Of a DNA stretch of 64,000 nucleotides, positions 1 to 64,000 are shown piece after piece (position 1 is the first letter of the stretch; the number at the start of each line of letters is the position of its first letter). A program made the translations under genes and the position numbers. The notes under the pieces are model-generated. The model was not told where the DNA came from, ran no database searches, and saw only the letters and a program-made list of their open reading frames with translations. The DNA is taken from contig JAUXZS010000028.1 of the NCBI GenBank assembly GCA_030692515.1, positions 248,001 through 312,000 of the forward strand. The letters are read 5' to 3'. The DNA is from Bacteroidota bacterium (GTDB taxonomy: Bacteria > Bacteroidota > Bacteroidia > B-17B0 > Aurantibacillaceae).

Positions 1-1038
1 TGAATAATTTGTTTCGGCATTTTTAAATAAGGCATCAAAATCGGCAGGCTTATCTAAATCTTTACCGGTTGTTTTGTCTTTAGGGTTTGCCATATTATCA
101 TAAATATTACCTGAAACTAAAAAAAACAAAGCGTTAGTTGGGTCTTTTTCGCTAGCAGTTTTTAAATTACTTAAAGCTTCCTGTTGTTTACCTTTAGCTA
201 AAAATTGATTTGTTTCCTGAGTTAATAACCCCATATCATTAGGGAAAGCCGCTCTACCTTTTCTTAAAGCCTCAAGTGCGGCTGTAGAATCACCTTTTGA
301 AATATTTGCATTAAATATTGATTCATAATTATACGGCGTAGAAATTTTACCATCAATCATTTTTTTATTGTACTCAATAATTTTAGCGGTATTTTTTGCT
401 TTAGCAGCAGAAACACAAGCATTATAAAAATTAGCGGTGTCTTTTACTTTGTATAACATTGTGTTCATGAAACCAGTCTTATAAAAATAATCAGCAGCTT
501 CGTCATACTTTTTTGCTTTGTATTTTCCGCTGGCAATATTTCCCGATTCCATTTTCATTTGTTGAGCTACTAATGCAAATTTAATATCATCTTCACCTAA
601 CATAGAAGTGCCTTTTGTTAAACCTTCTTTTATAGTTTCCATAAATTTAGGATCTAACTCCTGAATTTTATTAAGTTCTTCGTTAGCATTCTCAAAATCA
701 GTTAAAGGCACATTACCATAAGCTAACATCGCTCTCTCGTTTTTATCAGGCGTAGTTGCTTCTAGCTTTTTTAACTCTTGTGTTAAACTATACTGATAAA
801 AAGCGTAACTAATTCTTGCTTTATAAGCATGTGTTTTACCTTGATTTTTTGTTTCTTCGTTTGATAAAGCTATATCAATTGCATCTTTTGCCTTAGTTAA
901 ATAAACTAAATCAGGTTTACCATCTTTTACAGTAGCCTCGTAATCATTTAATGATCTCCATGCTGTTTGTACTTTTGATTTTTGCGAAATACCAAAAAAT
1001 GGCACAAGGGCTAAAGTTAATATTGTTATTTTTTTCAT
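1..1038 (-). CDS. Secreted TPR-type protein, C-terminus cut by window edge
   Basis: The reading frame starts at an ATG at 1038 and stays open to base 1, so 346 residues are visible and the end of the gene lies outside the window. The N-terminus (MKKITILTLALVPFFGISQ) is a signal peptide. The rest is alpha-helical and rich in Ala, Lys and Asp, with stretches such as AALEALRKGRAAFP and GKQQEALSNLKTASEKDPTNALFF that fit tetratricopeptide repeats. It is probably periplasmic or outer-membrane associated and acts as a protein-interaction scaffold; no enzymatic motif is seen. It lies downstream of gyrA on the same strand with a 73-bp gap, so co-transcription is possible. The exact family is not recognised. 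Confidence 0.75.
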   Translation of the reverse strand, partial: MKKITILTLALVPFFGISQKSKVQTAWRSLNDYEATVKDGKPDLVYLTKAKDAIDIALSNEETKNQGKTHAYKARISYAFYQYSLTQELKKLEATTPDKNERAMLAYGNVPLTDFENANEELNKIQELDPKFMETIKEGLTKGTSMLGEDDIKFALVAQQMKMESGNIASGKYKAKKYDEAADYFYKTGFMNTMLYKVKDTANFYNACVSAAKAKNTAKIIEYNKKMIDGKISTPYNYESIFNANISKGDSTAALEALRKGRAAFPNDMGLLTQETNQFLAKGKQQEALSNLKTASEKDPTNALFFLVSGNIYDNMANPKDKTTGKDLDKPADFDALFKNAETNYS

Positions 1039-1111
1039 ATTTCTTTTTATCTGTTTATATGACGGTTATTTTTTCAATTTCCATACCAAACATTGGTATT
1101 TAACATTATTT

Positions 1112-3682
1112 TTATTCTTTTGTATCTGTTGGAGTTTCTGTTGTAGTATCTGCGTCACCCTTTGGTGTTTCAGAATCATCAGCAGTTGTATCAGTAATAG
1201 TACCTTCAACTACACCTTCATTTTCTTCTTCATCTTCGATATGATCTACTTTTGTTACTGCAGCAATCTCATCAGAATCAGAAATATTAATCAACTTAAC
1301 ACCTTGAGTAGCTCTTCCCATAACTCTTAAGGTACTTACATTTAAGCGAATTGTAATTCCATTTTTTGTAATTATCATTAAGTCGTTAGCATCGGTTACA
1401 GATTTAATACCAATTAAATTGCCGGTTTTTTCGGTAATATTAATTGTTTTAACTCCTTTACCGCCTCTATTCGTAATTCTGTATTCTTCAATATCTGAAC
1501 GTTTACCATATCCTTTTTCAGACACAACTAAAACGTTTGCATTCATATCATCAATACAGATCATACCAATAACTTCGTTATTACCCCCTTCTTCATCGTT
1601 TAAATCGATTCCAATTACCCCAGAGGCATTTCTACCCATTGGACGAACTTTAGCTTCGTTAAAACGACAAACCTTACCTAATTTAGTAGCTAACATTATT
1701 TCATTCTTACCATTAGTTAAAGCAGCTTCTAATAAAATATCTCCTTCACGAATAGTTACAGCGTTAATACCGTTAGCACGTGGACGAGTATAGGCTTCTA
1801 AAGTTGTTTTCTTAATAATACCGTTTTTAGTAGCAAGAACTATAAAGTTGTTATTAATATATTCTTCGTCGCTTAAACTGGTAACATTAATAAATGCTTT
1901 TACTTTATCGTCTGGCGCAATGCTAATTAAATTTTGAATAGCGCGGCCTTTACTTGTTTTAGTTCCTTCAGGCACTTCATAAGCTCTTAACCAAAAACAT
2001 TGTCCTTTTTCTGTAAACAACAATAAATAATTGTGAGTACTTGCAATAAACATGTGTTCAATAAAATCTTCATCGCGTGTATTAGAACCTTTACTTCCTT
2101 TACCACCTCTACCTTGCGAACGATATTCATCAAGATTAGTACGCTTCATATAACCTAAATGAGATATTGTAATCACAACATCTTCATTAGCAATCATATC
2201 TTCAATTTTAAGATCATCACCAGAATAAACAATATCAGTACGACGTTCATCGCCATACTTTTCTTTTATCTCAACTAACTCACCCTTAATGATTGAAAAA
2301 CGTAACGTTTCATTATTTAAAATTTCATTTAAATGAGCAATGGTTTTCATTAACTCTTCAAACTCTGCTTTAATTTTATCACGCTCAAGACCTGTTAGGG
2401 TTCTTAAACGCATATCTAAAATAGCACGTGCTTGAATTTCTGATAAAGAAAACTTCTCTATTAAAATATCTCTTGCAACATCTGGGCTATCACTTTCACG
2501 AATGATTTTAATTACTTCATCTAAATGATCAATTGCAATTAATAAACCTTGTAAAATGTGAGCGCGTTTTTCTGCTTGAGCTAATTCATATTTAGTTCTA
2601 CGAACAACAACTTCATGTCTGTGCTCTACAAAGTATTGAATCATATCTTTTAGATTCAACATTTGCGGACGACCTTTAACTAAAACAACATTGTTAATTG
2701 AAAATGAGGTTTGTAAAGCAGAGTACTTATATAAATTGTTTAAAACAACATTTGAGATTGCATCAGAACGTAATTCATAAACTATACGCATACCTTCTCG
2801 GTTACTCTCGTCACGAATCTCACTAATACCTTCAATTTTCTTTTCGTTACAAAGTTCCCATTGGCGCTTTATCATTTCGGCCTTATTTATTTGATAAGGA
2901 ATTTCTGTAACAATAATTCTTTCTCTATTACCGTTTGGTTCAACATTTGCTTTTGCACGCATCACAACACGTCCTCTTCCTGTATGGAAAGCTTCCTTTA
3001 CACCTTCATAACCATATATAGTTCCACCTGTTGGAAAATCAGGTGCTTTAATATGTTTCATCAAACCATCGATATCAATTTCATTATTATCGATATATGC
3101 TAAAATACCATTTATGCACTCAGTTAAATTGTGTGGCGCCAGATTAGTAGCCATACCAACTGCAATTCCTGAAGCCCCATTCATCAATAAATTAGGGATA
3201 CGCGAAGGCATAACGGTTGGCTCTGTTAATGACTCGTCAAAATTTGGGCGAAAATCAACTGTATCTTTTTCAATATCAGCAATCATTTCTTCTGCTATCT
3301 TCCTAAACCTAACTTCAGTGTAACGCATTGCAGCAGGTGGATCACCGTCTACAGAACCAAAATTTCCTTGTCCATCAACTAGCATGTAACGTAAACTCCA
3401 ATCTTGAGCCATACGAACCATGGTATCATAAACGCTAGAATCGCCATGTGGGTGATACTTTCCTAACACTTCTCCAACTATACGAGCAGACTTTTTATAA
3501 GGACGATTATGCAATACACCAAGATCTAGCATTCCATATAAAACCCTTCTGTGTACGGGCTTTAAACCATCACGCACATCAGGTAATGCACGCGATACAA
3601 TTACCGACATCGAATAATCGATGTAAGCAGTTTTCATTTCATCTTCAATATTAATCGGAATAATTTTTTCTCCCTCAGCCAT
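1112..3682 (-). CDS. gyrA: DNA gyrase subunit A
   Basis: This is the breakage-reunion subunit of gyrase, which with GyrB introduces negative supercoils. The 856 residues match the normal length. The winged-helix/tower region carries the catalytic tyrosine in MRYTEVRF (Tyr121). The quinolone-resistance region ([10 protein letters not shown]) has Ser82 and Asp86, the usual susceptible residues at the positions of E. coli Ser83 and Asp87. A GyrA box of the form QGRGGKG, in the C-terminal beta-pinwheel, separates it from ParC. The last 50 or so residues are an acidic, Thr-rich tail, common in GyrA. It diverges from clpC across a 267-bp gap. Confidence 0.98.
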
Positions 3683-3949
3683 ATTTCTTTTTCTATTTAA
3701 TTTTTAATTTTCTTACTATTATGATGCTCTTTTGTCAGCTAATTTTACTGCAACTATCCTTAAATAATTACGTATAAAAATTTAAACTTTGAACCCATGA
3801 AAGTACCGAAAAATCAACAAATATGCTCAAAACTTATCAACAAAAATTTTGTTAAAAAAACCATATTCTAAATTTATCTTTCCGATTTTTAAAGACTATT
3901 TTTGACTTTGGCATTATATATGTAATTTAACCTATTAAAATAAGAACTT

Positions 3950-6496
3950 ATGGAAGCAAAATTTTCGCCCAGAGTAAAAGATGTTATCACTTATAGCCGT
4001 GAAGAGGCTTTAAGATTAGGGCACGATTATATAGGTCTTGAGCATTTAATGCTTGGGATGATTAGAGAAGGAGATGGCGTTGGAATGCGTTTATTAAAGA
4101 ATCTCGGCATTGAGGTTGCTGAATTTCGCAGAAACATTGAACAGAATCTTACACCAGGATTAAGAAAATCAAATAATCTGGCAAACATCCCTTTAGTAAA
4201 ACAAGCCGAAAAGACACTAAAACTGACATATTTGGAGGCTAAGACCTTTAAATCGATACAAATTGGCACAGAGCATTTATTACTTTGTATTTTAAAAGAC
4301 AATGATAACATTGTTACTAAAACACTTTTAAAATCAGGAGTTGATTACGATGCTGTACGTGCTGAATTAGAAGGCTTTTTAGATAGTCCTAGCAAAATAG
4401 AAAATTCTGCTGCTGGTGATGAGGATGAAGGTGAAGAAGCAAGTTTTGGCGGTGGTAGTAATACTGGAAGCCAGAAAAAACAAGGTGAGAGTAAATCAAA
4501 AACTCCTGTGTTAGACAATTTTGGTAGAGATTTAACCAAAATGGCAGAAGATGGAAAGTTAGATCCTGTTGTTGGCCGCGAAAAAGAAATAGAGCGTGTA
4601 TCACAAATATTATCTCGTCGTAAAAAGAATAATCCGATTTTAATTGGTGAGCCTGGTGTGGGTAAATCTAGTATCGCAGAAGGTTTGGCTTTAAGAATTG
4701 TTCAGCGTAAAGTATCGCGTGTTTTATTTGGTAAGCGAGTAGTTACTTTAGATTTAGCTTCTTTAGTGGCAGGTACAAAATACCGTGGTCAATTTGAAGA
4801 GCGTATGAAAGCGGTAATGAACGAACTTGAAAAAAGTCCGGATGTTATTTTATTTATTGATGAGATTCATACTATAATTGGAGCTGGTGGTGCAAGCGGA
4901 AGTTTAGATGCCAGTAACATGTTTAAGCCTGCTTTAGCGCGTGGCGAAATACAATGTATTGGTGCAACTACCCTAGATGAGTACCGTCAGTATATTGAGA
5001 AAGATGGAGCTTTAGAGCGTCGTTTTCAAAAAGTATTAATTGAGCCAGCTACTCCGGATGAAACTTTACAGATTTTAAATAACATAAAATCAAAATACGA
5101 AGAGCATCATAACGTAACGTATACTGACGATGCAATAAAAGCTTGTGTTACTTTAACTGCAAGATATATTACCGACAGACATTTACCGGATAAAGCAATT
5201 GATGCATTAGATGAAGCTGGAAGTCGTGTTCACATTACAAATATTAATGTTCCTGAAAATATTTTAGAAATCGAAAAGAAGATTGAAGACATTAAGGAAT
5301 TAAAAAATCAAGTTGTTCGTTCTCAAAAATATGAAGAGGCAGCAAGATTACGTGATACTGAAAAAAACTTACAAACTGAATTAGAAGTTGCTAAAAAAGC
5401 TTGGGAAGAAGAAACTAAACAAAATAGAATAGCTGTAACCGAAGACAATGTTGCTGATGTTGTAAGTATGATGAGTGGCGTACCTGTTCAACGTGTTAAC
5501 CAAAACGAAAGTGAAAAGTTGGTTAAGATGAATGAATCAATAAAAGGTAAAGTTATTGGTCAAGACAAAGCCGTTGCTAAAGTTGTAAAAGCTATTCAAC
5601 GTAACCGTGCTGGTTTAAAAGACCCTAACAAGCCAATAGGTTCATTTATATTTTTAGGTCCTACCGGGGTTGGTAAAACGCAATTAGCTAAAATTTTAGC
5701 AAGACAATTATTTGATAATGACGATGCCTTAATTCGTATCGACATGAGCGAGTACATGGAAAAATTTGCTGTAACACGTTTAATTGGTGCTCCTCCGGGA
5801 TACGTTGGTTACGAAGAGGGTGGACAATTAACTGAAAAAGTTCGTCGTCATCCCTACTCTGTTATTTTATTAGATGAGATTGAAAAAGCACATCCAGATG
5901 TATTTAACATGCTATTGCAAGTATTAGATGATGGACAGTTAACAGATAGTTTAGGTAGAAAAATTGATTTTAAGAATACCATTATCATTATGACTTCTAA
6001 CATTGGAGCTCGTCAGTTAAAAGATTTTGGAACTGGTGTTGGATTTGGAACTCAAACTAGAAAAGAAGGAGAAGATGAAGCATCTCAAGGCATTATTCAA
6101 AATGCATTAAAGAAAGCTTTTGCTCCAGAATTTTTAAATCGTATTGATGATGTGGTAATGTTTAACTCTTTAGAGAAAGCAGATATTCATAAAATTATTG
6201 ATATTGAATTAGCTCATTTATTTGGAAGAGTTACAGGTTTAGGCTACCATATTAAAATTACCGATGCCGCTAAAGATTACATTGTTGAAAAAGGTTACGA
6301 TGCTAATTACGGCGCAAGACCTTTAAAACGTGCTATTCAGAAGTACTTAGAAGATCCTATGGCTGAAGAAATTATTAAAAACAATTTAGCAGAAGGTGAT
6401 GAAATTGAAGTTGATTACGACAAAGAAAAAGATGAAGTAATTGTATCGGCTCATAAACCTAAAGGCAAAAAAGGTAAAAAAGAAGATAAAGCTTAA
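3950..6496 (+). CDS. clpC: ATP-dependent Clp protease ATP-binding subunit ClpC
   Basis: This Hsp100 unfoldase feeds proteins to ClpP or disaggregates them in the cytoplasm. The 848 residues show the ClpC order: a Clp N-terminal repeat domain (about 1-145), a Gly/Ser/Lys linker, a first AAA+ module with Walker A GEPGVGKS near residue 233 and Walker [11 protein letters not shown], a short UVR-like coiled middle segment (about 440-480) that separates ClpC from ClpB, and a second AAA+ module with Walker A GPTGVGKT near 570 and Walker [14 protein letters not shown]. The C-terminus is a Lys-rich tail. The gene stands alone, and a strong hairpin terminator follows 55 bp downstream. A TATATATG box about 30 bp before the start is a weak promoter candidate. 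Confidence 0.95.
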
Positions 6497-6503
6497 ACTC
6501 GAA

Positions 6504-6521
6504 TCCCGATAGCTATCGGGA
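6504..6521. repeat. 18-bp perfect palindrome TCCCGATAGCTATCGGGA, copy 1
   Basis: The sequence is a perfect self-complementary 18-mer 7 bp after the clpC stop codon. The same 18-mer recurs at 28151-28168 and 28819-28836, there inside broken tRNA-Leu copies. It has no loop, so it would form a cruciform or an RNA hairpin only with strained inner pairs. It is most likely a dispersed palindromic repeat of this genome. It could also act as a processing or attenuation site in the clpC transcript. Confidence 0.8.
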
Positions 6522-6550
6522 ATAAATTAGAGATTATAAATTTTAAATTA

Positions 6551-6581
6551 AAACCCCTAACAGAAATGTTGGGGTTTTTTG
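6551..6581 (+). terminator. Rho-independent terminator of clpC
   Basis: An AAACCCC arm with one bulged base, then AACA, a GAAA loop, TGTT and GGGGTTTTTT form a stem of about 11 bp followed by a T-run. It lies 55 bp after the clpC stop. Confidence 0.85.
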
Positions 6582-6663
6582 TTTATTCCGTCATTGCGGG
6601 GGTATGAAGCACCCTACAACTTTTGGTGTCAAATATATTCACAACCGTTTTTAATTTATATGC

Positions 6664-6684
6664 AGAAGGATTACAAATCCTTCT
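6664..6684. repeat. 21-bp ATTACAAAT palindrome, variant A
   Basis: Arms of 9 bp (AGAAGGATT and AATCCTTCT) flank an ACA spacer. The layout is the same as the elements at 6745-6765 and 7131-7151, with different outer bases that remain paired, so this is a family with compensated arms. Confidence 0.75.
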
Positions 6685-6744
6685 GAGCGGAATGACAATA
6701 CGTTAAACGTTAGTAAACGTTTTGTTATATCAAAGTAAACATTC

Positions 6745-6765
6745 CGCAGAATTACAAATTCTGCG
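6745..6765. repeat. 21-bp ATTACAAAT palindrome, variant B, copy 1
   Basis: Arms CGCAGAATT and AATTCTGCG flank ACA. The sequence is identical to 7131-7151, 386 bp downstream. Confidence 0.8.
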
Positions 6766-6774
6766 AAGCCCACT

Positions 6775-6846
6775 CGTCATTGCGACGAAGGAAGCAATCT
6801 CAAACAATGTGTGAGATTGCTTCGGGCGAAAAGCCTCGCAATGACG
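6775..6846. repeat. Nested palindrome of the CGTCATTGCGA type
   Basis: Outer arms CGTCATTGCGA and TCGCAATGACG enclose inner arms GAAGCAATCTCA and TGAGATTGCTTC. The whole would fold into one long interrupted hairpin. This sequence type is a familiar dispersed repeat in several bacterial groups. Confidence 0.75.
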
Positions 6847-7130
6847 CTCAATAATTACGCCAAGCACAACTTAACTTATCGGCCTTTTAAAATTTTGCGT
6901 AAGAAAATCTTTATACGTCAAAAGCGTTGGCTTGTGTGAGGAGGGCAAACTGCCAGTGGCTGTTTGAGCCAGCAGGTGTTCGCGCATTGGCTGTTCGCGA
7001 AGCGCTTAAATCATCAGCTTGAAGCATAAAGATTTTTAGCAAAATTTTAAGAAGCCTTGATTTTTTGCTTACTTTTTTATCAAGAAAAAAGTAAGTCCAA
7101 AATAAAACATTTAGTCTTTTTGAATTTTTC

Positions 7131-7151
7131 CGCAGAATTACAAATTCTGCG
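7131..7151. repeat. 21-bp ATTACAAAT palindrome, variant B, copy 2
   Basis: It is an exact copy of the element at 6745-6765, extended by one more pair (C and G outside). It lies near the 5' edge of the minus-strand open frame rejected here. Confidence 0.8.
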
Positions 7152-7238
7152 GAGCAGAGTGGCCAAAGGCCGAGGGAGGTTTTGCGCTTTAACAAAATGA
7201 AGATTCAGGACATTTCCCTCCTCCGCCCTTTGGGCACC

Positions 7239-7254
7239 CTCCTCAAAGAGGAGG
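7239..7254. repeat. CTCCTC-AAA-GAGGAG hairpin
   Basis: This is a short GC-rich inverted repeat preceded by CCTCCGCCCTTTGGG. It looks like another dispersed-repeat fragment and has no T-run, so it is not called a terminator. Confidence 0.5.
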
Positions 7255-7376
7255 ATAAGTTGCGTTTGCTTACGCGGAGCAAAATAAAATGGCTCGATTT
7301 TCTTTGTTACTTTTTTTGATAAAAAAATTTACGAAAAATATTTAATTAAGTACTCGTTTTGGCATGGCCGATGCTA

Positions 7377-8717
7377 TTACTTATAAAACAACCACTTCCC
7401 TATCTCTCTCCAACTTGTTTTTTTGCCATACATTAAAATACCAGTACGATAAATTTTGCCTGCTAACCACGTTGTAAAAACAAAGGATACAAATAAAATA
7501 CTTAAGGATAAAACTAACTCCCACAATGGTACACCATTCGTTATTCTTGACATCATCACAATTGGTGATGTAAACGGAATAATGGAACCCCAAAATACAG
7601 TTGATGAATCGGGATCCATAATGGTTTTTGTGGCTATAAAATACCCTACCATTAATGGTATCATTACCGGAGTTATAAATTGTTGAGAGTCGGCTTCCGA
7701 ATCGACAGCACTTCCAATAGCGGCCATAATTGAGCTGTAGAACAAATAGCCGCCAATAAAATAAAGTACAAAACAAATAAACACTTCCATGAAATTAATT
7801 TTTTGAATTTTTTTAAGTAAATCAAAAACCTCTAATTTATCGTCAAATTTTTCTAACTGACTAAAATTAACATTGGTGCCACCTTTTTTTACTAACTCTT
7901 GTTGCGATTCAAAAATTTTTAATTGAGATGAAACATCTTTTAAAAAGATAGTAGATAAAACAGTTGTTAATGCAAAGGTAATAATGCCCATTATTATAAA
8001 TTGAATAATACCCAAAATAGCAACACCAATAATTTTACCCAACATTAATTCAAATGGTTTAACAGATGATACAATTACTTCTACAATGCGGTTTGTTTTT
8101 TCTTCCATCACACTTCTAAACACCATCATACCGTACATTAAAATAAACATAAACATTAAAGCGCCAGTTAAAAATCCAAATAAACCAAAACTCGCCTGCT
8201 CCTCAGTATTACCTTTATCATTAACTTTTTCTAAAATAATTTTTATGCTTTGTTTTGAATTAGAAATAATAGTTGGGTCAATGTTATTAGCCTTTAATTT
8301 ATTTTCATAAACAATGCGTTCCATTTGGTCTTTAATGTATGTTTGAAAAGCAAAACCAGGAGATTTTTTATAGAATAATTTAGTAGCCCCTGCCCCACCC
8401 TCTATAATTGTAGGAGAAATCCATAATACGCATGAAAATCCTTTGCCTGAAAATTCTGAAACAGCTTTTTCTAAGTTATCATTTGAAAAAGAAAGTGAAA
8501 TATAATCGTTACCAACTAATTTATCGCCAAATAATTTTGAATCATCAATTACTAAAACATTTTGTTCTGTTTTTTCTGACTGAGTCATTTTTATCATAAA
8601 GGCCAAAAAGCCTGTTATTAGCAATGGCGCTAAAATCGTCATGATAATAAATGTTTTATTGGTAAGCTTTGATTTTATCTCGCGCCCAATTATTAATCTA
8701 ATTTTTCTCATTTTCAA
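7377..8717 (-). CDS. ABC-2 type transporter permease (NatB-like)
   Basis: This 446-residue inner-membrane subunit has the NatB/ABC-2 layout. One transmembrane helix near residues 20-45 is followed by a large periplasmic loop (about 45-185) and then five or six helices from about 185 to the end. One cytoplasmic loop contains EEKTNRIVEVIVSSVKPFELMLGKIIG, a hallmark stretch of the family. It ends with KWLFYK. The ATPase gene lies 6 bp upstream, so the two are made together. The likely role is export of a small ion, lipid or peptide; the substrate cannot be told. Confidence 0.9.
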   Translation of the reverse strand: MKMRKIRLIIGREIKSKLTNKTFIIMTILAPLLITGFLAFMIKMTQSEKTEQNVLVIDDSKLFGDKLVGNDYISLSFSNDNLEKAVSEFSGKGFSCVLWISPTIIEGGAGATKLFYKKSPGFAFQTYIKDQMERIVYENKLKANNIDPTIISNSKQSIKIILEKVNDKGNTEEQASFGLFGFLTGALMFMFILMYGMMVFRSVMEEKTNRIVEVIVSSVKPFELMLGKIIGVAILGIIQFIIMGIITFALTTVLSTIFLKDVSSQLKIFESQQELVKKGGTNVNFSQLEKFDDKLEVFDLLKKIQKINFMEVFICFVLYFIGGYLFYSSIMAAIGSAVDSEADSQQFITPVMIPLMVGYFIATKTIMDPDSSTVFWGSIIPFTSPIVMMSRITNGVPLWELVLSLSILFVSFVFTTWLAGKIYRTGILMYGKKTSWREIGKWLFYK

Positions 8718-8723
8718 TTTTAT

Positions 8724-9677
8724 TTATTCTGTATAATTACTTTTTGTACCAACAACTTCATTACCTTGATTAACTTTCATGATAAAAATATCATTCATAC
8801 TTGGTATCAATTCGTTAAACGAATGTATTTCAATAGTTGGTAAAACAGCTTGTAAAAACTGGCTTCCTGTAATAGTATTTGCTAATTTTAAGGTAACCGT
8901 ATGAATTTCATCCTCGGTATGTTTCTCTACAATCTCTCCAGCAGTCCATAACGCATTTGTAAAGCCTAACAAATTTCCCTTAAAAGAAATTTTGTAAGTA
9001 TTTGTACGGAAGGTTTTGCGAATATCTTTTACCGAACCATCTAATATTTTTTCAGCCTTATTAATTAAACAAATATTATCACAAAGCTCTTCAACACTTC
9101 CCATATTGTGAGTTGAAAAAATAACAGTTGCGCCGTTTTTGCGAAGTTCTAAAATTTCGTTCTTAATTAATTGCGCATTAATTGGGTCGAAACCACTAAA
9201 AGGTTCATCTAAAATCAAGAGCTCCGGTTCGTGAATTACAGTAACAATAAACTGAACTTTTTGTTGCATTCCTTTACTGAGTTCTTCAATCTTTTTTTTC
9301 CACCAGCTTTGCATTTCAAACTTTTCGAACCAAAAGCTTAATCGTTTTTTTGCATCGGTCTTGCTTAAACCTTTTAATTGTGCGAGATAAAGTACTTGGT
9401 CGCCAACAGACATTTTTTTATAAAGACCTCTTTCTTCCGGTAAATAACCAATGCGCTCAACATGTTTTGGATTTAATTTTTCGCCTTTAAATAAAATTTC
9501 GCCTTTATCTGGACCTGTAATTTGGTTAATGATTCTAATTAAAGAAGTTTTTCCGGCGCCATTAGGACCCAATAAACCAAATATTGATTTCTCGGCAACA
9601 TTTATGGAAATATCGTTTAAAGCAACATGGTTGCTATATTTTTTTGAAACATTTTTTATTTGAAGAATATCTGCCAT
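8724..9677 (-). CDS. ABC transporter ATP-binding protein (NatA-like)
   Basis: The 317 residues hold a complete nucleotide-binding domain: Walker A GPNGAGKTS near residue 37, Q-loop region, signature LSKGMQQKVQ, Walker B LLILDEPFSGFDP and the switch histidine in FSTHNM. A DUF4162-like C-terminal extension of about 80 residues follows, as in NatA and related exporters. It powers the permease encoded 6 bp downstream. It lies 30 bp after the DUF502 gene, so the three probably form one operon. Confidence 0.92.
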   Translation of the reverse strand: MADILQIKNVSKKYSNHVALNDISINVAEKSIFGLLGPNGAGKTSLIRIINQITGPDKGEILFKGEKLNPKHVERIGYLPEERGLYKKMSVGDQVLYLAQLKGLSKTDAKKRLSFWFEKFEMQSWWKKKIEELSKGMQQKVQFIVTVIHEPELLILDEPFSGFDPINAQLIKNEILELRKNGATVIFSTHNMGSVEELCDNICLINKAEKILDGSVKDIRKTFRTNTYKISFKGNLLGFTNALWTAGEIVEKHTEDEIHTVTLKLANTITGSQFLQAVLPTIEIHSFNELIPSMNDIFIMKVNQGNEVVGTKSNYTE

Positions 9678-9707
9678 TATATATTTAATTTCTAAAATTA
9701 AGAACTA

Positions 9708-10280
9708 CTACTCATCTTTTTCTGTTACACCACCACTTACAACAAACTTCATAGTGTCTGCGGCATCTGCATTTAAAGGTTTAATGTTTTTACTTGGAAC
9801 AATTATTAATCTACCAGATAATGAATATGACATAGGTAAATAGACTGCAACTTTATCCTTAATCTGAAAATCTTTAAGATCTTCTTGAGTTATAAAACCA
9901 ATTTCTTCAATTTCTGCTAAAGGATTCGTAAGCACAAGAACAGGTTTATTAAAACGTTTTTTGTTTCCAACAAAGGCATTAGTAAAATCTTTTATTGGCG
10001 AATAAATGTGACGAATAAAAGGAGCGTGTTCTAATTTATCTTCTAAAAAATTAAAAAATTGTTTAAATACAAATGAAGAAGCTAATATGCCAATTACTGA
10101 AATAAAGCCTACTGTTACTATTAAACCTAAAACGGTATTTAAAATAGTTATTTCGCTATAACCAATAAAGGAAAATAAACCTGTAAAAAAATCGAAAAGT
10201 TTTGAAAGTATAGCAAGTGTTATTATTAATGGGATAAAGAGAATTAAACCCTGAATAAAATATTTAAGAAATTGTTTCAT
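9708..10280 (-). CDS. DUF502 family membrane protein
   Basis: The 190-residue protein has two N-terminal transmembrane helices (about 5-30 and 45-75), followed by a soluble domain with LEHAPFIRHIYSPIKDFTNAF and the PTSPNP-like region typical of DUF502. The function of the family is not established. It is first in the operon with the ABC exporter, which hints at a membrane-related role, but this is inference only. Confidence 0.85.
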   Translation of the reverse strand: MKQFLKYFIQGLILFIPLIITLAILSKLFDFFTGLFSFIGYSEITILNTVLGLIVTVGFISVIGILASSFVFKQFFNFLEDKLEHAPFIRHIYSPIKDFTNAFVGNKKRFNKPVLVLTNPLAEIEEIGFITQEDLKDFQIKDKVAVYLPMSYSLSGRLIIVPSKNIKPLNADAADTMKFVVSGGVTEKDE

Positions 10281-10402
10281 GTTAAGCTATTAGCAAATTT
10301 AAAGTATAAAACTTTGATAAAAGTATTCAATTCAATATAAAATTTAACATTATACCTTTCATTAAATCATAACAAAAAATACCTAAATCATCCGATTATT
10401 AA

Positions 10403-10410
10403 TATATTTG
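10403..10410 (+). promoter_or_regulatory. TATATTTG -7 box upstream of the DUF1761 gene
   Basis: TATATTTG matches the Bacteroidota consensus TAnnTTTG exactly and lies 17 bp before the ATG at 10427. No clear -33 element was identified. Confidence 0.55.
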
Positions 10411-10426
10411 ATTAAAAATCAAGGTT

Positions 10427-10924
10427 ATGCATATAAATTTTGTAAGCGTTTTAGTAGCTGCTCTAATTCCAATGGCATTAGGTTTTGTTTGGTATAACTC
10501 AAAAGTTTTTGGCACTGCATGGATGGCCGCGAGTGGCATGACGCCAGAAAAAGCAAAAGCTGTAAATATGCGTGTAATGTTTGGTTTAAGTTTTGTGCTA
10601 GCCTTTATGCTTGCTTTTGGCTTACAGTTTATGGTAATTCATCAGTTTCACGTTAATTCTTTATTTTACATGCAACCAATTGACGACGCAACAACAGAAG
10701 CAGGTGCTTTATACAAAACTATTATGGACCAATATGGAACAAGCTTTAGAACATTTAAACATGGTGCTTTACATGGAACAATAGGAGGCTTTTTTATAGC
10801 ATTACCAATTTTAGGAACAAACGCCCTATTCGAAGGTAAAGGCTTTAAATATATTGCCATTAATTGTGGTTATTGGATTATATGTCTGGGTTTAATGGGC
10901 GGCGTGCTAAGTGCGTTTGCTTAA
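10427..10924 (+). CDS. DUF1761 domain-containing membrane protein
   Basis: The 165 residues contain four hydrophobic segments: the N-terminus, about 50-75, about 115-135 and 145-165. The opening VLVAALIPMALGFVWYNSKVFGTAWMAASGM is the DUF1761 hallmark (GFxWYxxxxFGxxWM). It is an inner-membrane protein of unknown function. The gene is divergent from the DUF502 gene and has its own promoter-like box. Confidence 0.85.
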   Translation: MHINFVSVLVAALIPMALGFVWYNSKVFGTAWMAASGMTPEKAKAVNMRVMFGLSFVLAFMLAFGLQFMVIHQFHVNSLFYMQPIDDATTEAGALYKTIMDQYGTSFRTFKHGALHGTIGGFFIALPILGTNALFEGKGFKYIAINCGYWIICLGLMGGVLSAFA

Positions 10925-10963
10925 ACACACTTTAAAAATGAGGCTTAGATGCCCTAAACACAA

Positions 10964-11686
10964 ATGAAAAAAATACTATTCATAATTCCTCTTTTGGTTT
11001 TGATTTCGTGTAGTGTTCAGAAAAGAAAATATCAAAAGGGCTTTTATGTAAGTAATCCTATACATCATTTGAATTCTCAAAATACAACTTCAAATAATTC
11101 AAAAAAAGAAATTGAAAATAGTGAATTAACTGCTTCTATTGATAAGGAAACAATTTCTTTATTGAAAATTATTTCCCCTGCAATAATTCAACCAAATGAT
11201 TCGCTTTGTGATATTATTACTTTAAAAAATGGCGACGAAGTAAAGGTGACTATTTTAGAACTTACACCAGCATTGGTAAAATATAAAAGATGTGGTGATG
11301 CAGAAAGTCCATTATATATTGCCAAAAAAGCGGATGTATTTAAAATAAAATATGCTAATGGAACATTTGAAGTTTTTAATAATGAAGAGGTTAAAAAGCC
11401 AATCCCAAACAATAATCAAAATAATTCAAGAAACGATTACAAAGGAACTCTAAAAACACACCCCTTGGCAATATGGGCTTTTGTATATTCAATTGTGGGG
11501 CTGATACCTTTTTTAGGGCTATTCACATCCATAAGGGCAATATTTTACGGTGCAAGAGCGTTAAAGATAATTAGAGACAACCCAACTGAATACAAAGGAG
11601 ATTTATTAGCCACTGCTGCAATTGTAATAGGGATAATTGGTTTAGTTTTATTATTACTTATTCTTTTTGCTTTACTTGTTGCGTAA
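10964..11686 (+). CDS. Lipoprotein with DUF4190-like C-terminus, paralog 1
   Basis: The 240-residue protein begins with a lipobox signal (LLVLISC, Cys16) followed by SVQKRKYQKGFYVS, a short motif seen at the mature N-terminus of many Bacteroidota lipoproteins. A middle segment (DIITLKNGDEVKVTILELTPALVKYKRC, about 83-140) resembles the small beta domain found in this phylum's surface proteins. The C-terminus carries two hydrophobic helices (about 168-190 and 215-240) like DUF4190. The gene following 11 bp after its stop is a clear paralog. Function unknown. Confidence 0.8.
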   Translation: MKKILFIIPLLVLISCSVQKRKYQKGFYVSNPIHHLNSQNTTSNNSKKEIENSELTASIDKETISLLKIISPAIIQPNDSLCDIITLKNGDEVKVTILELTPALVKYKRCGDAESPLYIAKKADVFKIKYANGTFEVFNNEEVKKPIPNNNQNNSRNDYKGTLKTHPLAIWAFVYSIVGLIPFLGLFTSIRAIFYGARALKIIRDNPTEYKGDLLATAAIVIGIIGLVLLLLILFALLVA

Positions 11687-11697
11687 TACTTTAAAAA

Positions 11698-12474
11698 ATG
11701 AAAAAACTATTATTTATACTTCCGTTAATCATTTTAATTTCGTGTAGCGTTCAAAAACGAAAATACCAGAAAGGTTTTTATGTAAGTAGTAATACATCAA
11801 AAACTCACTCTAAAAAAGATAATTCTAAAAGTTTAAAAAACGATTTTAACTCTGAAAAGCTTGTTCAAAAAACTTATTCTTTACCAATCGAAGAGAGAAT
11901 AGAATTAGAAGCATCAGTAAGTAAAAACTTTAGTGAAATAAATAGTTTGAAGAAAACCTCATTTTTTTTTAGAGCGACAGATTCTTGTGATATTATTACA
12001 CTAAGAAATGGTGATGAAGTTAGCGCAAAGGTTCTAGAGATAACAAGCATTGAAATAAAGTACAAAAGATGCAATCTTTCAGATGGTCCACTTTATATAG
12101 TAAAAAAATCAGACGTCTTCATGATTAAATACACTAACGGTACAAAAGATGTTTTTAAATCTGAGCCCATAACTACTAATCAAGAACAAAACAATTACCC
12201 TCAAGCTAAAAAAAATACCGGACCTAAAAAAATGCATTCATTAGCAATTATAGCTTTTGTTTTAAGCATATTGGGAATATTCCCTTTCTTTGGCCTTGGC
12301 AGTCTTTTAGCAATTATTTTTGCTGGAATGGCCTTGAGGGGCATTAAAGAAAATCCAGACGTATACGAAGGCGAACAATTAGCTAGAGCAGCGAGAACAA
12401 TTGGAATTGTAGTCTTATCAATAATAGGTTTTCTTCTATTATTTACTTTATTGATAGTGCTTATGGGAATTTAA
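11698..12474 (+). CDS. Lipoprotein with DUF4190-like C-terminus, paralog 2
   Basis: The 258 residues share the lipobox (LIILISC), the SVQKRKYQKGFYVS stretch, the DIITLRNGDEVSAKVLEI middle domain and the paired C-terminal helices with the gene 11 bp upstream. The linker after the signal differs in length and sequence. The two arose by tandem duplication and are probably co-transcribed. The gene ends 7 bp from the convergent gene on the other strand. Function unknown. Confidence 0.8.
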   Translation: MKKLLFILPLIILISCSVQKRKYQKGFYVSSNTSKTHSKKDNSKSLKNDFNSEKLVQKTYSLPIEERIELEASVSKNFSEINSLKKTSFFFRATDSCDIITLRNGDEVSAKVLEITSIEIKYKRCNLSDGPLYIVKKSDVFMIKYTNGTKDVFKSEPITTNQEQNNYPQAKKNTGPKKMHSLAIIAFVLSILGIFPFFGLGSLLAIIFAGMALRGIKENPDVYEGEQLARAARTIGIVVLSIIGFLLLFTLLIVLMGI

Positions 12475-12481
12475 TTTTAGG

Positions 12482-13756
12482 CTAATCTTTTATAAAATAA
12501 TAGATATCATCATCCTGCAAATTATTTTTTCTATTGCTACTAAAATAACCAGCCTTACCACCTTTTAAAATATAAATTCCGTAATCATCAAATTGACTAT
12601 TAATTGGAGCGCCAGCATTTTTAGCAGTAAAAAAAGTGCCATCTTCTTTGTTTGGTTCAGCATAAAAAACATCCAACCCACCTAAACCCGGTCTCGAATC
12701 GCTGGCGAAAAACAATATTCCCTCATCACTTATTGAAGGATAAACTTCATCACCAGGGGTATTAACAGATGGTCCTAAATTTTTTGGGGTTCCCCAAGTG
12801 CCATTCATCCATTCACAAACAAAAATATCTTTTCCACCTAAAGTACCAGGCATATCACTTACAAAAAAAAGTCGTAATCCATCCTTACTAACGTATGGAT
12901 GCATACAATCATAATCAGCAGAATTATAAGCGAAATCAGAAATCATTTCTCTTTTCTCCGAATTCGGATTTCCGTTAAAAAGTTGATATCTATAAAACTT
13001 ATTTTTATTAGTTGTTTTCATTTTTTTAGAAGATATAGAGCGGCAGAAATACATAGTTGTTTCATCAGCAGAAATGCTTACTTGCCCGCTTATTCCTTTG
13101 TTATTGATTTGTTTTGCATAAGGTCTTACATCAGAAAAAATTGTTTCGTCTTTTCTTGTTGCAACATTTATCTTATTTTTATTATCACCATAATTGGCAA
13201 CAAAATTTCTACTAGTTTTATTTTTTTCAGAAATAAAAATTAATTTATCGTTTATTAAAATAGGACAAAACTCAGTTTCTGTAGTGTTTATTCCATTAAC
13301 TGCTATTACTCTACATCCCGCCGAATCCATATAAAACTGATCATAATTGGTATAGGCCATCCCCCATGCTGCCGCCACTTTATCGGAACTATTTCTTAAA
13401 AAATTAATCATCATTTTAGCATCTTTAACTCTGTAGTTTGCTAAAAGACATTTAGCATAATCTAAACGATCGGCATCTGTTACCTTACTACTTTCTATAA
13501 CATTTGGCCAATGATCAATTGCTAAAGATGGCATATTTGTTTTTTTATAACAAATAGCCGCCTGACGAGATGCATAATAATCTTTAGGAAAAGATTTTAA
13601 ATATTTTTCGTAGCCCTTAGCTGCACTTTTATACTCATGCTTAATAAAAAGTTTGTCTGCTTTAATTAAAGTACGATTTATGGTTTGCGTGAAGCCTACT
13701 GTTTCAAATCCGAAAAATAAAACAAGAACTAAAAATATTTTTTTTATCATATACAA
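12482..13756 (-). CDS. Secreted TPR / PD40 beta-propeller protein
   Basis: The 424-residue protein has a signal peptide (MIKKIFLVLVLFFGFETVGFTQ; the third codon is an alternative ATG). A short TPR segment (about 25-130) precedes WD40-like PD40 repeats, seen as VSKDGLRLFFVSDMPGTLGGKDIF and ISDEGILFFASDSRPGLGGLDVFYAE. This layout is common in Bacteroidota periplasmic proteins related to the T9SS-associated PD40/OmpA family, but the OmpA peptidoglycan-binding domain is missing here. It probably binds cell-wall or protein partners. It is 6 bp downstream of a T9SS cargo gene, so the two may be transcribed together. Confidence 0.8.
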   Translation of the reverse strand: MYMIKKIFLVLVLFFGFETVGFTQTINRTLIKADKLFIKHEYKSAAKGYEKYLKSFPKDYYASRQAAICYKKTNMPSLAIDHWPNVIESSKVTDADRLDYAKCLLANYRVKDAKMMINFLRNSSDKVAAAWGMAYTNYDQFYMDSAGCRVIAVNGINTTETEFCPILINDKLIFISEKNKTSRNFVANYGDNKNKINVATRKDETIFSDVRPYAKQINNKGISGQVSISADETTMYFCRSISSKKMKTTNKNKFYRYQLFNGNPNSEKREMISDFAYNSADYDCMHPYVSKDGLRLFFVSDMPGTLGGKDIFVCEWMNGTWGTPKNLGPSVNTPGDEVYPSISDEGILFFASDSRPGLGGLDVFYAEPNKEDGTFFTAKNAGAPINSQFDDYGIYILKGGKAGYFSSNRKNNLQDDDIYYFIKD

Positions 13757-13762
13757 AAGTAC

Positions 13763-15025
13763 TTAATCAATTTTAATAAATTGAAAATTTAAACTAGTTT
13801 GATTGTTATAGATCTTTAAACTATACAAGCCTGCATCCAATTCACGGGTATTAATAGTTTTATTAAACTCACTTTTTAAAACAAGTTGACCGAGTATATT
13901 TCTAATTTCAATATGTGCCGCAGAGTTATCAAAATTGGTTAATCCCTTTATATTTAAGTATTCTTTAACCGGATTTGGATAAATCAACGATAAGGTATTT
14001 TCACCATTTTTATTAATGCCAGTTGAATTTATTTGTAAAACTTTTAAAACAGAATCTTTTTTACAGGCATTATTAACCACATGAATTACGGTGTAGGTGC
14101 CAGCAGCTAAATAATTATGAATTGGGTTTGCTTGTGTGGAAGTTGATGCATCACCAAAATACCATTTGTTACTTATTAAAGGCGAATGAGATGTAAATTG
14201 GTAGTTTAATCCAGAAATATTATTGTAATTATAATCTGCCCAGGGCAAGTTTTTCCCAAGGTTCCAAACCGCTAAACTATCATTTACAACATTGTGAGCT
14301 ACTTGCTGCAAAAAAGAAGCCGTTGCAGAGTTAACTGAGGAAATAAAAGTATTAGACAAAACACTTTTTTGAAAAAGAACTTCATAAAAAACACAAGCCG
14401 CCAAATAAGAACCCTCTATAGAAGGATGGCTTTCATCTAACTGATACAACTCTAAATTTGAATTTAATGCAATCGACTGGCGAAAAGCTTCACCAACAGG
14501 AGACATGATTGCGCTTGTCGTATCGGCAAATTTTTTATATGCCAATTTTAATCTGTCTTGCATACCCAAATAAGTACAAACAGGTGGGTAAGTTGCACAA
14601 TTACTTGCGTCACCATTCTTTCGTCCCCAGGTTTCAAAAAACACAGTGTTTGTACAAGCGTTATTTGCTTTTATTAAACTATCTAATTTAAGAGCATATG
14701 GTAAAGTTTGACTAAAAACCTGAGGCGTAGAAAAAGAAGGTTCTTGACTTTGTGCCTGAACAATAACGTAGTCCCAGGAGGATGAGTTTATTTTAGCCTT
14801 ACTTGTTAGATCGTTAAAATGATTATTAAGTGTGTAACCGCCAGGCGTATTACTGTCATAAACTAAGGTATCGCCATTTGCTATTCCTAAGTTATAAATA
14901 ATAGAAGGAAGGTTATTTACAGCAGTATAACTATTACCCAAAAATAACGCAGTAATCTTTTTATTAATACTCTGCGAACAAATGCTAAATGGTAAAAACC
15001 CAAGAAATAATAAAATTTTATTCAT
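13763..15025 (-). CDS. SGNH-hydrolase-like protein with PKD and T9SS sorting domain
   Basis: The 420 residues begin with a signal peptide (to about residue 18). The next 230 residues look like an SGNH/GDSL-type hydrolase: block I LGNSYT with nucleophile Ser32, VIVQAQSQEP, and the C-terminal DESHPS with Asp197 and His200. A PKD domain follows (about 260-330, with the KWYFGDASTSTQANPIHNY pattern). The last 75 residues are a type A T9SS sorting domain (LSLIYPNPVKEYLNIKGL ... LDAGLYSLKI). It is therefore secreted to the cell surface and is probably an esterase acting on a carbohydrate or ester. The substrate is unknown. Confidence 0.82.
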   Translation of the reverse strand: MNKILLFLGFLPFSICSQSINKKITALFLGNSYTAVNNLPSIIYNLGIANGDTLVYDSNTPGGYTLNNHFNDLTSKAKINSSSWDYVIVQAQSQEPSFSTPQVFSQTLPYALKLDSLIKANNACTNTVFFETWGRKNGDASNCATYPPVCTYLGMQDRLKLAYKKFADTTSAIMSPVGEAFRQSIALNSNLELYQLDESHPSIEGSYLAACVFYEVLFQKSVLSNTFISSVNSATASFLQQVAHNVVNDSLAVWNLGKNLPWADYNYNNISGLNYQFTSHSPLISNKWYFGDASTSTQANPIHNYLAAGTYTVIHVVNNACKKDSVLKVLQINSTGINKNGENTLSLIYPNPVKEYLNIKGLTNFDNSAAHIEIRNILGQLVLKSEFNKTINTRELDAGLYSLKIYNNQTSLNFQFIKID

Positions 15026-15139
15026 GTATTAAATTTATAAAAAAATTGGTTTGAAAACAGAATATTAAATCAATAGTTTTTCAAAACAAACATTACTATT
15101 TAATACACAAATAATGTATTGTAATTTCATAGTTATTAA

Positions 15140-16852
15140 TTAAAACTTTGCTCTTGCCTTTTTTAGGGTTCTTTCTGTATCTACATTTCTATTTTTAGGA
15201 TATTTTATTGAATAGGTATAAATAACTTTCTGAGATTCTCCGGGCGGAATTAAAAATTTCCAACTCACTTTTCCATCATCTTTATTTACCATGCCTTTTG
15301 ATAATTCAATTGCATCAACAAAAATTTCGCTGTTTTGAGAAATTGGTAGCTGATCCTCTAAATCAATGTTTACAGCTGTTTTGCGATTATTCTTTATAAT
15401 CATTTCATATGAGTAAACAATTTTACGACTACTGCCCATTGTTCTGTCCCTGTTAAAATCTTTAATTTTTGTGCGTGTAACAATCACTTTACTATCTCTA
15501 CCAAATGATAAATCTAAAGTATCATTTACACTTCTAGGATTAACATAAGATTGACCTACAAAAGTACCTCCAAAATAAACATTTGCGGGTCCTTCAATTA
15601 AATCTAAATCTTCCCAACCAGTAATTCTTGCCAGTAAAAAAGCATCTTTTTCAACTTTAGGAATTGAAAAATGTTTAAATGTTGCATCCAAACTATAAGT
15701 TGTAACTTCAACAATATAAGGCTTTGCGTCTGAAGGAATTGTATAAGCTTTTTTAATTTCGAACTCAGCACTTAATTCAGAAACCTGCACCTCCTCATAA
15801 ATAACTTTATTAGCTTCTTCCCGTTTACCTTTTGATTTATAATCATTAAACGATTTTTGCTCTTTTTCGCTTAATTGAATTCTACTGCCATATTGATTTT
15901 CTAAATTATCACTATTAATTTGCGATTGTTGGTATGCCATTGCCGGAGCGTTTTTTGAATAACCACTTACATTGTTGTTATTATAAACATCCATATTAAA
16001 ATTCAAAAACCATGGTGCAATAGCAGGTTTAGATGCGTTTCTTGTTGGGTCCGACGTTGACAGTTTTAATTTTACATCCGACCAATTAATACCGGTATTA
16101 TTAAAAGCTCTTGCCCGGTAAACTAAAGTAATTGGTTTACCAATGTCTTCGGCTTTAAGTTCGTAGTATGGCGCCCAACCCGCATCAGAAACAACATATT
16201 TTAAATCTATATTAGTTGCAAATTTTGTATCACACTGTAATAGAATAATAATTTCACCGGTTGGTTTGTTTTCTTGAGCATTTAATTCATTTAGTTCTCC
16301 CTGTATTCTGTTATTTAAGACATAGCTCTCATTTATTTTTGTGTCCAATTTTAAAATTTCTGTGTTAATTTCTTTAATTCTTGAGCGATAAAAATCCGCA
16401 GCTAATTTTAATTCTGAAATAGCAACGCCTTTATCTTGGCCGCCAATGCTATTGTTTTTGGCAAGTAATTCTTTTTCTTTATCGTAGGCTTCTTTATCAT
16501 AAACCAATTGCTGTGTTTTATATTTGTTTTCTTTAAGGGAATCTCTTAATTGTTTTATTTTTAGACTTTCGGCATTAAGACTTAAAAAATTTAATTTTTC
16601 AGAAACACTCAAAACACTAACGCCTGCACCAACATTTACTTGTATGCTTTTTGGGATTAATTTAGGCGATAAGTTAGTGAAAACAATGGAGGTAATACCT
16701 GGATTTAGATTGACAGATTTTTGTTGATTAACTTCGGCGCCATCTAAATAAAGTGTTACGGCTTTAACAGGAGTTTCAATTCTTTGCTCTTGGTTTTGCG
16801 CTTGTGAAAAGCCAAAAAAAGGAATAATTAGTAAATAAAAAATGTATTTCAT
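15140..16852 (-). CDS. DUF4139/DUF4140 (MuiA-like) secreted protein
   Basis: The 570 residues have a signal peptide (to about residue 20). An N-terminal DUF4140 domain (VKAVTLYLDGAEVNQQKSVNL, about 28-130) is followed by a coiled-coil stretch and a C-terminal DUF4139 domain (about 215-565, including DLKYVVSDAGWAPYYELKA and LKLSTSDP). This combination is annotated as mucoidy-inhibitor MuiA family, but a biochemical role is not known. It is periplasmic or surface associated. A 114-bp gap separates it from the T9SS cargo gene downstream. Confidence 0.85.
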   Translation of the reverse strand: MKYIFYLLIIPFFGFSQAQNQEQRIETPVKAVTLYLDGAEVNQQKSVNLNPGITSIVFTNLSPKLIPKSIQVNVGAGVSVLSVSEKLNFLSLNAESLKIKQLRDSLKENKYKTQQLVYDKEAYDKEKELLAKNNSIGGQDKGVAISELKLAADFYRSRIKEINTEILKLDTKINESYVLNNRIQGELNELNAQENKPTGEIIILLQCDTKFATNIDLKYVVSDAGWAPYYELKAEDIGKPITLVYRARAFNNTGINWSDVKLKLSTSDPTRNASKPAIAPWFLNFNMDVYNNNNVSGYSKNAPAMAYQQSQINSDNLENQYGSRIQLSEKEQKSFNDYKSKGKREEANKVIYEEVQVSELSAEFEIKKAYTIPSDAKPYIVEVTTYSLDATFKHFSIPKVEKDAFLLARITGWEDLDLIEGPANVYFGGTFVGQSYVNPRSVNDTLDLSFGRDSKVIVTRTKIKDFNRDRTMGSSRKIVYSYEMIIKNNRKTAVNIDLEDQLPISQNSEIFVDAIELSKGMVNKDDGKVSWKFLIPPGESQKVIYTYSIKYPKNRNVDTERTLKKARAKF

Positions 16853-16934
16853 GGTTATTTAATTTATATCTAAAATAGTATAAAAAAATTACTGGATATT
16901 ATTATGTTATTCACAGATTTCACAAAAAACATAA

Positions 16935-16966
16935 AAAAACACTAATCAAATTTGATTAGTGTTTTT
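16935..16966 (-). terminator. Terminator hairpin after the 199-residue gene
   Basis: A perfect 32-bp palindrome (16-bp arms beginning AAAAACACTAATC) with A- and T-runs at the ends lies 46 bp past the stop of the minus-strand gene at 17012. Confidence 0.7.
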
Positions 16967-17011
16967 AACCTAATAAAAAACTAGTAATTTAATAATTAAA
17001 CAAGTCGTTTA

Positions 17012-17611
17012 TTAGTATGATGTAGTAGTGTAGTTTTTGTTGTATTCATTTACTGCGCTAATCACACTTTTTTCATCAAAATTAAATTTATCCAATTCGT
17101 TCCATATTTGTGGCTGCTCTTTCATAAAGGGCTTTAAATTTTTCTTATAAAATTTATAAGTAATTTTTTTGGGAGATTGCGTTCCTTTATCAGAATTATT
17201 TTCTCCAGAGTCTTCGATAAAAAAATAAGATTCGCTTTCAATGTCTTTATTTGTATTATCATTAAATCGATATTCATAAAAATTAAGTCTACCAGTTGCA
17301 AGTCGTTCAACAAAAATTTTCTTATCATCATAGTTTATCATAACAAAATGTCTGTTATCAAAGCCATAAGCTTTGGTTTTTTGAGCTAACATGAGTTTTG
17401 CCTTTCTAGTATTTTTCTTTTGAAAGCCAAACTGCTTATAAAAATCAGTTTTGTTTGGTGGATTAATTTGAACTTGGCCCTTAATTGTATCACCTCTAAA
17501 ATTAATATAATAACCATTAGTTAAAATGGGCGCCATTGTTGGAGCTTTAGAATACTGAGCAGTTAATGAAAATGTAATAGCAAATAGGTAAAGTAAAATA
17601 ATTTTTTTCAT
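17012..17611 (-). CDS. Secreted protein of unknown function
   Basis: The 199-residue protein has a signal peptide (MKKIILLYLFAITFSLTAQ). It contains the segment GYYINFRGDTIKGQVQI, a short motif seen in uncharacterised Bacteroidota envelope proteins (a G-D-T-I-K-G-x-V strand), and a Lys/Asn-rich C-terminus. No catalytic motif is visible. It is flanked by a terminator and a gene-free stretch, so it is probably monocistronic. Confidence 0.7.
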   Translation of the reverse strand: MKKIILLYLFAITFSLTAQYSKAPTMAPILTNGYYINFRGDTIKGQVQINPPNKTDFYKQFGFQKKNTRKAKLMLAQKTKAYGFDNRHFVMINYDDKKIFVERLATGRLNFYEYRFNDNTNKDIESESYFFIEDSGENNSDKGTQSPKKITYKFYKKNLKPFMKEQPQIWNELDKFNFDEKSVISAVNEYNKNYTTTSY

Positions 17612-17915
17612 AGATTTAGTTTTTGTTTTGCTAAAGGTATTTATAGCAAATGGTTTATTAACTAATCTCTTAGTTTATAGAGATCTTCTTATCGTCTTCA
17701 AGTTACATCAAACTTTTAAATATAAGGTTGACATAAATCAATTCTGGGGTAAAATATTAATTGACAAATATCAATGAATTAAATCCAACTATTATTTAAC
17801 TTGCACCAATTAGATATTGAAAATTACACCGATACTATTTTCTTATAAATTCATTGAGCCCTTTCGGAATTATCTCATTTAAATAAGGCTCTGTTATTAA
17901 AACTGATAAAAGATT
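17612..17915. other. Gene-free divergent intergenic region
   Basis: The 304 bp between two divergent genes is AT-rich. No exact TAnnTTTG box was found close to either start, and no coding frame of note is present. Confidence 0.5.
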
Positions 17916-18422
17916 ATGAAACACAAAATCATCTCGAAACTATTTATTGCAACGGCTATTCTATTTATTTCTTTAAGTTTTACTTATATCCATAACGAAC
18001 CCGACCCTCTTCATAAAAGAACATTTAATACCAGTTTATCTGAAACAAAAAATGGTGTAGTTGCCAAAAAAGTTATTTCAGATAAATTATATTTTAAAAA
18101 TGGAAAGCTTTACAGTGATTTTTTATATGAAAAATTTGGTTACAGATACATTAGCTATCGTATTAATAAAGATACAATTTATACCGACTTTACTAATACC
18201 GAAATAAGGCAATTGGAAGTTGAGGCTGTATTAACTGATGACAACAATCAAAGTATTTTTTTGAATTTTACTACATCGGAATGGGATATTGATGGCGTTA
18301 TAAAAATCACCAAAAACGATAAACTAAAAAGATATTACGATTTTGCTGGGAGAGAAAAAGGTGGAAAACCTAAAAAGGAAAAGAAAAAAAACAATAATCC
18401 CGTATTTGAAATACATTCTTAA
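17916..18422 (+). CDS. Small secreted or membrane-anchored protein, unknown function
   Basis: The 168 residues start with a hydrophobic segment (about 6-24) that is a signal peptide or anchor. The soluble part is rich in beta-strand-like alternation (ISDKLYFKNGKLYSDFLYEKFGYRYISYRI). The C-terminus is a very basic Lys/Asn stretch (KGGKPKKEKKKNNN). No family is recognised. A terminator-like hairpin follows 36 bp after the stop. Confidence 0.65.
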   Translation: MKHKIISKLFIATAILFISLSFTYIHNEPDPLHKRTFNTSLSETKNGVVAKKVISDKLYFKNGKLYSDFLYEKFGYRYISYRINKDTIYTDFTNTEIRQLEVEAVLTDDNNQSIFLNFTTSEWDIDGVIKITKNDKLKRYYDFAGREKGGKPKKEKKKNNNPVFEIHS

Positions 18423-18457
18423 TTGAAATCTATTTATTCGAAATTTTCAATTTTAAA

Positions 18458-18477
18458 AAATCTCAAATTGGAGATTT
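18458..18477 (+). terminator. Weak terminator-like hairpin
   Basis: AAATCTC and GAGATTT flank a 6-base loop 36 bp after the preceding stop. No long T-run follows, so the call is tentative. Confidence 0.4.
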
Positions 18478-18577
18478 ACAAATTCTTTAATAATCTTACA
18501 TCTGAAATAAGAATATTCTTCACGTAAAAATAATGAACTCTGCTTATTGTTACTTTGTTTAATAAAATAACAATAAA

Positions 18578-19213
18578 ATGAAAAAAATTAAAGTATCGAA
18601 TAAAAATAGTGGATTATTTACTAAAACTATTATTAGCCTATTTATTATAGTATTAAATACAAACTCTTTTCAGGCACAAAAATCAAATCAAAAAATCAAC
18701 GCCTCTGTTGGAATCGAAACTTTTTCGAGCGGAAACGGACATGGTGCATTTTTTTCACCTCAATTAAACTTAATTAAAGGCAAAAATACATTTAATGGCG
18801 GTCCGGTACTTCAAAAACGAAGCCAGTTAATGAATGGTTTTAAAGTTGGATATTCGCGTGAATTAACAATTGATTCAAGCGATGTTTCTGAACATGCTGA
18901 GAAAAATTTATTTCAACTTCATTTTTTTTCCTCTTTTCAGTATACAAAAAATTTGCCTTTATCCTATTCAACAGTTAAAAACGAAAAAATGATTTGGGGT
19001 GATAGTAAACCGGGCATAGAAAAAATAGTACTTACAACTTGTGAAATAAATATTGGCTTTGAACTTTATGTTAATATCACCAACCAAATAAGTTGGAAAA
19101 ATCAGATTGCAGCCTCTGCATATTATAATACTAATTATTCAACAAAATTAGAGCATCAAAAATTTGCACCTACCTTGTATTTGGGAACTGGCTTATGCTT
19201 TTTTCTTAAATAA
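18578..19213 (+). CDS. Putative small outer-membrane beta-barrel protein
   Basis: The 211-residue protein has an N-terminal signal segment (about 12-35, ending ...NSFQAQ). It then shows alternating hydrophobic patterns typical of barrel strands, for example INASVGIETFSSGNGHGAFFSPQLN and LYLGTGLCFFLK at the very end, which finishes on a hydrophobic/aromatic strand. Function unknown. The gene stands alone. Confidence 0.6.
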   Translation: MKKIKVSNKNSGLFTKTIISLFIIVLNTNSFQAQKSNQKINASVGIETFSSGNGHGAFFSPQLNLIKGKNTFNGGPVLQKRSQLMNGFKVGYSRELTIDSSDVSEHAEKNLFQLHFFSSFQYTKNLPLSYSTVKNEKMIWGDSKPGIEKIVLTTCEINIGFELYVNITNQISWKNQIAASAYYNTNYSTKLEHQKFAPTLYLGTGLCFFLK

Positions 19214-19267
19214 AATGCCTGCTAACTAATTTTAAGCTTGCAGTTTTTATAATTACTTAAATGTAAA

Positions 19268-19444
19268 CTAACTTTTAATTACCTCAATTAGGTCAACAAA
19301 TCTTGACTTTTTTATTTCAAGGCTTTTACTAAAGTTTAAAATGTTATTAATTACATTTTTTGAGGGTTCAGCAAACTCAGGAAGTTGATCCTTTTCTAAT
19401 TTTGTTGCTGTTGTAATAAGGTTGGAAGTAAATGTTGATGTCAT
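19268..19444 (-). CDS. Small hypothetical protein
   Basis: From the ATG at 19444 it encodes 58 residues; an in-frame TTG at 19450 would add two. The sequence is helical and polar (TATKLEKDQLPEFAEPSKNVINNILNFSKSLEIKKS). It has no signal peptide or known domain. It is downstream of rpsA on the same strand, beyond a terminator. Whether it is a real gene is uncertain. Confidence 0.4.
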   Translation of the reverse strand: MTSTFTSNLITTATKLEKDQLPEFAEPSKNVINNILNFSKSLEIKKSRFVDLIEVIKS

Positions 19445-19616
19445 AGGCAATAATTGATTGTTTTAGTGTTTTATTTAGTGTTGTATTAATAACGCTATAC
19501 AATTCAATTTATTGTGTTATAAAATATATGAAGGCCTCTTCAATCATAACTAAGAATTAGAGCTTATATAACCCTGGAAATACTATATAACGAGCACTGC
19601 AGATGGTGAAAAACCA

Positions 19617-19640
19617 AAAACCCACAACTAGTGTGGGTTT
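19617..19640 (-). terminator. Terminator downstream of rpsA
   Basis: The palindrome AAAACCCACA...TGTGGGTTT around a CTAG-containing centre lies about 90 bp past the rpsA stop. A second hairpin (AACTAAAAA...TTTTTAGTT, about 19656-19683) lies between, so termination may be bipartite. Confidence 0.65.
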
Positions 19641-19726
19641 CGTGGCTCTCAAAAAACTAAAAACCATGGCGTGATTTTTAGTTGCCCTAAAACGAACTCG
19701 TCGTTTGGGGAGTTTTATTAAACAGC

Positions 19727-21517
19727 TTATTTTTTAGCGTCCAATTTATCTTTTAGTTCAGATAATGCAGAGATATCACCTAAAGTAGTTTTCTCTTGAT
19801 TATCTTTCACTTTTTTAACAGCTTTCTTGCTATCTTCAAAATCAGCTTTTTTAGCAGATTTCTCTACTTTTCTAGCTTCATCTTTTACTTCCTCGTGTAA
19901 ACGAGCGTGAGATACAACAATACGCTTAGCATCCTTGCTAAATTCGATAACTTTAAAATCAGCAACTTCTTCAGATTTTAATGATGTTCCGTCTACTTTA
20001 TTTAAGTGACGAGAAGGACAGAATCCTTCAACACCATAAGTTAATCCAATTGTTGCTCCTTTATCGTTTACATTTAACACAGTTCCGCTATGTACCGAAT
20101 CGATAGTAAATACCGTTTCAAAAACATCCCATGGATTTTCTTCTAATTGTTTGTGTCCTAATGATAAACGACGATTTTCGCCATCTATTTCTAAAACAAC
20201 AACGTCCATTTTCTCGCCTACTTTACAGAATTCGCTAGGATGCTTAATTTTTTTGCTCCAAGAAAGGTCTGAAATATGAACTAATCCATCAACACCTTCT
20301 TCTAATTCAACAAACACACCAAAATTGGTGAAGTTGCGAACAGTTCCAGAATGTTTAGAACCTTTAGCATATTTATCTAAAATAATATTCCAAGGATCAG
20401 GTGTTAATTGTTTCATACCTAAACTCATTTTACGCTCTTCGCGATCTAGAGTTAAAATAACTGCTTCAATTTCTTGACCAATTTTAACGAATTCTTGTGC
20501 GCTACGTAAATGCTGACTCCAGCTCATTTCACTTACGTGAACTAAACCTTCAACACCTTGAGCGATCTCGATAAATGCGCCGTAATCGTTGATTACAACA
20601 ACCTTACCTTTAACTTTATCTCCAATTTTTAATTCAGAATTTAAAGCTTCCCAAGGATGAGGCGTTAATTGTTTTAAACCTAAAGCAATACGTTTTTTAT
20701 CATCATCAAACTCAAGAATTACAACCTGAATTTTCTCATCTAACTTAACAATCTCTTCTGGGTGATTAATACGACCCCAAGATAAATCTGTAATGTGAAT
20801 TAAACCATCAACACCACCTAAATCAATAAACACACCATAAGAAGTAATGTTTTTAACAGTACCTTCTAATACTTGTCCTTTTTCTAATTTAGAAATGATA
20901 TCGCGTTTTTGAGTTTCAATTTCTGCTTCAATTAAAGCTTTATGTGAAACAACTACATTTTTAAATTCGTTATTAATTTTAACAACTTTAAATTCCATTG
21001 TTTTACCAACGTAAACATCATAATCACGAATAGGTTTAACATCAATTTGTGAACCTGGTAAAAATGCTTCAATACCAAATACATCAACAATTAAACCGCC
21101 TTTTGTACGGCATTTAACTGAACCTTTAATGATTTCATCATTTGTAAGAGCTTCATTAACACGATCCCAACTTTTGTTTGCACGTGCTTTTTTGTGAGAT
21201 AAAATTAATTGACCGTTTGTATCTTCAGTAGATTCAATAAAAACTTCAACTTTATCACCTAATTTTAAATCAGGGTTATAACGAAACTCTGAAAGAGCAA
21301 CAACACCATCTGATTTATAACCAATATTTACAACTACTTCGCGGTTGTTTTTAGCAACTACAGTACCCTCAATAATTTGAGCATCTGTAATAGTGCTTAA
21401 CGCTTTACCATATAATTCATCCAACTGCTCTTTTTCAACTGCTGTATAATTATCTTGTTTTTTACCAATCGAACTCCAATCGAAGTCCGCAATTCCTGTT
21501 AGGGCTTTTTCTGCCAT
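19727..21517 (-). CDS. rpsA: 30S ribosomal protein S1
   Basis: The 596 residues contain six S1 RNA-binding repeats, the same number as E. coli S1, beginning near residue 40 (IIEGTVVAKNNREVVVNIG). Repeats 3-5 are the most canonical (GTVKNITSYGVFIDLGGVDGLIHITDLSW and its two successors). The N-terminal extension and a Lys/Asp/Glu-rich C-terminal tail of about 60 residues are usual in this phylum. S1 helps bind mRNA to the small subunit during initiation. The gene is monocistronic, with a promoter box 95 bp upstream and hairpins downstream. Confidence 0.97.
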   Translation of the reverse strand: MAEKALTGIADFDWSSIGKKQDNYTAVEKEQLDELYGKALSTITDAQIIEGTVVAKNNREVVVNIGYKSDGVVALSEFRYNPDLKLGDKVEVFIESTEDTNGQLILSHKKARANKSWDRVNEALTNDEIIKGSVKCRTKGGLIVDVFGIEAFLPGSQIDVKPIRDYDVYVGKTMEFKVVKINNEFKNVVVSHKALIEAEIETQKRDIISKLEKGQVLEGTVKNITSYGVFIDLGGVDGLIHITDLSWGRINHPEEIVKLDEKIQVVILEFDDDKKRIALGLKQLTPHPWEALNSELKIGDKVKGKVVVINDYGAFIEIAQGVEGLVHVSEMSWSQHLRSAQEFVKIGQEIEAVILTLDREERKMSLGMKQLTPDPWNIILDKYAKGSKHSGTVRNFTNFGVFVELEEGVDGLVHISDLSWSKKIKHPSEFCKVGEKMDVVVLEIDGENRRLSLGHKQLEENPWDVFETVFTIDSVHSGTVLNVNDKGATIGLTYGVEGFCPSRHLNKVDGTSLKSEEVADFKVIEFSKDAKRIVVSHARLHEEVKDEARKVEKSAKKADFEDSKKAVKKVKDNQEKTTLGDISALSELKDKLDAKK

Positions 21518-21892
21518 TTTATTTATTTACTTGTATCAAACTTTAAGACTTAGTTTGAGGGGTTAAACATATTTGATTAATTAAACGTTTTTGCCTTATT
21601 AAAACGGACTACAAATATATTTAATTTTTAAGGGATTTTAAGTATAATTGATATATTTTAATATACTAAAAACCAATTAGTTAACTTTTTTAACAGAATG
21701 CTATTTGTTTACAATTTTGTTAATAATGGGTTAGCAGATTCCCCTTCAAATTGTAATTATTTCATTTAGTGCAAATTGGGGTGTATTTTGAAAAAATTTG
21801 GTTCAAAATCAAATTATGAAACTTATATTCGATATTATGAACAATACTTATTAATTTATTGTGATTACTTTTACGCATTCTAAAAATAAAAT
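21518..21892. other. Divergent regulatory region upstream of rpsA
   Basis: The 375 bp holds the rpsA leader and promoter and the upstream region of the 106-residue gene. No gene or RNA is recognised in it. Confidence 0.5.
21612..21619 (-). promoter_or_regulatory. TATATTTG -7 box of rpsA
   Basis: On the minus strand the sequence reads TATATTTG, an exact match to TAnnTTTG, 95 bp before the rpsA start. This implies a 5' leader of roughly 85-90 nt. Confidence 0.6.
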
Positions 21893-22213
21893 ATGACAGA
21901 AGAAACTAAAACACATTTAATGCAAAACGTTTATAAACTGGCAAACCACTACGGAATACCAAATGCTACTTTAGTTTCATTTAAAAAAAGAAATTTACTT
22001 TTAGAACTAATAAATACCAAAAACGAAACTGCCTTTAAGTTTTTAAATGATTTTATTGAGGCTTCTATAAAATTAGATAGAATAGAAAACGATAAAGAAA
22101 AGCAAACCAAAAAACCGGAACATTGGAATGCAGAAATAGTAACCACAAAAAATATAATTGAGAAAGCAGAAGAAAAATTAATTAAATTTTTAACCTCAGA
22201 AGGGATTAATTAA
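21893..22213 (+). CDS. Small helical protein of unknown function
   Basis: The 106 residues have no signal peptide or membrane segment. They are charged and helical, with a Leu-rich first half (LLLELINTKNETAFKFLNDFIEASIKL) and a Lys/Glu-rich second half. No family is recognised. The gene converges on the sensor kinase gene with a 10-bp gap. Confidence 0.6.
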   Translation: MTEETKTHLMQNVYKLANHYGIPNATLVSFKKRNLLLELINTKNETAFKFLNDFIEASIKLDRIENDKEKQTKKPEHWNAEIVTTKNIIEKAEEKLIKFLTSEGIN

Positions 22214-22223
22214 TATTTTATAG

Positions 22224-23999
22224 TTACCTCTTAAGGAATACGGTAACCTCAGTGCCAACACCTTCGTTACTTTTTAATACTATTTCTCCTTGTAATTTTT
22301 CTAAAGACTTTTTTACAAGATACAAGCCTAAGCCAGAGCCTTTTGAATCATTAGTTCCTCTATAATACATATCAAATACTTTAGCTTGGCTAGCTTCATT
22401 TATTCCAATTCCATTATCAGTGATTGTAATTTTTAATTGTTCACCTATATCATTAATACTTATTTGAATAAACGGATTTTGAATGGAGGTATTTTGATAT
22501 TTTATGGCGTTTTCAATTAGATTTTGAAGAATGGTATCAACAATAAATTTACTTGAAATAAATTCAGATGTAATATTTATATCCTTTTGAATTTGCAATC
22601 TTTCAAAGCCCGGGTAATGAGAAAATTTATTTAAAATATCATCAATTAACTCCTCAAAATTTATTTTATCTTCAAAATTTTTAATACCCTTAACTTTCAT
22701 CGTCTTCACTAATTCCGAAAGCGTATTATCTAATTTTTTAGCAGTCGTTTCAATCATTTTAATGTAATTAATTGAATTTTCATCTTTTAATTCTGGCTTC
22801 CAAATAGTAATTAAACCCAAAATAGAAGCCAAGGGACTGCGTAAATCGTGCGAAGCTTTGTAAATATATAACTCCAATTCAGCATTACTGTTTTCAAGAC
22901 TTTTATTAGCTGTCTTTATTTCGGTAATATTTGCATGAATGCCAATTGAACCAATAACTTCTCCTCTATAATTTTTATATGGTGTGGCACTTACAAGCAT
23001 CCAAATATTTTTTCCAGATTTTGTTTTCATTTCAAGTTCAAACTGATCAGAAACATCTGCTTTTCTTAATTCAATATTATTTTTGATTCGTTGTTTATCT
23101 CCTTCGTTTTCTAAAAGAAAATCGCTGGCAATTCTTCCATCCATCTCTTCAAAATTATACCCACTTTCTTTACAAAAGGCCGGGTTTGCATACATTATCT
23201 CATCATCGTTATTAACTATTAAAATGCCCTCATTCATTGTTTCAATAATTTGCTGCCATTGGCTTTTTGGCGAATAATTAAACATTTTATATTTTGAGAT
23301 AGAAATAATTGAAACAATTGAAAACGCGGTTACTAAACTAGCTGTTAATGGAATAACTTCCCGGCCTAAAAACATTGGGAAAACAATTTCGGTAATAATG
23401 CCCAAACTAATAGGAATTGTAAACCCAATTGCCAAGATATAAATCTGTTCCCTTTTTATAGTGTCGTTTGAAAATTTCAAATAAGAATACCAAAGGGATA
23501 GCAACATTAAAATCCCACCAAAACTAACCCAAATATAATTAAGACTTGTAAATATGTTAGGTATAGGTTTAATATTCCAATACCACGTTTCTGAAACAAC
23601 AATTTCGAACTCATCTAGTTTTAAATCAATACATAAATACATTAAAATTGCAGGCAAAATGAGAGCAAAAAATATAAGCGAATCCGATATTTTCTTATAT
23701 AAACCAGTTATCGAGAAAATAAATAAATTACCAAATAAAACCACAAATAGTACTATTTTTTCCGAAACTCTATACCAGTTTTCGGCATCTGAAATATTAA
23801 TGCTCAATCTAGTTAAACCGACACTAGCTTGCCATAACAACAAAATAAAAACAAAAAGGGAAAAGTAATTATTAGTGCGGTTTTTATTAAGCTTAAAAAT
23901 TGAATAAGAAAATATTAATAAATTTATTAAAACTGGTATAAAAGACAGTAACGTTACATTCCACCGATCAAAACCTAAAGGAAATATATTTTCTGTCAT
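22224..23999 (-). CDS. Membrane sensor histidine kinase with PAS domain
   Basis: The 591-residue protein has seven or eight N-terminal hydrophobic helices (about 15-235) like the histidine-kinase 7TM input region. A PAS domain follows (about 250-365, with the GIHANITEIK PAC end). The HisKA domain has the phosphoacceptor in SHDLRSPL near residue 383. The HATPase domain shows the N box LIENAIKYQN, G1 ITDNGIGI and G2 GSGLGLYLVKKSLEKLQG. No response regulator lies next to it, so it is an orphan in this window. The signal is unknown. Confidence 0.92.
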   Translation of the reverse strand: MTENIFPLGFDRWNVTLLSFIPVLINLLIFSYSIFKLNKNRTNNYFSLFVFILLLWQASVGLTRLSINISDAENWYRVSEKIVLFVVLFGNLFIFSITGLYKKISDSLIFFALILPAILMYLCIDLKLDEFEIVVSETWYWNIKPIPNIFTSLNYIWVSFGGILMLLSLWYSYLKFSNDTIKREQIYILAIGFTIPISLGIITEIVFPMFLGREVIPLTASLVTAFSIVSIISISKYKMFNYSPKSQWQQIIETMNEGILIVNNDDEIMYANPAFCKESGYNFEEMDGRIASDFLLENEGDKQRIKNNIELRKADVSDQFELEMKTKSGKNIWMLVSATPYKNYRGEVIGSIGIHANITEIKTANKSLENSNAELELYIYKASHDLRSPLASILGLITIWKPELKDENSINYIKMIETTAKKLDNTLSELVKTMKVKGIKNFEDKINFEELIDDILNKFSHYPGFERLQIQKDINITSEFISSKFIVDTILQNLIENAIKYQNTSIQNPFIQISINDIGEQLKITITDNGIGINEASQAKVFDMYYRGTNDSKGSGLGLYLVKKSLEKLQGEIVLKSNEGVGTEVTVFLKR

Positions 24000-24146
24000 A
24001 ATAAAAAATAAATAATATTTTTCAAATGTCGTCTTAAGTTTTATAACAAAAAAGCCAATTATGGTGATGTGTAAGATTTAAGTGAAAATAGTATTATAAT
24101 TAAAACTAGAAATATAAAAACCAAACTAAGAAATGAAAACCAACAA

Positions 24147-25649
24147 TTATTTAACTCCGCCCATTAATTTTTTAACCAAGGGAGAAATTAAAATTAAGAT
24201 TAAACCTGCTATTAAAGCATAAATTGCTAATTGTTTATAGCCATCTGCATAAATAACTAGTTTTTCAAGATTTGATGCATCTTTTGATGCGCTTGCAATA
24301 TTGGCTCCTAATAAACCTGCAAAATATTGTCCGTAAGCACTCGCTAAAAACCACATTCCCATTAGTACAGCTTGTGTTTTTTGCGGAGAAAGTTTTGTCA
24401 TTGCCGACATACCTATTGGAGATAAACATAACTCACCAAAAGTAATAACAAGCCAACCTAGCGTAAACAAATCTAAAGATGTCATACCATTTTCATCTGA
24501 AAAAAACTTGGTATAATAAAAAACATAAAAGCCTCCCGCAAGAAAGAGAAAGCCTAATCCAAATTTTACAATTGTATTTGGTTCTAATTTTCTTTTAGCC
24601 ATCCCAAGCCATGCTAAACCAACTAAAGCAGCAAAAACTATTACAAAAAAAGAATTTGCTGAGTTATTTACCCCATTAGGGTCAAGCGGTACACCCAAAA
24701 CAGTATTATGTAAATTGCTAGCTGCAAAAAGGCTTAATGAGCCCCCACTCTGCTCAAAAAATGCCCAAAAGAAAATAGAAAAAATAATAAACACTAAAGC
24801 TGCAATTAACTTTTTATTCTCTTGTAAAGAAAAATTTCGCATTTCATAAAACAAATATAATAACGAACAGGGCCCAATAATAAACATAAAAATATCTGTG
24901 TATTCTGTTTTAGAAACCATTGTCATTATAATTGGCAATATTGCTAAAGAACCAATGTAGGTTACATACTCTAATAATTTTCGGCGCTTAGGTTCTAGAT
25001 GTGCTAAGGGGGATAAACCAATTACACCTAGGCTTTTTTGTGTGCGAGTAAATGTTAATAAACTAATGAGCATTACTATTGCAGCAAAACCAAAAGCAAC
25101 ATTCCATCTAAGAGCTTCGGGAATAAAAGAGCCAAACATTGTACCGTTGGCAACAGCAATACATAAGTAACCACCAATTAAGGCCCCAAGATTTACTCCT
25201 GCATAAAATAAAGAAAAGCCTGCATCCCTCCTATTATCATCATCCTTATACAATTTGCCAACCATGGTTGAAATATTTGGTTTAAAAAAACCAGTGCCAA
25301 TAATGGTAAAACTAATTCCAAAAAAGAAATAATCACTTGGGTTTATAGCAAGCAGAATACTTCCAACAATCATTAAAATACCACCCCAAAATAATGATTT
25401 TCTGTATCCTAAAATTTTATCGGCAAACAAACCACCAATAAATGTAAATGCATAAACAAAAGCTTGTGTTGCACCATATTGTAAATTGGCAACCACATCA
25501 TCCATCTTAAGTTGGTTAACCATAAAAATAACCAACATGCCTCGCATACCGTAGAAACTAAAACGCTCCCACATTTCGCTAAAAAACAAATACCACAATT
25601 GTTTTGGATACTTTCCCTTAAAACTCTGTATCTGTTCTAGTGATTCCAT
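24147..25649 (-). CDS. POT-family peptide:proton symporter (1)
   Basis: The 500-residue inner-membrane protein belongs to the proton-dependent oligopeptide transporters (POT/PTR2 in the MFS). The diagnostic ExxER motif lies on helix 1 (SEMWERFSFYGMRG, about 25-38). Further family motifs are GxxxADxxLGYRKS and FSLFYAGVNLGALIG. It should import di- and tripeptides. A related gene lies 119 bp upstream on the same strand, with a long palindrome between the two. Confidence 0.92.
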   Translation of the reverse strand: MESLEQIQSFKGKYPKQLWYLFFSEMWERFSFYGMRGMLVIFMVNQLKMDDVVANLQYGATQAFVYAFTFIGGLFADKILGYRKSLFWGGILMIVGSILLAINPSDYFFFGISFTIIGTGFFKPNISTMVGKLYKDDDNRRDAGFSLFYAGVNLGALIGGYLCIAVANGTMFGSFIPEALRWNVAFGFAAIVMLISLLTFTRTQKSLGVIGLSPLAHLEPKRRKLLEYVTYIGSLAILPIIMTMVSKTEYTDIFMFIIGPCSLLYLFYEMRNFSLQENKKLIAALVFIIFSIFFWAFFEQSGGSLSLFAASNLHNTVLGVPLDPNGVNNSANSFFVIVFAALVGLAWLGMAKRKLEPNTIVKFGLGFLFLAGGFYVFYYTKFFSDENGMTSLDLFTLGWLVITFGELCLSPIGMSAMTKLSPQKTQAVLMGMWFLASAYGQYFAGLLGANIASASKDASNLEKLVIYADGYKQLAIYALIAGLILILISPLVKKLMGGVK

Positions 25650-25704
25650 TTATTAGATTTAATTTAAAATAGTTAAGCAATGTTTGTTATTAAATTAAAA
25701 AACA

Positions 25705-25739
25705 AACACCTGTCAGGTTTTAAAAACCTGACAGGTGTT
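25705..25739. repeat. 35-bp palindrome with 17-bp perfect arms
   Basis: Arms AACACCTGTCAGGTTTT and AAAACCTGACAGGTGTT flank a single A. It lies between the two POT genes and could terminate the upstream one. The ACCTGTCAGGTTTT type is a familiar dispersed repeat in Bacteroidota, so a repeat identity is at least as likely. Confidence 0.75.
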
Positions 25740-25768
25740 ATGATAAAGTCAACTTAGTCATTTGCGTT

Positions 25769-27445
25769 TTATTTTACCCCGTGCATTAATTTTTTCAACA
25801 CTGGGGTTAATAAAAATAATATTATAGCAGCTAGGCCTGTTAAAATAACAAACACCATAAAAAACTGAAAAAGATTATGAATTTCAAATCCGGCAAACGA
25901 AGGATTTGTAGGACTAATTTGATTTTCGGCTAATATTGTTAATTGCTCTACAGTTGGGGTAATTGTTTTATCTAATACAGCTTGTAAATCAATTCCCAAT
26001 TCTTTTGCTTTATTAAATTTATCGCCAGTTGCTGGCATAATAGAACCTAATGTTCCTGCTAAGGCATAGCCAGAAGCGTTAGATAAAAAGAAAACACCAT
26101 ATAATAAAGATGAAAATCTTTTTGGAGCTAATTTCCCAACTAGAGAAAGTCCAATTGGTGATAAACAAAGTTCAGCACATGTTTGAATTAAGTACAATAG
26201 AATTAACCATTTGATAGCTAATAAACCATTATTACCAAGATCTTTTACATTGTGCGCTATAATAAAATAACTTATTGCAATTAATGCCAAACCAAAAGCT
26301 TGTTTCATAGGAGAAATTGGCTCTCTGCCTTTTGCTCTTAATTTATCCCATAACATACTAAATGGAACCGCAAAAGCAACAACAAATAAACCATTAAAAA
26401 TTTGAACCATTGATGGAGGCATATTCCAGCCAAAGAAATTTCTATCTGTTTGGTTATCGGCAATAAACGTTAATGATGAGCCTGCTTGTTCAAATGCAGC
26501 CCAAAAGAAAATAACAAAAAATGCAATAATATAAATAACATAAATTCTTTCTCTTTCAACTTTAGTTAATGAAGAATCAGAAATAATTAAACCCGCTAAT
26601 GAAATACCACTCGAATAAATTAAGGTGTATATCCAGTTTTGACCAAAAACAAAATGTATCAAAATTCCCATTACAACAAATCCTATACAAGCTCCAATTA
26701 AAGCTTTAGTAGAAAACACTGCTTTTTGAGCTTCACCTTCTTCAAAATCCGCAGCTTCGTTTTTTGAAGGTAAGCCGCCTAAAGGTCTACCTTCAGGCGT
26801 TACAACATACTTATTTTTTAAGAAGTAGAAAACAGCGGTACCAATTAACATGGCAATACCTGCAGCTAAAAAGCCCCATTTAAAAGCGTGAATATCTCTA
26901 ATTCCACCGGCATCTTTAACATCACCAATTATTGGGCAAATTAACTGACCAAGAAATGCACCAAGGTTAATACCCATGTAAAAAATTGTAAATGCAGAAT
27001 CTAATTTGCTTTTTTCTTGTTTTGGATATAAACTTCCAACCATGCTTGAAATATTTGGTTTAAAAAATCCATTTCCAAAAATGATAATACCTAAAGCAAT
27101 CCAAGTTAATGTTGTAGCTAAACCAATGTTTGTGCCAAATATACTAGCACTAAAAAACAAAAAGAACTGGCCAACAGCCATCATTAAACCACCAAGAATG
27201 ATACAATTTCTGTTTCCAAAAAACCTATCGGCAACAAAACCACCTAACATAGGTGTTAAATAACATAATCCCAAAAAACCTCCGTAAACAATAGAGGCGT
27301 CTTTTTCTTTCATCATTAATGAATTAACTAGAAATAATGTTAGGATAGCACGCATGCCATAAAAGTTAAACCGCTCCCACATTTCGGTTCCAAATAATAC
27401 CCAAAGTCCTTTTGGATGTCCTTTCTCTTTAATAGTTTGTTCCAT
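25769..27445 (-). CDS. POT-family peptide:proton symporter (2)
   Basis: The 558-residue POT transporter has the ExxER signature (GTEMWERFNFYGMRA, about 19-33), the helix 2-3 motif GGFVADRFFGNRNC, and FTIFYMGINLGAFLGQL. It is about 58 residues longer than its neighbour, mostly from inserted loops around residues 215-245 and 470-520. It should move small peptides with protons. The two genes may be specialised for different peptides. Confidence 0.92.
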   Translation of the reverse strand: MEQTIKEKGHPKGLWVLFGTEMWERFNFYGMRAILTLFLVNSLMMKEKDASIVYGGFLGLCYLTPMLGGFVADRFFGNRNCIILGGLMMAVGQFFLFFSASIFGTNIGLATTLTWIALGIIIFGNGFFKPNISSMVGSLYPKQEKSKLDSAFTIFYMGINLGAFLGQLICPIIGDVKDAGGIRDIHAFKWGFLAAGIAMLIGTAVFYFLKNKYVVTPEGRPLGGLPSKNEAADFEEGEAQKAVFSTKALIGACIGFVVMGILIHFVFGQNWIYTLIYSSGISLAGLIISDSSLTKVERERIYVIYIIAFFVIFFWAAFEQAGSSLTFIADNQTDRNFFGWNMPPSMVQIFNGLFVVAFAVPFSMLWDKLRAKGREPISPMKQAFGLALIAISYFIIAHNVKDLGNNGLLAIKWLILLYLIQTCAELCLSPIGLSLVGKLAPKRFSSLLYGVFFLSNASGYALAGTLGSIMPATGDKFNKAKELGIDLQAVLDKTITPTVEQLTILAENQISPTNPSFAGFEIHNLFQFFMVFVILTGLAAIILFLLTPVLKKLMHGVK

Positions 27446-27513
27446 ATTTTTTTGTTAGTAGGGGCTAAAAATAGAATATTAATTTAACTTAAGCAACCCC
27501 CTTTTGGGGTTAT

Positions 27514-27552
27514 AAAAAAAGCCGTGTCTGAATAGTGAGACACGGCTTTTTT
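27514..27552 (-). terminator. Rho-independent terminator of rplS
   Basis: Arms AAAAAAGCCGTGTCT and AGACACGGCTTTTTT with a 9-base loop lie 19 bp past the rplS stop. It has A- and T-runs on both sides, so it could act in both directions. Confidence 0.85.
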
Positions 27553-27570
27553 AAATATAAATTATAAAGC

Positions 27571-27939
27571 TTAGGCTTTTTTAGTTTTTGTTTGAAGTTT
27601 TTCGCGGATACGAGCAGCTTTACCAGTAAGTTCGCGAATGTAAAATATTTTAGCACGACGAACGATACCTACTTTATTTACTTCTATTTTCTCAATAAAA
27701 GGAGATGTAACAGGGAAAATACGCTCAACGCCAATACCATTACTAATTTTACGAACTGTAAAAGAGGCAGTAGCTTTTTCGTTTTTGCGTTGAATTACAA
27801 CACCGTTGTATTGCTGAATACGTTCTTTTTCACCCTCTTTAATTTTGTAGGATACAGTAATTGTATCTCCTGCTTTGAAGTTAGGATGTTTAACTTCGTT
27901 AGTCATTTGTTGTTTTACGTAATCTAATAAATTGCTCAT
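27571..27939 (-). CDS. rplS: 50S ribosomal protein L19
   Basis: The 122 residues match L19 throughout: [35 protein letters not shown], the [29 protein letters not shown] core, and [22 protein letters not shown] near the end. L19 sits at the 30S-50S interface. The gene is monocistronic here, with no trmD or rpsP beside it. Confidence 0.97.
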
Positions 27940-28012
27940 TTTTGCAAACTATTTAAGTTAATATTTCTAGCATTCTTTGCTTTGTGCAAACAGCGGCTTT
28001 GAAATAGGGACG

Positions 28013-28020
28013 CAAATATA
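28013..28020 (-). promoter_or_regulatory. TATATTTG -7 box of rplS
   Basis: The minus strand reads TATATTTG, an exact TAnnTTTG match, 74 bp before the rplS start codon. Confidence 0.6.
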
Positions 28021-28079
28021 TAAATAAATTGTTTGAAAACAGCAATAACCCATTCATTTTTTTAATTTTGTAAAGATTT

Positions 28080-28189
28080 CAGCATTTTTGCTGTTAACTC
28101 TCGTGTTTGTCCTAATTGTTATTAGGAAGTATAGCATGCCAAGGTGTTGGTCCCGATAGCTATCGGGAGGTAACAAGTACGCTTGAGGT
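28080..28189 (+). pseudogene. Truncated tRNA-Leu copy A with leader hairpins
   Basis: A 5' half of a tRNA-Leu-like sequence is visible. A leader hairpin (CCTAAT-TGTT-ATTAGG, 28111-28126), AAGTATA, and then GGTGTTGG correspond to the intact gene at 28622. The 18-bp palindrome sits where the D-loop should be (28151-28168), followed by GGTAACAAGTACGCTTGAGGT. Identity with the intact tRNA ends exactly at the 3' edge of the anticodon loop. A TAATTTTG box lies just upstream near 28065. The GIY-YIG gene starts 36 bp later. Confidence 0.65.
28151..28168. repeat. 18-bp palindrome TCCCGATAGCTATCGGGA, copy 2 (in tRNA D-loop)
   Basis: It is an exact copy of the element at 6504-6521. It lies between GTGTTGG and GGTAACAAG, the place where the intact tRNA has only AAT between GTGTTGG and GGTATACAAG. 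Confidence 0.85.
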
Positions 28190-28225
28190 TTTACAAACAA
28201 AAAAAGACATTATTTTTGTTTAATA

Positions 28226-28522
28226 ATGGCATCAGTATACATTTTATTCTCTCCTAAACTTAATAAATTTTATGTTGGGAGCTGCTTGGATCTTGAACAA
28301 CGGTTGCTAGACCATAAAAACAAGCTCTATTCCAACTCATATACAAAAGTAACCGATGATTGGCTGCTGTATTTTGAAAGGAGCGCTTTAGATGGTCTGA
28401 TAGCAAGAAAGATAGAGACACATATCAAATCAATGAAATCGAAAAAATATATTGAAAATTTAAAAACGTATCCTGAAATGATCCAAAAGTTGGTCATTAA
28501 ATTTTCTAAAGCACCAAAATAA
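28226..28522 (+). CDS. Single-domain GIY-YIG endonuclease
   Basis: The 98 residues are one GIY-YIG domain of the UPF0213/YhbQ-like kind. VYI (from Tyr5) and FYVG (Tyr16, Gly18) stand for the GIY and YIG strands, Arg26 follows in LEQRLLDH, and the metal-binding glutamate is Glu64 in ARKIETHIKSMKSKKYI. Such proteins are nucleases or nuclease-like, and the partner DNA is unknown. The gene lies between a truncated tRNA-Leu copy (36 bp before it) and an intact tRNA-Leu gene (100 bp after it), suggesting a tRNA-linked mobile or repair role. That link is inference. Confidence 0.88.
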   Translation: MASVYILFSPKLNKFYVGSCLDLEQRLLDHKNKLYSNSYTKVTDDWLLYFERSALDGLIARKIETHIKSMKSKKYIENLKTYPEMIQKLVIKFSKAPK

Positions 28523-28573
28523 ATTTCGATTACTTTTTCTATAAAAAATTGCATCTTTGCAATAGCTTAAGTG

Positions 28574-28610
28574 TTGCGAGGTTAAACTCGCAATCTCGTT
28601 TTTTAACGAG
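28574..28610 (+). promoter_or_regulatory. Two adjacent hairpins in the tRNA-Leu leader
   Basis: TTGCGAG and CTCGCAA (28574-28593) form a 7-bp stem, and CTCGTT and AACGAG (28595-28610) form a 6-bp stem with a TTTT loop. AAGTATA follows at once, as in copy A. The second hairpin matches that of copy A in size and position but has different paired bases. It may guide processing of the tRNA precursor. Confidence 0.6.
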
Positions 28611-28621
28611 AAGTATATTAT

Positions 28622-28702
28622 GTCCGGGTGTTGGAATGGTATACAAGTACGCTTGAGGTGCGTATGCCGTAAGGTGTGAGAGTTCGAGTCTCTTCCCGGA
28701 TA
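28622..28702 (+). tRNA. tRNA-Leu (anticodon GAG)
   Basis: The cloverleaf is complete. The acceptor arms are GTCCGGG and CCCGGAT (with a G-T first pair), the D-stem is TTG/CAA around a GGTA loop, and the anticodon stem TACGC/GCGTA holds the loop TTGAGGT with anticodon GAG. A long variable arm (TGCCGTAAGGTG) marks a class II tRNA, and the T-arm is AGAG-TTCGAGT-CTCT. The CCA end is not encoded. A strong terminator follows. Confidence 0.9.
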
Positions 28703-28708
28703 CGGTTT

Positions 28709-28733
28709 AGCCCCGCTTTTGCGGGGCTTTTTT
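28709..28733 (+). terminator. Rho-independent terminator of tRNA-Leu
   Basis: AGCCCCGC, a TTTT loop, GCGGGGC and six Ts lie 7 bp past the tRNA. Confidence 0.92.
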
Positions 28734-28747
28734 AAAAATACAATCAT

Positions 28748-28855
28748 TGGTGTTGGTCTTGATAAATATCTGGACGTATACAAGTACGCTTGAGGTGCGT
28801 ATGCCGTAAGGTGTGGGATCCCGATAGCTATCGGGACGAATCTCCTCCTAGGTAC
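28748..28855 (+). pseudogene. Broken tRNA-Leu copy C interrupted twice by the palindrome
   Basis: A 40-base stretch (28776-28815) is identical to the intact tRNA from the D-loop through the variable arm, including the GAG anticodon. The D-loop holds the 18-mer TCTTGATAAATATCTGGA (28757-28774), which agrees with the palindrome at 13 of 18 positions and occupies the same D-loop site as in copy A. The T-arm reads GGGA, then an exact palindrome copy (28819-28836), then CGAATCTCC, so the element sits in the T-loop. No functional acceptor stem is visible. A terminator follows at 28860. Confidence 0.75.
28819..28836. repeat. 18-bp palindrome TCCCGATAGCTATCGGGA, copy 3 (in tRNA T-loop)
   Basis: It is an exact third copy. 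Removing it and restoring GTT would recreate a normal T-arm (GGGAG-TTCGAAT-CTCC). Confidence 0.85.
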
Positions 28856-28859
28856 TGAA

Positions 28860-28888
28860 GCAGACTATTTTTTAATAGTATGCTTTTT
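28860..28888 (+). terminator. Terminator after tRNA-Leu copy C
   Basis: GCAGACTATT, a TTTT loop and AATAGTATGC (one mismatch) followed by TTTTT lie directly after the broken tRNA, as expected if it was once a transcription unit. Confidence 0.7.
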
Positions 28889-29033
28889 CGTTTCTAAACC
28901 CCAATAGAATCAAGGAATTTCAAATATAAATCATTTCGATAGTTTAGTGGTTAAATAATCCGAATTTCTAGTTGCATTGATAATGAAGTAATTGCATTTA
29001 GAGTCCGGTTCACCCAAAACCAAACTAAAAATC

Positions 29034-29234
29034 ATGAACTCAAAACCTAAAAAACGTTTAAGTATTGCTGAATTAAAATCATATCCCGGATTTGAAAATT
29101 ATGCCGATGAAATGGCAGAAGAGACAAATGCTAGTCTTGAAGCTTTATCAATTCTGTTTTATGAGCATTATCAAAAAACAATTAAAGAGAAGGAAGGATT
29201 AAAAGTGTTTTCAATAAAGGAAAATGAGTTATAA
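29034..29234 (+). CDS. Small hypothetical protein
   Basis: Starting at the ATG at 29034 it encodes 66 residues; an upstream in-frame TTG at 28992 is less likely as a start. The sequence is helical (LSIAELKSYPGFENYADEMAEETNASLEALSILFYEHYQKT) and has no signal peptide. The pattern resembles small antitoxin-like or phage-like proteins, but no family is recognised and no partner gene is adjacent. Confidence 0.5.
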   Translation: MNSKPKKRLSIAELKSYPGFENYADEMAEETNASLEALSILFYEHYQKTIKEKEGLKVFSIKENEL

Positions 29235-29393
29235 TAAATGAGCATCCTCACTTGGAAATTTCAAGAAGTTTTATGTTGCTTGCCGTTCCTCCTTTTTTTT
29301 AAGTTGTTGTTTTTTCTTTCGTTTTTGTGAACGACTTCGGTCAGATAATTTGAAAAAAGTTTTTTTTACTAGACAAACGGTACTTAATTTCCT

Positions 29394-29401
29394 TAATTTT
29401 G
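29394..29401 (+). promoter_or_regulatory. TAATTTTG -7 box upstream of the copper regulator
   Basis: TAATTTTG fits TAnnTTTG and ends 10 bp before the ATG at 29412, implying a very short 5' leader. Confidence 0.5.
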
Positions 29402-29411
29402 ATTTATCAAA

Positions 29412-29978
29412 ATGAATTATAATAAAATCTATATTAAAAACATGGTTTGCCCTCGCTGTATTAGCGCGGTGGAAAAGGTATTTAATGACATAAACATTAA
29501 GCCTTTGCAAACTCAATTGGGTGAAATAATACTTTCAAAAGAGTTGAGCGTTAAACAAACTGCTGAACTAAAAGACAAGCTAGAATTTTTAGGCTTTGAG
29601 CTTTTAGATGATAACAGAAAACAACAGATTGAGAAAATAAAAGCAATAATAATTGATCATATTCATCATCTTGAAAATGGGAAATTTGTTTTTTCAGAAG
29701 TATTGTCTAATGAATTAAATAAAGAGTACTCTCAACTGAGTAAGTTATTTTCTGTTACAGAAGGTATTACTATTGAACAATTTGTTATCCTTCAAAAAAC
29801 GGAGAAAGTAAAAGAGCTTTTAATATATAATCAAATGAACTTAAGCGAAATTGCAGACAAAATGGGATATAGTAGTGTTGCTCATTTATCATCGCAATTT
29901 AAAAAAACAATTGGACTAACTCCCTCTCAATTTAAGGCACAAGGCATCCATCTGAGAAAAACACTTGATAAGCTCTAG
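29412..29978 (+). CDS. HMA-like/AraC fusion transcription regulator of the metal operon
   Basis: The 188 residues join an N-terminal ferredoxin-like HMA-type domain with the metal-binding motif MVCPRC (about residues 11-16) to a C-terminal AraC helix-turn-helix domain (about 105-180; KVKELLIYNQMNLSEIADKMGYSSVAHLSSQFKKTIGLTPSQFK). It therefore probably senses a soft metal such as copper directly and switches the operon that starts 82 bp downstream on the same strand. The type is common next to copper genes in Bacteroidota. It lacks the usual large sensor domain of AraC proteins. Confidence 0.85.
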   Translation: MNYNKIYIKNMVCPRCISAVEKVFNDINIKPLQTQLGEIILSKELSVKQTAELKDKLEFLGFELLDDNRKQQIEKIKAIIIDHIHHLENGKFVFSEVLSNELNKEYSQLSKLFSVTEGITIEQFVILQKTEKVKELLIYNQMNLSEIADKMGYSSVAHLSSQFKKTIGLTPSQFKAQGIHLRKTLDKL

Positions 29979-29982
29979 CAAT

Positions 29983-29996
29983 ACGATATAAATCGT
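29983..29996 (+). promoter_or_regulatory. Possible operator upstream of copA
   Basis: The inverted repeat ACGAT-ATAA-ATCGT lies between the regulator stop and the copA start, about 65 bp before the latter. A CTTTGTA-containing box nearer the gene could be its -7 element. The binding factor is unproven; the adjacent AraC protein is the obvious candidate. Confidence 0.35.
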
Positions 29997-30060
29997 TTCC
30001 ACAATTATATAACGCATCTCATCTGATACTTCTGACCTTTGTATTGTAAATTAAAACAAT

Positions 30061-32493
30061 ATGAAAAAGTCAGACGATACAACTGTTTACCTCCCACTAG
30101 AGAATGTAGAGAGCGAACATTGCGCTTTAATTGTAGATAAAGGTTTAGAAAGAGTAAAAGGAATATTACTTCACAAGGTTGAATTGAATAACAACCGAGC
30201 TATTATCAAAGGAAAAGATATAGCAAGCTTAATTCCTGAAGCTGTTAAGGAAATACGTGGCTTAGGCTATGATGTTACTACCGTAAAAAAAACATTTCCT
30301 GTATTAAATATGACCTGTGCATCCTGTGCTAATAGTTCGCAAGAAATACTAGGTATGCAGCTAGGAGTTGTTACAGCATCTGTTAATTACGCTAATTCAA
30401 TGGCTACAATTGAATATATTCCAACTATTACTGACGCTTACAAATTAAAAGCCGCCTTACAATCTGCGGGATATGATTTAATGATTGATGAAAGCGATGA
30501 AGCCAAAGATTCATTAGAAGAAGTACATAGTCAAAATTTTAATGCGTTAAAAAGAAGAACATTTGGCGCTATTATTTTTTCAATACCACTTGTTGTAATA
30601 GCCATGGTGCCATTTTTTATGGATATGGCCTACGCGAATTACATTATGTGGTTACTAGCAACTCCTGTAGTTGGATGGTTTGGGAAACAATTTTTTATTG
30701 GGGCATATAAACAAACCAAACATCTTTCAGCTAATATGGATACGTTAGTGGCATTAAGCACGGGAGTAGCTTATTTGTTTAGCGTATTTAATACCTTATT
30801 TCCTGAATACTGGCACAGTAAAGGACTACATGCACATGTGTATTTTGAAACAAGTGCAGTGGTAATAGCCTTTATCTTACTTGGTAAATTATTAGAGGAA
30901 AAAGCAAAAGGAAATACATCATCTGCCATAAAAAAATTAATTGGACTACAACCCAAAATTGTTACTGTTATACATGAGGGCGGTCATCAAATGGAAATGC
31001 CAATTGTTTCTGTAAAAGTAGGAGATACCTTATTGGTAAAGCCGGGAGAAAAAATAGCCGTTGATGGAGTGGTTACAAGTGGTAGTTCATATGTTGATGA
31101 AAGTATGATTAGTGGTGAGCCGATTCCTGTTGAAAAAATCAATAATAGTAAAGTATTTGCAGGAACAATCAATCAAAAAGGAAGTTTTCAATTTAAAGCA
31201 GAAAAGGTAGGTGGAGATACACTATTATCGCAGATCATAAAAATGGTTCAGGATGCCCAAGGTAGTAAAGCACCTGTACAAAAACTCGTAGATAAAATTG
31301 CTGGGATATTTGTGCCAGTTGTTATCGGGCTAGCAATATTAAGTTTAATTACTTGGTTAGTACTTGGTGGAGAAAATGGATTTACGCAAGGCCTTTTAGC
31401 AATGGTTACCGTATTAGTAATTGCCTGCCCTTGTGCTTTGGGATTAGCCACGCCTACCGCTATAATGGTAGGTGTAGGTAAAGGGGCAGATAAAGGCATT
31501 CTGATAAAAGATGCTGAAAGCCTTGAGTTATCAAAAAACATTAATGCTATTGTTTTAGACAAAACTGGCACTATTACAGAAGGAAAACCAACAGTATCAG
31601 ACTTAAAATGGTTTGGAGAAGAAACAAATGAATCGCAAAATATCTTGTATAGTATTGAAAAATCTTCCGAGCACCCTTTAGCAGATGCTATCGTGCAACA
31701 ACTAAAAGACACTTCTGTTTTCTATAATGATATTATTATTGAAAATATTATTGGAAGAGGAATACAGGGAATACATCAGGATAAAAAATATTTTATTGGA
31801 AATGAATTATTAATCAAAGAGAAGAAACTAACTATTAATGATAATGTTCAGCGTTGGATTAGCGAAAAATTAAAGAATGCTAACACAGTTGTTTTATTTA
31901 GTAACGATACCAACATATTGGCAGGAATTTCTATTTCAGACAAAATTAAAAGTAGTTCAAAAGAGGCTGTAGAACAGCTGAAAAATAGTGGCATCGAGGT
32001 TTATATGTTGACAGGTGATAATGAACAAACTGCAAAATCTGTTTCTTCTCAAGTTGGTATAGATCATTTTAAAGCGAATGTATTACCTGCACAAAAATCC
32101 GAGTTTATTAAAGAGCTACAAAAGCAAGGGAAAGTTGTTGCCATGGTTGGGGATGGCATCAACGACAGTAATGCTTTAGCCCAAGCAGATGTAAGTATTG
32201 CTATGGGAAAAGGAAGTGATATAGCAATGGATGTGGCTAAAATGACTATTATCTCAAGTGATTTAACCAAAATTTATCAAGCAATTCAATTATCAAAACA
32301 TACTGTGGCAACTATAAGACAAAACCTGTTTTGGGCATTTATCTATAACATCATTGGTATTCCAATTGCGGCAGGTATCTTATATCCTATTAACGGTTTT
32401 TTACTTGACCCTATGATTGCAGGAGCAGCAATGGCACTTAGTAGTATAAGTGTAGTTAGCAACAGTTTAATTCTAAAAATTAAAAACCTTTAA
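30061..32493 (+). CDS. copA: Copper-translocating P1B-type ATPase
   Basis: The 810 residues encode a heavy-metal exporter. An N-terminal HMA-like segment (about 1-80) has lost its CxxC (SEHC only). A second HMA keeps MTCASC near residue 83. The transmembrane metal site is CPC (CPCALGLATPTA, near 455), typical of Cu(I) pumps. The phosphorylation site is DKTGTITEGKP near 499, the nucleotide domain has HPLADAI, and GDGINDSNALAQADV lies near 697. The C-terminal MALSSISVVSNS carries the MxSS motif of copper ATPases. It exports cytoplasmic Cu(I). It starts a run of five genes spaced 14-19 bp apart. Confidence 0.95.
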   Translation: MKKSDDTTVYLPLENVESEHCALIVDKGLERVKGILLHKVELNNNRAIIKGKDIASLIPEAVKEIRGLGYDVTTVKKTFPVLNMTCASCANSSQEILGMQLGVVTASVNYANSMATIEYIPTITDAYKLKAALQSAGYDLMIDESDEAKDSLEEVHSQNFNALKRRTFGAIIFSIPLVVIAMVPFFMDMAYANYIMWLLATPVVGWFGKQFFIGAYKQTKHLSANMDTLVALSTGVAYLFSVFNTLFPEYWHSKGLHAHVYFETSAVVIAFILLGKLLEEKAKGNTSSAIKKLIGLQPKIVTVIHEGGHQMEMPIVSVKVGDTLLVKPGEKIAVDGVVTSGSSYVDESMISGEPIPVEKINNSKVFAGTINQKGSFQFKAEKVGGDTLLSQIIKMVQDAQGSKAPVQKLVDKIAGIFVPVVIGLAILSLITWLVLGGENGFTQGLLAMVTVLVIACPCALGLATPTAIMVGVGKGADKGILIKDAESLELSKNINAIVLDKTGTITEGKPTVSDLKWFGEETNESQNILYSIEKSSEHPLADAIVQQLKDTSVFYNDIIIENIIGRGIQGIHQDKKYFIGNELLIKEKKLTINDNVQRWISEKLKNANTVVLFSNDTNILAGISISDKIKSSSKEAVEQLKNSGIEVYMLTGDNEQTAKSVSSQVGIDHFKANVLPAQKSEFIKELQKQGKVVAMVGDGINDSNALAQADVSIAMGKGSDIAMDVAKMTIISSDLTKIYQAIQLSKHTVATIRQNLFWAFIYNIIGIPIAAGILYPINGFLLDPMIAGAAMALSSISVVSNSLILKIKNL

Positions 32494-32507
32494 AAATTAA
32501 AAAAATC

Positions 32508-33923
32508 ATGAAAACAACAACATTATCTCAAACAAATTTACAATCAAAAAAATGGCTTGCACTTGCGGTTTTGTGCACGGCTCAGTTTATGGTTATTATG
32601 GACACTTCAATTATCGGAGTGGCTTTACCTGCAATTCAAAAATCACTTAATTATACTCCTTCAGAACTGCAATGGATATTTAATGCTTACGTAATTGTTT
32701 TTGGAGGTATTCTTTTACTTGGCGGAAAACTTTCTGACTTATTTGGACCAAAAAAAATATTTATGTGGGGATTTAGTATTCTTACGATTGCTTCATTGTT
32801 AACTGGTCTTTCTTGGAGTGAAACCTCAATGAACTTAGGAAGAGCCGCACAGGGTTTAGGCGCTGCTTTAATTGCCCCATCAGCACTAACACTATTAATG
32901 ACGATTTTTACTGACCCAAAAGAATTAGGAAAAGCTTTTGGTTTTTGGGGCGCCGCCGCCGCCGCTGGTGGATCTGCTGGAGTTTTTTTAGGCGGCTTAC
33001 TTACAGAATATTTGTCTTGGCGCTGGACTTTTTTCATAAATCTTCCTTTAGGAATCATTGTAATGTTTGCAGGTTCATCGCTTTTAATAAAAGGGAATAG
33101 ATTAAAACATAAAATCGACTATATAGGTTCTATCTTGATTACGTTAGTAATAACCCTTTTGGTTTATACATTAATTATGGTGGAAAAAAATGGATGGACA
33201 TCTACAGTAACACTTTTACTTTTTGGATTAACTTCTCTATTATTCTTAGTTTTTGTTCTTGTACAAAAAAAATCTAAAACACCAATTTTGCCCCTTTCTA
33301 TTTTTAAAGTACCGAACCTTACTGCTGGAAATATTATTATGTTGTTAATGGCAGGGTCGTGGATACCATTATGGTTTTATTTAAACTTATATTTACAACA
33401 AACCCTTGAGTATTCTGCATTTTATTCTGGTCTTGCACTTTTGCCTATGACTATTGCAATAATGATTTTAATGGTTGGAGTTACAGGGAAGCTTATTGCT
33501 AAATTTGGATTTAAATCAACATTAGTAACTGGGCTGCTTGCACTTACTGGCTCTTTAATTTGGTTTTCATTTGTGCCAGTTAATGGTGATTTTTTAAATA
33601 ATGTACTAGGTGCATCGTTATTAGGAGCAGTAGGAATGTCATTAGCATATATACCCGGAACAATGGCTTCTATGTCAGGCGCTAAACCCGAAGAAACAGG
33701 ATTGGCATCTGGCATAGCAAATACAACTTATCAAGTTGGTTCTGCAATTGGTTTAGCAATAGTTGTTGTACTTGCGGTTTCAACTACTAGTCAAGAAATA
33801 GCCAATGGGGCAATCAACAAGGAGGCGCTTAATATTGGTTTTCAAACTGCATTTAAAGCGGCAGCAGGAATAAGCGGTATAAGTGTTTTGGTTGCAATTA
33901 TTGGAATTAAAAAAATAAAATAA
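32508..33923 (+). CDS. MFS exporter of the DHA2 (EmrB/QacA) type
   Basis: The 471-residue protein has about 14 hydrophobic helices. Family motifs include LCTAQFMVIMDTSIIGVALPAIQ on helix 1 (motif D1), GGKLSDLFGPKKIF between helices 2 and 3 (motif A), GLGAALIAPSALTLLM, and WRWTFFINLPLG. DHA2 proteins expel drugs or dyes with protons. It sits inside the copper operon, 14 bp after copA and 18 bp before the chaperone gene, an unusual place for this family. It might export a metal complex or a toxic compound met together with copper. Confidence 0.9.
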   Translation: MKTTTLSQTNLQSKKWLALAVLCTAQFMVIMDTSIIGVALPAIQKSLNYTPSELQWIFNAYVIVFGGILLLGGKLSDLFGPKKIFMWGFSILTIASLLTGLSWSETSMNLGRAAQGLGAALIAPSALTLLMTIFTDPKELGKAFGFWGAAAAAGGSAGVFLGGLLTEYLSWRWTFFINLPLGIIVMFAGSSLLIKGNRLKHKIDYIGSILITLVITLLVYTLIMVEKNGWTSTVTLLLFGLTSLLFLVFVLVQKKSKTPILPLSIFKVPNLTAGNIIMLLMAGSWIPLWFYLNLYLQQTLEYSAFYSGLALLPMTIAIMILMVGVTGKLIAKFGFKSTLVTGLLALTGSLIWFSFVPVNGDFLNNVLGASLLGAVGMSLAYIPGTMASMSGAKPEETGLASGIANTTYQVGSAIGLAIVVVLAVSTTSQEIANGAINKEALNIGFQTAFKAAAGISGISVLVAIIGIKKIK

Positions 33924-33941
33924 TCATTAAAAAAAATAATC

Positions 33942-34157
33942 ATGAAAACTATAAAATTTAAAACAACGATTAAATGCAGTGGCTGTTTAGCTAAAGTAAC
34001 GCCATTCTTAAACGATGAACCAAGCATCGAAAAATGGGATGTAAATATTTATACACCAGAAAAAACATTAACTGTAGAATCTAATAACGGTGATGCGGAA
34101 AAAGTAATTAAAGCGGTTGAAAAAGCAGGCTTTCAAATTGAATCCATTAATGACTAA
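33942..34157 (+). CDS. CopZ-like HMA metallochaperone
   Basis: The 71 residues form one HMA domain with the metal-binding motif IKCSGC (Cys12 and Cys15) and the expected beta-alpha-beta-beta-alpha-beta order. It probably carries Cu(I) to the ATPase or the regulator in the cytoplasm. There is no signal peptide. It is 18 bp after the MFS gene and 17 bp before the next gene. Confidence 0.88.
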   Translation: MKTIKFKTTIKCSGCLAKVTPFLNDEPSIEKWDVNIYTPEKTLTVESNNGDAEKVIKAVEKAGFQIESIND

Positions 34158-34174
34158 TTTAAATAAATAAAGCT

Positions 34175-35017
34175 ATGAAATCAATATTAAATTTAATAAT
34201 CGCTATCCCTACACTATTACTAAGTACTAGCTGTGATGGACAAATTAAAAATGCAAAAACAGTAACTGTTAAGATAGACGGTAATTGCGAAATGTGTGAA
34301 AAGACAATTGAAAGTGCTGCTAACCAAAAAAAGGTTGTAAGCTTAGATTGGAATAAAGACACCAAGCAAGCCACTATATCCTATGATGATAGTAAAACAA
34401 ATCCAGATGAAATTTTAAAGCGTGTTGCTTTGGCAGGTTATGATAATGAGAAATTTCTTGCGCCTGGTGATGCGTATGCGGGTTTACCAGGATGTTGTAA
34501 ATATGACCGAAATAGAAAAAAATCAGAAATAGAAAAAACTATAACTGCAACAACTGACACTACTGCCATTGTGCAAAGTGTTGTGTCAAATCAATTCAAA
34601 GCTATTTTTGATTCTTATTTTGAATTAAAAAATGCTTTAGTGAAAACGGACGCTAAGACAGCTGGCCTTAAAGCCACTGATTTAACTATTCAACTTAATA
34701 AAGTAGATATGAGTATACTTGAGAACTCTCAGCATGTGGTATGGATGAAAGTTTATAAGAATTTAATTGCTAAATCTGAGCTTATAGCAACAGCAAAGAA
34801 TATTGAGAATCAGAGAACTCAATTTATGGATGTGTCGGAAAGTATGTATAAACTTTTGAAAGTTGCAAAACTAGCTACCCCAGTTTACTATCAGCATTGT
34901 CCCATGTATAATGACGGCAAAGGTGCTAATTGGCTTAGCATGGAAAATGCAGTAAAAAATCCATACTACGGTTCGCAAATGCTAAGCTGTGGTAAAACAA
35001 TAGAAACAATTAAATAA
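34175..35017 (+). CDS. Lipoprotein with HMA domain and DUF3347 domain
   Basis: The 280-residue protein has a lipobox (TLLLSTSC, Cys20). An HMA domain follows (about 30-100) with the metal site NCEMC (Cys38 and Cys41) and a CCKYDR segment nearby. The C-terminal DUF3347 domain (about 130-275, including VWMKVYKNL and YYQHCPMYNDGKGANWLSMENAVKNPYYGSQMLSCGK) is typical of Bacteroidota periplasmic copper-handling proteins, usually fused to or beside RND efflux parts. It probably buffers or passes copper in the periplasm. Confidence 0.88.
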   Translation: MKSILNLIIAIPTLLLSTSCDGQIKNAKTVTVKIDGNCEMCEKTIESAANQKKVVSLDWNKDTKQATISYDDSKTNPDEILKRVALAGYDNEKFLAPGDAYAGLPGCCKYDRNRKKSEIEKTITATTDTTAIVQSVVSNQFKAIFDSYFELKNALVKTDAKTAGLKATDLTIQLNKVDMSILENSQHVVWMKVYKNLIAKSELIATAKNIENQRTQFMDVSESMYKLLKVAKLATPVYYQHCPMYNDGKGANWLSMENAVKNPYYGSQMLSCGKTIETIK

Positions 35018-35036
35018 ACCCAACTGAATTAAAACA

Positions 35037-37259
35037 ATGAATTATTTTAAATATATAATCTTTGGAATAGCTGCTACTTTGTGTAATTATTCGTTTGCAC
35101 AAAAAACAGTACGGTATGATTTATTTGTTAGAGATACACTAGTAAACTTTGCTGGAAAAGAAAAGAAAGCGTATTCGGTTAACGGACAAATACCAATGCC
35201 TGAACTGCATTTTACCGAAGGTGATACTGCTGAAATATATATACATAATGAGTTGCAAACAGAAACATCTATTCACTGGCATGGTTTAATTTTACCCAAT
35301 GAGCAGGATGGTGTTCCTTATTTAACCACAGCTCCCATTAAAGCTGGCACAACACATATTTATAAATTTCCTCTTGTGCAAAACGGCACTTATTGGTATC
35401 ACTCTCATACTAAATTACAAGAGCAAGTTGGCATGTATGGCGCATTTATTATTCATAAAAAAGAAAAACAAGAGTTGCCTGAATATATCATGGTGTTAAG
35501 CGATTGGACAAACATGAAACCTTTTGAAGTACACAGGCGTTTGCATAATGCGAATGACTGGTCTGCCATAAAAAAAGCCAAAATACAAAAAGGAGCTGCT
35601 CAAAGTTATGCAGATGCTATTGCAGATAAAAGTTTGGGTATAAAACTGGTGAATGAATGGAAACGGATGTTAGCCATGGACGTTAGCGATGTGTATTACG
35701 ATAAATTTTTGACTAATGGAAAAGCGGAAGATGAAGCTCCTCAATTTAAAGCTGGAGATAAAATTAGACTTCGAATTATTAACGGCAGCTCATCGACTTA
35801 CTTTTGGTTAAAATATGCTGGTGGTAAAATAAATGTTGTTGCAAGTGATGGAATGGATGTTAAGCCAGTTGAAGTAGATAGACTAATAATTGCAGTGGCG
35901 GAAATTTATGATGTTGTAGTTACTATCCCATCGGATAGCACCGCCTTTGAATTTATGGCTACATCTGAAGACAGAATAAGAAATACATCATTATGGTTAG
36001 GTTCAGGGATAAAGCAATTAGCATCGCCGTTAGAACCCTTAAAGTATTTTGAAGGAATGAAGATGATGAATGGAATGATTAAGATGGATGGCAATTTGGA
36101 TGATATGGGAATGAATATGAGTCTTCAGCAGATGGATATGAATGTAGTTATGTATCCTGAAATTACTGGTAGAAAAAATGATAAAAAGACAAAAGAGCAT
36201 GATCATTCGCAAATGGAAAATCAATACAACAGTAATGCTTTATCTGATATTGTTACGCTGAATTATTCGATGTTGAAATCTCCAACAAAAACTAAATTAC
36301 CTGATGCACCTACCAAGATTCTCAATTTTACACTTACAGGAAATATGAACCGATATGTTTGGAGCATTAACAATAAAACGGTCTCTGAAACAGATAAAAT
36401 CATGATTAAGAAGGGCGAAAACGTTCGCATTATTCTTTATAATAATTCGATGATGCGCCACCCAATGCATTTACATGGGCATTTTTTTAGAATTGTAAAT
36501 GGGCATGGTGATTATTCTCCTTTAAAAAATGTACTGGATATTATGCCAATGGAAACTGATACTATTGAGTTTGCTGCAACTGAGAGTGGTGATTGGTTCT
36601 TTCATTGCCATATTTTATACCACATGATGAGTGGAATGGGTAGGATATTCAGCTATGAAAATTCTCCACCAAATCCGCAACTCCCAAACCCAAAAAAAGC
36701 CTTGAAAAGGCTTTACAAGGATGATAGAGAGTTTCATTTTATGTTTGAAAATGATTTTGCAAGCAATGGCAACGATGGCGAAATGATGTACATGAATACG
36801 CGATGGAAGTTTCAAACCGAATGGCGTTTAGGATACATGGACGAACATGGTTATGAAGCAGAAGCACATTTTGGAAGATATTTTGGAAAAATGCAATGGT
36901 TATTCCCTTATGTCGGTTTCGATTGGAGATACCGTAAAATGCACGGTGATGTAATTGAAAAAAATATTTTTGGACAATACAATACAAAAGATCTAAGAAA
37001 TGCCCTTTGTTTTGGTGTACAATATACACTTCCGTTTATGATTGTTGCAGATGGCAGGATAGATAGTGACGGTAAATTTAGATTGCAATTAATGCGTGAA
37101 GATATTCCGATATCAAAAAGGCTTAGAATGTCGTTAATGTATAATTCGGACTTTGAATATATGGGAGGGTTGAAATACATTCTTTCAAAAAGTTTTGCAT
37201 TATCAGCTCATTACGATAGTGATATGGGTTTTGGCGGAGGCTTTACGTTTACATATTAA
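35037..37259 (+). CDS. Multicopper oxidase fused to a beta-barrel-like C-terminus
   Basis: The 740 residues start with a signal peptide (to about residue 22). Three cupredoxin domains carry all copper ligands: HWHG near residue 80, YWYHSHT near 122, HPMHLHGH near 475 and the HCHxxxHxxxGM pattern (HCHILYHMMSGM) near 523. A Met-rich insert (GMKMMNGMIKMDGNLDDMGM and on, about 340-385) resembles PcoA/CopA copper-resistance oxidases. From about residue 555 a CopB-like barrel segment follows (alternating aromatic strands to the end). It probably oxidises Cu(I) to Cu(II) at the outer membrane. It ends the metal operon. Confidence 0.92.
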   Translation: MNYFKYIIFGIAATLCNYSFAQKTVRYDLFVRDTLVNFAGKEKKAYSVNGQIPMPELHFTEGDTAEIYIHNELQTETSIHWHGLILPNEQDGVPYLTTAPIKAGTTHIYKFPLVQNGTYWYHSHTKLQEQVGMYGAFIIHKKEKQELPEYIMVLSDWTNMKPFEVHRRLHNANDWSAIKKAKIQKGAAQSYADAIADKSLGIKLVNEWKRMLAMDVSDVYYDKFLTNGKAEDEAPQFKAGDKIRLRIINGSSSTYFWLKYAGGKINVVASDGMDVKPVEVDRLIIAVAEIYDVVVTIPSDSTAFEFMATSEDRIRNTSLWLGSGIKQLASPLEPLKYFEGMKMMNGMIKMDGNLDDMGMNMSLQQMDMNVVMYPEITGRKNDKKTKEHDHSQMENQYNSNALSDIVTLNYSMLKSPTKTKLPDAPTKILNFTLTGNMNRYVWSINNKTVSETDKIMIKKGENVRIILYNNSMMRHPMHLHGHFFRIVNGHGDYSPLKNVLDIMPMETDTIEFAATESGDWFFHCHILYHMMSGMGRIFSYENSPPNPQLPNPKKALKRLYKDDREFHFMFENDFASNGNDGEMMYMNTRWKFQTEWRLGYMDEHGYEAEAHFGRYFGKMQWLFPYVGFDWRYRKMHGDVIEKNIFGQYNTKDLRNALCFGVQYTLPFMIVADGRIDSDGKFRLQLMREDIPISKRLRMSLMYNSDFEYMGGLKYILSKSFALSAHYDSDMGFGGGFTFTY

Positions 37260-37841
37260 ATCATATAATTTTTTTGCTTCTGAGCGCAATGCTGGATTCA
37301 ATATTATTTAAAACCTTTAATTGAAAGAAATTAAGAGGCAATTCTTTGAATTAAAGGAGCGATTTTCAACTACGAGAGTTTATAAGAATCCTAATCGCTT
37401 GAAAATCATCTATAAAGTTCGATAAATCCAACCCGTAGGGTACAAAACGGTAAGAGAAACTAAGCGAGAGCGGTGTTTCTCTTACTGTTTTCACTTCATT
37501 TTCTTTCTCATTCTCAATTAAAAAACTGATAATGTGAATTTACAGAGGCTTTTTTCTTTTCGGTAGAGAATTCAGTAAAGAATAACTCAAAACCATTGAT
37601 AGTAAAGGGATACACGAGCAACAGTCTTTAATTTTACACTATTTTGATAATAATCTTCAGGCACTAAATCTTTATTCAAGGTTAATTCCTCAATTAAAAA
37701 ATCGTATTAATTCCTACATATTTACCAATGAAATATCTGTTTAAAGCGATACTTTTCAACACCTTTACTTATCTATTAACATGACTTATAAAACCCCTTT
37801 AAAAAAAGAGTACATTTATTTTTTCGAATATTAAAGATCAA
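37260..37841. other. Gene-free stretch after the copper operon
   Basis: No gene is recognised in these 580 bp. The region 37320-37500 has a different texture (GC-richer and structured) and holds a strong hairpin described separately. The remainder is AT-rich with no long frame. It may hold decayed mobile-element sequence at the border between the metal island and the next locus. Confidence 0.5.
37444..37491. repeat. Long hairpin downstream of the copper operon
   Basis: Arms of 17 bp (AAAACGGTAAGAGAAAC and its complement at 37475-37491) match at 16 of 17 positions and enclose a 14-base loop (TAAGCGAGAGCGGT). A T-run follows weakly. It may terminate the operon or be the end of a former mobile element. 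Confidence 0.6.
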
Positions 37842-37994
37842 ATGTCAAGAGAAGAAGCTAAAGTAATTATAGAAAAATTGGTTGAACGTTTTGCGGAGCA
37901 TCGTGAAGATTACCATTTAATGGACTATTATGAAAAGAAAACAATCAAGACTTCATCAATCTCCTGTTTAAGACCTCAAGTTGAGAGTAATTAA
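37842..37994 (+). pseudogene. N-terminal remnant of a type IIG restriction-modification enzyme
   Basis: A 50-residue frame starts MSREEAKVIIEKLVERFAEH and continues REDYHLMDYYE. This matches, as far as can be judged from memory, the opening of Eco57I/TaqI-like N6-methylase/endonuclease fusions (KLVERFxEHxExY...YNE). After about residue 31 the likeness stops, and a stop codon follows at residue 51. It lies 17 bp before the MazG-like gene. A matching C-terminal remnant lies after the next two genes. Confidence 0.5.
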
Positions 37995-38011
37995 TAAATA
38001 AACATTTATCT

Positions 38012-38341
38012 ATGGATTCAAGTAAAGAAATAATAGAGGCTTTAATAAAATTCAGAAATGAAAGGGATTGGGAACAATTTCATAATCCAAAAGACTTGGC
38101 TTTGGCTATAAATATTGAAGCAGCCGAGTTACTTGAATTATTTCTATGGAAAAATGCAGAAGATGCTGATAAAGAAAAGATAAAAGAGGAATTAGCTGAT
38201 GTTTTTTCCTTCGCATTTTTATTGGCGGATAAATATAATTTAGACGTAAAACAAATAATTCTTGATAAAATTAAATTGAACGGAGAAAAATATCCCGTCG
38301 ATAAAGCAAAAGGAACGGCTAAAAAATACGATGAGCTATGA
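38012..38341 (+). CDS. MazG-like nucleotide pyrophosphohydrolase
   Basis: The 109 residues form one all-alpha NTP pyrophosphohydrolase domain of the MazG/dCTPase type. The magnesium-binding glutamates and aspartate are seen in EAAELLELF and KEELADVFSFAF (pattern ExxE...ExxD). Such enzymes convert (d)NTPs to monophosphates. Its last codons overlap the start of the next gene by 4 bp (ATGA), so the two products are translationally coupled. Together with the helicase fusion this looks like a phage-defence pair; that is inference. Confidence 0.9.
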   Translation: MDSSKEIIEALIKFRNERDWEQFHNPKDLALAINIEAAELLELFLWKNAEDADKEKIKEELADVFSFAFLLADKYNLDVKQIILDKIKLNGEKYPVDKAKGTAKKYDEL

Positions 38342-40572
38342 GTTTATCCTTTGAATTATCAATAGAGGTTTCTGAGCAGTACGATTTTAATAATGAATCT
38401 TTAAAAAATAAAATTGGTTTAAATCCATGGGTCAAGAACCAATGGCCTTTAGTTTACTTTATACAAAATGAAGCGGAGCGTATAGCCTATGTAGGAGAAT
38501 CAACAAATGCTGCAAGTAGAATTAAGAATCACCTTGATAATCCTAAAAAATCGCAAGTCTTTAATAAAATTTCTATTATAGGCAGTGATAAATTCAACAA
38601 GTCAGCAACATTAGATATTGAATCCCATTTAATTCAATATATAACCTCCGAGGGAACATATAAACTTCAAAATGGTAATTACGGTTTAATTAACCACAAT
38701 TATTATCAGCAAGATTTATATAAAGATCTATTTAAGGAAGTTTGGAATAAACTTATTGAAAAAAAGATTGTAACGAAGTCCCTTGCAGAAATTGAGAATT
38801 CGGAAATATTTAAGTATTCACCATACAAGTCGTTAAATGAAGACCAATATAATTCCGTTCTTCAAATTCTTGATGGACTGTGTATGAAAAAATCAAATCG
38901 AATTTTCATTAAAGGCAGCGCAGGAACAGGTAAGACAATACTTGCAACTTATTTAATAAAGCTTTTAAATTCAGATACTGCCGATTCCAATTTCGACGAC
39001 TATAACGATGATGAATTAAGGGAAATAAATTATATCAAAGCATTTCAAAAGAAATATCCTAACGCAAAAATTGGCTTAGTAATTGCCATGACCTCACTCA
39101 GAGATTCACTCGCTAACGTCTTTAGAAAAATACCAGGGCTAAAAGCCTCAATGATACTAAGTCCATCTGACACCTTTAAACCCGAAGAAAAGTATGATTT
39201 ATTAATTATTGATGAAGCGCATCGTTTACGTCAATATAAAAATATAGGTTGGCGAGGTGTGTTCAAACAAAACAATCTTAAGTTAGGATTAGATGAAACT
39301 GGCACTGAATTAGATTGGATAATTGCCAACAGCAAAAATCAAATATTTTTTTATGACGCTGCTCAATCTGTTAAGCCATCAGATATAGATGAAGAAAAGT
39401 TTGACACACTTATTAACCAAAAAGATACTTTGAAGCTTGAGCTAACTTCGCAAATGAGAGTAAAAGGTGATGATGCTAATAATTATATTCGCTTTGTTGA
39501 TGAATTGCTAAATATTAAAAGGAAGGCAATAAGCATATTTTCACCAAAAGATTATGAGTTAATAGTTTTTGATTCGCTTAAGGATTTATATAGTGAACTT
39601 GATAAAAAGGAAAAACAATACGGTTTATGTAGATTAATTGCAGGTTATTCATGGTTTTGGGAGTCTGATCCTAAGCGCAAACCAAAACCAACACCCGATG
39701 CAATTGATGTTAAGATTGATGGTTTGGAATTTCAATGGAATCAAACTGATAAAGACTGGATAAATAATCCTAAGGATGAAAACAATCCACTTAAAGAAAT
39801 CGGTTGCATTCATACTACACAAGGTTATGACTTAAATTATACGGGAGTAATATTTGGCGAAGAAATCAGTTTCAATAAAACAACTAATGAAATAGAAATA
39901 GATCCTAAAAAATATTTTGATAAAAATGGTAAAAATGGCATTAGGGATTCTAATGATTTAAAGGCCTATATAATTAACATTTACAAAACAATAATGTACC
40001 GTGGCATTAGAGGAACCTTTATTTATGCATGCAATAAAGATCTTCGCGACTATTTCAAACAACATGTTTCAACTTTTAAAAAAGAAATACCGTTCAGAAT
40101 ATTGCGCTTCGATGAAGTAAAACCATATGTAAATTCAGTTCCATTAGTTGATATCTCAGCGGCGGCAGGTTCCTTCAGTAGTTTACAAACACACTCAGAC
40201 TTTGACTGGGTAGAATTACCATTTAATGTTACAGCAAAAAAGGGTTATTTTGTTTGTAAAGTTGAAGGTGAGTCCATGAATAAAAAGATTCCGAACGGTT
40301 CTTATTGTTTATTTCAACAAGATGAAGGAGGAAGTAGAAATGGTAAAATTGTTTTAGTTGAACATACAAAGTTTCAAGAATCAGAATTTGGATCACGTTA
40401 TACTGTTAAAGAATATCGAAGTCAAAAAAACATTGAAAACGATCAGTGGAGTCATAAATCAATAACTTTAAAACCATTATCGATAGATTCTTCCTATCAA
40501 GAAATTGAACTGTCAGAAAGCGAATTGGACAATTTAAAAGTGATAGGTGTTTTTGAAAAAGTTTTGATGTAA
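38338..40572 (+). CDS. GIY-YIG nuclease / DUF2075 helicase / S24 peptidase fusion
   Basis: The 744 residues hold three modules. An N-terminal GIY-YIG domain (about 36-110) has LVYFI (Tyr40), AYVGES (Tyr51), Arg61 and a candidate metal-binding Glu95. A DUF2075 P-loop helicase-like ATPase follows, with Walker A GSAGTGKT (193-200), Walker B DLLIIDEAHRL near 290 and the motif HTTQGYDLNYTGVIFGEE near 500. The C-terminus (about 625-744) is a LexA/S24-type peptidase with the catalytic serine in VEGESM and lysine in NGKIVLVEH. The S24 part suggests self-cleavage upon DNA damage or infection. It is coupled to the MazG-like gene. Confidence 0.88.
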   Translation: MSLSFELSIEVSEQYDFNNESLKNKIGLNPWVKNQWPLVYFIQNEAERIAYVGESTNAASRIKNHLDNPKKSQVFNKISIIGSDKFNKSATLDIESHLIQYITSEGTYKLQNGNYGLINHNYYQQDLYKDLFKEVWNKLIEKKIVTKSLAEIENSEIFKYSPYKSLNEDQYNSVLQILDGLCMKKSNRIFIKGSAGTGKTILATYLIKLLNSDTADSNFDDYNDDELREINYIKAFQKKYPNAKIGLVIAMTSLRDSLANVFRKIPGLKASMILSPSDTFKPEEKYDLLIIDEAHRLRQYKNIGWRGVFKQNNLKLGLDETGTELDWIIANSKNQIFFYDAAQSVKPSDIDEEKFDTLINQKDTLKLELTSQMRVKGDDANNYIRFVDELLNIKRKAISIFSPKDYELIVFDSLKDLYSELDKKEKQYGLCRLIAGYSWFWESDPKRKPKPTPDAIDVKIDGLEFQWNQTDKDWINNPKDENNPLKEIGCIHTTQGYDLNYTGVIFGEEISFNKTTNEIEIDPKKYFDKNGKNGIRDSNDLKAYIINIYKTIMYRGIRGTFIYACNKDLRDYFKQHVSTFKKEIPFRILRFDEVKPYVNSVPLVDISAAAGSFSSLQTHSDFDWVELPFNVTAKKGYFVCKVEGESMNKKIPNGSYCLFQQDEGGSRNGKIVLVEHTKFQESEFGSRYTVKEYRSQKNIENDQWSHKSITLKPLSIDSSYQEIELSESELDNLKVIGVFEKVLM

Positions 40573-40602
40573 TAAAAACTAAACAAATAATAAGATTAAA
40601 AA

Positions 40603-40761
40603 ATGAATCTGTATCAAAAACAAAAATTTCTACTGAAAGATATATTTGAAAAAAAACAACGCATTGAACATAGTGAAGAAAAAATAAATCAATTGGTTTA
40701 TGAATTGTATCAATTAACCCCCGAAGAAATTGCAATTGTAGAGGGAGGTAACAATGAGTAA
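40603..40761 (+). pseudogene. C-terminal remnant of a type IIG restriction-modification enzyme
   Basis: A 52-residue frame ends with EKINQLVYELYQLTPEEIAIVEG. This strongly resembles the closing segment of type IIG methylase/endonuclease proteins (IDxLVYELYGLTEEEIxIVEG, recalled from family knowledge). It has its own ATG but no catalytic part. It overlaps the start of the next gene by 8 bp. Together with the fragment at 37842 it brackets the MazG/DUF2075 pair. It could still be translated as a small protein. Confidence 0.5.
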
Positions 40762-41137
40762 GGAATTAAGGCTGAAAGAAGCAATTGAAAATGCCGAAGC
40801 TAACGTTTTGTTTTTAGCAGGATTACCTGATAAAGAATTATCAAATCGTTTAGATTTGGTACACATACAAATGGAATTGGCGGAACAAAAAAGAAATACA
40901 GATTCATTAGAATTATTAGAAGTTTGGCGTAGTCAACTAATTGAAGCACGTATTTATAAAGCAGAAAACGAAATAGACGATGTGCCAAACGAAATTGAAT
41001 TAGCCATTGATGATATTGAAACTGTGGTCGCAAAAACAGAAGAACGAGAAGAAATAATTGAAGGTGCTCAAACGTATCAAAAAGTTTACAAGCAAAAAAT
41101 AAAAGAAGATAATAGTGACCAAATTAGTTTATTTTAA
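40754..41137 (+). CDS. Small acidic protein with C-terminal QISLF clamp-like motif
   Basis: The 127 residues are helical and acidic, with two coiled segments (about 1-75 and 75-120). They end in SDQISLF, close to the beta-sliding-clamp binding consensus QL(S/D)LF. No family is recognised. Its start overlaps the methylase C-terminal remnant, so it probably belonged to a restriction-modification operon. The clamp motif would place it at replication forks, which is inference only. Confidence 0.65.
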   Translation: MSKELRLKEAIENAEANVLFLAGLPDKELSNRLDLVHIQMELAEQKRNTDSLELLEVWRSQLIEARIYKAENEIDDVPNEIELAIDDIETVVAKTEEREEIIEGAQTYQKVYKQKIKEDNSDQISLF

Positions 41138-41358
41138 TGCGTTAAAATTTTGAATTAAAACCTACTATTTATAGTAAGTTTAACGTTGAAATATTGCCTT
41201 TGAAATTCCCTTAAATCCGATGCATAGCCAATCTTATTCAAAATGCTATTTAGTCAGCTAGTTGTATCATGAATCTTCATAATTAAAAAAAGTCGTTATC
41301 TTTATAATAACAATTACATTTTTCATAAAAAATAATCTAACAATTAAAATAAATAAAC

Positions 41359-41778
41359 ATGAAAAGAAGCGCAAAAGCACATTGGTCAGGAAGTTTAAAA
41401 GAAGGAAAAGGCGAATTAACTACGCCAAGCAAAATTTTAAACAATACAAATTATAGTTTCAAAACCCGTTTTGAAGAAGGCGTAACCGGAACAAACCCCG
41501 AAGAGTTATTAGCCGCCGCTCATGCTGGTTGTTTTACAATGTCGGTTAGCGCTATGTTAACTAAAAAAGGTTTTAACCCAATTTCTTTAGATACTGAAGC
41601 AACTGTATCTATGGAGGATTTAACCATTACAGGAATTCATTTATCTATTACAGGTTCAGTTGCCGGAATTAATGCAGACGAATTTACAGCAATAACAGAA
41701 GATGCCGCAAAAACTTGTGTAATTTCTAGAACGCTAGCAATTCCAATTAGTTCTGAAGCTCATTTTGTAGCTCAATAA
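41359..41778 (+). CDS. osmC: OsmC family peroxiredoxin
   Basis: The 139 residues match OsmC: KRSAKAHWSGSLKEGKGELTTPS at the start, EGVTGTNPEELLAAAHAGCFTMSVSAML with the first catalytic cysteine, and AKTCVISRTL with the second. It reduces organic hydroperoxides using its cysteine pair in the cytoplasm. The gene stands alone, followed by a good terminator. Confidence 0.94.
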   Translation: MKRSAKAHWSGSLKEGKGELTTPSKILNNTNYSFKTRFEEGVTGTNPEELLAAAHAGCFTMSVSAMLTKKGFNPISLDTEATVSMEDLTITGIHLSITGSVAGINADEFTAITEDAAKTCVISRTLAIPISSEAHFVAQ

Positions 41779-41832
41779 AAAAATCAAATTAAAATAGTGA
41801 TTTCAAATTTCGAGAATTCGAATCTGTAAATG

Positions 41833-41869
41833 AAAACTCCAAATAAAGGAAACTTTTTTTGGAGTTTTT
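41833..41869 (+). terminator. Rho-independent terminator of osmC
   Basis: AAAACTCCAAA and TTTGGAGTTTTT form an 11-bp stem ending in a T-run, 54 bp after the stop. Confidence 0.8.
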
Positions 41870-41898
41870 AATTCTAAGACGCTCGTCGTTTCCTGAAG

Positions 41899-42468
41899 TT
41901 GAACAAAAAAACACTACTGTTGACAAAAAAAGAAAATAGGAATCGAATATTAATAATAGGTGGAACAGGAATGTTAAGAGAGGCGACAGACTATTTCATC
42001 TCGAATAATTTTAGTGTTACATTAATTGCTCGTGATATTGAGAAATTAAATTATTTCAAAAACAATTATCCTGAAAAAAATTCGATAGACCTTATTTCTC
42101 AAGACTATTGTGACACTCCCAAATTTATTAAAGCTGTTAAAGAAAATATCACAGAACATGGAGCCTTTGACATTGTAATATGCTGGATTCATTCAAAGGC
42201 AGAGAATTCACTATTGCAATTAATTAACACATTAGAAAAATATAATAATACCACACCATTTTATCACATTAAGGGTTCTTCATCAGTGGGTACAAAAAGT
42301 GCTTTATATACAAACAAACTTGATTATAGAGAAATTTTTTTAGGATTTAAAATTGATAATAATAATTCTCGTTGGCTTACTCACGCTGAAATTTCAAATG
42401 GAATAATTAAGGCCTTTGTTTCTAACAAGAAAAAATATATTGTAGGGCAAATTAAACCATTAGGCTAA
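41899..42468 (+). CDS. Atypical short-chain dehydrogenase
   Basis: The 189-residue frame opens at a TTG (41899). The next ATG falls within the nucleotide-binding motif, so TTG or another alternative start is needed. The Rossmann motif is ILIIGGTGMLREA (about 17-29), followed by VTLIARDIEKL, a probable NAD(P) contact. A classical YxxxK catalytic pair is not obvious, so it belongs with the atypical SDRs or is a regulator-like member. It lies alone after osmC. Confidence 0.7.
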   Translation: MNKKTLLLTKKENRNRILIIGGTGMLREATDYFISNNFSVTLIARDIEKLNYFKNNYPEKNSIDLISQDYCDTPKFIKAVKENITEHGAFDIVICWIHSKAENSLLQLINTLEKYNNTTPFYHIKGSSSVGTKSALYTNKLDYREIFLGFKIDNNNSRWLTHAEISNGIIKAFVSNKKKYIVGQIKPLG

Positions 42469-42577
42469 CGACCATAAAATTACACAAAGGCATAACCACT
42501 AACATAAAATTTAGTAAAACTTGTATTACAACATTCTAAATCAACAAGCTCTACAACAACAAAATGAGTTAAGAAAT

Positions 42578-43010
42578 ATGGCAAAAAAAAAATAAAACAA
42601 CTGAAACTGACGTTAATGTTACTGATTTCATTAACTCATATGTGGACAATGAACAAAAGAAAGCGGATAGTTTTCGACTAATTGAATTAATGCAAAAATG
42701 TTCTGGGTTTGAGCCAAAAATGTGGGGGCCAACAATCATTGGGTTTGGTAGTTACCACTACAAATATGCAAGTGGTCACGAAGGAGACGCTCCTCTTATT
42801 GGTTTTTCACCTCGCAAAGCTGAATTTTCGCTTTACGTTTTTTCACCCACCGAAGACAATAAACACTTACTAGATAACTTAGGAAAATTTAGGATTGGTA
42901 AAGCCTGCATTTATAAAAAAAAACTAGCAGACATAAATATATCTGTATTAAAGAAACTTTGCAAGAATACAATTTCATATATCAAAAAGCATCCCGAGGG
43001 TGCCTGCTGA
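42578..43010 (+). CDS. DUF1801 protein, reading frame broken in an A10 tract
   Basis: The likely start is the ATG at 42578 (MAKK...). A run of ten As at 42583-42592 shifts the frame and leads to a TAA at once. With one A fewer the frame continues as KTTETDVNVTDFINSYVDNEQKKADSF and joins the 122-residue DUF1801 domain that is open from 42642 (a GTG). Family features are KMWGPTIIGFGSYHYKY and PLIGFSPRKAEFSLYVF. Function unknown. The gene may be a pseudogene, phase variable, or rescued by transcript slippage. A read error is also possible. Confidence 0.7.
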
Positions 43011-43148
43011 GAGATATAAAAAAGTAACTCAGAGGTTAAAAAAAGTGAATTGAAGTCTAGCAGCTGCTCACAATTAGATTATTTAAAAGAGACTTATTTA
43101 GTATCTTTATAAGATAGTATTATTCTTATTTGATTATTTATAAGTAGA

Positions 43149-43757
43149 ATGAAATTTTTTATTTTTTGTTTCCTATTTTCAACTTCTTGTTTTGCACAAA
43201 ACAAAACCAGGCAAAATATGCTTGATAGTTTAAACTTGGTACGCCAAAGCGATAAGGGAATTTTTAACCTATATATTAAAAAACCGGAAGTAGAAATTAT
43301 TGTTGGTGCATTTAGAAACAGGGAAACCAGTACGCAAGGATTTGAACCCTTTAATTTTACTTATCATATTTACTTGCCTTTTCAATTTGATTTAAATTAT
43401 GTAAACCTAAAGGCTAAGGACAAATTATTAAAAATCAATTCTACTTTTATTGTGCACCATTCAAAATATGGTAATTATGCAATTGGCTTAGGGAGTAGAT
43501 TTAGTTTTTTAGTATTTAAAAAAGCGTATTTGAGTTATCAGATTGGTTTAGTGTGGTGTGAGCCAGTTAAAAAAAATACCAATGATGGCATTAACTATAT
43601 GGGCTTCTCTCTTCATCATGAATTTTCTTTTAGCTATAATCTTTCTAAACATTTTAAACTAAGCGCTAATGTAATTCATATTTCTAACGGTAATATTTTT
43701 AAAGAAGTAAAAAATATTCAAGACGTTATAGGTTTGGGTGTTGCTTATGTATTTTAA
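43149..43757 (+). CDS. PagL-like acyloxyacyl hydrolase (outer-membrane barrel)
   Basis: The 202 residues have a signal peptide (MKFFIFCFLFSTSCFAQ) and barrel-like strands throughout. Near residue 177 IHISNG matches the catalytic His-x-Ser-Asn pattern of lipid A 3-O-deacylase PagL and its relatives. The C-terminus ends in the strand GLGVAYVF. It may trim lipid A in the outer membrane. The last 60 codons recur in a separate fragment at 44289-44495. A bidirectional terminator follows. Confidence 0.65.
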   Translation: MKFFIFCFLFSTSCFAQNKTRQNMLDSLNLVRQSDKGIFNLYIKKPEVEIIVGAFRNRETSTQGFEPFNFTYHIYLPFQFDLNYVNLKAKDKLLKINSTFIVHHSKYGNYAIGLGSRFSFLVFKKAYLSYQIGLVWCEPVKKNTNDGINYMGFSLHHEFSFSYNLSKHFKLSANVIHISNGNIFKEVKNIQDVIGLGVAYVF

Positions 43758-43784
43758 CGCCTATTAACCTGTATATTTAAAACT

Positions 43785-43818
43785 AAAAACAGGATAAGTA
43801 AACTTACCCTGTTTTTTT
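43785..43818. terminator. Bidirectional terminator between convergent genes
   Basis: AAAAACAGG and CCTGTTTTTTT with inner TAAGT/ACTTA arms form a stem with A- and T-runs. It lies between the PagL-like gene and the convergent lipoprotein gene. Confidence 0.8.
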
Positions 43819-43856
43819 ATGCAAATCACTAATTATTTTTATGATTTATAAAAATA

Positions 43857-44102
43857 CTATTTGATTTCGCAATTAATACTGTAGTTACCGCCTAAATCGG
43901 TTCCGGTACTTGTATTGTCATTACATCTGCTTTCAGCTCTGTTTCTTGTATCTTTATAGGTATACACAGAATAATCTTTTGTTGTACTGCTTGATCCGCT
44001 AGTATAAGTTTTTGAGCATTCGCAAACATAATCCTTTTTACAAGACACCATAGTTGTTCCAACTACAAATAAAACACTCGCTAATAAAATTGCTTTTTTC
44101 AT
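43857..44102 (-). CDS. Small lipoprotein, unknown function
   Basis: The 81-residue protein has a lipobox (GTTMVSC, Cys21) followed by KKDY. The mature part has three further cysteines (VCEC and SRCND) and a Ser/Thr-rich middle (TSGSSSTTKDYSVYTYKD). The layout is typical of small Bacteroidota lipoproteins. It lies between the PagL-like gene and its partial copy. Confidence 0.75.
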   Translation of the reverse strand: MKKAILLASVLFVVGTTMVSCKKDYVCECSKTYTSGSSSTTKDYSVYTYKDTRNRAESRCNDNTSTGTDLGGNYSINCEIK

Positions 44103-44288
44103 TTTTTAATTTTTTAATTTTTTAAATCCGTATATAATTCTTTCTAATACAAAGGTGCGTTCTTTACACGGGCATTATGTTACAGAATTTTATAAATTAG
44201 TTGCATAATTCTGTGTAAAGTTTAATTCATTTAATTCTAAACTTTTTGCTCCTCCAAATAAAAAAGTACATTAGCAATAAATAATTTT

Positions 44289-44495
44289 GTGATGTCTAAA
44301 CCATTTAAAAGAAATAACAATGATGGCATTAACTATATGGGCTTTAGTCTTCATCATGAATTTTCTTTTAGTGATAGTCTTTCTAAACATTTTAAACTGA
44401 GCGCCAACGCAATTCACATTTCTAACGGAAATATTTTTAAAGAAGTAAAAAACAATCAGGATGCTATAGGGCTGGGTGTTGCATACGTATTTTAA
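44289..44495 (+). pseudogene. Partial duplicate of the PagL-like gene (3' end only)
   Basis: The 68-residue frame, after a few unrelated codons, is nearly identical to the last 60 residues of the gene at 43149-43757 (NDGINYMGFSLHHEFSFS...HISNGNIFKEVKN...GLGVAYVF). It has no signal peptide and too few strands for a barrel. It retains the HISNG motif. It is the leftover of a duplication. Confidence 0.8.
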
Positions 44496-44538
44496 TACGC
44501 CATACCAAATTCAGAAAAAAGCAAACCTTAATTAACTA

Positions 44539-45183
44539 TTATTTAAGAATATACATTGGATGCAATTTATTAAACCTGTTGGTATATTGTAATAATAATG
44601 CACGCTGAGATTCGGGTGTCATTTTTTCAAATTCATTATAAATTTCAGGTTCTGGTTTAAACAAGTCGCTAAGCTTATTTCTCAAGGCAAAATAAATTTT
44701 CCCATTATAATAACTAAATACACAAGGAGTTAAAACATCTTCTGCTATTACGCCATTACCGCCAGTATGAAAATCTTGAAAATTTTGATTACCGGATATT
44801 AGACTTGTATTTGTTACAGAGATAGTAAACACACTTATTGCACCTAAATAATCTACTGGATAAAATTTACCTTTGCGATTGAAATACAATTTTTCATCTT
44901 CAACAAATCCCCAAAGCGCACTAACCTTTGCCTTTATTTTTTTTCCGTTTTTTAAATATACGACTTTTGAGTTATTTCGTATTTTCAAATAAACTCCTTT
45001 GGTACTGCCATGAATTTTTGCAGTTACATCAGAAGCAGGAATAGGCGTGTTATGCCTAAAATCAAAATAAGTTGGATAAAGCCCATCTTTAAAAAAATTG
45101 GTTGAACTTACCAAAATACTATCGTTTTGGGCGTAGCCGACAACAAAAACAAAACCTATTACTACTGCTAAAATATTTTTCAT
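44539..45183 (-). CDS. Secreted protein of unknown function
   Basis: The 214-residue protein has a signal peptide (to about residue 18). The segment YFDFRHNTPIPASDVTAKIHGSTKG and the C-terminal EIYNEFEKMTPESQRALLLQYTNRFNKLHP recall uncharacterised Bacteroidota envelope proteins. No catalytic motif is seen. The gene stands alone. Confidence 0.7.
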   Translation of the reverse strand: MKNILAVVIGFVFVVGYAQNDSILVSSTNFFKDGLYPTYFDFRHNTPIPASDVTAKIHGSTKGVYLKIRNNSKVVYLKNGKKIKAKVSALWGFVEDEKLYFNRKGKFYPVDYLGAISVFTISVTNTSLISGNQNFQDFHTGGNGVIAEDVLTPCVFSYYNGKIYFALRNKLSDLFKPEPEIYNEFEKMTPESQRALLLQYTNRFNKLHPMYILK

Positions 45184-45297
45184 AAATTATCTGCACAAAA
45201 GTACTTAAAATATAAAATACAAATGATTGCATTAATAATATTAACCTCCTTAGTCTTAATCCTGAATATTCTTTAAGTTATACTATTTATAAGCAGA

Positions 45298-46827
45298 TTA
45301 AATTTTATCAACAACAACTTTATAAGTTGGATCTTCTATAACATTAACATCAATAATTTTATCAGCATTTTTAAGAAGTAATTTACAATCAGGACTTAAA
45401 TGTTTTAAATGAATTTTTTTACCAACTTTTAAGTAACGTTCTGTTATTTTATTTAAGGCCTCAATTGCAGACATATCCACTACTCTACTTTCTGCAAAAT
45501 CAATAATTACTTCATCTGGGTCATTTAAAACATCAAATTTTTCATTAAAAGCGCTTATAGAACCAAAAAATAATGGGCCGTAAATTTCATAATGTTTAAT
45601 TCCATTTTCATCAATTTTTTTTCTTGCTCTAATACGTTTGGCACTATCCCAAGCAAAAACTAATGCCGAAATAATTACACCAATAATTACTGCCAAGGCA
45701 AGATTATGAAGGAACACGGTAACTAAGGTTACCATAACCATTACAAAAATATCTGACTTAGGCATTTTAGTAAATGTTTTTAAACTTGCCCATTCAAAAG
45801 TTCCTATTGCAACCATTATCATTAAACCGGTAAGTGCAGCCATGGGCACTTTTTCAATTAAACTAGAACCAAACATTACAAAAACAAGAAGCATAACAGA
45901 AGCAACAATTCCTGATAAGCGCGCCCTAGCACCATTAGAAACATTTATTAAACTCTGACCAATCATTGCACAACCACCCATTCCCGAAAATAAACCCGAT
46001 AAAATATTTGCAGCGCCTTGTGCAACAGCTTCTTTATTGCCTCTTCCTCTAGTTTCTGTAATTTCATCTACAATATTGAGCGTTAATAAACTTTCAATTA
46101 AGCCAACACCTGCAACAATGGCAGCAAAAGGAAAAATTATCATCAACGTTTCAAAATTTAAGGGAATACTTGGAATATGAAATGGAGGAAAACCACCTTT
46201 AATAGAAGCAATATCGCCTACGGTTTTGGTGTCAATTTTTAAAAAATAAACAAGACCAAATACTATTAAAATAGCACTTAAAGATGCAGGCACTGCTTTT
46301 GTAAGGATAGGTAAAGCCCAAATAATAAGCATGGTTAAAAAAACTAATCCTAATAAAATATAAAGCGGATTACCATTTAACCAATTACCCGATGGATCTT
46401 TAAATTGCGCTAATTGAGAGGTGAAAATAATTATTGCTAAACCATTTACAAATCCAAAAATTACCGGATGCGGAACAAGACGAATTAATTTGCCTAATCG
46501 TAACATTCCTGCAGATACTTGAATTATGCCGGCTAAAACAACAGTAGCAAAAACATATTCGATACCATGAGATTTTGCTAAAACAACAATAACAACGGCA
46601 ACAGCGCCAGTTGCGCCAGATATCATTCCAGGGCGACCACCAAATACAGAAGTAACTAAGCCCATTACAAAGGCGGCATACAAACCAGTTAAGGGAGATA
46701 ATCCTGCAATTAAAGCAAAGGCAACGGCTTCAGGAACAAGAGCAAGCGCAACGGTAAGTCCCGATAAAATTTCAGTTTTATAATTAACTTTTTGCGTGAC
46801 ATCAAAAAGATTAAGATATTTTTTCAT
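45298..46827 (-). CDS. SulP/SLC26 family anion transporter with STAS domain
   Basis: The 509-residue inner-membrane protein has 10-14 helices and a C-terminal STAS domain (about 410-505). Family motifs are VALALVPEAVAFALIAGLSPLTGLYAAFV, GRPGMISGATGAVAVV and GNKEAVAQGAANILSGLFSGMGGCAMIGQS. The STAS part contains DEVIIDFAESRVVDMSAIEAL. Substrates of close families are sulfate or bicarbonate; the choice cannot be made from sequence. It lies alone on the minus strand. Confidence 0.92.
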   Translation of the reverse strand: MKKYLNLFDVTQKVNYKTEILSGLTVALALVPEAVAFALIAGLSPLTGLYAAFVMGLVTSVFGGRPGMISGATGAVAVVIVVLAKSHGIEYVFATVVLAGIIQVSAGMLRLGKLIRLVPHPVIFGFVNGLAIIIFTSQLAQFKDPSGNWLNGNPLYILLGLVFLTMLIIWALPILTKAVPASLSAILIVFGLVYFLKIDTKTVGDIASIKGGFPPFHIPSIPLNFETLMIIFPFAAIVAGVGLIESLLTLNIVDEITETRGRGNKEAVAQGAANILSGLFSGMGGCAMIGQSLINVSNGARARLSGIVASVMLLVFVMFGSSLIEKVPMAALTGLMIMVAIGTFEWASLKTFTKMPKSDIFVMVMVTLVTVFLHNLALAVIIGVIISALVFAWDSAKRIRARKKIDENGIKHYEIYGPLFFGSISAFNEKFDVLNDPDEVIIDFAESRVVDMSAIEALNKITERYLKVGKKIHLKHLSPDCKLLLKNADKIIDVNVIEDPTYKVVVDKI

Positions 46828-47073
46828 TCTAAATATAATTTAATAATTTTTTAGATGTGTAAAATAAGCAATTAAGTCTTTTGCAAAACATAATTATGAA
46901 TAGAAACATCAACAGTTTAAAGACATTTTGTTTAATGATAGAATAAAAATATATTTGGGTTATTACTTTAATTAAAATAAACAGCAACAACTATAAGTTT
47001 AAATTTTAAATTGAATAATATTTATATAATCATATCTTTGAGATGCTATAAGGTCCGGTATATTTAAATTGAT

Positions 47074-48375
47074 ATGAAATTAATAAGCCATTATATTTGT
47101 AACTTCTTAGTTATCTTGGTTTGTTTATCTCCAATTAAGAGTTATAGTCAAACATATAAAATTGATTCTTTAAATATATCCTTAACTAAATCTAAGGAAG
47201 ATAGCAACAAAGTAAAAACGCTTATTTTAATTGCAAACATTCTTAGCAATTCAAATGTAGACAGTGCAATTAACACTAATCGAAAAGCTTTTGTTTTAGC
47301 ACAGAAAATAAATTGGAAAAAAGGCTTAGCCATCACACAATTTACTTTTGGAAGGTACTATTACTTAAAAAGCGATTACCCAAATTCTTTAGAAAATTAT
47401 CTTAACTCTTTAAAAATATATGAAAAACTTGGCTTAAAACAACCTCAGGGTTCGGTGATAAGTCATATTGGTAATATTTATGTACTTCAGGAAAATTATC
47501 CGAAAGCTTTAGAATATTATCTTATAGCATTAAAAATTTCTGAAGAATTGCATGACACAGCTTCAATTTCTAGTCATTATGGTAATATAGGTCTTACATA
47601 CACCTATAGTAATGAAACAAAAAAAGCACTTGACTATTTATTAAAAGCACTTAAACTAAATGAAAAACTTGGCAACGAAATAGCTATAGCCGCCAATTTA
47701 GATTTTATTGGATACACCTATTCTGTTGAAGGTAATTATACATTAGCCTTGCAGTACTTATTTAAATCTTTAAAATTGAATGAAAAATTCGGAGATAAAT
47801 TACGGATATTAGAAAATCTTAGAAATATTGGAGAAATATATTACACCACCGGAAAATTTAAAGAGGCTGAAAGTATACTAAAAAAAGCGCTAGATTATTC
47901 CATTAGTTTAGGGCACACAAGAGGGGTTGCAGAAATTAATAAAGATTTAAGTTCTTTATACGACACACTTGGAAATCACCAACTGGCCTTTACGCATTAT
48001 AAAAAATATATTACTGCCCACGATAGCATAACCAATGAAGAAAATCAAAAAAAACAAGTGCGGACAGAAATGGGTTACGAGTTCGAGAAAAAAGAAGCTA
48101 TTATAAAAGAACAACAAGAAAAGGAAAGGTTAATAGCAAAAGAAAAAAGCAAGTTTCAACAAATTATAATTTTATCAGTTATCATTGGTTTAATATTAGT
48201 AATCATTTTTGCCGCATTTATTTTTAGAAATTTAAATACAACACGTAAACAAAAATTAATTATCGAAGAAAAACAAAAAGAAATTTTAGACAGTATTCAT
48301 TACGCAAAACGAATACAGTTAAGTTTATTGCCAAGTGAAAAATATATTGGTAAAAATTTAAAAAATCTTGGTTAA
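47074..48375 (+). CDS. TPR sensor-like protein, paralog 1 (no output domain)
   Basis: The 433 residues start with a signal peptide and hold about six TPR units (for example YPKALEYYLIALKISEELHDTASISSHYGNIG) to about residue 335. A charged coiled coil, one transmembrane helix (about 362-384) and a cytoplasmic stub (KQKLIIEEKQKEILDSIHYAKRIQLSLLP) follow. In longer relatives this stub leads to a SpoIIE-type phosphatase, which is missing here. The next gene begins 6 bp later. Confidence 0.85.
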   Translation: MKLISHYICNFLVILVCLSPIKSYSQTYKIDSLNISLTKSKEDSNKVKTLILIANILSNSNVDSAINTNRKAFVLAQKINWKKGLAITQFTFGRYYYLKSDYPNSLENYLNSLKIYEKLGLKQPQGSVISHIGNIYVLQENYPKALEYYLIALKISEELHDTASISSHYGNIGLTYTYSNETKKALDYLLKALKLNEKLGNEIAIAANLDFIGYTYSVEGNYTLALQYLFKSLKLNEKFGDKLRILENLRNIGEIYYTTGKFKEAESILKKALDYSISLGHTRGVAEINKDLSSLYDTLGNHQLAFTHYKKYITAHDSITNEENQKKQVRTEMGYEFEKKEAIIKEQQEKERLIAKEKSKFQQIIILSVIIGLILVIIFAAFIFRNLNTTRKQKLIIEEKQKEILDSIHYAKRIQLSLLPSEKYIGKNLKNLG

Positions 48376-48381
48376 TACATA

Positions 48382-49995
48382 ATGAGAGGATTATTAAAAT
48401 ATTCACAGATTTTATTTCTTTCTATTTTTATAATAGCGATTAAATTAGAATATAATGCGCAAAATCCTATTGTGGATTCTTTAAAAAACTATTTAAAAAA
48501 TGCTCAGCAAGACACAGTAAAATTTAAGTTATTAGTTAGTTTAAGTGAAGAATGTGAGATTCAAGAAATTTTATTTTATGCAGAAAACGCAATTAAATTA
48601 GCAGATAAAATCATCCAAAACACAAAGGATTTATCAGATGCACAAGCCAAACACATTTTAAATTTAAAGGCACATGCTATAAATAATATTGGCTTCTACT
48701 ATCAAAATGATGGTTATATCCAAAAGGCATTAGAATGTTACTCAAATAGTTTAAAAATACAATTGCACACCAATGATAAATATGGTGCTGCAGAATCATT
48801 AAACAACATAGGGTTGATTTATGGAAACCAAGGAAATATTTCAAAAGCACTTTACAATTTTGAAAAAAGTTTAAAATTAAATGAAGAGGTAAATAACAAA
48901 GCTGGCATAGCCACAACGCTCATGAATACTGGAATTATTTATCAAAACCAAGGCGATATTGCAAAAGCATTAAATACTTATGAGAAAAGCTTACAAATAC
49001 AAGAAGAAACTCATAATAAAGGTGGAATGGCAAGCAGTTTAAATAATTTAGGAACCATTTTTTTTAGTCAGGGAGATTTAACCAAGGCATTAATTTATTT
49101 TGAAAGAAGTTTAGAGTTATATAAAGCCATTGATGACAAGCATAATATTAGTAGCACTTTTAGCAATATTGGAATAATTTATAAAAACCAAGGAGACAAA
49201 ATAAAAGCATTAAACTATTTTAAAAAAGCTTTAAAGATACAAGAAGATGTTAATGAAAAGGCTGGGATTGCACACTCATTAAATAACATTGCCTCGCTTA
49301 ATTTTGAAAATGGGGAACACGAACAATCCTTATTACTTTGCGCTAGAGCATTAAAATTGCGTAAAGAAATCAACGACAATGAGGGCGTTGCAAACTCATT
49401 TAACTTTCTTGGAGATTCGTATTATAAAATCGCCAATTCGATTAACTTAAAAAATGAAAAACAAAAAAATTATCGTTTAGCTTACAGTTATGCCGATAGT
49501 TCATTAAAAATATCTAAGAAACTAGGCTTCCCTGAAAACATCATGAAAGCTGAAAAAACATTATCAAAAATTGATTCTGCTAATGGTAATTATAAAGAAG
49601 CGTTTGAGCATTTTAAGCATTTTATAATTTATAGAGATAGTATTTATAATGAAGGAAATCGAAAAGCAATTATAAAAAACCAACTAAAATATGAATACGA
49701 TAAAAAAGAAGCTATAATTAAATTACAGCAAGAAAAGGAAAGAGTAATTGCCAATGAAAAAAATCGTTTTCAACAAATTGTAATTTGGTCTGTTTTTATT
49801 GGTTTTTTGATTGTTATTGTATTTGCCGCATTTATTTTTAGAAATTTAAATACAACACGTAAACAAAAATTAATTATCGAAGAAAAGCAAAAAGAAATTT
49901 TAGATAGTATACGTTACGCAAAACGAATACAGCAATCGTTATTACCTAATGATAAGTATATTAGTAAAAATTTAATGCGTTTGCAGAAAAAATAA
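48382..49995 (+). CDS. TPR sensor-like protein, paralog 2 (no output domain)
   Basis: This is the longest of three paralogs at 537 residues, because it has more TPR units (about 100-430, each with NNIGxIYxNQGD-like starts). The signal peptide, one transmembrane helix (near 474-496) and the KEILDSIRYAKRIQQSLLP stub match the neighbours. The stop codon overlaps the start of the next gene (TAATG). It probably senses a periplasmic partner. Confidence 0.85.
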   Translation: MRGLLKYSQILFLSIFIIAIKLEYNAQNPIVDSLKNYLKNAQQDTVKFKLLVSLSEECEIQEILFYAENAIKLADKIIQNTKDLSDAQAKHILNLKAHAINNIGFYYQNDGYIQKALECYSNSLKIQLHTNDKYGAAESLNNIGLIYGNQGNISKALYNFEKSLKLNEEVNNKAGIATTLMNTGIIYQNQGDIAKALNTYEKSLQIQEETHNKGGMASSLNNLGTIFFSQGDLTKALIYFERSLELYKAIDDKHNISSTFSNIGIIYKNQGDKIKALNYFKKALKIQEDVNEKAGIAHSLNNIASLNFENGEHEQSLLLCARALKLRKEINDNEGVANSFNFLGDSYYKIANSINLKNEKQKNYRLAYSYADSSLKISKKLGFPENIMKAEKTLSKIDSANGNYKEAFEHFKHFIIYRDSIYNEGNRKAIIKNQLKYEYDKKEAIIKLQQEKERVIANEKNRFQQIVIWSVFIGFLIVIVFAAFIFRNLNTTRKQKLIIEEKQKEILDSIRYAKRIQQSLLPNDKYISKNLMRLQKK

Positions 49996-51356
49996 TGAGA
50001 AAATCCTTAAAATATAATTTATATATGATCCTTCTTTTGGTCATACTGATATTTAAAGGCATTCCTTCATTTGCGCAAAATATTGACTCTTTAAAACTAG
50101 AACTTAATAATGCAAAAAATGACACCACTAAACTATCTGTTTTATTGGAATTAGTAGAAAACATAAGTGATGATAATGTTTGGCCAATTTACAACAAACA
50201 AATGCTGGAGCTTTCAGAAAAATTGATAAAAAATAATAATGAACTAATTCAAAAAAAAGGAAAAAAGTGCTTGGCTGATGCGTATAATAATATTGGTTTT
50301 ATGTACAACAACCAAGGTGACATTCCAAATGCCCTGGATTATTTTGGAAAAAGTTTGAAATTACAAGAAGAACTTGGTTATAAGCAAGGCATAGCCGAAT
50401 TACTTAGTAACATTGGCGTTATTTACTATTTGCAAAATGAGCTTGAAAAAGCACTTGACTTTTATCTTAAAAGTTTAAAACTACGCGAAGAAATTGGCGA
50501 CAAAAATGCCATTGCTAATTCACTAAGCAACATTGGCAATTTATTTTATACTCAAAAAAATATGTCAAGGGCATTATATTATAGTGATAGAAGTTTAAAA
50601 TTACAAGAAGAGATCGGCGATAAAGAAGGGATGGCTTATTCATTAAATAACCTTGGAACGATTTATTTTTATAAAAACAATATTGAAGATGCTCTTGGTG
50701 TTTATTATCGCAGTAAACAAATACGAGAAGAAATAGGCGATGAGCAAGGCGTTGCCGCTTCACAGCATAATATTGCAACTGCTTATTTAAAACTTGCGGC
50801 TCAAAAAGGTTCTAAAACAATTAATAAAAAACATTTAGCAATGGCACTTTCAAACGCGGATAGTTCATTATTAATTTCAAAAAAACTTGGTTTTCCAGCA
50901 AATATCAGAAATGCGGAGAGACTACTTTCCAGAATAGATTCTCTTAGGGGAAATTTTTCGGAAGCCTTTGAACACTACAAACAATATATTTTTTATAGAG
51001 ACTCAATTACGAATGAAGGTACTCGCAAAGCAAGTATTAAAAATCAATTAAAATATGAATTTGATAAAAAAGAGGCTGTAATAAATGAACAACAAGAAAA
51101 AGAAAGAGCCGTTGCTAAAGAGAAAGATCGTTTTCAGCAAATTATTATTATATCAGTTATAGTTGGTTTATTGGTTGTAATGCTATTTGCGGCATTTATA
51201 TTTCGCACTCTAAAAGTTACACGGCATCAAAAATTAATAATCGAAGAAAAACAAAAAGAAATTTTAGATAGTATACATTACGCTAAACGCATTCAAACAA
51301 GTTTACTACCAACAGAAAAATACATTGAGAAAAGTTTGGCGCAATTAAATAAATAA
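49995..51356 (+). CDS. TPR sensor-like protein, paralog 3 (no output domain)
   Basis: The 453 residues have the same plan: signal peptide, TPR units (for example ALDFYLKSLKLREEIGDKNAIANSLSNIGNLF), one helix (about 390-412) and the stub KQKEILDSIHYAKRIQTSLLPTEKYIEKSL. It overlaps its predecessor by one base, so the three are one operon. None keeps a catalytic C-terminus, so they may work with phosphatases encoded elsewhere. Confidence 0.85.
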   Translation: MRKSLKYNLYMILLLVILIFKGIPSFAQNIDSLKLELNNAKNDTTKLSVLLELVENISDDNVWPIYNKQMLELSEKLIKNNNELIQKKGKKCLADAYNNIGFMYNNQGDIPNALDYFGKSLKLQEELGYKQGIAELLSNIGVIYYLQNELEKALDFYLKSLKLREEIGDKNAIANSLSNIGNLFYTQKNMSRALYYSDRSLKLQEEIGDKEGMAYSLNNLGTIYFYKNNIEDALGVYYRSKQIREEIGDEQGVAASQHNIATAYLKLAAQKGSKTINKKHLAMALSNADSSLLISKKLGFPANIRNAERLLSRIDSLRGNFSEAFEHYKQYIFYRDSITNEGTRKASIKNQLKYEFDKKEAVINEQQEKERAVAKEKDRFQQIIIISVIVGLLVVMLFAAFIFRTLKVTRHQKLIIEEKQKEILDSIHYAKRIQTSLLPTEKYIEKSLAQLNK

Positions 51357-51443
51357 TTTAAAGAAAACTAAGAAAACTTCAGGTATAAATTAAAATTTCC
51401 GTTTAAAAAAATTTCAAAAAGAGAAAAAAAAAAGAATAATTAT

Positions 51444-52643
51444 TTATTCTTTTATAAATTTAATATTTTGAATTTCTGAACCGTTTAATAGATTGAGTTG
51501 ATAGATGCCTTTATTGAAAGTAGACACATTAATATCGATTTTATTAATTCCTTCGTTAAGTAAATAATCTTTTGAAAAAACTAAATCTCCATTCATATTA
51601 TAAATATTCATAAAACAATAATCTGTTTGCAAATTACTAATCTTCACAGTTAAATTATCGTTTGCTGGACTTGGACTAACCAATATTCTATGCGTGTTAT
51701 TTAATTCATTTACTGCTTTAATTGGGCTATACTGAAACTCTCCACTAAAATCTATTTGTTTTAATCTGTAATAAGATATTCCTGGAAGAGGAGACGAGTC
51801 TGAATTTTCATAATTTAAAAGAGAACTACTATTACCTGCCCCTTGTACTCGATAAATTTCTTCGAAATTTATAGCATCCTTTGATCTTTCAATTGAAAAA
51901 TAATTATTATTTCTTTCGGTGGCAGTAGACCATTTTAATTTTACTAAATCCTTTTCATAATAAGCACTAAAATCTAACAACTCAATTGGCAAAGCTCCCA
52001 TGTCATAAAATACACGGCCATTAAAACTTCTCGGAGCAAAACTTGCTCCAAAAGGATAATCTTTACCCGTACCCTCTTTTAGTATTAAATCAGCATTAAA
52101 AGCCAAGGTATTACCCACCCCAGTGCCGTTTGTATAAGCTCCAGTTGGTCCAAATGCTGTAGTTCTAGTAATATAAAATGCCTGAACTAAACCTGCCCCT
52201 ATTCCAACCGCTAAAGGAATTGGTATGTTTGTTGGCAAATTAACACCTGCAGATGTAACATTAGCAGCATTACCAACTAAAGTCCATGCAGCGGCATTAT
52301 TTTGAAATCCAACATGAGTACCTGTTTTTGTATAAATTTCCATATTAGTTGTACCAACATTCAAATTCATTTCAAAACATAATACTGTTATTGCGTTTAT
52401 TGCCTGAATATCAAACATAATTCCTCTTTGCGCATTATTCGTAGCGTAAAACGTTACCAAATTTGCTGCAGAAGCACAACCCATAACCTTGGCTTGGTTT
52501 TGATTTATGGGATTAATTAATGCATCAGAGTTAAACACTGTACCATCATCTTGAATGATAATTGGAGTATTAATATTTTGACAAAATAAAACACTAGAAC
52601 ACAAGACGAAAACAAGTATATATTGAAATTTGAAGGAATTCAT
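51444..52643 (-). CDS. Secreted protein with type IX sorting domain
   Basis: The 399-residue protein has a signal peptide and a beta-rich N-terminal region (about 25-215) without a recognised enzyme domain. A linker then starts PIELLDFSAYYEKDLVKLKWSTATERNNNYFSIERS, a stretch often seen before the sorting signal in this phylum. The final 75 residues (HRILVSPSPANDNLTVKI...FNKGIYQLNLLNGSEIQNIKFIKE) are a type A T9SS sorting domain. The protein is exported to the cell surface; function unknown. Confidence 0.82.
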   Translation of the reverse strand: MNSFKFQYILVFVLCSSVLFCQNINTPIIIQDDGTVFNSDALINPINQNQAKVMGCASAANLVTFYATNNAQRGIMFDIQAINAITVLCFEMNLNVGTTNMEIYTKTGTHVGFQNNAAAWTLVGNAANVTSAGVNLPTNIPIPLAVGIGAGLVQAFYITRTTAFGPTGAYTNGTGVGNTLAFNADLILKEGTGKDYPFGASFAPRSFNGRVFYDMGALPIELLDFSAYYEKDLVKLKWSTATERNNNYFSIERSKDAINFEEIYRVQGAGNSSSLLNYENSDSSPLPGISYYRLKQIDFSGEFQYSPIKAVNELNNTHRILVSPSPANDNLTVKISNLQTDYCFMNIYNMNGDLVFSKDYLLNEGINKIDINVSTFNKGIYQLNLLNGSEIQNIKFIKE

Positions 52644-53239
52644 TTTAAAAAATTATTTATTGATTATGAAAGTGAAATAAATACAATTGTTTTGAATCGT
52701 AAAAAATATAAGGTGAAACATAAGGTTTAATTATTCTAAAACGTTTTAGTAGTTGGTTGGTTTTTGACATTAAGAAAAAAATAACCAAAAAAATCATTTA
52801 AATAATAAAAGAAATTTAAATAATATTTTAACTAATATGATACCAGATAAATGAAAGGTAAAAAAAAGATACTTTACCTATAAACATTAAAAAACAAAAC
52901 TTACAAAAAAACCCAATACAAAAGTATTAGGTTTTTAGTTTTTCACTTTTGTAGCCCGTACGGAAGTTAATAACTCTGGTAAAATCAGCTCACTTCAAAG
53001 CTTAAAAATCAATGCTATCCATTATTTCAAAGGTTTTATATAAAAAAATAAATTTGATGAAAACTGATTTAAAACGATATTATCAGAGAAAAAAATCCAC
53101 CTGTTTTTCCACCTGTTTCTAATAGCTATTTAAATACCCCCTCTAATTACTAATTCAATTATTCCGTTCTATAAATATAAGTAAAATGAAATCTAATTAT
53201 TTATTTATTTTAACCCTATTTTAATTTGTATCTTCAAGC
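52644..53239. other. Gene-free stretch with a possible tRNA-derived scar
   Basis: No gene is seen. A hairpin (AAACCCAATAC...GTATTAGGTTTTT, 52909-52936) looks like a terminator or a leftover of one. GTAGCCCGTACGG follows near 52951 and resembles a tRNA 3' end read on the other strand. A repeat of CCACCTGTTT lies near 53098-53118. These could be traces of past integration. Confidence 0.45.
52909..52936. terminator. Terminator-like hairpin in a gene-free stretch
   Basis: AAACCCAATAC, an AAAA loop and GTATTAGGTTTTT form an interrupted 10-bp stem with T-run. It is not near any gene end on either strand. Confidence 0.5.
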
Positions 53240-53497
53240 ATGCCAACTCAAAAAGGATATAAAGTAAAATTAATAAACTGTACAGGTCTTTATAAAATCA
53301 TTTGCAATATTGATGAACCTAAAAGTGGTTTATATTACCCAAAAAATGATCTTAACTGGTTTTTTGAGTTAAAAAGTAATTTTGATTATGTCGTTATTCC
53401 TATCGAAAACAGTCACCCTTATTTCCCTATGTTTACACAAGATGGAAAGATCATCGCTTTAAATATCTATAATCATCAAATAGAGAAAATAGTTTAA
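53240..53497 (+). CDS. Small hypothetical protein
   Basis: The 85 residues include aromatic and charged segments (SGLYYPKNDLNWFFELKSNFDYVVIP). There is no signal peptide. No family is recognised. The following small gene begins 60 bp after its stop. Confidence 0.5.
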   Translation: MPTQKGYKVKLINCTGLYKIICNIDEPKSGLYYPKNDLNWFFELKSNFDYVVIPIENSHPYFPMFTQDGKIIALNIYNHQIEKIV

Positions 53498-53557
53498 ATT
53501 AAATTTATCACTCTATTTTTTGTATTTTCACAGCTCAAAATAATTTTTAATTTATAG

Positions 53558-53782
53558 ATGAAATTAATCAACAAAGACCTATTATTAGAATACGGATTTA
53601 TACAGGATAAAACAAAATCAAAAAATGGGTTAACTGTTTTAACTAAAGCTAAAGTTGATATTATTATTAAAAATGATGGAACAGTTTGGTATTCAAATTT
53701 GGGAATTGACTACCCTTTAAAAGATTTATCAGCGCTCAGGAAATTGTATAAAGAAATAAGAAATACCGAGTTGAAACCTTAG
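53558..53782 (+). CDS. Small hypothetical protein
   Basis: The 74 residues read as a compact soluble protein (LLLEYGFIQDKTKSKNGLTVLTKAKVDIIIKNDGTVWYSNLGIDYPLKDLSALRKLY). The pattern resembles small proteins seen in clusters of accessory genes. Function unknown. Confidence 0.5.
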   Translation: MKLINKDLLLEYGFIQDKTKSKNGLTVLTKAKVDIIIKNDGTVWYSNLGIDYPLKDLSALRKLYKEIRNTELKP

Positions 53783-53846
53783 TGACAATTTCTTATTAAT
53801 GCAAACATCTTCATTTACATCTTCCCCACTCCTTATTAAAAAAATA

Positions 53847-54509
53847 CTATTTTACTATGCCTTTATGTATAGCATATTTAATTAATCCTGCTGAAGTTTT
53901 AATATTTAACTTTTTTAAAATATTTTTACGATAACCTTCAATAGTTCTAACGCTTAAATTAAGCTTCTCTGAGATTTTTGAATTAGTTAATTCATTAGCA
54001 ATATGAAACAAAATTTCGCTTTCACGGTCAGTTAAATTATTTGACACACTATCAACTGATTTTTTTCTAGTAGATACTACTAAACTATTATTTATTAATA
54101 ATTGCGAAACGTCATTGCTAAAATACTTCTTTGAATCTAATATTGTTAATATTGCATTTGTTAATTCTTCAATACCTGAATTTTTTAAAAGGTAGCCCAT
54201 TGCCCCAGCATCTAACATTTGTTTTATTATATAAACCTCACTGTGCATAGACAATGCTAATATCTTAATTTCAGGAAATTTTGAACATAAATATTTGGTT
54301 GCACTAATACCATCTCTTTTTGGTAAACCAATATCCATCATAATTACATCAAACTTCTCCTTTTCAATCATAGCAATAGCTTCATCTCCATCTGCGGCTT
54401 CCGAAATTTTTGGTATAAATGATTTTTGATGATTAAGCATTAAAATCAAACCATTACGGACAACCTGATGGTCATCTACTAATAATATTTTTATAGTTTT
54501 AGTTATCAA
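53847..54509 (-). CDS. NarL/FixJ-type response regulator
   Basis: The 220 residues have a receiver domain (about 7-125; acidic pocket VDD at 11-13, phosphoacceptor Asp59 in VIMMDIGLP) and a LuxR-type helix-turn-helix domain (about 155-215; LTDRESEILFHIANELTNSKISEKLNLSVRTIEGYRKNIL). It is the output of the two-component pair with the kinase encoded just upstream, whose gene it overlaps by 11 bp. Confidence 0.93.
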   Translation of the reverse strand: MITKTIKILLVDDHQVVRNGLILMLNHQKSFIPKISEAADGDEAIAMIEKEKFDVIMMDIGLPKRDGISATKYLCSKFPEIKILALSMHSEVYIIKQMLDAGAMGYLLKNSGIEELTNAILTILDSKKYFSNDVSQLLINNSLVVSTRKKSVDSVSNNLTDRESEILFHIANELTNSKISEKLNLSVRTIEGYRKNILKKLNIKTSAGLIKYAIHKGIVK

Positions 54510-55848
54510 TATATAGTTTTAATGACGTACCCTTTTTAGTTTCGGATTTAAAATCATATTTAACCTGTAATACATCAATTCGGGAAAAAATATTATATAA
54601 ACCATTCCCCTTTTTAATTTTGTATATATTAAATCCAATTCCATTGTCAGCGATACTAATTTGTACCTTGTCTTTTGTCTTTTTAATATTGAATATTATT
54701 TTCGAACATCCAGAATGTTTAATGCTATTACTTAAAAATTCTTGAATAATTCTATACAAATATATTTGAATTTCCCTACTCCCTTTAATTTCAAAATTAG
54801 GGAAATTATATTCTATATCACAAAATTGATTTAATTTAACAACTAATTCATGACAAGCAAGAATAAACCCTCCATTTTCTAAAGATTTCGGCATTAAATC
54901 AAAACAAATATCACGAATGGATTGAACTGAATTATCTAATAATGTTTTGCAGGTTTCAATTGCTTGCTTGTAAACATCAGTGTTTGTATCCATACAAGAT
55001 ATTGTATTTAAATAAAGTCTTACTGCATTTATTTCCTGCCCTAAAGAATCGTGCATATCATCAGATAATCTACTCCTTTCTTTTTCAATTGTATTAATAA
55101 CAAGCGTCATCTCTTTTAAATCTCTTTCTTTTTTTTCTGTGACATTTTTTGCAATAATTAAAAATTTTTCATGCCCGGTTTTATTATCATTAAAAATAGA
55201 AACTGAACATAAATAATTTGAAGCAACACCAAGCTTATTATATAAAATTGCGTCAAATAATCTCAACTTTTTTTCCTCATCAAAAAACGCTTTATTATTT
55301 GCGTCTGATAATATGAAAACTAAATCCATTATTATTTTTAAATCTTTGCCTATTAAGTTTTCCTTTTTTTCATCTAATTGATTTTCAGTTGCTGAATTTA
55401 CATCAATAATAATTCCCTTTGAGTCAAATACAATTAATAAATCGTCGACGGAGTTAAAAATCGCACTAAAATAATCACTCGAAATAATTGTCTTTTCTAG
55501 TTCTTCTCCTAAAAAATTTACACCAGTTGCAATAGCATCAAGAATGGTATTTTGATTTGAAATAGCTAATTTATTACTGAATTGATGGTTGGCATATTCA
55601 GTAATTACCTCAATAAAATGACTAAGATCATAATTTCCAGCGTTAATTTCAGGTGTATTAATATTCAATTGACTAGAATATTGAACGATATTTTTGATGA
55701 TTTTATTTAAAATTTCATCATGGATATTTATCGAATCAATCGTTTCAGGAAAATGACCGCTTATTAGGCTCTCACTAAATGAATGTAATTGTTTTAAAAC
55801 TTCAATATTTATTTGTGTACGAAGTTGTTTGGATTTATTATTTTTCAT
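54499..55848 (-). CDS. Cytoplasmic HisKA_3 histidine kinase with PAS domain
   Basis: The 449 residues have no transmembrane helices. A helical N-terminal region (about 1-135) precedes a PAS domain (SIFNSVDDLLIVFDSKGIIIDVNSATENQ onwards, to about 235). The HisKA_3 domain has the phosphoacceptor in DDMHDSLGQ (about residue 264), and the HATPase has FLSNSIKHSG and ISIADNGIGFN. It signals to the overlapping LuxR-type regulator. The input is cytoplasmic or comes from partner proteins in the same operon. Confidence 0.93.
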   Translation of the reverse strand: MKNNKSKQLRTQINIEVLKQLHSFSESLISGHFPETIDSINIHDEILNKIIKNIVQYSSQLNINTPEINAGNYDLSHFIEVITEYANHQFSNKLAISNQNTILDAIATGVNFLGEELEKTIISSDYFSAIFNSVDDLLIVFDSKGIIIDVNSATENQLDEKKENLIGKDLKIIMDLVFILSDANNKAFFDEEKKLRLFDAILYNKLGVASNYLCSVSIFNDNKTGHEKFLIIAKNVTEKKERDLKEMTLVINTIEKERSRLSDDMHDSLGQEINAVRLYLNTISCMDTNTDVYKQAIETCKTLLDNSVQSIRDICFDLMPKSLENGGFILACHELVVKLNQFCDIEYNFPNFEIKGSREIQIYLYRIIQEFLSNSIKHSGCSKIIFNIKKTKDKVQISIADNGIGFNIYKIKKGNGLYNIFSRIDVLQVKYDFKSETKKGTSLKLYIDN

Positions 55849-55870
55849 CTAAAAATAATTACATAAGAAA

Positions 55871-56254
55871 TTAAACTGTAGTTAAACTTTTTAACCAAGT
55901 CAAAGCCTCGTTATGTTGAGAAAAGAATTTTGTTGGAATTTTGGGTTTATCTATTTTAAGATAAAGATTAATAAATACAGAAACCGCTATTTTGTCCGAA
56001 ACAAACGCGCCACCTATCAGTCCTTTTAATCCACCATCAAAAGCATTCATATATTCACGGGCCTCTTTATTGGCAGATTTAAGATTGTTAAAATCAATCA
56101 AAATAAGATACTCTTGCCCCTCTGTAAACAACAATCTATCACTTACAATTCTTCTAGCCACAGTGACGTCTAGTACTAAATTTTCTTTGTACGAGCAAAA
56201 TAAAATCCCATCTTTAATTTCATAAATAACATCATTCGTTTCAATTCTTTTCAT
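55871..56254 (-). CDS. STAS-like protein
   Basis: The 127 residues have the alternation of strands and helices of SpoIIAA/STAS-like folds (YLILIDFNNLKSANKEAREYMNAFDGGLKGL). No serine phosphorylation site is certain. It lies 1 bp after the big enzyme gene and 22 bp before the kinase gene, so it is probably a partner in signalling. Confidence 0.65.
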   Translation of the reverse strand: MKRIETNDVIYEIKDGILFCSYKENLVLDVTVARRIVSDRLLFTEGQEYLILIDFNNLKSANKEAREYMNAFDGGLKGLIGGAFVSDKIAVSVFINLYLKIDKPKIPTKFFSQHNEALTWLKSLTTV

Positions 56255-56255
56255 A

Positions 56256-58703
56256 TTACGTCTTTAATAAAGTTATTATTTCCTGATTATAATTTTCATC
56301 AGCCTGAAAATACATCGATTTTTGTATTGGTTTAGCTTTTATTTTTTGTTTTTCAATAGAGGCTTCCATACCCAAATAAACCGAGTTAAAATTTAAATCT
56401 TTGCTGCGTTTGATTATTTGGAACAAAGATTGACGATAGATAAAGTACTTATTATTATACTGATAATCTAAGCCAATAATCATGGGACAATAATTAGACT
56501 TTACGGATTTATAGCAAAAAATAATTGATAACGTAGAATCGTGAATTTCCTTAAAGTTGAATAATTCATTATTAAATCTCAATTCAATAACCTCCCAATT
56601 TTTATTTTGCACCATATTTTCAAAGAGTTTAAATGGCAAAGTAAATGTATTCAAATTATAACTTTTATTTTTCACGTTTAAATACAAATTATACCACTCT
56701 ATAATCTTTTCTTTCGAAACGCTACTATTTTCGCCATAGTAGTTTAATGAAAAACTCTCTTTATTTAATAAAATTTCTTTTTTAAAATAATACCGTCTTT
56801 TATGTGACAATAAAAGCAAAAACTCTTCTTCATTATTCCATGTTATATTTTCAATCACATGTGTATCTGGCATTTCAACTCTTATAAACCCTTCCTTTAA
56901 CAAAAAATCTCTCATTTCAAGATCATTACTATCAAAGTCTCTTAGTTGAATCGCACTAGCATTAGCTTTAATTTTAACCTCATTCATTATCGCAAGCATT
57001 TTTAAAATAGATGTTTGCCAATGCTGACTTTGCCTGTCAATATATAAATGATCCCCCTCTGTAAGTAAGGAGCCCATCATTATTATTTTTGAGGTTAAGT
57101 AGTACTTGTCTTGTTTTCTCATTTCCTCAATTTTTATTGAAACTGAGGCTGGCGAAATCATATCGTCTTTACAGATAAGCTCAGTAAAAAATGTTGCTAA
57201 AATAGGTTTATCATACTCATCCTTAATAATAAGATAATGGTACTTCCAATTGTTTTCAGGTTCGGGATTGTCCTTAAAAGCTTCTTCTAAAAACAGGCAG
57301 CCTTCCCAATCAAAAGAACCGTTATCTCCGAGTAATTCATTCCAAACAGCTTTACTGATGTTTTTTATTGATGTTTCGAGTTGTATATTTAGATTATCAT
57401 TATTCTTTCGGTTTAGCGGATATCTAATAGCGGTTTCATTAAAATCAACATTAAAGTAATTGCTAATATCTTCTATTGATTGCGACTCTTCTTCTAATAC
57501 TTTCGGAAAATGATAACTAAAGGCCTCAATAACATTTTTAATATCTTCTTTGGATTGACCATTTGCAATAGCTAATCTCAATCCAGTGCATTTAACCGGA
57601 ACACCAGGAAAAATACCAATGTTAGTATAAAAACCATCATTTAGTAATTTCTTTACCATATTGTAACCAACTCTAGGTAGCCCAAGTGGCAAATAAAAAA
57701 TTGGAGATTCAGAAGGTGCAAGTAATGGGAGTTTATAATTATTAATTAATTCAAGAGCATATTTAGTTCGTTCATTTAATTTATTTTGAAGTTCATTTAT
57801 ATCTTCGCTTAAATGAATTTTAGCACTTGCTACAATTGCCCCTAAAGTAGATGGTTGCAATGGTCCAGAAAATGTAAAGGAAGTGCCACATGTAAGAATT
57901 TTCCTTTTTAATTCTTCATTGGGTAAAACAAGTAGGCCGCCGCCAGTTGCAAAAGCTTTATTTAGAGATGTGGTTAACACCATTTTTGGATGTAATTTTA
58001 TTTGGCTCAAAACATACCCAGTTCCATTTATGCCCGTCCAACTCATGCCGTGAGCATCATCAGCATAAAGATAAAAATTATCGTATTTATTCAGAAGATT
58101 TTCTAAATCCTTTATAGGTGCAAAATCGCCATACATTGAGTAGGAACCGTCAATAAAATGCCAAATTTTACTGTACTTGTTTCTATTTTCAATTAATAAA
58201 TTTTCGAGTTCAATTAAATTATTATGGCGAATCATTAGAACAGGCACACCTCTTGATTTTGGAAGCTGCACCGCCATTTGCATACTTCCATGAGCTTGAT
58301 GGTCTAAAATAATAAGATCGGTATCTTCTATAAGAATTGGAATAGCCCCAATATGAGCAAGTGTAGTTGATGGTGCAATAATGACAGGTGCATTAAAAAA
58401 CATCTCAGAAAGGAGGCTTTCAGCTGTTTCATATAAACCACAAGATGCAAAAAGTCTTGAGGCGGAAAATTGCGAACCAAAATTGTCAAATGCCTTTTTC
58501 CCAGATTCACATATCCGATTATCCATTTCAAGTCCTAAATAACTACAGGAACCAAAATTAACAACATGCTTACCTCCAATTTTAACCAATCGTCCGTCAA
58601 GAAATGTGTCTTCGATGGTAACTTGGAAAATACCATTTTTAACACCATTGGTCAAACACTCATCTATTGTATTGATATATTTATTGAATTTGTATTTGGA
58701 CAT
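56256..58703 (-). CDS. Alpha-oxoamine synthase / GNAT-like bifunctional enzyme
   Basis: The first 400 or so of 815 residues form a PLP-dependent alpha-oxoamine synthase of the KBL/SPT/BioF/CqsA fold: GSCSYLGLE, FASCGLYETAESLL, ILDHQAHGS, FIDGSYSMYGD, YADDAHG (Asp215/Asp216 and His218) and the Schiff-base Lys249 in TTSLNKAF. The remainder (about 430-815) fits a GNAT-type acyltransferase region. Such fusions are known in Bacteroidota, but the product is not. It condenses an acyl donor with an amino acid; a lipid or signal product is possible. It leads an operon with STAS, kinase and regulator genes. Confidence 0.85.
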   Translation of the reverse strand: MSKYKFNKYINTIDECLTNGVKNGIFQVTIEDTFLDGRLVKIGGKHVVNFGSCSYLGLEMDNRICESGKKAFDNFGSQFSASRLFASCGLYETAESLLSEMFFNAPVIIAPSTTLAHIGAIPILIEDTDLIILDHQAHGSMQMAVQLPKSRGVPVLMIRHNNLIELENLLIENRNKYSKIWHFIDGSYSMYGDFAPIKDLENLLNKYDNFYLYADDAHGMSWTGINGTGYVLSQIKLHPKMVLTTSLNKAFATGGGLLVLPNEELKRKILTCGTSFTFSGPLQPSTLGAIVASAKIHLSEDINELQNKLNERTKYALELINNYKLPLLAPSESPIFYLPLGLPRVGYNMVKKLLNDGFYTNIGIFPGVPVKCTGLRLAIANGQSKEDIKNVIEAFSYHFPKVLEEESQSIEDISNYFNVDFNETAIRYPLNRKNNDNLNIQLETSIKNISKAVWNELLGDNGSFDWEGCLFLEEAFKDNPEPENNWKYHYLIIKDEYDKPILATFFTELICKDDMISPASVSIKIEEMRKQDKYYLTSKIIMMGSLLTEGDHLYIDRQSQHWQTSILKMLAIMNEVKIKANASAIQLRDFDSNDLEMRDFLLKEGFIRVEMPDTHVIENITWNNEEEFLLLLSHKRRYYFKKEILLNKESFSLNYYGENSSVSKEKIIEWYNLYLNVKNKSYNLNTFTLPFKLFENMVQNKNWEVIELRFNNELFNFKEIHDSTLSIIFCYKSVKSNYCPMIIGLDYQYNNKYFIYRQSLFQIIKRSKDLNFNSVYLGMEASIEKQKIKAKPIQKSMYFQADENYNQEIITLLKT

Positions 58704-59027
58704 AATAGGCCTAGTAAAAGCTTTAGTTTAATTATTATTCAAACACAATCAAATCATCAATAAAAATTATATATAAATTTAAAATTCTTTTTTTTAACGT
58801 AATAATACTTACGATAAGTAATGATACTTATTTTTTAATAAATATCATTATTTTAAGGTTATAGCTAGATTAATTTTTTATTTTTTTCGACCAACCTAGT
58901 GTTTTTAACACCCGCAAATATTTTAAAAAACATAGTTATACGTATACAAATAGAGTATTACTACGTATTTCAAGATAATTTAAGATAAGCTAGATTTGGC
59001 GGAGTTTGTTTTTTATCACCAAAAAAT
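58704..59027. other. Divergent upstream region of the AOS operon
   Basis: The 324 bp is AT-rich and without a gene. It holds TACTTA-CGA-TAAGTA (58806-58820) with a further ATACTTA half-site right after, and the palindrome TATACGTATA (58937-58946). Confidence 0.5.
58806..58820. promoter_or_regulatory. Possible operator upstream of the AOS/GNAT operon
   Basis: The near-perfect palindrome TACTTACGATAAGTA lies about 105 bp before the AOS start codon, and a half-site follows at 58824-58830. It is a candidate site for the LuxR-type regulator of the operon; no direct evidence. Confidence 0.35.
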
Positions 59028-59195
59028 ATGGCCTGCCCTGAAAATAAAAAAACAATTAAACTAAGCGAAATAAAACTGAAATTTTTGGAAATGTTTAAAA
59101 TATCAAGGGTCTTTATACTAAGCGAAAAAGAAATTAAAGATATAAGAGAGCAATGCATAATTGCTAAAACCGATAAAAAAATAATTATTAAATAA
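59028..59195 (+). CDS. Small hypothetical protein
   Basis: A 55-residue frame, MACPENKKTIKLSEIKLKF and on, is highly charged (Lys, Glu, Ile) with no signal peptide. It is followed 9 bp later by another small gene in the same direction, which supports translation. No family is recognised. Confidence 0.45.
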   Translation: MACPENKKTIKLSEIKLKFLEMFKISRVFILSEKEIKDIREQCIIAKTDKKIIIK

Positions 59196-59204
59196 AATTT
59201 TAAG

Positions 59205-59411
59205 ATGGTAAGGGACAAAGCAAGAGACAATAAATATTTTAACTGCTCACAAGAAAGCGAAATGAATTATGTATCTGCCTTATATCATCAAAATACAATA
59301 GTAAAAGATTTTTTAAAATATGTTTGCGTAAAAGGCATACTTAAAAATTCACTATATATGGATGTGTACGACTTTATTAAAAAAGAATTGGGGTATGAAT
59401 TACCTAATTAA
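59205..59411 (+). CDS. Small hypothetical protein
   Basis: The 68 residues are soluble and helical (SEMNYVSALYHQNTIVKDFLKYVCVKGILKNS). It lies 9 bp after one small gene and 14 bp before the cysteine-rich gene, so the three are likely co-transcribed. Function unknown. Confidence 0.5.
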   Translation: MVRDKARDNKYFNCSQESEMNYVSALYHQNTIVKDFLKYVCVKGILKNSLYMDVYDFIKKELGYELPN

Positions 59412-59425
59412 TTTAAATGTAAACT

Positions 59426-59671
59426 ATGAAGAAATTAATTTTTATTGCATTAATGGGTGTTTTTGAGATTGTTAACGCTAATGCAATAATGTTTTGTGAA
59501 GGTGGTAAATGCACAGGCTCAAAATATTGCAGCGCCTGCAAAAATTGCTCGCGCTGCAAACATTGTAGTTCTGGCGGTGTTTGTGGCGTTTGCTCACCAA
59601 AGAGTTTTGAAGAAAAGAAAAAAACTGTAAAGAACAAGGTTGAGACTAAAACTCAAACGAAGAAAAAATAA
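59426..59671 (+). CDS. Secreted cysteine-ladder protein
   Basis: The 81 residues begin with a signal peptide (MKKLIFIALMGVFEIVNANA). Nine cysteines follow within 40 residues. Five are spaced as a continuous Cys-x2-Cys ladder (YCSACKNCSRCKHC), framed by FCEGGKC and VCGVC. The C-terminus is Lys/Thr-rich. This spacing could bind several metal ions (zinc, copper, iron-sulfur) or form disulfides after export. No family is recognised. Confidence 0.65.
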   Translation: MKKLIFIALMGVFEIVNANAIMFCEGGKCTGSKYCSACKNCSRCKHCSSGGVCGVCSPKSFEEKKKTVKNKVETKTQTKKK

Positions 59672-59735
59672 AACTAAAAGGGAGTATGCTGAAAATCCGA
59701 TTAAAGAGTAAGCAAAAAAATAAATTCAAAATAAA

Positions 59736-60698
59736 ATGACTTCTAATACAAATTCCTTAGCTGGCGGAAACGACCTTTCTGCTAAAATTGACCAAACCGC
59801 TGCCGATAAACTAATCAATTCGGTTAAATTTCCATTAACTTTAGTATCACTTAGTACACCACCTCCTGGTATACTATTAACGGAAGAAGTTGCAAACGAC
59901 AACGAAATAATTTTAAAAGCAGAACGAGTAAAAGAACTATTAGATGCTTTTGCAAAAGCTAGTCTAACAAATATTCAAAGTACATCAGAAATACCAGACG
60001 ATGAAACTAAATTTAACCTTGAAGCATTAGGCAATATTTCAGAAACTATCGAAAGTGCAAAAGCTTGCTTAAGGGCTATGGAAGCTCCACAAACACCAAC
60101 CACGGCTGGTCAATTATTTTCATTTCCTGACAAAGCTTATTTAGAAGCGATCGTTAATGGCGGTGTAGAAGGTTTATTGGAAACGACAAAAGGGCTTGAA
60201 TTAAAAGCAATTTGTTCAGACCTAAGAGTAATCGCAGACAACATACCAAATTTAGGACTGAATGGAACTAAAGTTAGTATTTCAAATTCAAAAATTACGG
60301 TAAAAGCAACAGGACAACTTTGGGCACGTATTCCTTCATTCCATTGTAGTCGCTGGTGCACCCGCTGGACGATTTCATGGAGATGGGTACGATTGGCATC
60401 TGTTAGTGTTAGTGTTACAGTTGATTTAGATGCATATATAGAAATATTACCTAAAGGTAAAATTCTAAATGCAAGAGCACACATCAACAATCTTAGGTTA
60501 GCATACCCTATTCTTAAAGAGATTCCTCTAGAAAAAATAGCAAACAGTCAATTAGAGGACAAATTAATTCCAATTTTTGATGCGGGTAGTTTTATAGCTT
60601 GTGTTCCAGTAGTCAACTCAAGATTTGGAATTGAAAGTATCAGTATACCTAATGTGGCTGGAAGTATTCAGATTGATATTGCAATTAAACAAGTATAA
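59736..60698 (+). CDS. Unknown soluble protein
   Basis: The 320 residues have no signal peptide. The first half is helical; a Trp/Arg-rich patch (FHCSRWCTRWTISWRWVRL, about 204-222) marks the middle; beta-rich sequence follows (VSVSVTVDLDAYIEILPKGKILNARAHINNLRLAYPI). The pattern of the second half recalls tubular lipid-binding or coat-like proteins, but no family can be named. A hairpin follows 26 bp after the stop. Confidence 0.55.
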   Translation: MTSNTNSLAGGNDLSAKIDQTAADKLINSVKFPLTLVSLSTPPPGILLTEEVANDNEIILKAERVKELLDAFAKASLTNIQSTSEIPDDETKFNLEALGNISETIESAKACLRAMEAPQTPTTAGQLFSFPDKAYLEAIVNGGVEGLLETTKGLELKAICSDLRVIADNIPNLGLNGTKVSISNSKITVKATGQLWARIPSFHCSRWCTRWTISWRWVRLASVSVSVTVDLDAYIEILPKGKILNARAHINNLRLAYPILKEIPLEKIANSQLEDKLIPIFDAGSFIACVPVVNSRFGIESISIPNVAGSIQIDIAIKQV

Positions 60699-60724
60699 AG
60701 TCAGAAACTAAATTTAAACAATGC

Positions 60725-60759
60725 TTGGGTATTAGTTCGTTTTTTGAACTAATATCCAA
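60725..60759 (+). terminator. Hairpin after the 320-residue gene
   Basis: A 14-bp stem (TTGGGTATTAGTTC with GAACTAATATCCAA, one G-T pair) encloses a 7-base T-rich loop. There is no T-run after it, so it may protect the mRNA end rather than terminate. Confidence 0.55.
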
Positions 60760-60768
60760 ACATTAATT

Positions 60769-60939
60769 CCTGACTGGTGGTATAATAAATTAAAAGGAGA
60801 TTTTGAAGAAATTATGCAGAACACAATTGATAGATATAGAGGTGAGGTAAGAACTAAAACCAGCCCATAACACGGATCAGTGGCGCAATTTGTTATTGAT
60901 GTTAAAGCTGCTACAGCTTTGATTAAAAAAAATGAATAA
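60769..60939 (+). pseudogene. Gene fragment with an in-frame stop
   Basis: A frame reads PDWWYNKLKGDFEEIMQNTI, then DRYRGEVRTKTSP, then TAA, then HGSVAQFVIDVKAATALIKKNE and TAA. The match of codon texture before and after the inner stop suggests a broken gene. Only about 57 codons remain. The family is not recognised. Confidence 0.45.
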
Positions 60940-61122
60940 AAAAAACAATACCTTATAGGGAAACACAAATAGCTTAAATAAAAATTGAAAAAATATAATA
61001 ATTAATTAAACTGGCTCTTACCAAAATAAACAGCTTGTTTAACCTAAGGTTAGTATCGGGTATACACTAGTTAACAGCAATAATAACACGACCATTCACG
61101 AACACTAACAAACAGACAATAA

Positions 61123-62676
61123 ATGTATACTGGAAACATATTAGACCCTATTCATGGACTAGTTAAATTATCGGAAATTGAAAAATGGATTCTTTCACAA
61201 AAGCCATTTAATAGACTTAGAAGAGTTAAACAAAATACTTTTCTTTATCTAGTATTCCCGAGTGCAAATCACACAAGATTTGAGCATTCTATTGGCGTAA
61301 TGCATTTAGCACACCAAATTTATCTTCATGCAAACGATAATTATGAAACAGGAGCTTATAAAAAAGAAAAATATAAAGTAAAAGAAACAACTGACTTTGT
61401 TTTTTGCTCAACTTCGGCAGGACTAAAAACAAATGAACCTTTACTAATTCAAGAACTCCGATTAGCTGCCCTACTCCATGACGTTGGCCATGGCCCAATG
61501 TCGCATAAATTTGACCAATACACTATTACAGGAAACGAATTATTAAAAATAATAAAAGACGACTCTGATTTGTTAGTCTATTTAAACAATTTTGAAAATT
61601 TATTGAATGGACATCAAGCCAAAAAAATTGAGCATGAAGTTGTTTCTGCCGTATTCATTATTAAACTTATTGCAGAACTAAAAAGAGTTTCTATAGATTC
61701 TGAAGGAAAATTTAATGACAGGCAAAAGGACATTATCACACAAATAAATCCAGCAAGGATTATTAAAATGATAGAGCCAACCTTTGATGCAATTGAAAAA
61801 ATTGAATTTGACGGAATTGATTATACTAATTTTTTTAGTTCAATAATTTCAAGTTTTCCATTGGATGCCGACAGAATGGATTACTTATATAGAGACAGCT
61901 ATTTTTCTGGCGTAAAGTATGGATTATACGATTTAAGCAGGTTATTAATGTCCTTTATTCCTGTTAATGAGAACAACTCTATTTCATTGACCATAAAGGA
62001 AAGTGGAATTGATTCTGTAATTAGATTTATTCAATCAAGAACACACCTTTACAATCAAGTATATTTCCATAAAACTAACAGAGCTAGTAATTGTATGTTG
62101 GACTTTGCTTGTCGTAATATTGACAAATCGACACCTATAATTGAAGCACAAAACTATAAAGAACTTGAAGAGTTTTATTGGTCAAATTCAGACGAGTTAT
62201 TTATTTGGAATACACTTTCCAAGAAAATTACAACTGAAAAAGAAACAGAAGTATTAAACGAATTACTGACTCGTAAATTATGGAAAAGAGTATATCAAAA
62301 AAAAATCGTTACTACACCAACAGACAAACTTGACATTGCTAGAAAACTAAAAGACATAAAAGATAAAATAACAAAAGCCACATTAGAATTAGAGAATATT
62401 GGAATTGATGTAGCAGTGGACAACTTCCCAAATAAGGTATTCAAGGATTACGAAAAATCTAAAATTAAAATTGCAAGAAAAATTGATAGTGATTATAAAA
62501 TTGAGACAGACTGGAAAACATTTAATAAGGAATTGAAAATTTTGGAATGTGAAGTGTATATGTTCCGCATTTATTTAAGACGACAATTTACAACACCTAA
62601 AATGTTTGTTGACAACAAGAAAAAAGTGCTAGAAATTTTTGCAGAAATAATCAATATACTAGATAAAATTGAATAA
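61123..62676 (+). CDS. HD-domain phosphohydrolase (SAMHD1/dGTPase-like)
   Basis: The 517-residue protein has the HD-superfamily pattern of SAMHD1-like dNTP hydrolases: DPIHGLVKLSEIEKWIL at the start, TRFEHSIGVMHLAH (His55), LLHDVGHGPMSH (His119-Asp120) and LDADRMDYLYRD near 245-255. The second half is helical with long charged stretches and probably forms a regulatory or oligomerising part. It may deplete dNTPs during infection. It precedes a KAP-family NTPase gene. Confidence 0.88.
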   Translation: MYTGNILDPIHGLVKLSEIEKWILSQKPFNRLRRVKQNTFLYLVFPSANHTRFEHSIGVMHLAHQIYLHANDNYETGAYKKEKYKVKETTDFVFCSTSAGLKTNEPLLIQELRLAALLHDVGHGPMSHKFDQYTITGNELLKIIKDDSDLLVYLNNFENLLNGHQAKKIEHEVVSAVFIIKLIAELKRVSIDSEGKFNDRQKDIITQINPARIIKMIEPTFDAIEKIEFDGIDYTNFFSSIISSFPLDADRMDYLYRDSYFSGVKYGLYDLSRLLMSFIPVNENNSISLTIKESGIDSVIRFIQSRTHLYNQVYFHKTNRASNCMLDFACRNIDKSTPIIEAQNYKELEEFYWSNSDELFIWNTLSKKITTEKETEVLNELLTRKLWKRVYQKKIVTTPTDKLDIARKLKDIKDKITKATLELENIGIDVAVDNFPNKVFKDYEKSKIKIARKIDSDYKIETDWKTFNKELKILECEVYMFRIYLRRQFTTPKMFVDNKKKVLEIFAEIINILDKIE

Positions 62677-62680
62677 AATT

Positions 62681-62830
62681 ACAGCTGGTAACAAGGGTTT
62701 GGCAAAAGTGGCGGTTCAGTGCTCCGCAGACACATTTATGGTTAATCAAAGTTTGGTTCTCTGCATCAACATTTGTGGTGAAAATCGCCAACTTCTTGTA
62801 GCTGCAAACCTTTATAAGCAAGCCAACAGC
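62681..62830. repeat. Structured GC-richer element between accessory genes
   Basis: The stretch is visibly richer in G and C than its surroundings. Its ends are imperfect inverted repeats: CAGCTGGTAACAAGGGTTTGGC at 62682-62703 opposite GCCAACTTCTTGTAGCTG at 62787-62804. The inner part can also fold. It resembles a cassette-boundary or attC-like sequence but does not match the classic integron core sites exactly. Small open frames through it are not credible. Confidence 0.45.
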
Positions 62831-62960
62831 CGACACAACAACGAACAAACGGACGACTTTAAACATAAAATGAAACGCTAATTTTGACAAGTGACCAACG
62901 ACATACAGACCATTTGCTCCTTTCCAAATCCACATTTGCAACATTAGAAAATTACTAATT

Positions 62961-64000
62961 ATGAAAAACAAATATCAATTCTTAAAAAATGAACCAATCG
63001 GTAAAGACCTTTTTGAAGGTAAAGGTCAAGAAAGAATTTCTGATGTTGTTGTTGAAATATTAAAAGATGAGCGATTTAAAGTAATTGGTATTGATGGAGG
63101 ATGGGGTACAGGTAAAAGTAATTTAGTGAAAATTATTGACGATAAGCTTAAGGAGCACAAATTCTTTATATACGATGTTTGGGGCCATCAAGAAGACGAG
63201 CAAAGAAAAGCGATTTTATCCGAACTGACTGATTTCATAAAAGACCGAGATAATAAATTGATTTCTGATCCTACTAAATGGGATGAAAAACTTAATACCC
63301 TATTAAGTAAGGAAAAGAAAATAATAACGACAAATCAGCCTCACTTGAGTATTGGTTTTATACTTTCTTTATTATTGATAATATATGTTCCAACAATAAA
63401 TACTTTCGCAAAGAATTTATCACTTTGCTGGCAGATAACATTAGTACTCTTACCAATAATTTTGGGATTTGCATTTTTCATATACAAGCTATATTTTATT
63501 GTTAAGAAATACTCAGACAGCAAAGATTTCAAAAATCAAAACACGAAAACAAAACTTAAACGATATCTGTTTGAGACCTCTCAAGAAGTATTCAAAATTT
63601 ACAATAATCAAAAAATTGACGAGACTAAAATTGAGCTTTCAAATGACAGGGAACCATCAGTTCGAGATTTTAGGAATTGGATGAAAGAAATTGATAATGA
63701 CCTTAAAAGTAATGTTGTAATTGTGTTTGATAATTTCGACCGTCTTCCCAAAAAAAATATTCTAAGCATTTGGTCAGTCATTCACATATTCTTTGCTGAA
63801 CCGAAGTATAAAAGAATAAAAATAATTATTCCATTCGACCGATTACATATAAAAAACGCATTCAAAGAACTCAATGCCGATGGAAATGATTACGCCAACG
63901 ATTATATCAACAAAACATTCGATATAGTTTATCGTGTCGCTCCGCCAATCATGTCTAGTTGGAAAAATTTCTTTAAAGAAAATTGGGGAAAAGCTTTTCC
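62961..64000 (+). CDS. KAP-family P-loop NTPase, C-terminus cut by window edge
   Basis: The frame opens at an ATG at 62961 and runs to the window end (346 residues visible). Walker A is DGGWGTGKSN (about 45-54) and Walker B is VVIVFDNFDRL near 255. Two transmembrane helices (about 128-148 and 153-176) are inserted between them, the mark of the KAP family. Members are often found on plasmids, in phage-exclusion loci or in defence islands. It follows the HD-domain gene by 284 bp. Confidence 0.88.
   Translation, partial: MKNKYQFLKNEPIGKDLFEGKGQERISDVVVEILKDERFKVIGIDGGWGTGKSNLVKIIDDKLKEHKFFIYDVWGHQEDEQRKAILSELTDFIKDRDNKLISDPTKWDEKLNTLLSKEKKIITTNQPHLSIGFILSLLLIIYVPTINTFAKNLSLCWQITLVLLPIILGFAFFIYKLYFIVKKYSDSKDFKNQNTKTKLKRYLFETSQEVFKIYNNQKIDETKIELSNDREPSVRDFRNWMKEIDNDLKSNVVIVFDNFDRLPKKNILSIWSVIHIFFAEPKYKRIKIIIPFDRLHIKNAFKELNADGNDYANDYINKTFDIVYRVAPPIMSSWKNFFKENWGKAF

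Follow-up and report, generated by a model that had tools for sequence, protein, structure and literature searches.

The T6 phage protein SegB is a free-standing GIY-YIG enzyme that, according to the sections devoted to it, cuts inside tRNA genes at the motif RAWTSGAAC and drives tandem amplification of the tRNA plus segB (PMC13096335). By our own reading, this motif would correspond to the T-loop on the opposite strand. Among the literature matches listed, as excerpted, SegB (phages T4/T6) came closest to the locus reported here and no comparable system appeared in bacterial chromosomes. Like SegB as portrayed in those sections, the nuclease of our locus lies outside introns and its family adjoins many tRNA isotypes. 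SegB is phage-borne, however, whereas relatives of our protein were absent from 250 IMG/VR candidate stretches and from 50,697 phage records (tblastn, E ≤ 1e-3), and the SegB sections for their part describe no hairpin scars, host tRNA splitting or rescue tRNA (PMC13096335). Carriage of the cassette by a phage or plasmid was rejected, there being no match in the phage or plasmid sequence searches.

Short dispersed palindromes are represented in bacteria by the Rickettsia palindromic elements and the GTAG/CGTC REPs; in the passages available, the CGTC end tag is given for R. conorii elements and CGTC elements are mentioned in Bacteroidetes (PMC3733652). The original prediction likened the 18-bp palindrome described below to the Rickettsia elements, a likeness that did not hold up: the GTAG tag is found at none and the CGTC tag at only five of 30 sites in its own genome (CGTC at 13 of 92 in tRNA copies), the palindrome is not confined to tRNAs, and here a perfect 18-mer stands in place of a purine-N-pyrimidine (RNY) triplet. 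Membership of the REP/RPE families was rejected on end tags, the Bacteroidetes CGTC consensus itself lying outside the comparison. Short GC-rich palindromes that flank tRNA genes or act as mobile elements (Neurospora PstI palindromes, yeast mitochondrial GC clusters and double-hairpin elements) are also on record, and GC42 is discussed with AG target-site nucleotides, possibly present twice (PMC4478555). In contrast to our palindrome these are, as described there, organellar and of other sequence, and the AG of GC42 differs from the three bases lost here. The sole match to the 12-base palindrome core, among the literature matches listed and as excerpted, was a glioma paper.

Two further systems invite comparison. 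Integrative elements split tRNA genes and restore them with element sequence, and in our locus too a tRNA is split and made whole by incoming sequence; in contrast to such elements, none of the ORFs in the 625-bp insert encodes an integrase, and a complete extra tRNA persists beside interrupted native pieces. Synthetic cleave-and-rescue drives combine a nuclease with a resistant copy of an essential gene, and our locus likewise pairs a nuclease with a spare essential gene, an arrangement that would here be natural if confirmed, with both cleavage and resistance putative.

The window, by which we mean the whole 64-kb stretch of DNA analysed, contains the palindrome TCCCGATAGCTATCGGGA at only three positions, even with up to three mismatches allowed (none expected in 100 shuffles). 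As originally predicted, these lie in the D-loop of one broken tRNA-Leu copy (copy A, 28138-28189 as a whole), in the T-loop of another (copy C) and after clpC; one intact tRNA-Leu(GAG) separates the two clear tRNA-Leu halves, and copy C has in its D-loop a decayed version, sited exactly where the palindrome of copy A is (Table 1). The palindrome observation was correct, but it is part of a larger tRNA-splitting arrangement. The GIY-YIG ORF between copy A and the intact tRNA had been missed.

Table 1. Features of the split tRNA-Leu(GAG) locus and of the clpC spacer (window coordinates).
Feature	Position	Strand	Basis and remarks
Copy A, apparent native 5' end of tRNA-Leu(GAG), GCCAAGGTGTTGG	28138..28150	+	Unbroken with native sequence from rplS; window 27571-28150 aligns to G006:C10 uninterrupted
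18-bp palindrome in copy A D-loop, AAT replaced; left end of insertion	28151..28168	+	Sequence and G006 alignment
tRNA-like segment, D-loop to anticodon, on inserted side of left palindrome	28169..28189	+	GGTAACAAG form common to a G012 copy
GIY-YIG nuclease gene (predicted), 98 aa	28226..28522	+	PF01541; between copy A and intact tRNA-Leu(GAG)
Intact tRNA-Leu(GAG), putative replacement, own leader, acceptor GTCCGGG/CCCGGAT	28622..28703	+	ARAGORN
Terminator-like hairpin and T-run, 3' of the intact tRNA	28709..28733	+	Sequence
Copy C, apparent native tRNA-Leu from D-loop onward, 3' acceptor CCTAGGT, then native downstream region	28748..28855	+	Window 28776-29200 aligns to G006 beside left flank
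Decayed palindrome (13/18) in copy C D-loop; right end of insertion	28757..28774	+	Sequence; boundary from G006 alignment
18-bp palindrome in copy C T-loop, GTT replaced	28819..28836	+	Sequence and comparison
Whole insertion, 625 bp in place of AATG of the G006 empty site	28151..28775	+	G006 alignment
Exact palindrome in spacer after clpC, tRNA homology none noted	6504..6521	+	Pattern search

The same-genus genome G006 possesses the uninterrupted site: it matches the window on both sides with just four bases in between, and the 625 bp are therefore an insertion into the native D-loop. The displaced ends match G006 (GCCCAGG/CCTGGGT) at acceptor pairs 2 and 5, both of which differ in the intact copy, and the sequence downstream of copy C is that of G006 and of G343. 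Judged from these sequences, copies A and C look like the two ends of one native tRNA-Leu gene and the intact tRNA like a replacement allele. Against a foreign allele, acceptor pair 2 of the intact tRNA is as in the same-genus genome G008 and pair 5 as in four other genus members. A tRNA-Val locus of the genus also occurs in both states, occupied in G001, G014 and G006 and empty in G007 and G346. Relatives hence carry empty and occupied versions of one site, as a free-standing homing endonuclease requires. A group I intron in tRNA-Leu was rejected, as the insertion lies in the D-loop (the type site is the anticodon loop) and an Rfam scan of the whole window returned no match at gathering score; Rfam matches in a 1.2-kb stretch were all sub-threshold and judged chance.

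By the same scan, the nuclease ORF, which sits between tRNA copies, is outside any intron or intein. Its product matches PF01541 above the family cutoff (E 1.3e-7), its AlphaFold2 model has a pLDDT of 91, and the Slx1 and I-TevI catalytic folds are among the top five structure matches (probability 0.89-1.00, none at E ≤ 0.001). The Y, R, H and E columns of the family alignment, which we take to be the catalytic-type residues of GIY-YIG nucleases, are invariant or nearly so. Sequence and model together point to a GIY-YIG catalytic domain and fold, with nuclease activity predicted. Purifying selection acts on the nuclease, dN/dS being 0.06-0.31 among the 30 closest pairs of its family. The clades of the nuclease correspond to tRNA isotype and loop: on a tree of 99 rows (93 different, 87 isotype-labelled), built from few columns and with 50 of 90 inner branches open, the isotype label changes 24 times versus 49.5 when shuffled and the loop label 13 times versus 20.9 when shuffled within amino acid, with none of 200 shuffles as low in either case.

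The arrangement recurs at many tRNAs. We compared 80 named loci with close relatives of the nuclease (the best 80 of 188 relatives, many of them MAG contigs), whose host titles are Bacteroidota except for one 'Chlorobiota' MAG. An intact tRNA lies within 300 bp of the nuclease ORF in 61 of the 80, always on the strand of the ORF and representing eight isoacceptors, and tRNA density is 1.55 per kb within 300 bp of the nuclease versus 0.05 at 600-1500 bp. At least one 18-bp hairpin is present in 75 loci. Altogether 79 of 120 palindromes in these loci fall within displaced copies of the tRNA found at their locus, compared with 8 of 3,806 random positions, 16 of the 120 being unplaceable because their loci have no intact tRNA. 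Hairpin positions relative to the ORF are stereotyped: among 46 loci (45 represented on the tree) where a hairpin no more than 200 bp from the ORF was placeable in a tRNA copy, the nearest one follows the ORF by 0-46 bp in 24 and precedes it in the others, by 34-49 bp in 14 and by 62-191 bp in 8. In a class sample, the palindrome core is present in 21 of 24 nuclease-bearing genomes versus 27 of 125 without the nuclease (p 1.2e-9, kinship uncorrected); within the genus the association is weak (10 of 15 nuclease-bearing versus 2 of 6 nuclease-free genomes).

In the genome that contains the window, the palindrome occurs at 31 sites with up to two mismatches (14 exact), and a reversed control pattern at none. 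Ten of these fall within displaced tRNA copies (Cys, Met, Val, Leu(CAA), Leu(UAA) and Leu(GAG)), and six lie no more than 150 bp from an intact tRNA, of which 33 are known, where arithmetic predicts about 0.1; the list of 32 tRNAs obtained by scoring 150 of the 392 first-look candidates is incomplete and had missed the tRNA-Leu(GAG) of the window. The preference for tRNAs is therefore real and not random spread, and the idea of repeated entry into tRNA loops stands as far as this recurrence goes. Unaided entry is not supported, as at this locus and at most related ones the tRNA copies with the palindrome are displaced halves beside a GIY-YIG gene, although four tRNAs of this genome (Cys, Met, Val and Leu(CAA)) have short hairpin-bearing pieces that adjoin no nuclease. 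A role as transcription terminator was rejected by eye, there being no T-run after the tRNA-loop copies in the loci inspected.

Comparison with uninterrupted tRNAs showed that the 18-mer is not simply inserted, as had been supposed, but takes the place of three loop bases. Placement was possible for 92 palindromes from 116 loci (the 80 named and 36 others), a set in which some loci repeat a genome present in two collections and some stretches overlap, so that the counts include near-duplicates (71 of the 92 are distinct by flanks and isotype). Exactly three bases, in every case RNY, are replaced in 63 of the 92, across 27 isotype/position classes, and 88 of the 92 are centred in tRNA loops versus 49% of RNY triplets, with loop borders based on motifs. 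No target duplication was found at the sites compared. Against the three-base rule, a different hairpin at the tRNA-Val of the genus replaces the whole anticodon arm. Among the four palindromes outside loops, the one in locus L205 looks mis-assigned.

Taken together, we think it probable that a free-standing GIY-YIG homing cassette has split a tRNA-Leu(GAG) gene here, bringing its own rescue tRNA and leaving scars in the form of hairpins. The single-domain nuclease would cut a tRNA gene within a loop in a cell without the cassette, and repair from a cassette-bearing copy would install nuclease and tRNA together; the original gene would remain as a 5' piece, a 3' piece or both, with the incoming tRNA rescuing the cell. 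Where the gene is interrupted, and subsequently in further loops of the pieces left behind, the perfect 18-bp palindrome stands in place of RNY; presumably it is a scar of repair that abolishes the cutting site and disrupts the homology through which the cassette could be lost. Some observations count against this reading: the intact tRNA retains the loops expected to be cut, 19 of the 80 loci lack an intact tRNA at up to 300 bp from the ORF (contig ends explain only some), and five (L150, L185, L195, L197 and L204) have no palindrome as defined. In L150 the nuclease ORF is 426 bp from its tRNA.

Our broader proposal is more tentative, and we consider it possible rather than probable: a natural cleave-and-rescue drive on essential tRNA genes, widespread in Bacteroidota, in which a GIY-YIG nuclease of ~80-100 residues would break the RNY of a loop, the cassette would provide a working tRNA of like specificity, and structure-directed repair would swap RNY for the conserved palindrome and so immunise displaced copies. 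If true, many Bacteroidota carry selfish cassettes that seize tRNA genes, among the few gene classes indispensable to a cell, and persist because they provide the substitute; engineered drives would thereby have a counterpart in nature, and phage SegB a relative on the chromosome. Self-sparing by the carrier and the exchange of RNY for a fixed 18-bp hairpin would become testable, and the swap, acting outside tRNAs too, would represent a novel form of templated change in DNA. The proposal would also explain why Bacteroidota genomes contain broken-tRNA arrays along with one dispersed palindrome, and would warn annotators that broken tRNA copies and adjacent 'GIY-YIG' ORFs form one unit.

The palindrome might instead be an independent mobile hairpin, akin to mitochondrial GC clusters and aimed at RNY in DNA or RNA hairpin loops, with tRNA remnants beside nucleases serving as favoured, unconstrained landing sites. 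The same three-base replacement of RNY occurs in dispersed repeats devoid of tRNA and in a leader hairpin of G011, where the palindrome is nested and replaces ACT; 21 of the 31 sites in the window's genome are outside tRNA copies; and G008 holds 27 exact 16-mers with no nuclease at E ≤ 1e-4, which weakens a purely GIY-dependent palindrome. With RNY replaced outside tRNAs as well and so many copies in G008, the hairpin is partly independent, and the non-tRNA replacements together with the nuclease-free pieces at four tRNAs argue that the nuclease is dispensable at some sites or has been lost. Two uninterrupted non-tRNA repeats folded into weak hairpins whose loops lay close to the triplet without clearly containing it, so we do not claim hairpin-loop targeting for these repeats. 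Full independence nevertheless seems unlikely to us, given the stereotyped distance to the nuclease ORF, the tracking of nuclease clade by loop position within amino acid, the strong co-occurrence in the class sample and the missing target duplications; we also know of no transposase for the 18-bp repeat.

It is considerably less likely that the hairpin-bearing pieces function as RNAs, whether as leader decoys or as tRNA mimics, and are retained because of their structure, the nuclease being a passenger or RNA processor. Loop-centred hairpins do spare most stem structure, and in G001 ten tandem copies of 89 bp precede tRNA-Val, the anticodon arm of each replaced by a hairpin; yet the displaced pieces have lost sequence from one side or the other, show decay (copy C in its D-loop, L207) and gain further hairpins (L051, L226). 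Plain tandem duplication and decay of the tRNA gene with a nuclease nearby by chance, although tRNA gene duplications are common, is scarcely credible and already contradicted by the G006 alignment, by the recurrence and random-placement counts, by the tRNA density around the nuclease and by the selection on it.

As regards in-frame insertion into protein genes, a trait of Rickettsia palindromic elements, three of 25 sites from 20 loci of the window's own genome fall in open stretches of more than 300 codons; a net gain of 15 bp preserves a reading frame.

The original prediction named three 18-bp palindromes, an intact tRNA-Leu(GAG) and two broken copies of that gene (A and C), and all of these were confirmed in the window sequence (see table). 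An open reading frame absent from that description separates copy A from the intact tRNA and encodes a 98-residue GIY-YIG protein (hereafter the nuclease). Its predicted structure is a confident model (mean pLDDT 91). No fold match reached E ≤ 0.001, the best being to a UPF0213 protein, to Slx1 and to the catalytic domain of I-TevI. In NCBIfam, residues 1–39 resemble group I intron endonucleases below the cutoff, and nothing else matched.

Coordinates of features at the tRNA-Leu(GAG) locus and of related sequences
Feature	Location	Position
18-bp palindrome	window	6504
Left flank aligned to genome G006	window	27571-28150
Copy A	window	28138-28189
Insertion (625 bp)	window	28151-28775
18-bp palindrome, copy A	window	28151
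Nuclease ORF	window	28226-28522
Intact tRNA-Leu(GAG)	window	28622-28703
Copy C	window	28748-28855
Decayed palindrome	window	28757-28774
Right flank aligned to genome G006	window	28776-29200
18-bp palindrome, copy C	window	28819
Repeat starting at end of copy C (~350 bp)	window	28851-29204
Decayed-tRNA look, by eye	window	~28937-29010
Second copy of that repeat	G000, contig C68	268732-269087
Leader with nested 18-mer	G011 (L245)	1357-1394
Second leader copy, with ACT	G011 (L245)	1829-1851

In G006, a genome of the same genus, tRNA-Leu(GAG) is uninterrupted and continuous with the sequence from rplS. The two window flanks align to adjacent G006 stretches separated only by four D-loop bases (AATG), and the window segment between the flanks is therefore an insertion, with the palindrome at its start and its end one base past the decayed palindrome. 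At acceptor pairs 2 and 5, copy A (5′ GCCAAGG) and copy C (3′ CCTAGGT) match G006 (GCCCAGG/CCTGGGT) and the intact window tRNA (GTCCGGG/CCCGGAT) differs. Among 13 same-genus relatives with a listed tRNA-Leu(GAG), G006 and five others have the 5′ strand GCCCAGG; pair 2 of the intact window tRNA recurs in G008 only and its pair 5 in four relatives. The region downstream of copy C is also that found in G006 and G343. We conclude that the original gene survives as copies A and C, its two ends, and that the insertion brought in the working tRNA-Leu(GAG). At pair 4 both copies are unlike G006, which we take as decay. ARAGORN found no second Leu(GAG) gene in the fetched stretches of the window's genome, for which the genome-wide tRNA list is not exhaustive, omitting the window's own tRNA-Leu(GAG).

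The hairpins in broken tRNA copies follow a replacement rule. Near-perfect 18-bp palindromes with CCGA/TCGG cores were sought in 116 loci; mapping their flanks to the intact tRNA found at each locus positioned 92 palindromes (71 with distinct flanks) in 70 loci. Exactly three bases were replaced in 63 of the 92, and every one of these triplets was purine-N-pyrimidine (RNY): GTT 27, AGT 10, AAT 10, ACT 8, ATT 3 and GTC 2, with GCT, GCC and AGC. The remaining segments were of five bases (16), four bases (nine) or six to eleven bases (four), and 91 of the 92 began with a purine and ended with a pyrimidine. Of all tRNA triplets 28% are RNY, and within loops the share is 35%; the 63 replacements span 27 isotype/position classes, partly dependent since tRNA loops are conserved. 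Of the 92 palindromes, 88 had their centre in a loop (40 in the D-loop, 23 in the T-loop, 15 in the variable and 10 in the anticodon loop), as against 49% of RNY triplets. In the named-genome set, for which the best 80 of 188 stretches with the nuclease were retained, 75 loci held 120 palindromes; 79 of these were placed within a tRNA copy (57 of the 80 loci), compared with 8 of 3,806 random positions. Variation at the palindrome ends is mostly in complementary pairs, with 46 cases of TCCCGATAGCTATCGGGA, 10 of CCCC/GGGG around that core and 5 of TTCC/GGAA.

The exchange is not limited to tRNAs, since RNY triplets are also replaced in other repeats and in a leader. In the repeat GAAAGC-GTT-TTGGTTACTTTT, GTT is uninterrupted in G003, G007 and one copy of the window's genome, and the 18-mer stands in its place in three other copies there. 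Most listed copies of GCCACG-AAT-TACACGAATT keep AAT, which is exchanged for the 18-mer in one copy of the window's genome and two of G008. In G011, an 18-mer is nested in the leader hairpin belonging to a tRNA-Leu(GAG) piece, at the position where the locus's second leader copy has ACT.

The hairpin as such, not one particular sequence, seems to matter, because hairpins of different sequence serve at tRNA-Val(UAC). Genome G001 (L240/L263) has ten head-to-tail 89-bp 5′ pieces of this tRNA, their anticodon arm swapped for TCCCGACTAACGTCGGGA, followed by the intact gene, a GIY-YIG gene, a broken copy, a second GIY-YIG gene and a second broken copy. Similar pieces occur in G014 (three) and G006 (two), and G007 and G346 have a plain gene. 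At tRNA-Val the window's genome carries a miniature version that lacks a nuclease; as we read the alignment, it exceeds the G007 site by 55 bp.

With up to two mismatches the 18-mer occurs at 31 places in the window's genome. Ten are in displaced tRNA copies, two of them at Leu(GAG), and for six of the 31 an intact tRNA, from a set of 33, is no more than 150 bp away; others occupy dispersed repeats or intergenic spacers, and three are in long open frames. A short 5′ piece with the palindrome in its D-loop stands directly upstream of each of the intact genes for tRNA-Cys, Met, Val and Leu(CAA), with no adjoining nuclease. tRNA-Leu(UAA) has such a piece plus a second GIY-YIG gene (57% identical), followed by a near-full-length broken copy with palindromes in three loops (D, anticodon and T). 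Several palindrome copies sit within longer dispersed repeat families in G000 (contigs C18, C41, C66 and C45; L001–L003, L009, L055, L056, L058, L059), with end variants ACCC/GGGT and CCCC/GGGG.

At E ≤ 1e-8 the class sample of 149 genomes yielded 24 with the nuclease, and the best 80 of 188 loci in named genomes are titled Bacteroidota, bar one MAG labelled Chlorobiota. An intact tRNA lies within 300 bp in 61 of these 80, upstream in 44 and downstream in 17, and in all 61 it is on the nuclease strand: Asn 28, Leu(CAA) 9, Met 9, Leu(UAA) 6, Leu(GAG) 3, Phe 3, Leu(UAG) 2 and Val 1, with Thr, Ala and Val(UAC) examples in further genomes. Around the ORF, tRNA density falls from 1.55 per kb in the nearest 300 bp to 0.27 at 300–600 bp and 0.05 at 600–1500 bp. 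The parts are repeatedly found in one of two orders: intact tRNA, terminator, nuclease and a 3′ piece with hairpin; or a 5′ piece with hairpin, nuclease and intact tRNA. Of 22 nuclease loci fetched from the window's genus (two of them overlapping), 17 lie no more than 300 bp from an intact tRNA, with nine isoacceptors represented; contig borders cut off some of the remaining five.

A tree of 99 sequences of the nuclease was built from few columns and is relied on for label tests alone; its near-copies favour clustering. Isotype labels on it required 24 changes, compared with 49.5 for shuffled labels (0 of 200 shuffles as low). The loop of the placed hairpin nearest the ORF (45 loci) required 13, against a mean of 20.9 and a minimum of 17 for shuffles within the same amino acid. 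Across the 30 closest pairs dN/dS was 0.06–0.31, indicating that the protein is maintained as functional. Across the class sample, 21 of the 24 genomes with the nuclease and 27 of the 125 without it contain the exact 16-bp core (Fisher 1.2e-9, ignoring kinship); within the genus the link is weak (10/15 versus 2/6). In a phylum sample the core was found in 19 of 198 genomes, all of the same class, and in none outside it. G008 has 27 exact cores and no nuclease of the window family at E ≤ 1e-4; there the palindrome persists or spreads without it.

According to PMC13096335, the free-standing GIY-YIG enzyme SegB of phage T6 cleaves within tRNA genes at RAWTSGAAC, in our reading the T-loop on the opposite strand, and its cutting leads through recombination to tandem tRNA-segB repeats. 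The Bacteroidota cassettes carry the marks expected of a chromosomal SegB relative, namely tRNA adjacency, target-specific clades, arrays, and empty and occupied sites. Their hairpin is not explained by SegB as described in PMC13096335. We infer it to be a scar at cut sites, copied out of existing palindromes during repair, which would render displaced tRNA copies uncuttable. The weak points of the scar model are that the rescue tRNA retains its loops and that palindrome-rich G008 has no detected nuclease; alternatively, the palindrome may be an independent mobile hairpin favouring RNY in loops. Assembly error cannot account for all loci, since single-contig chromosomes carry examples (Flavobacterium sp. 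LPB0248, L226; G001). We class the cassettes with free-standing homing endonucleases, a known kind. Among the open-licence literature matches listed, judged by title or abstract opening, there was neither the palindrome as a repeat nor a tRNA-splitting GIY-YIG cassette in a bacterial chromosome. To our knowledge, the RNY-to-palindrome exchange is the part of the system most remote from anything known.

The repeat starting at the end of copy C recurs in G000 (87%) and G012 (90%) and contains most of an 80-aa ORF with no Pfam match, as well as a segment resembling, by eye, a decayed tRNA. At L176/L123 the nuclease adjoins a hairpin-bearing 3′ tRNA-Leu(CAA) piece, and no intact tRNA occurs in that stretch. 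The contig has a normal copy roughly 21 kb away, and the one at L176/L123 is possibly ectopic. In Flavobacterium fontis (L207), the nuclease and broken tRNA-Asn form tandem units with two hairpins each.
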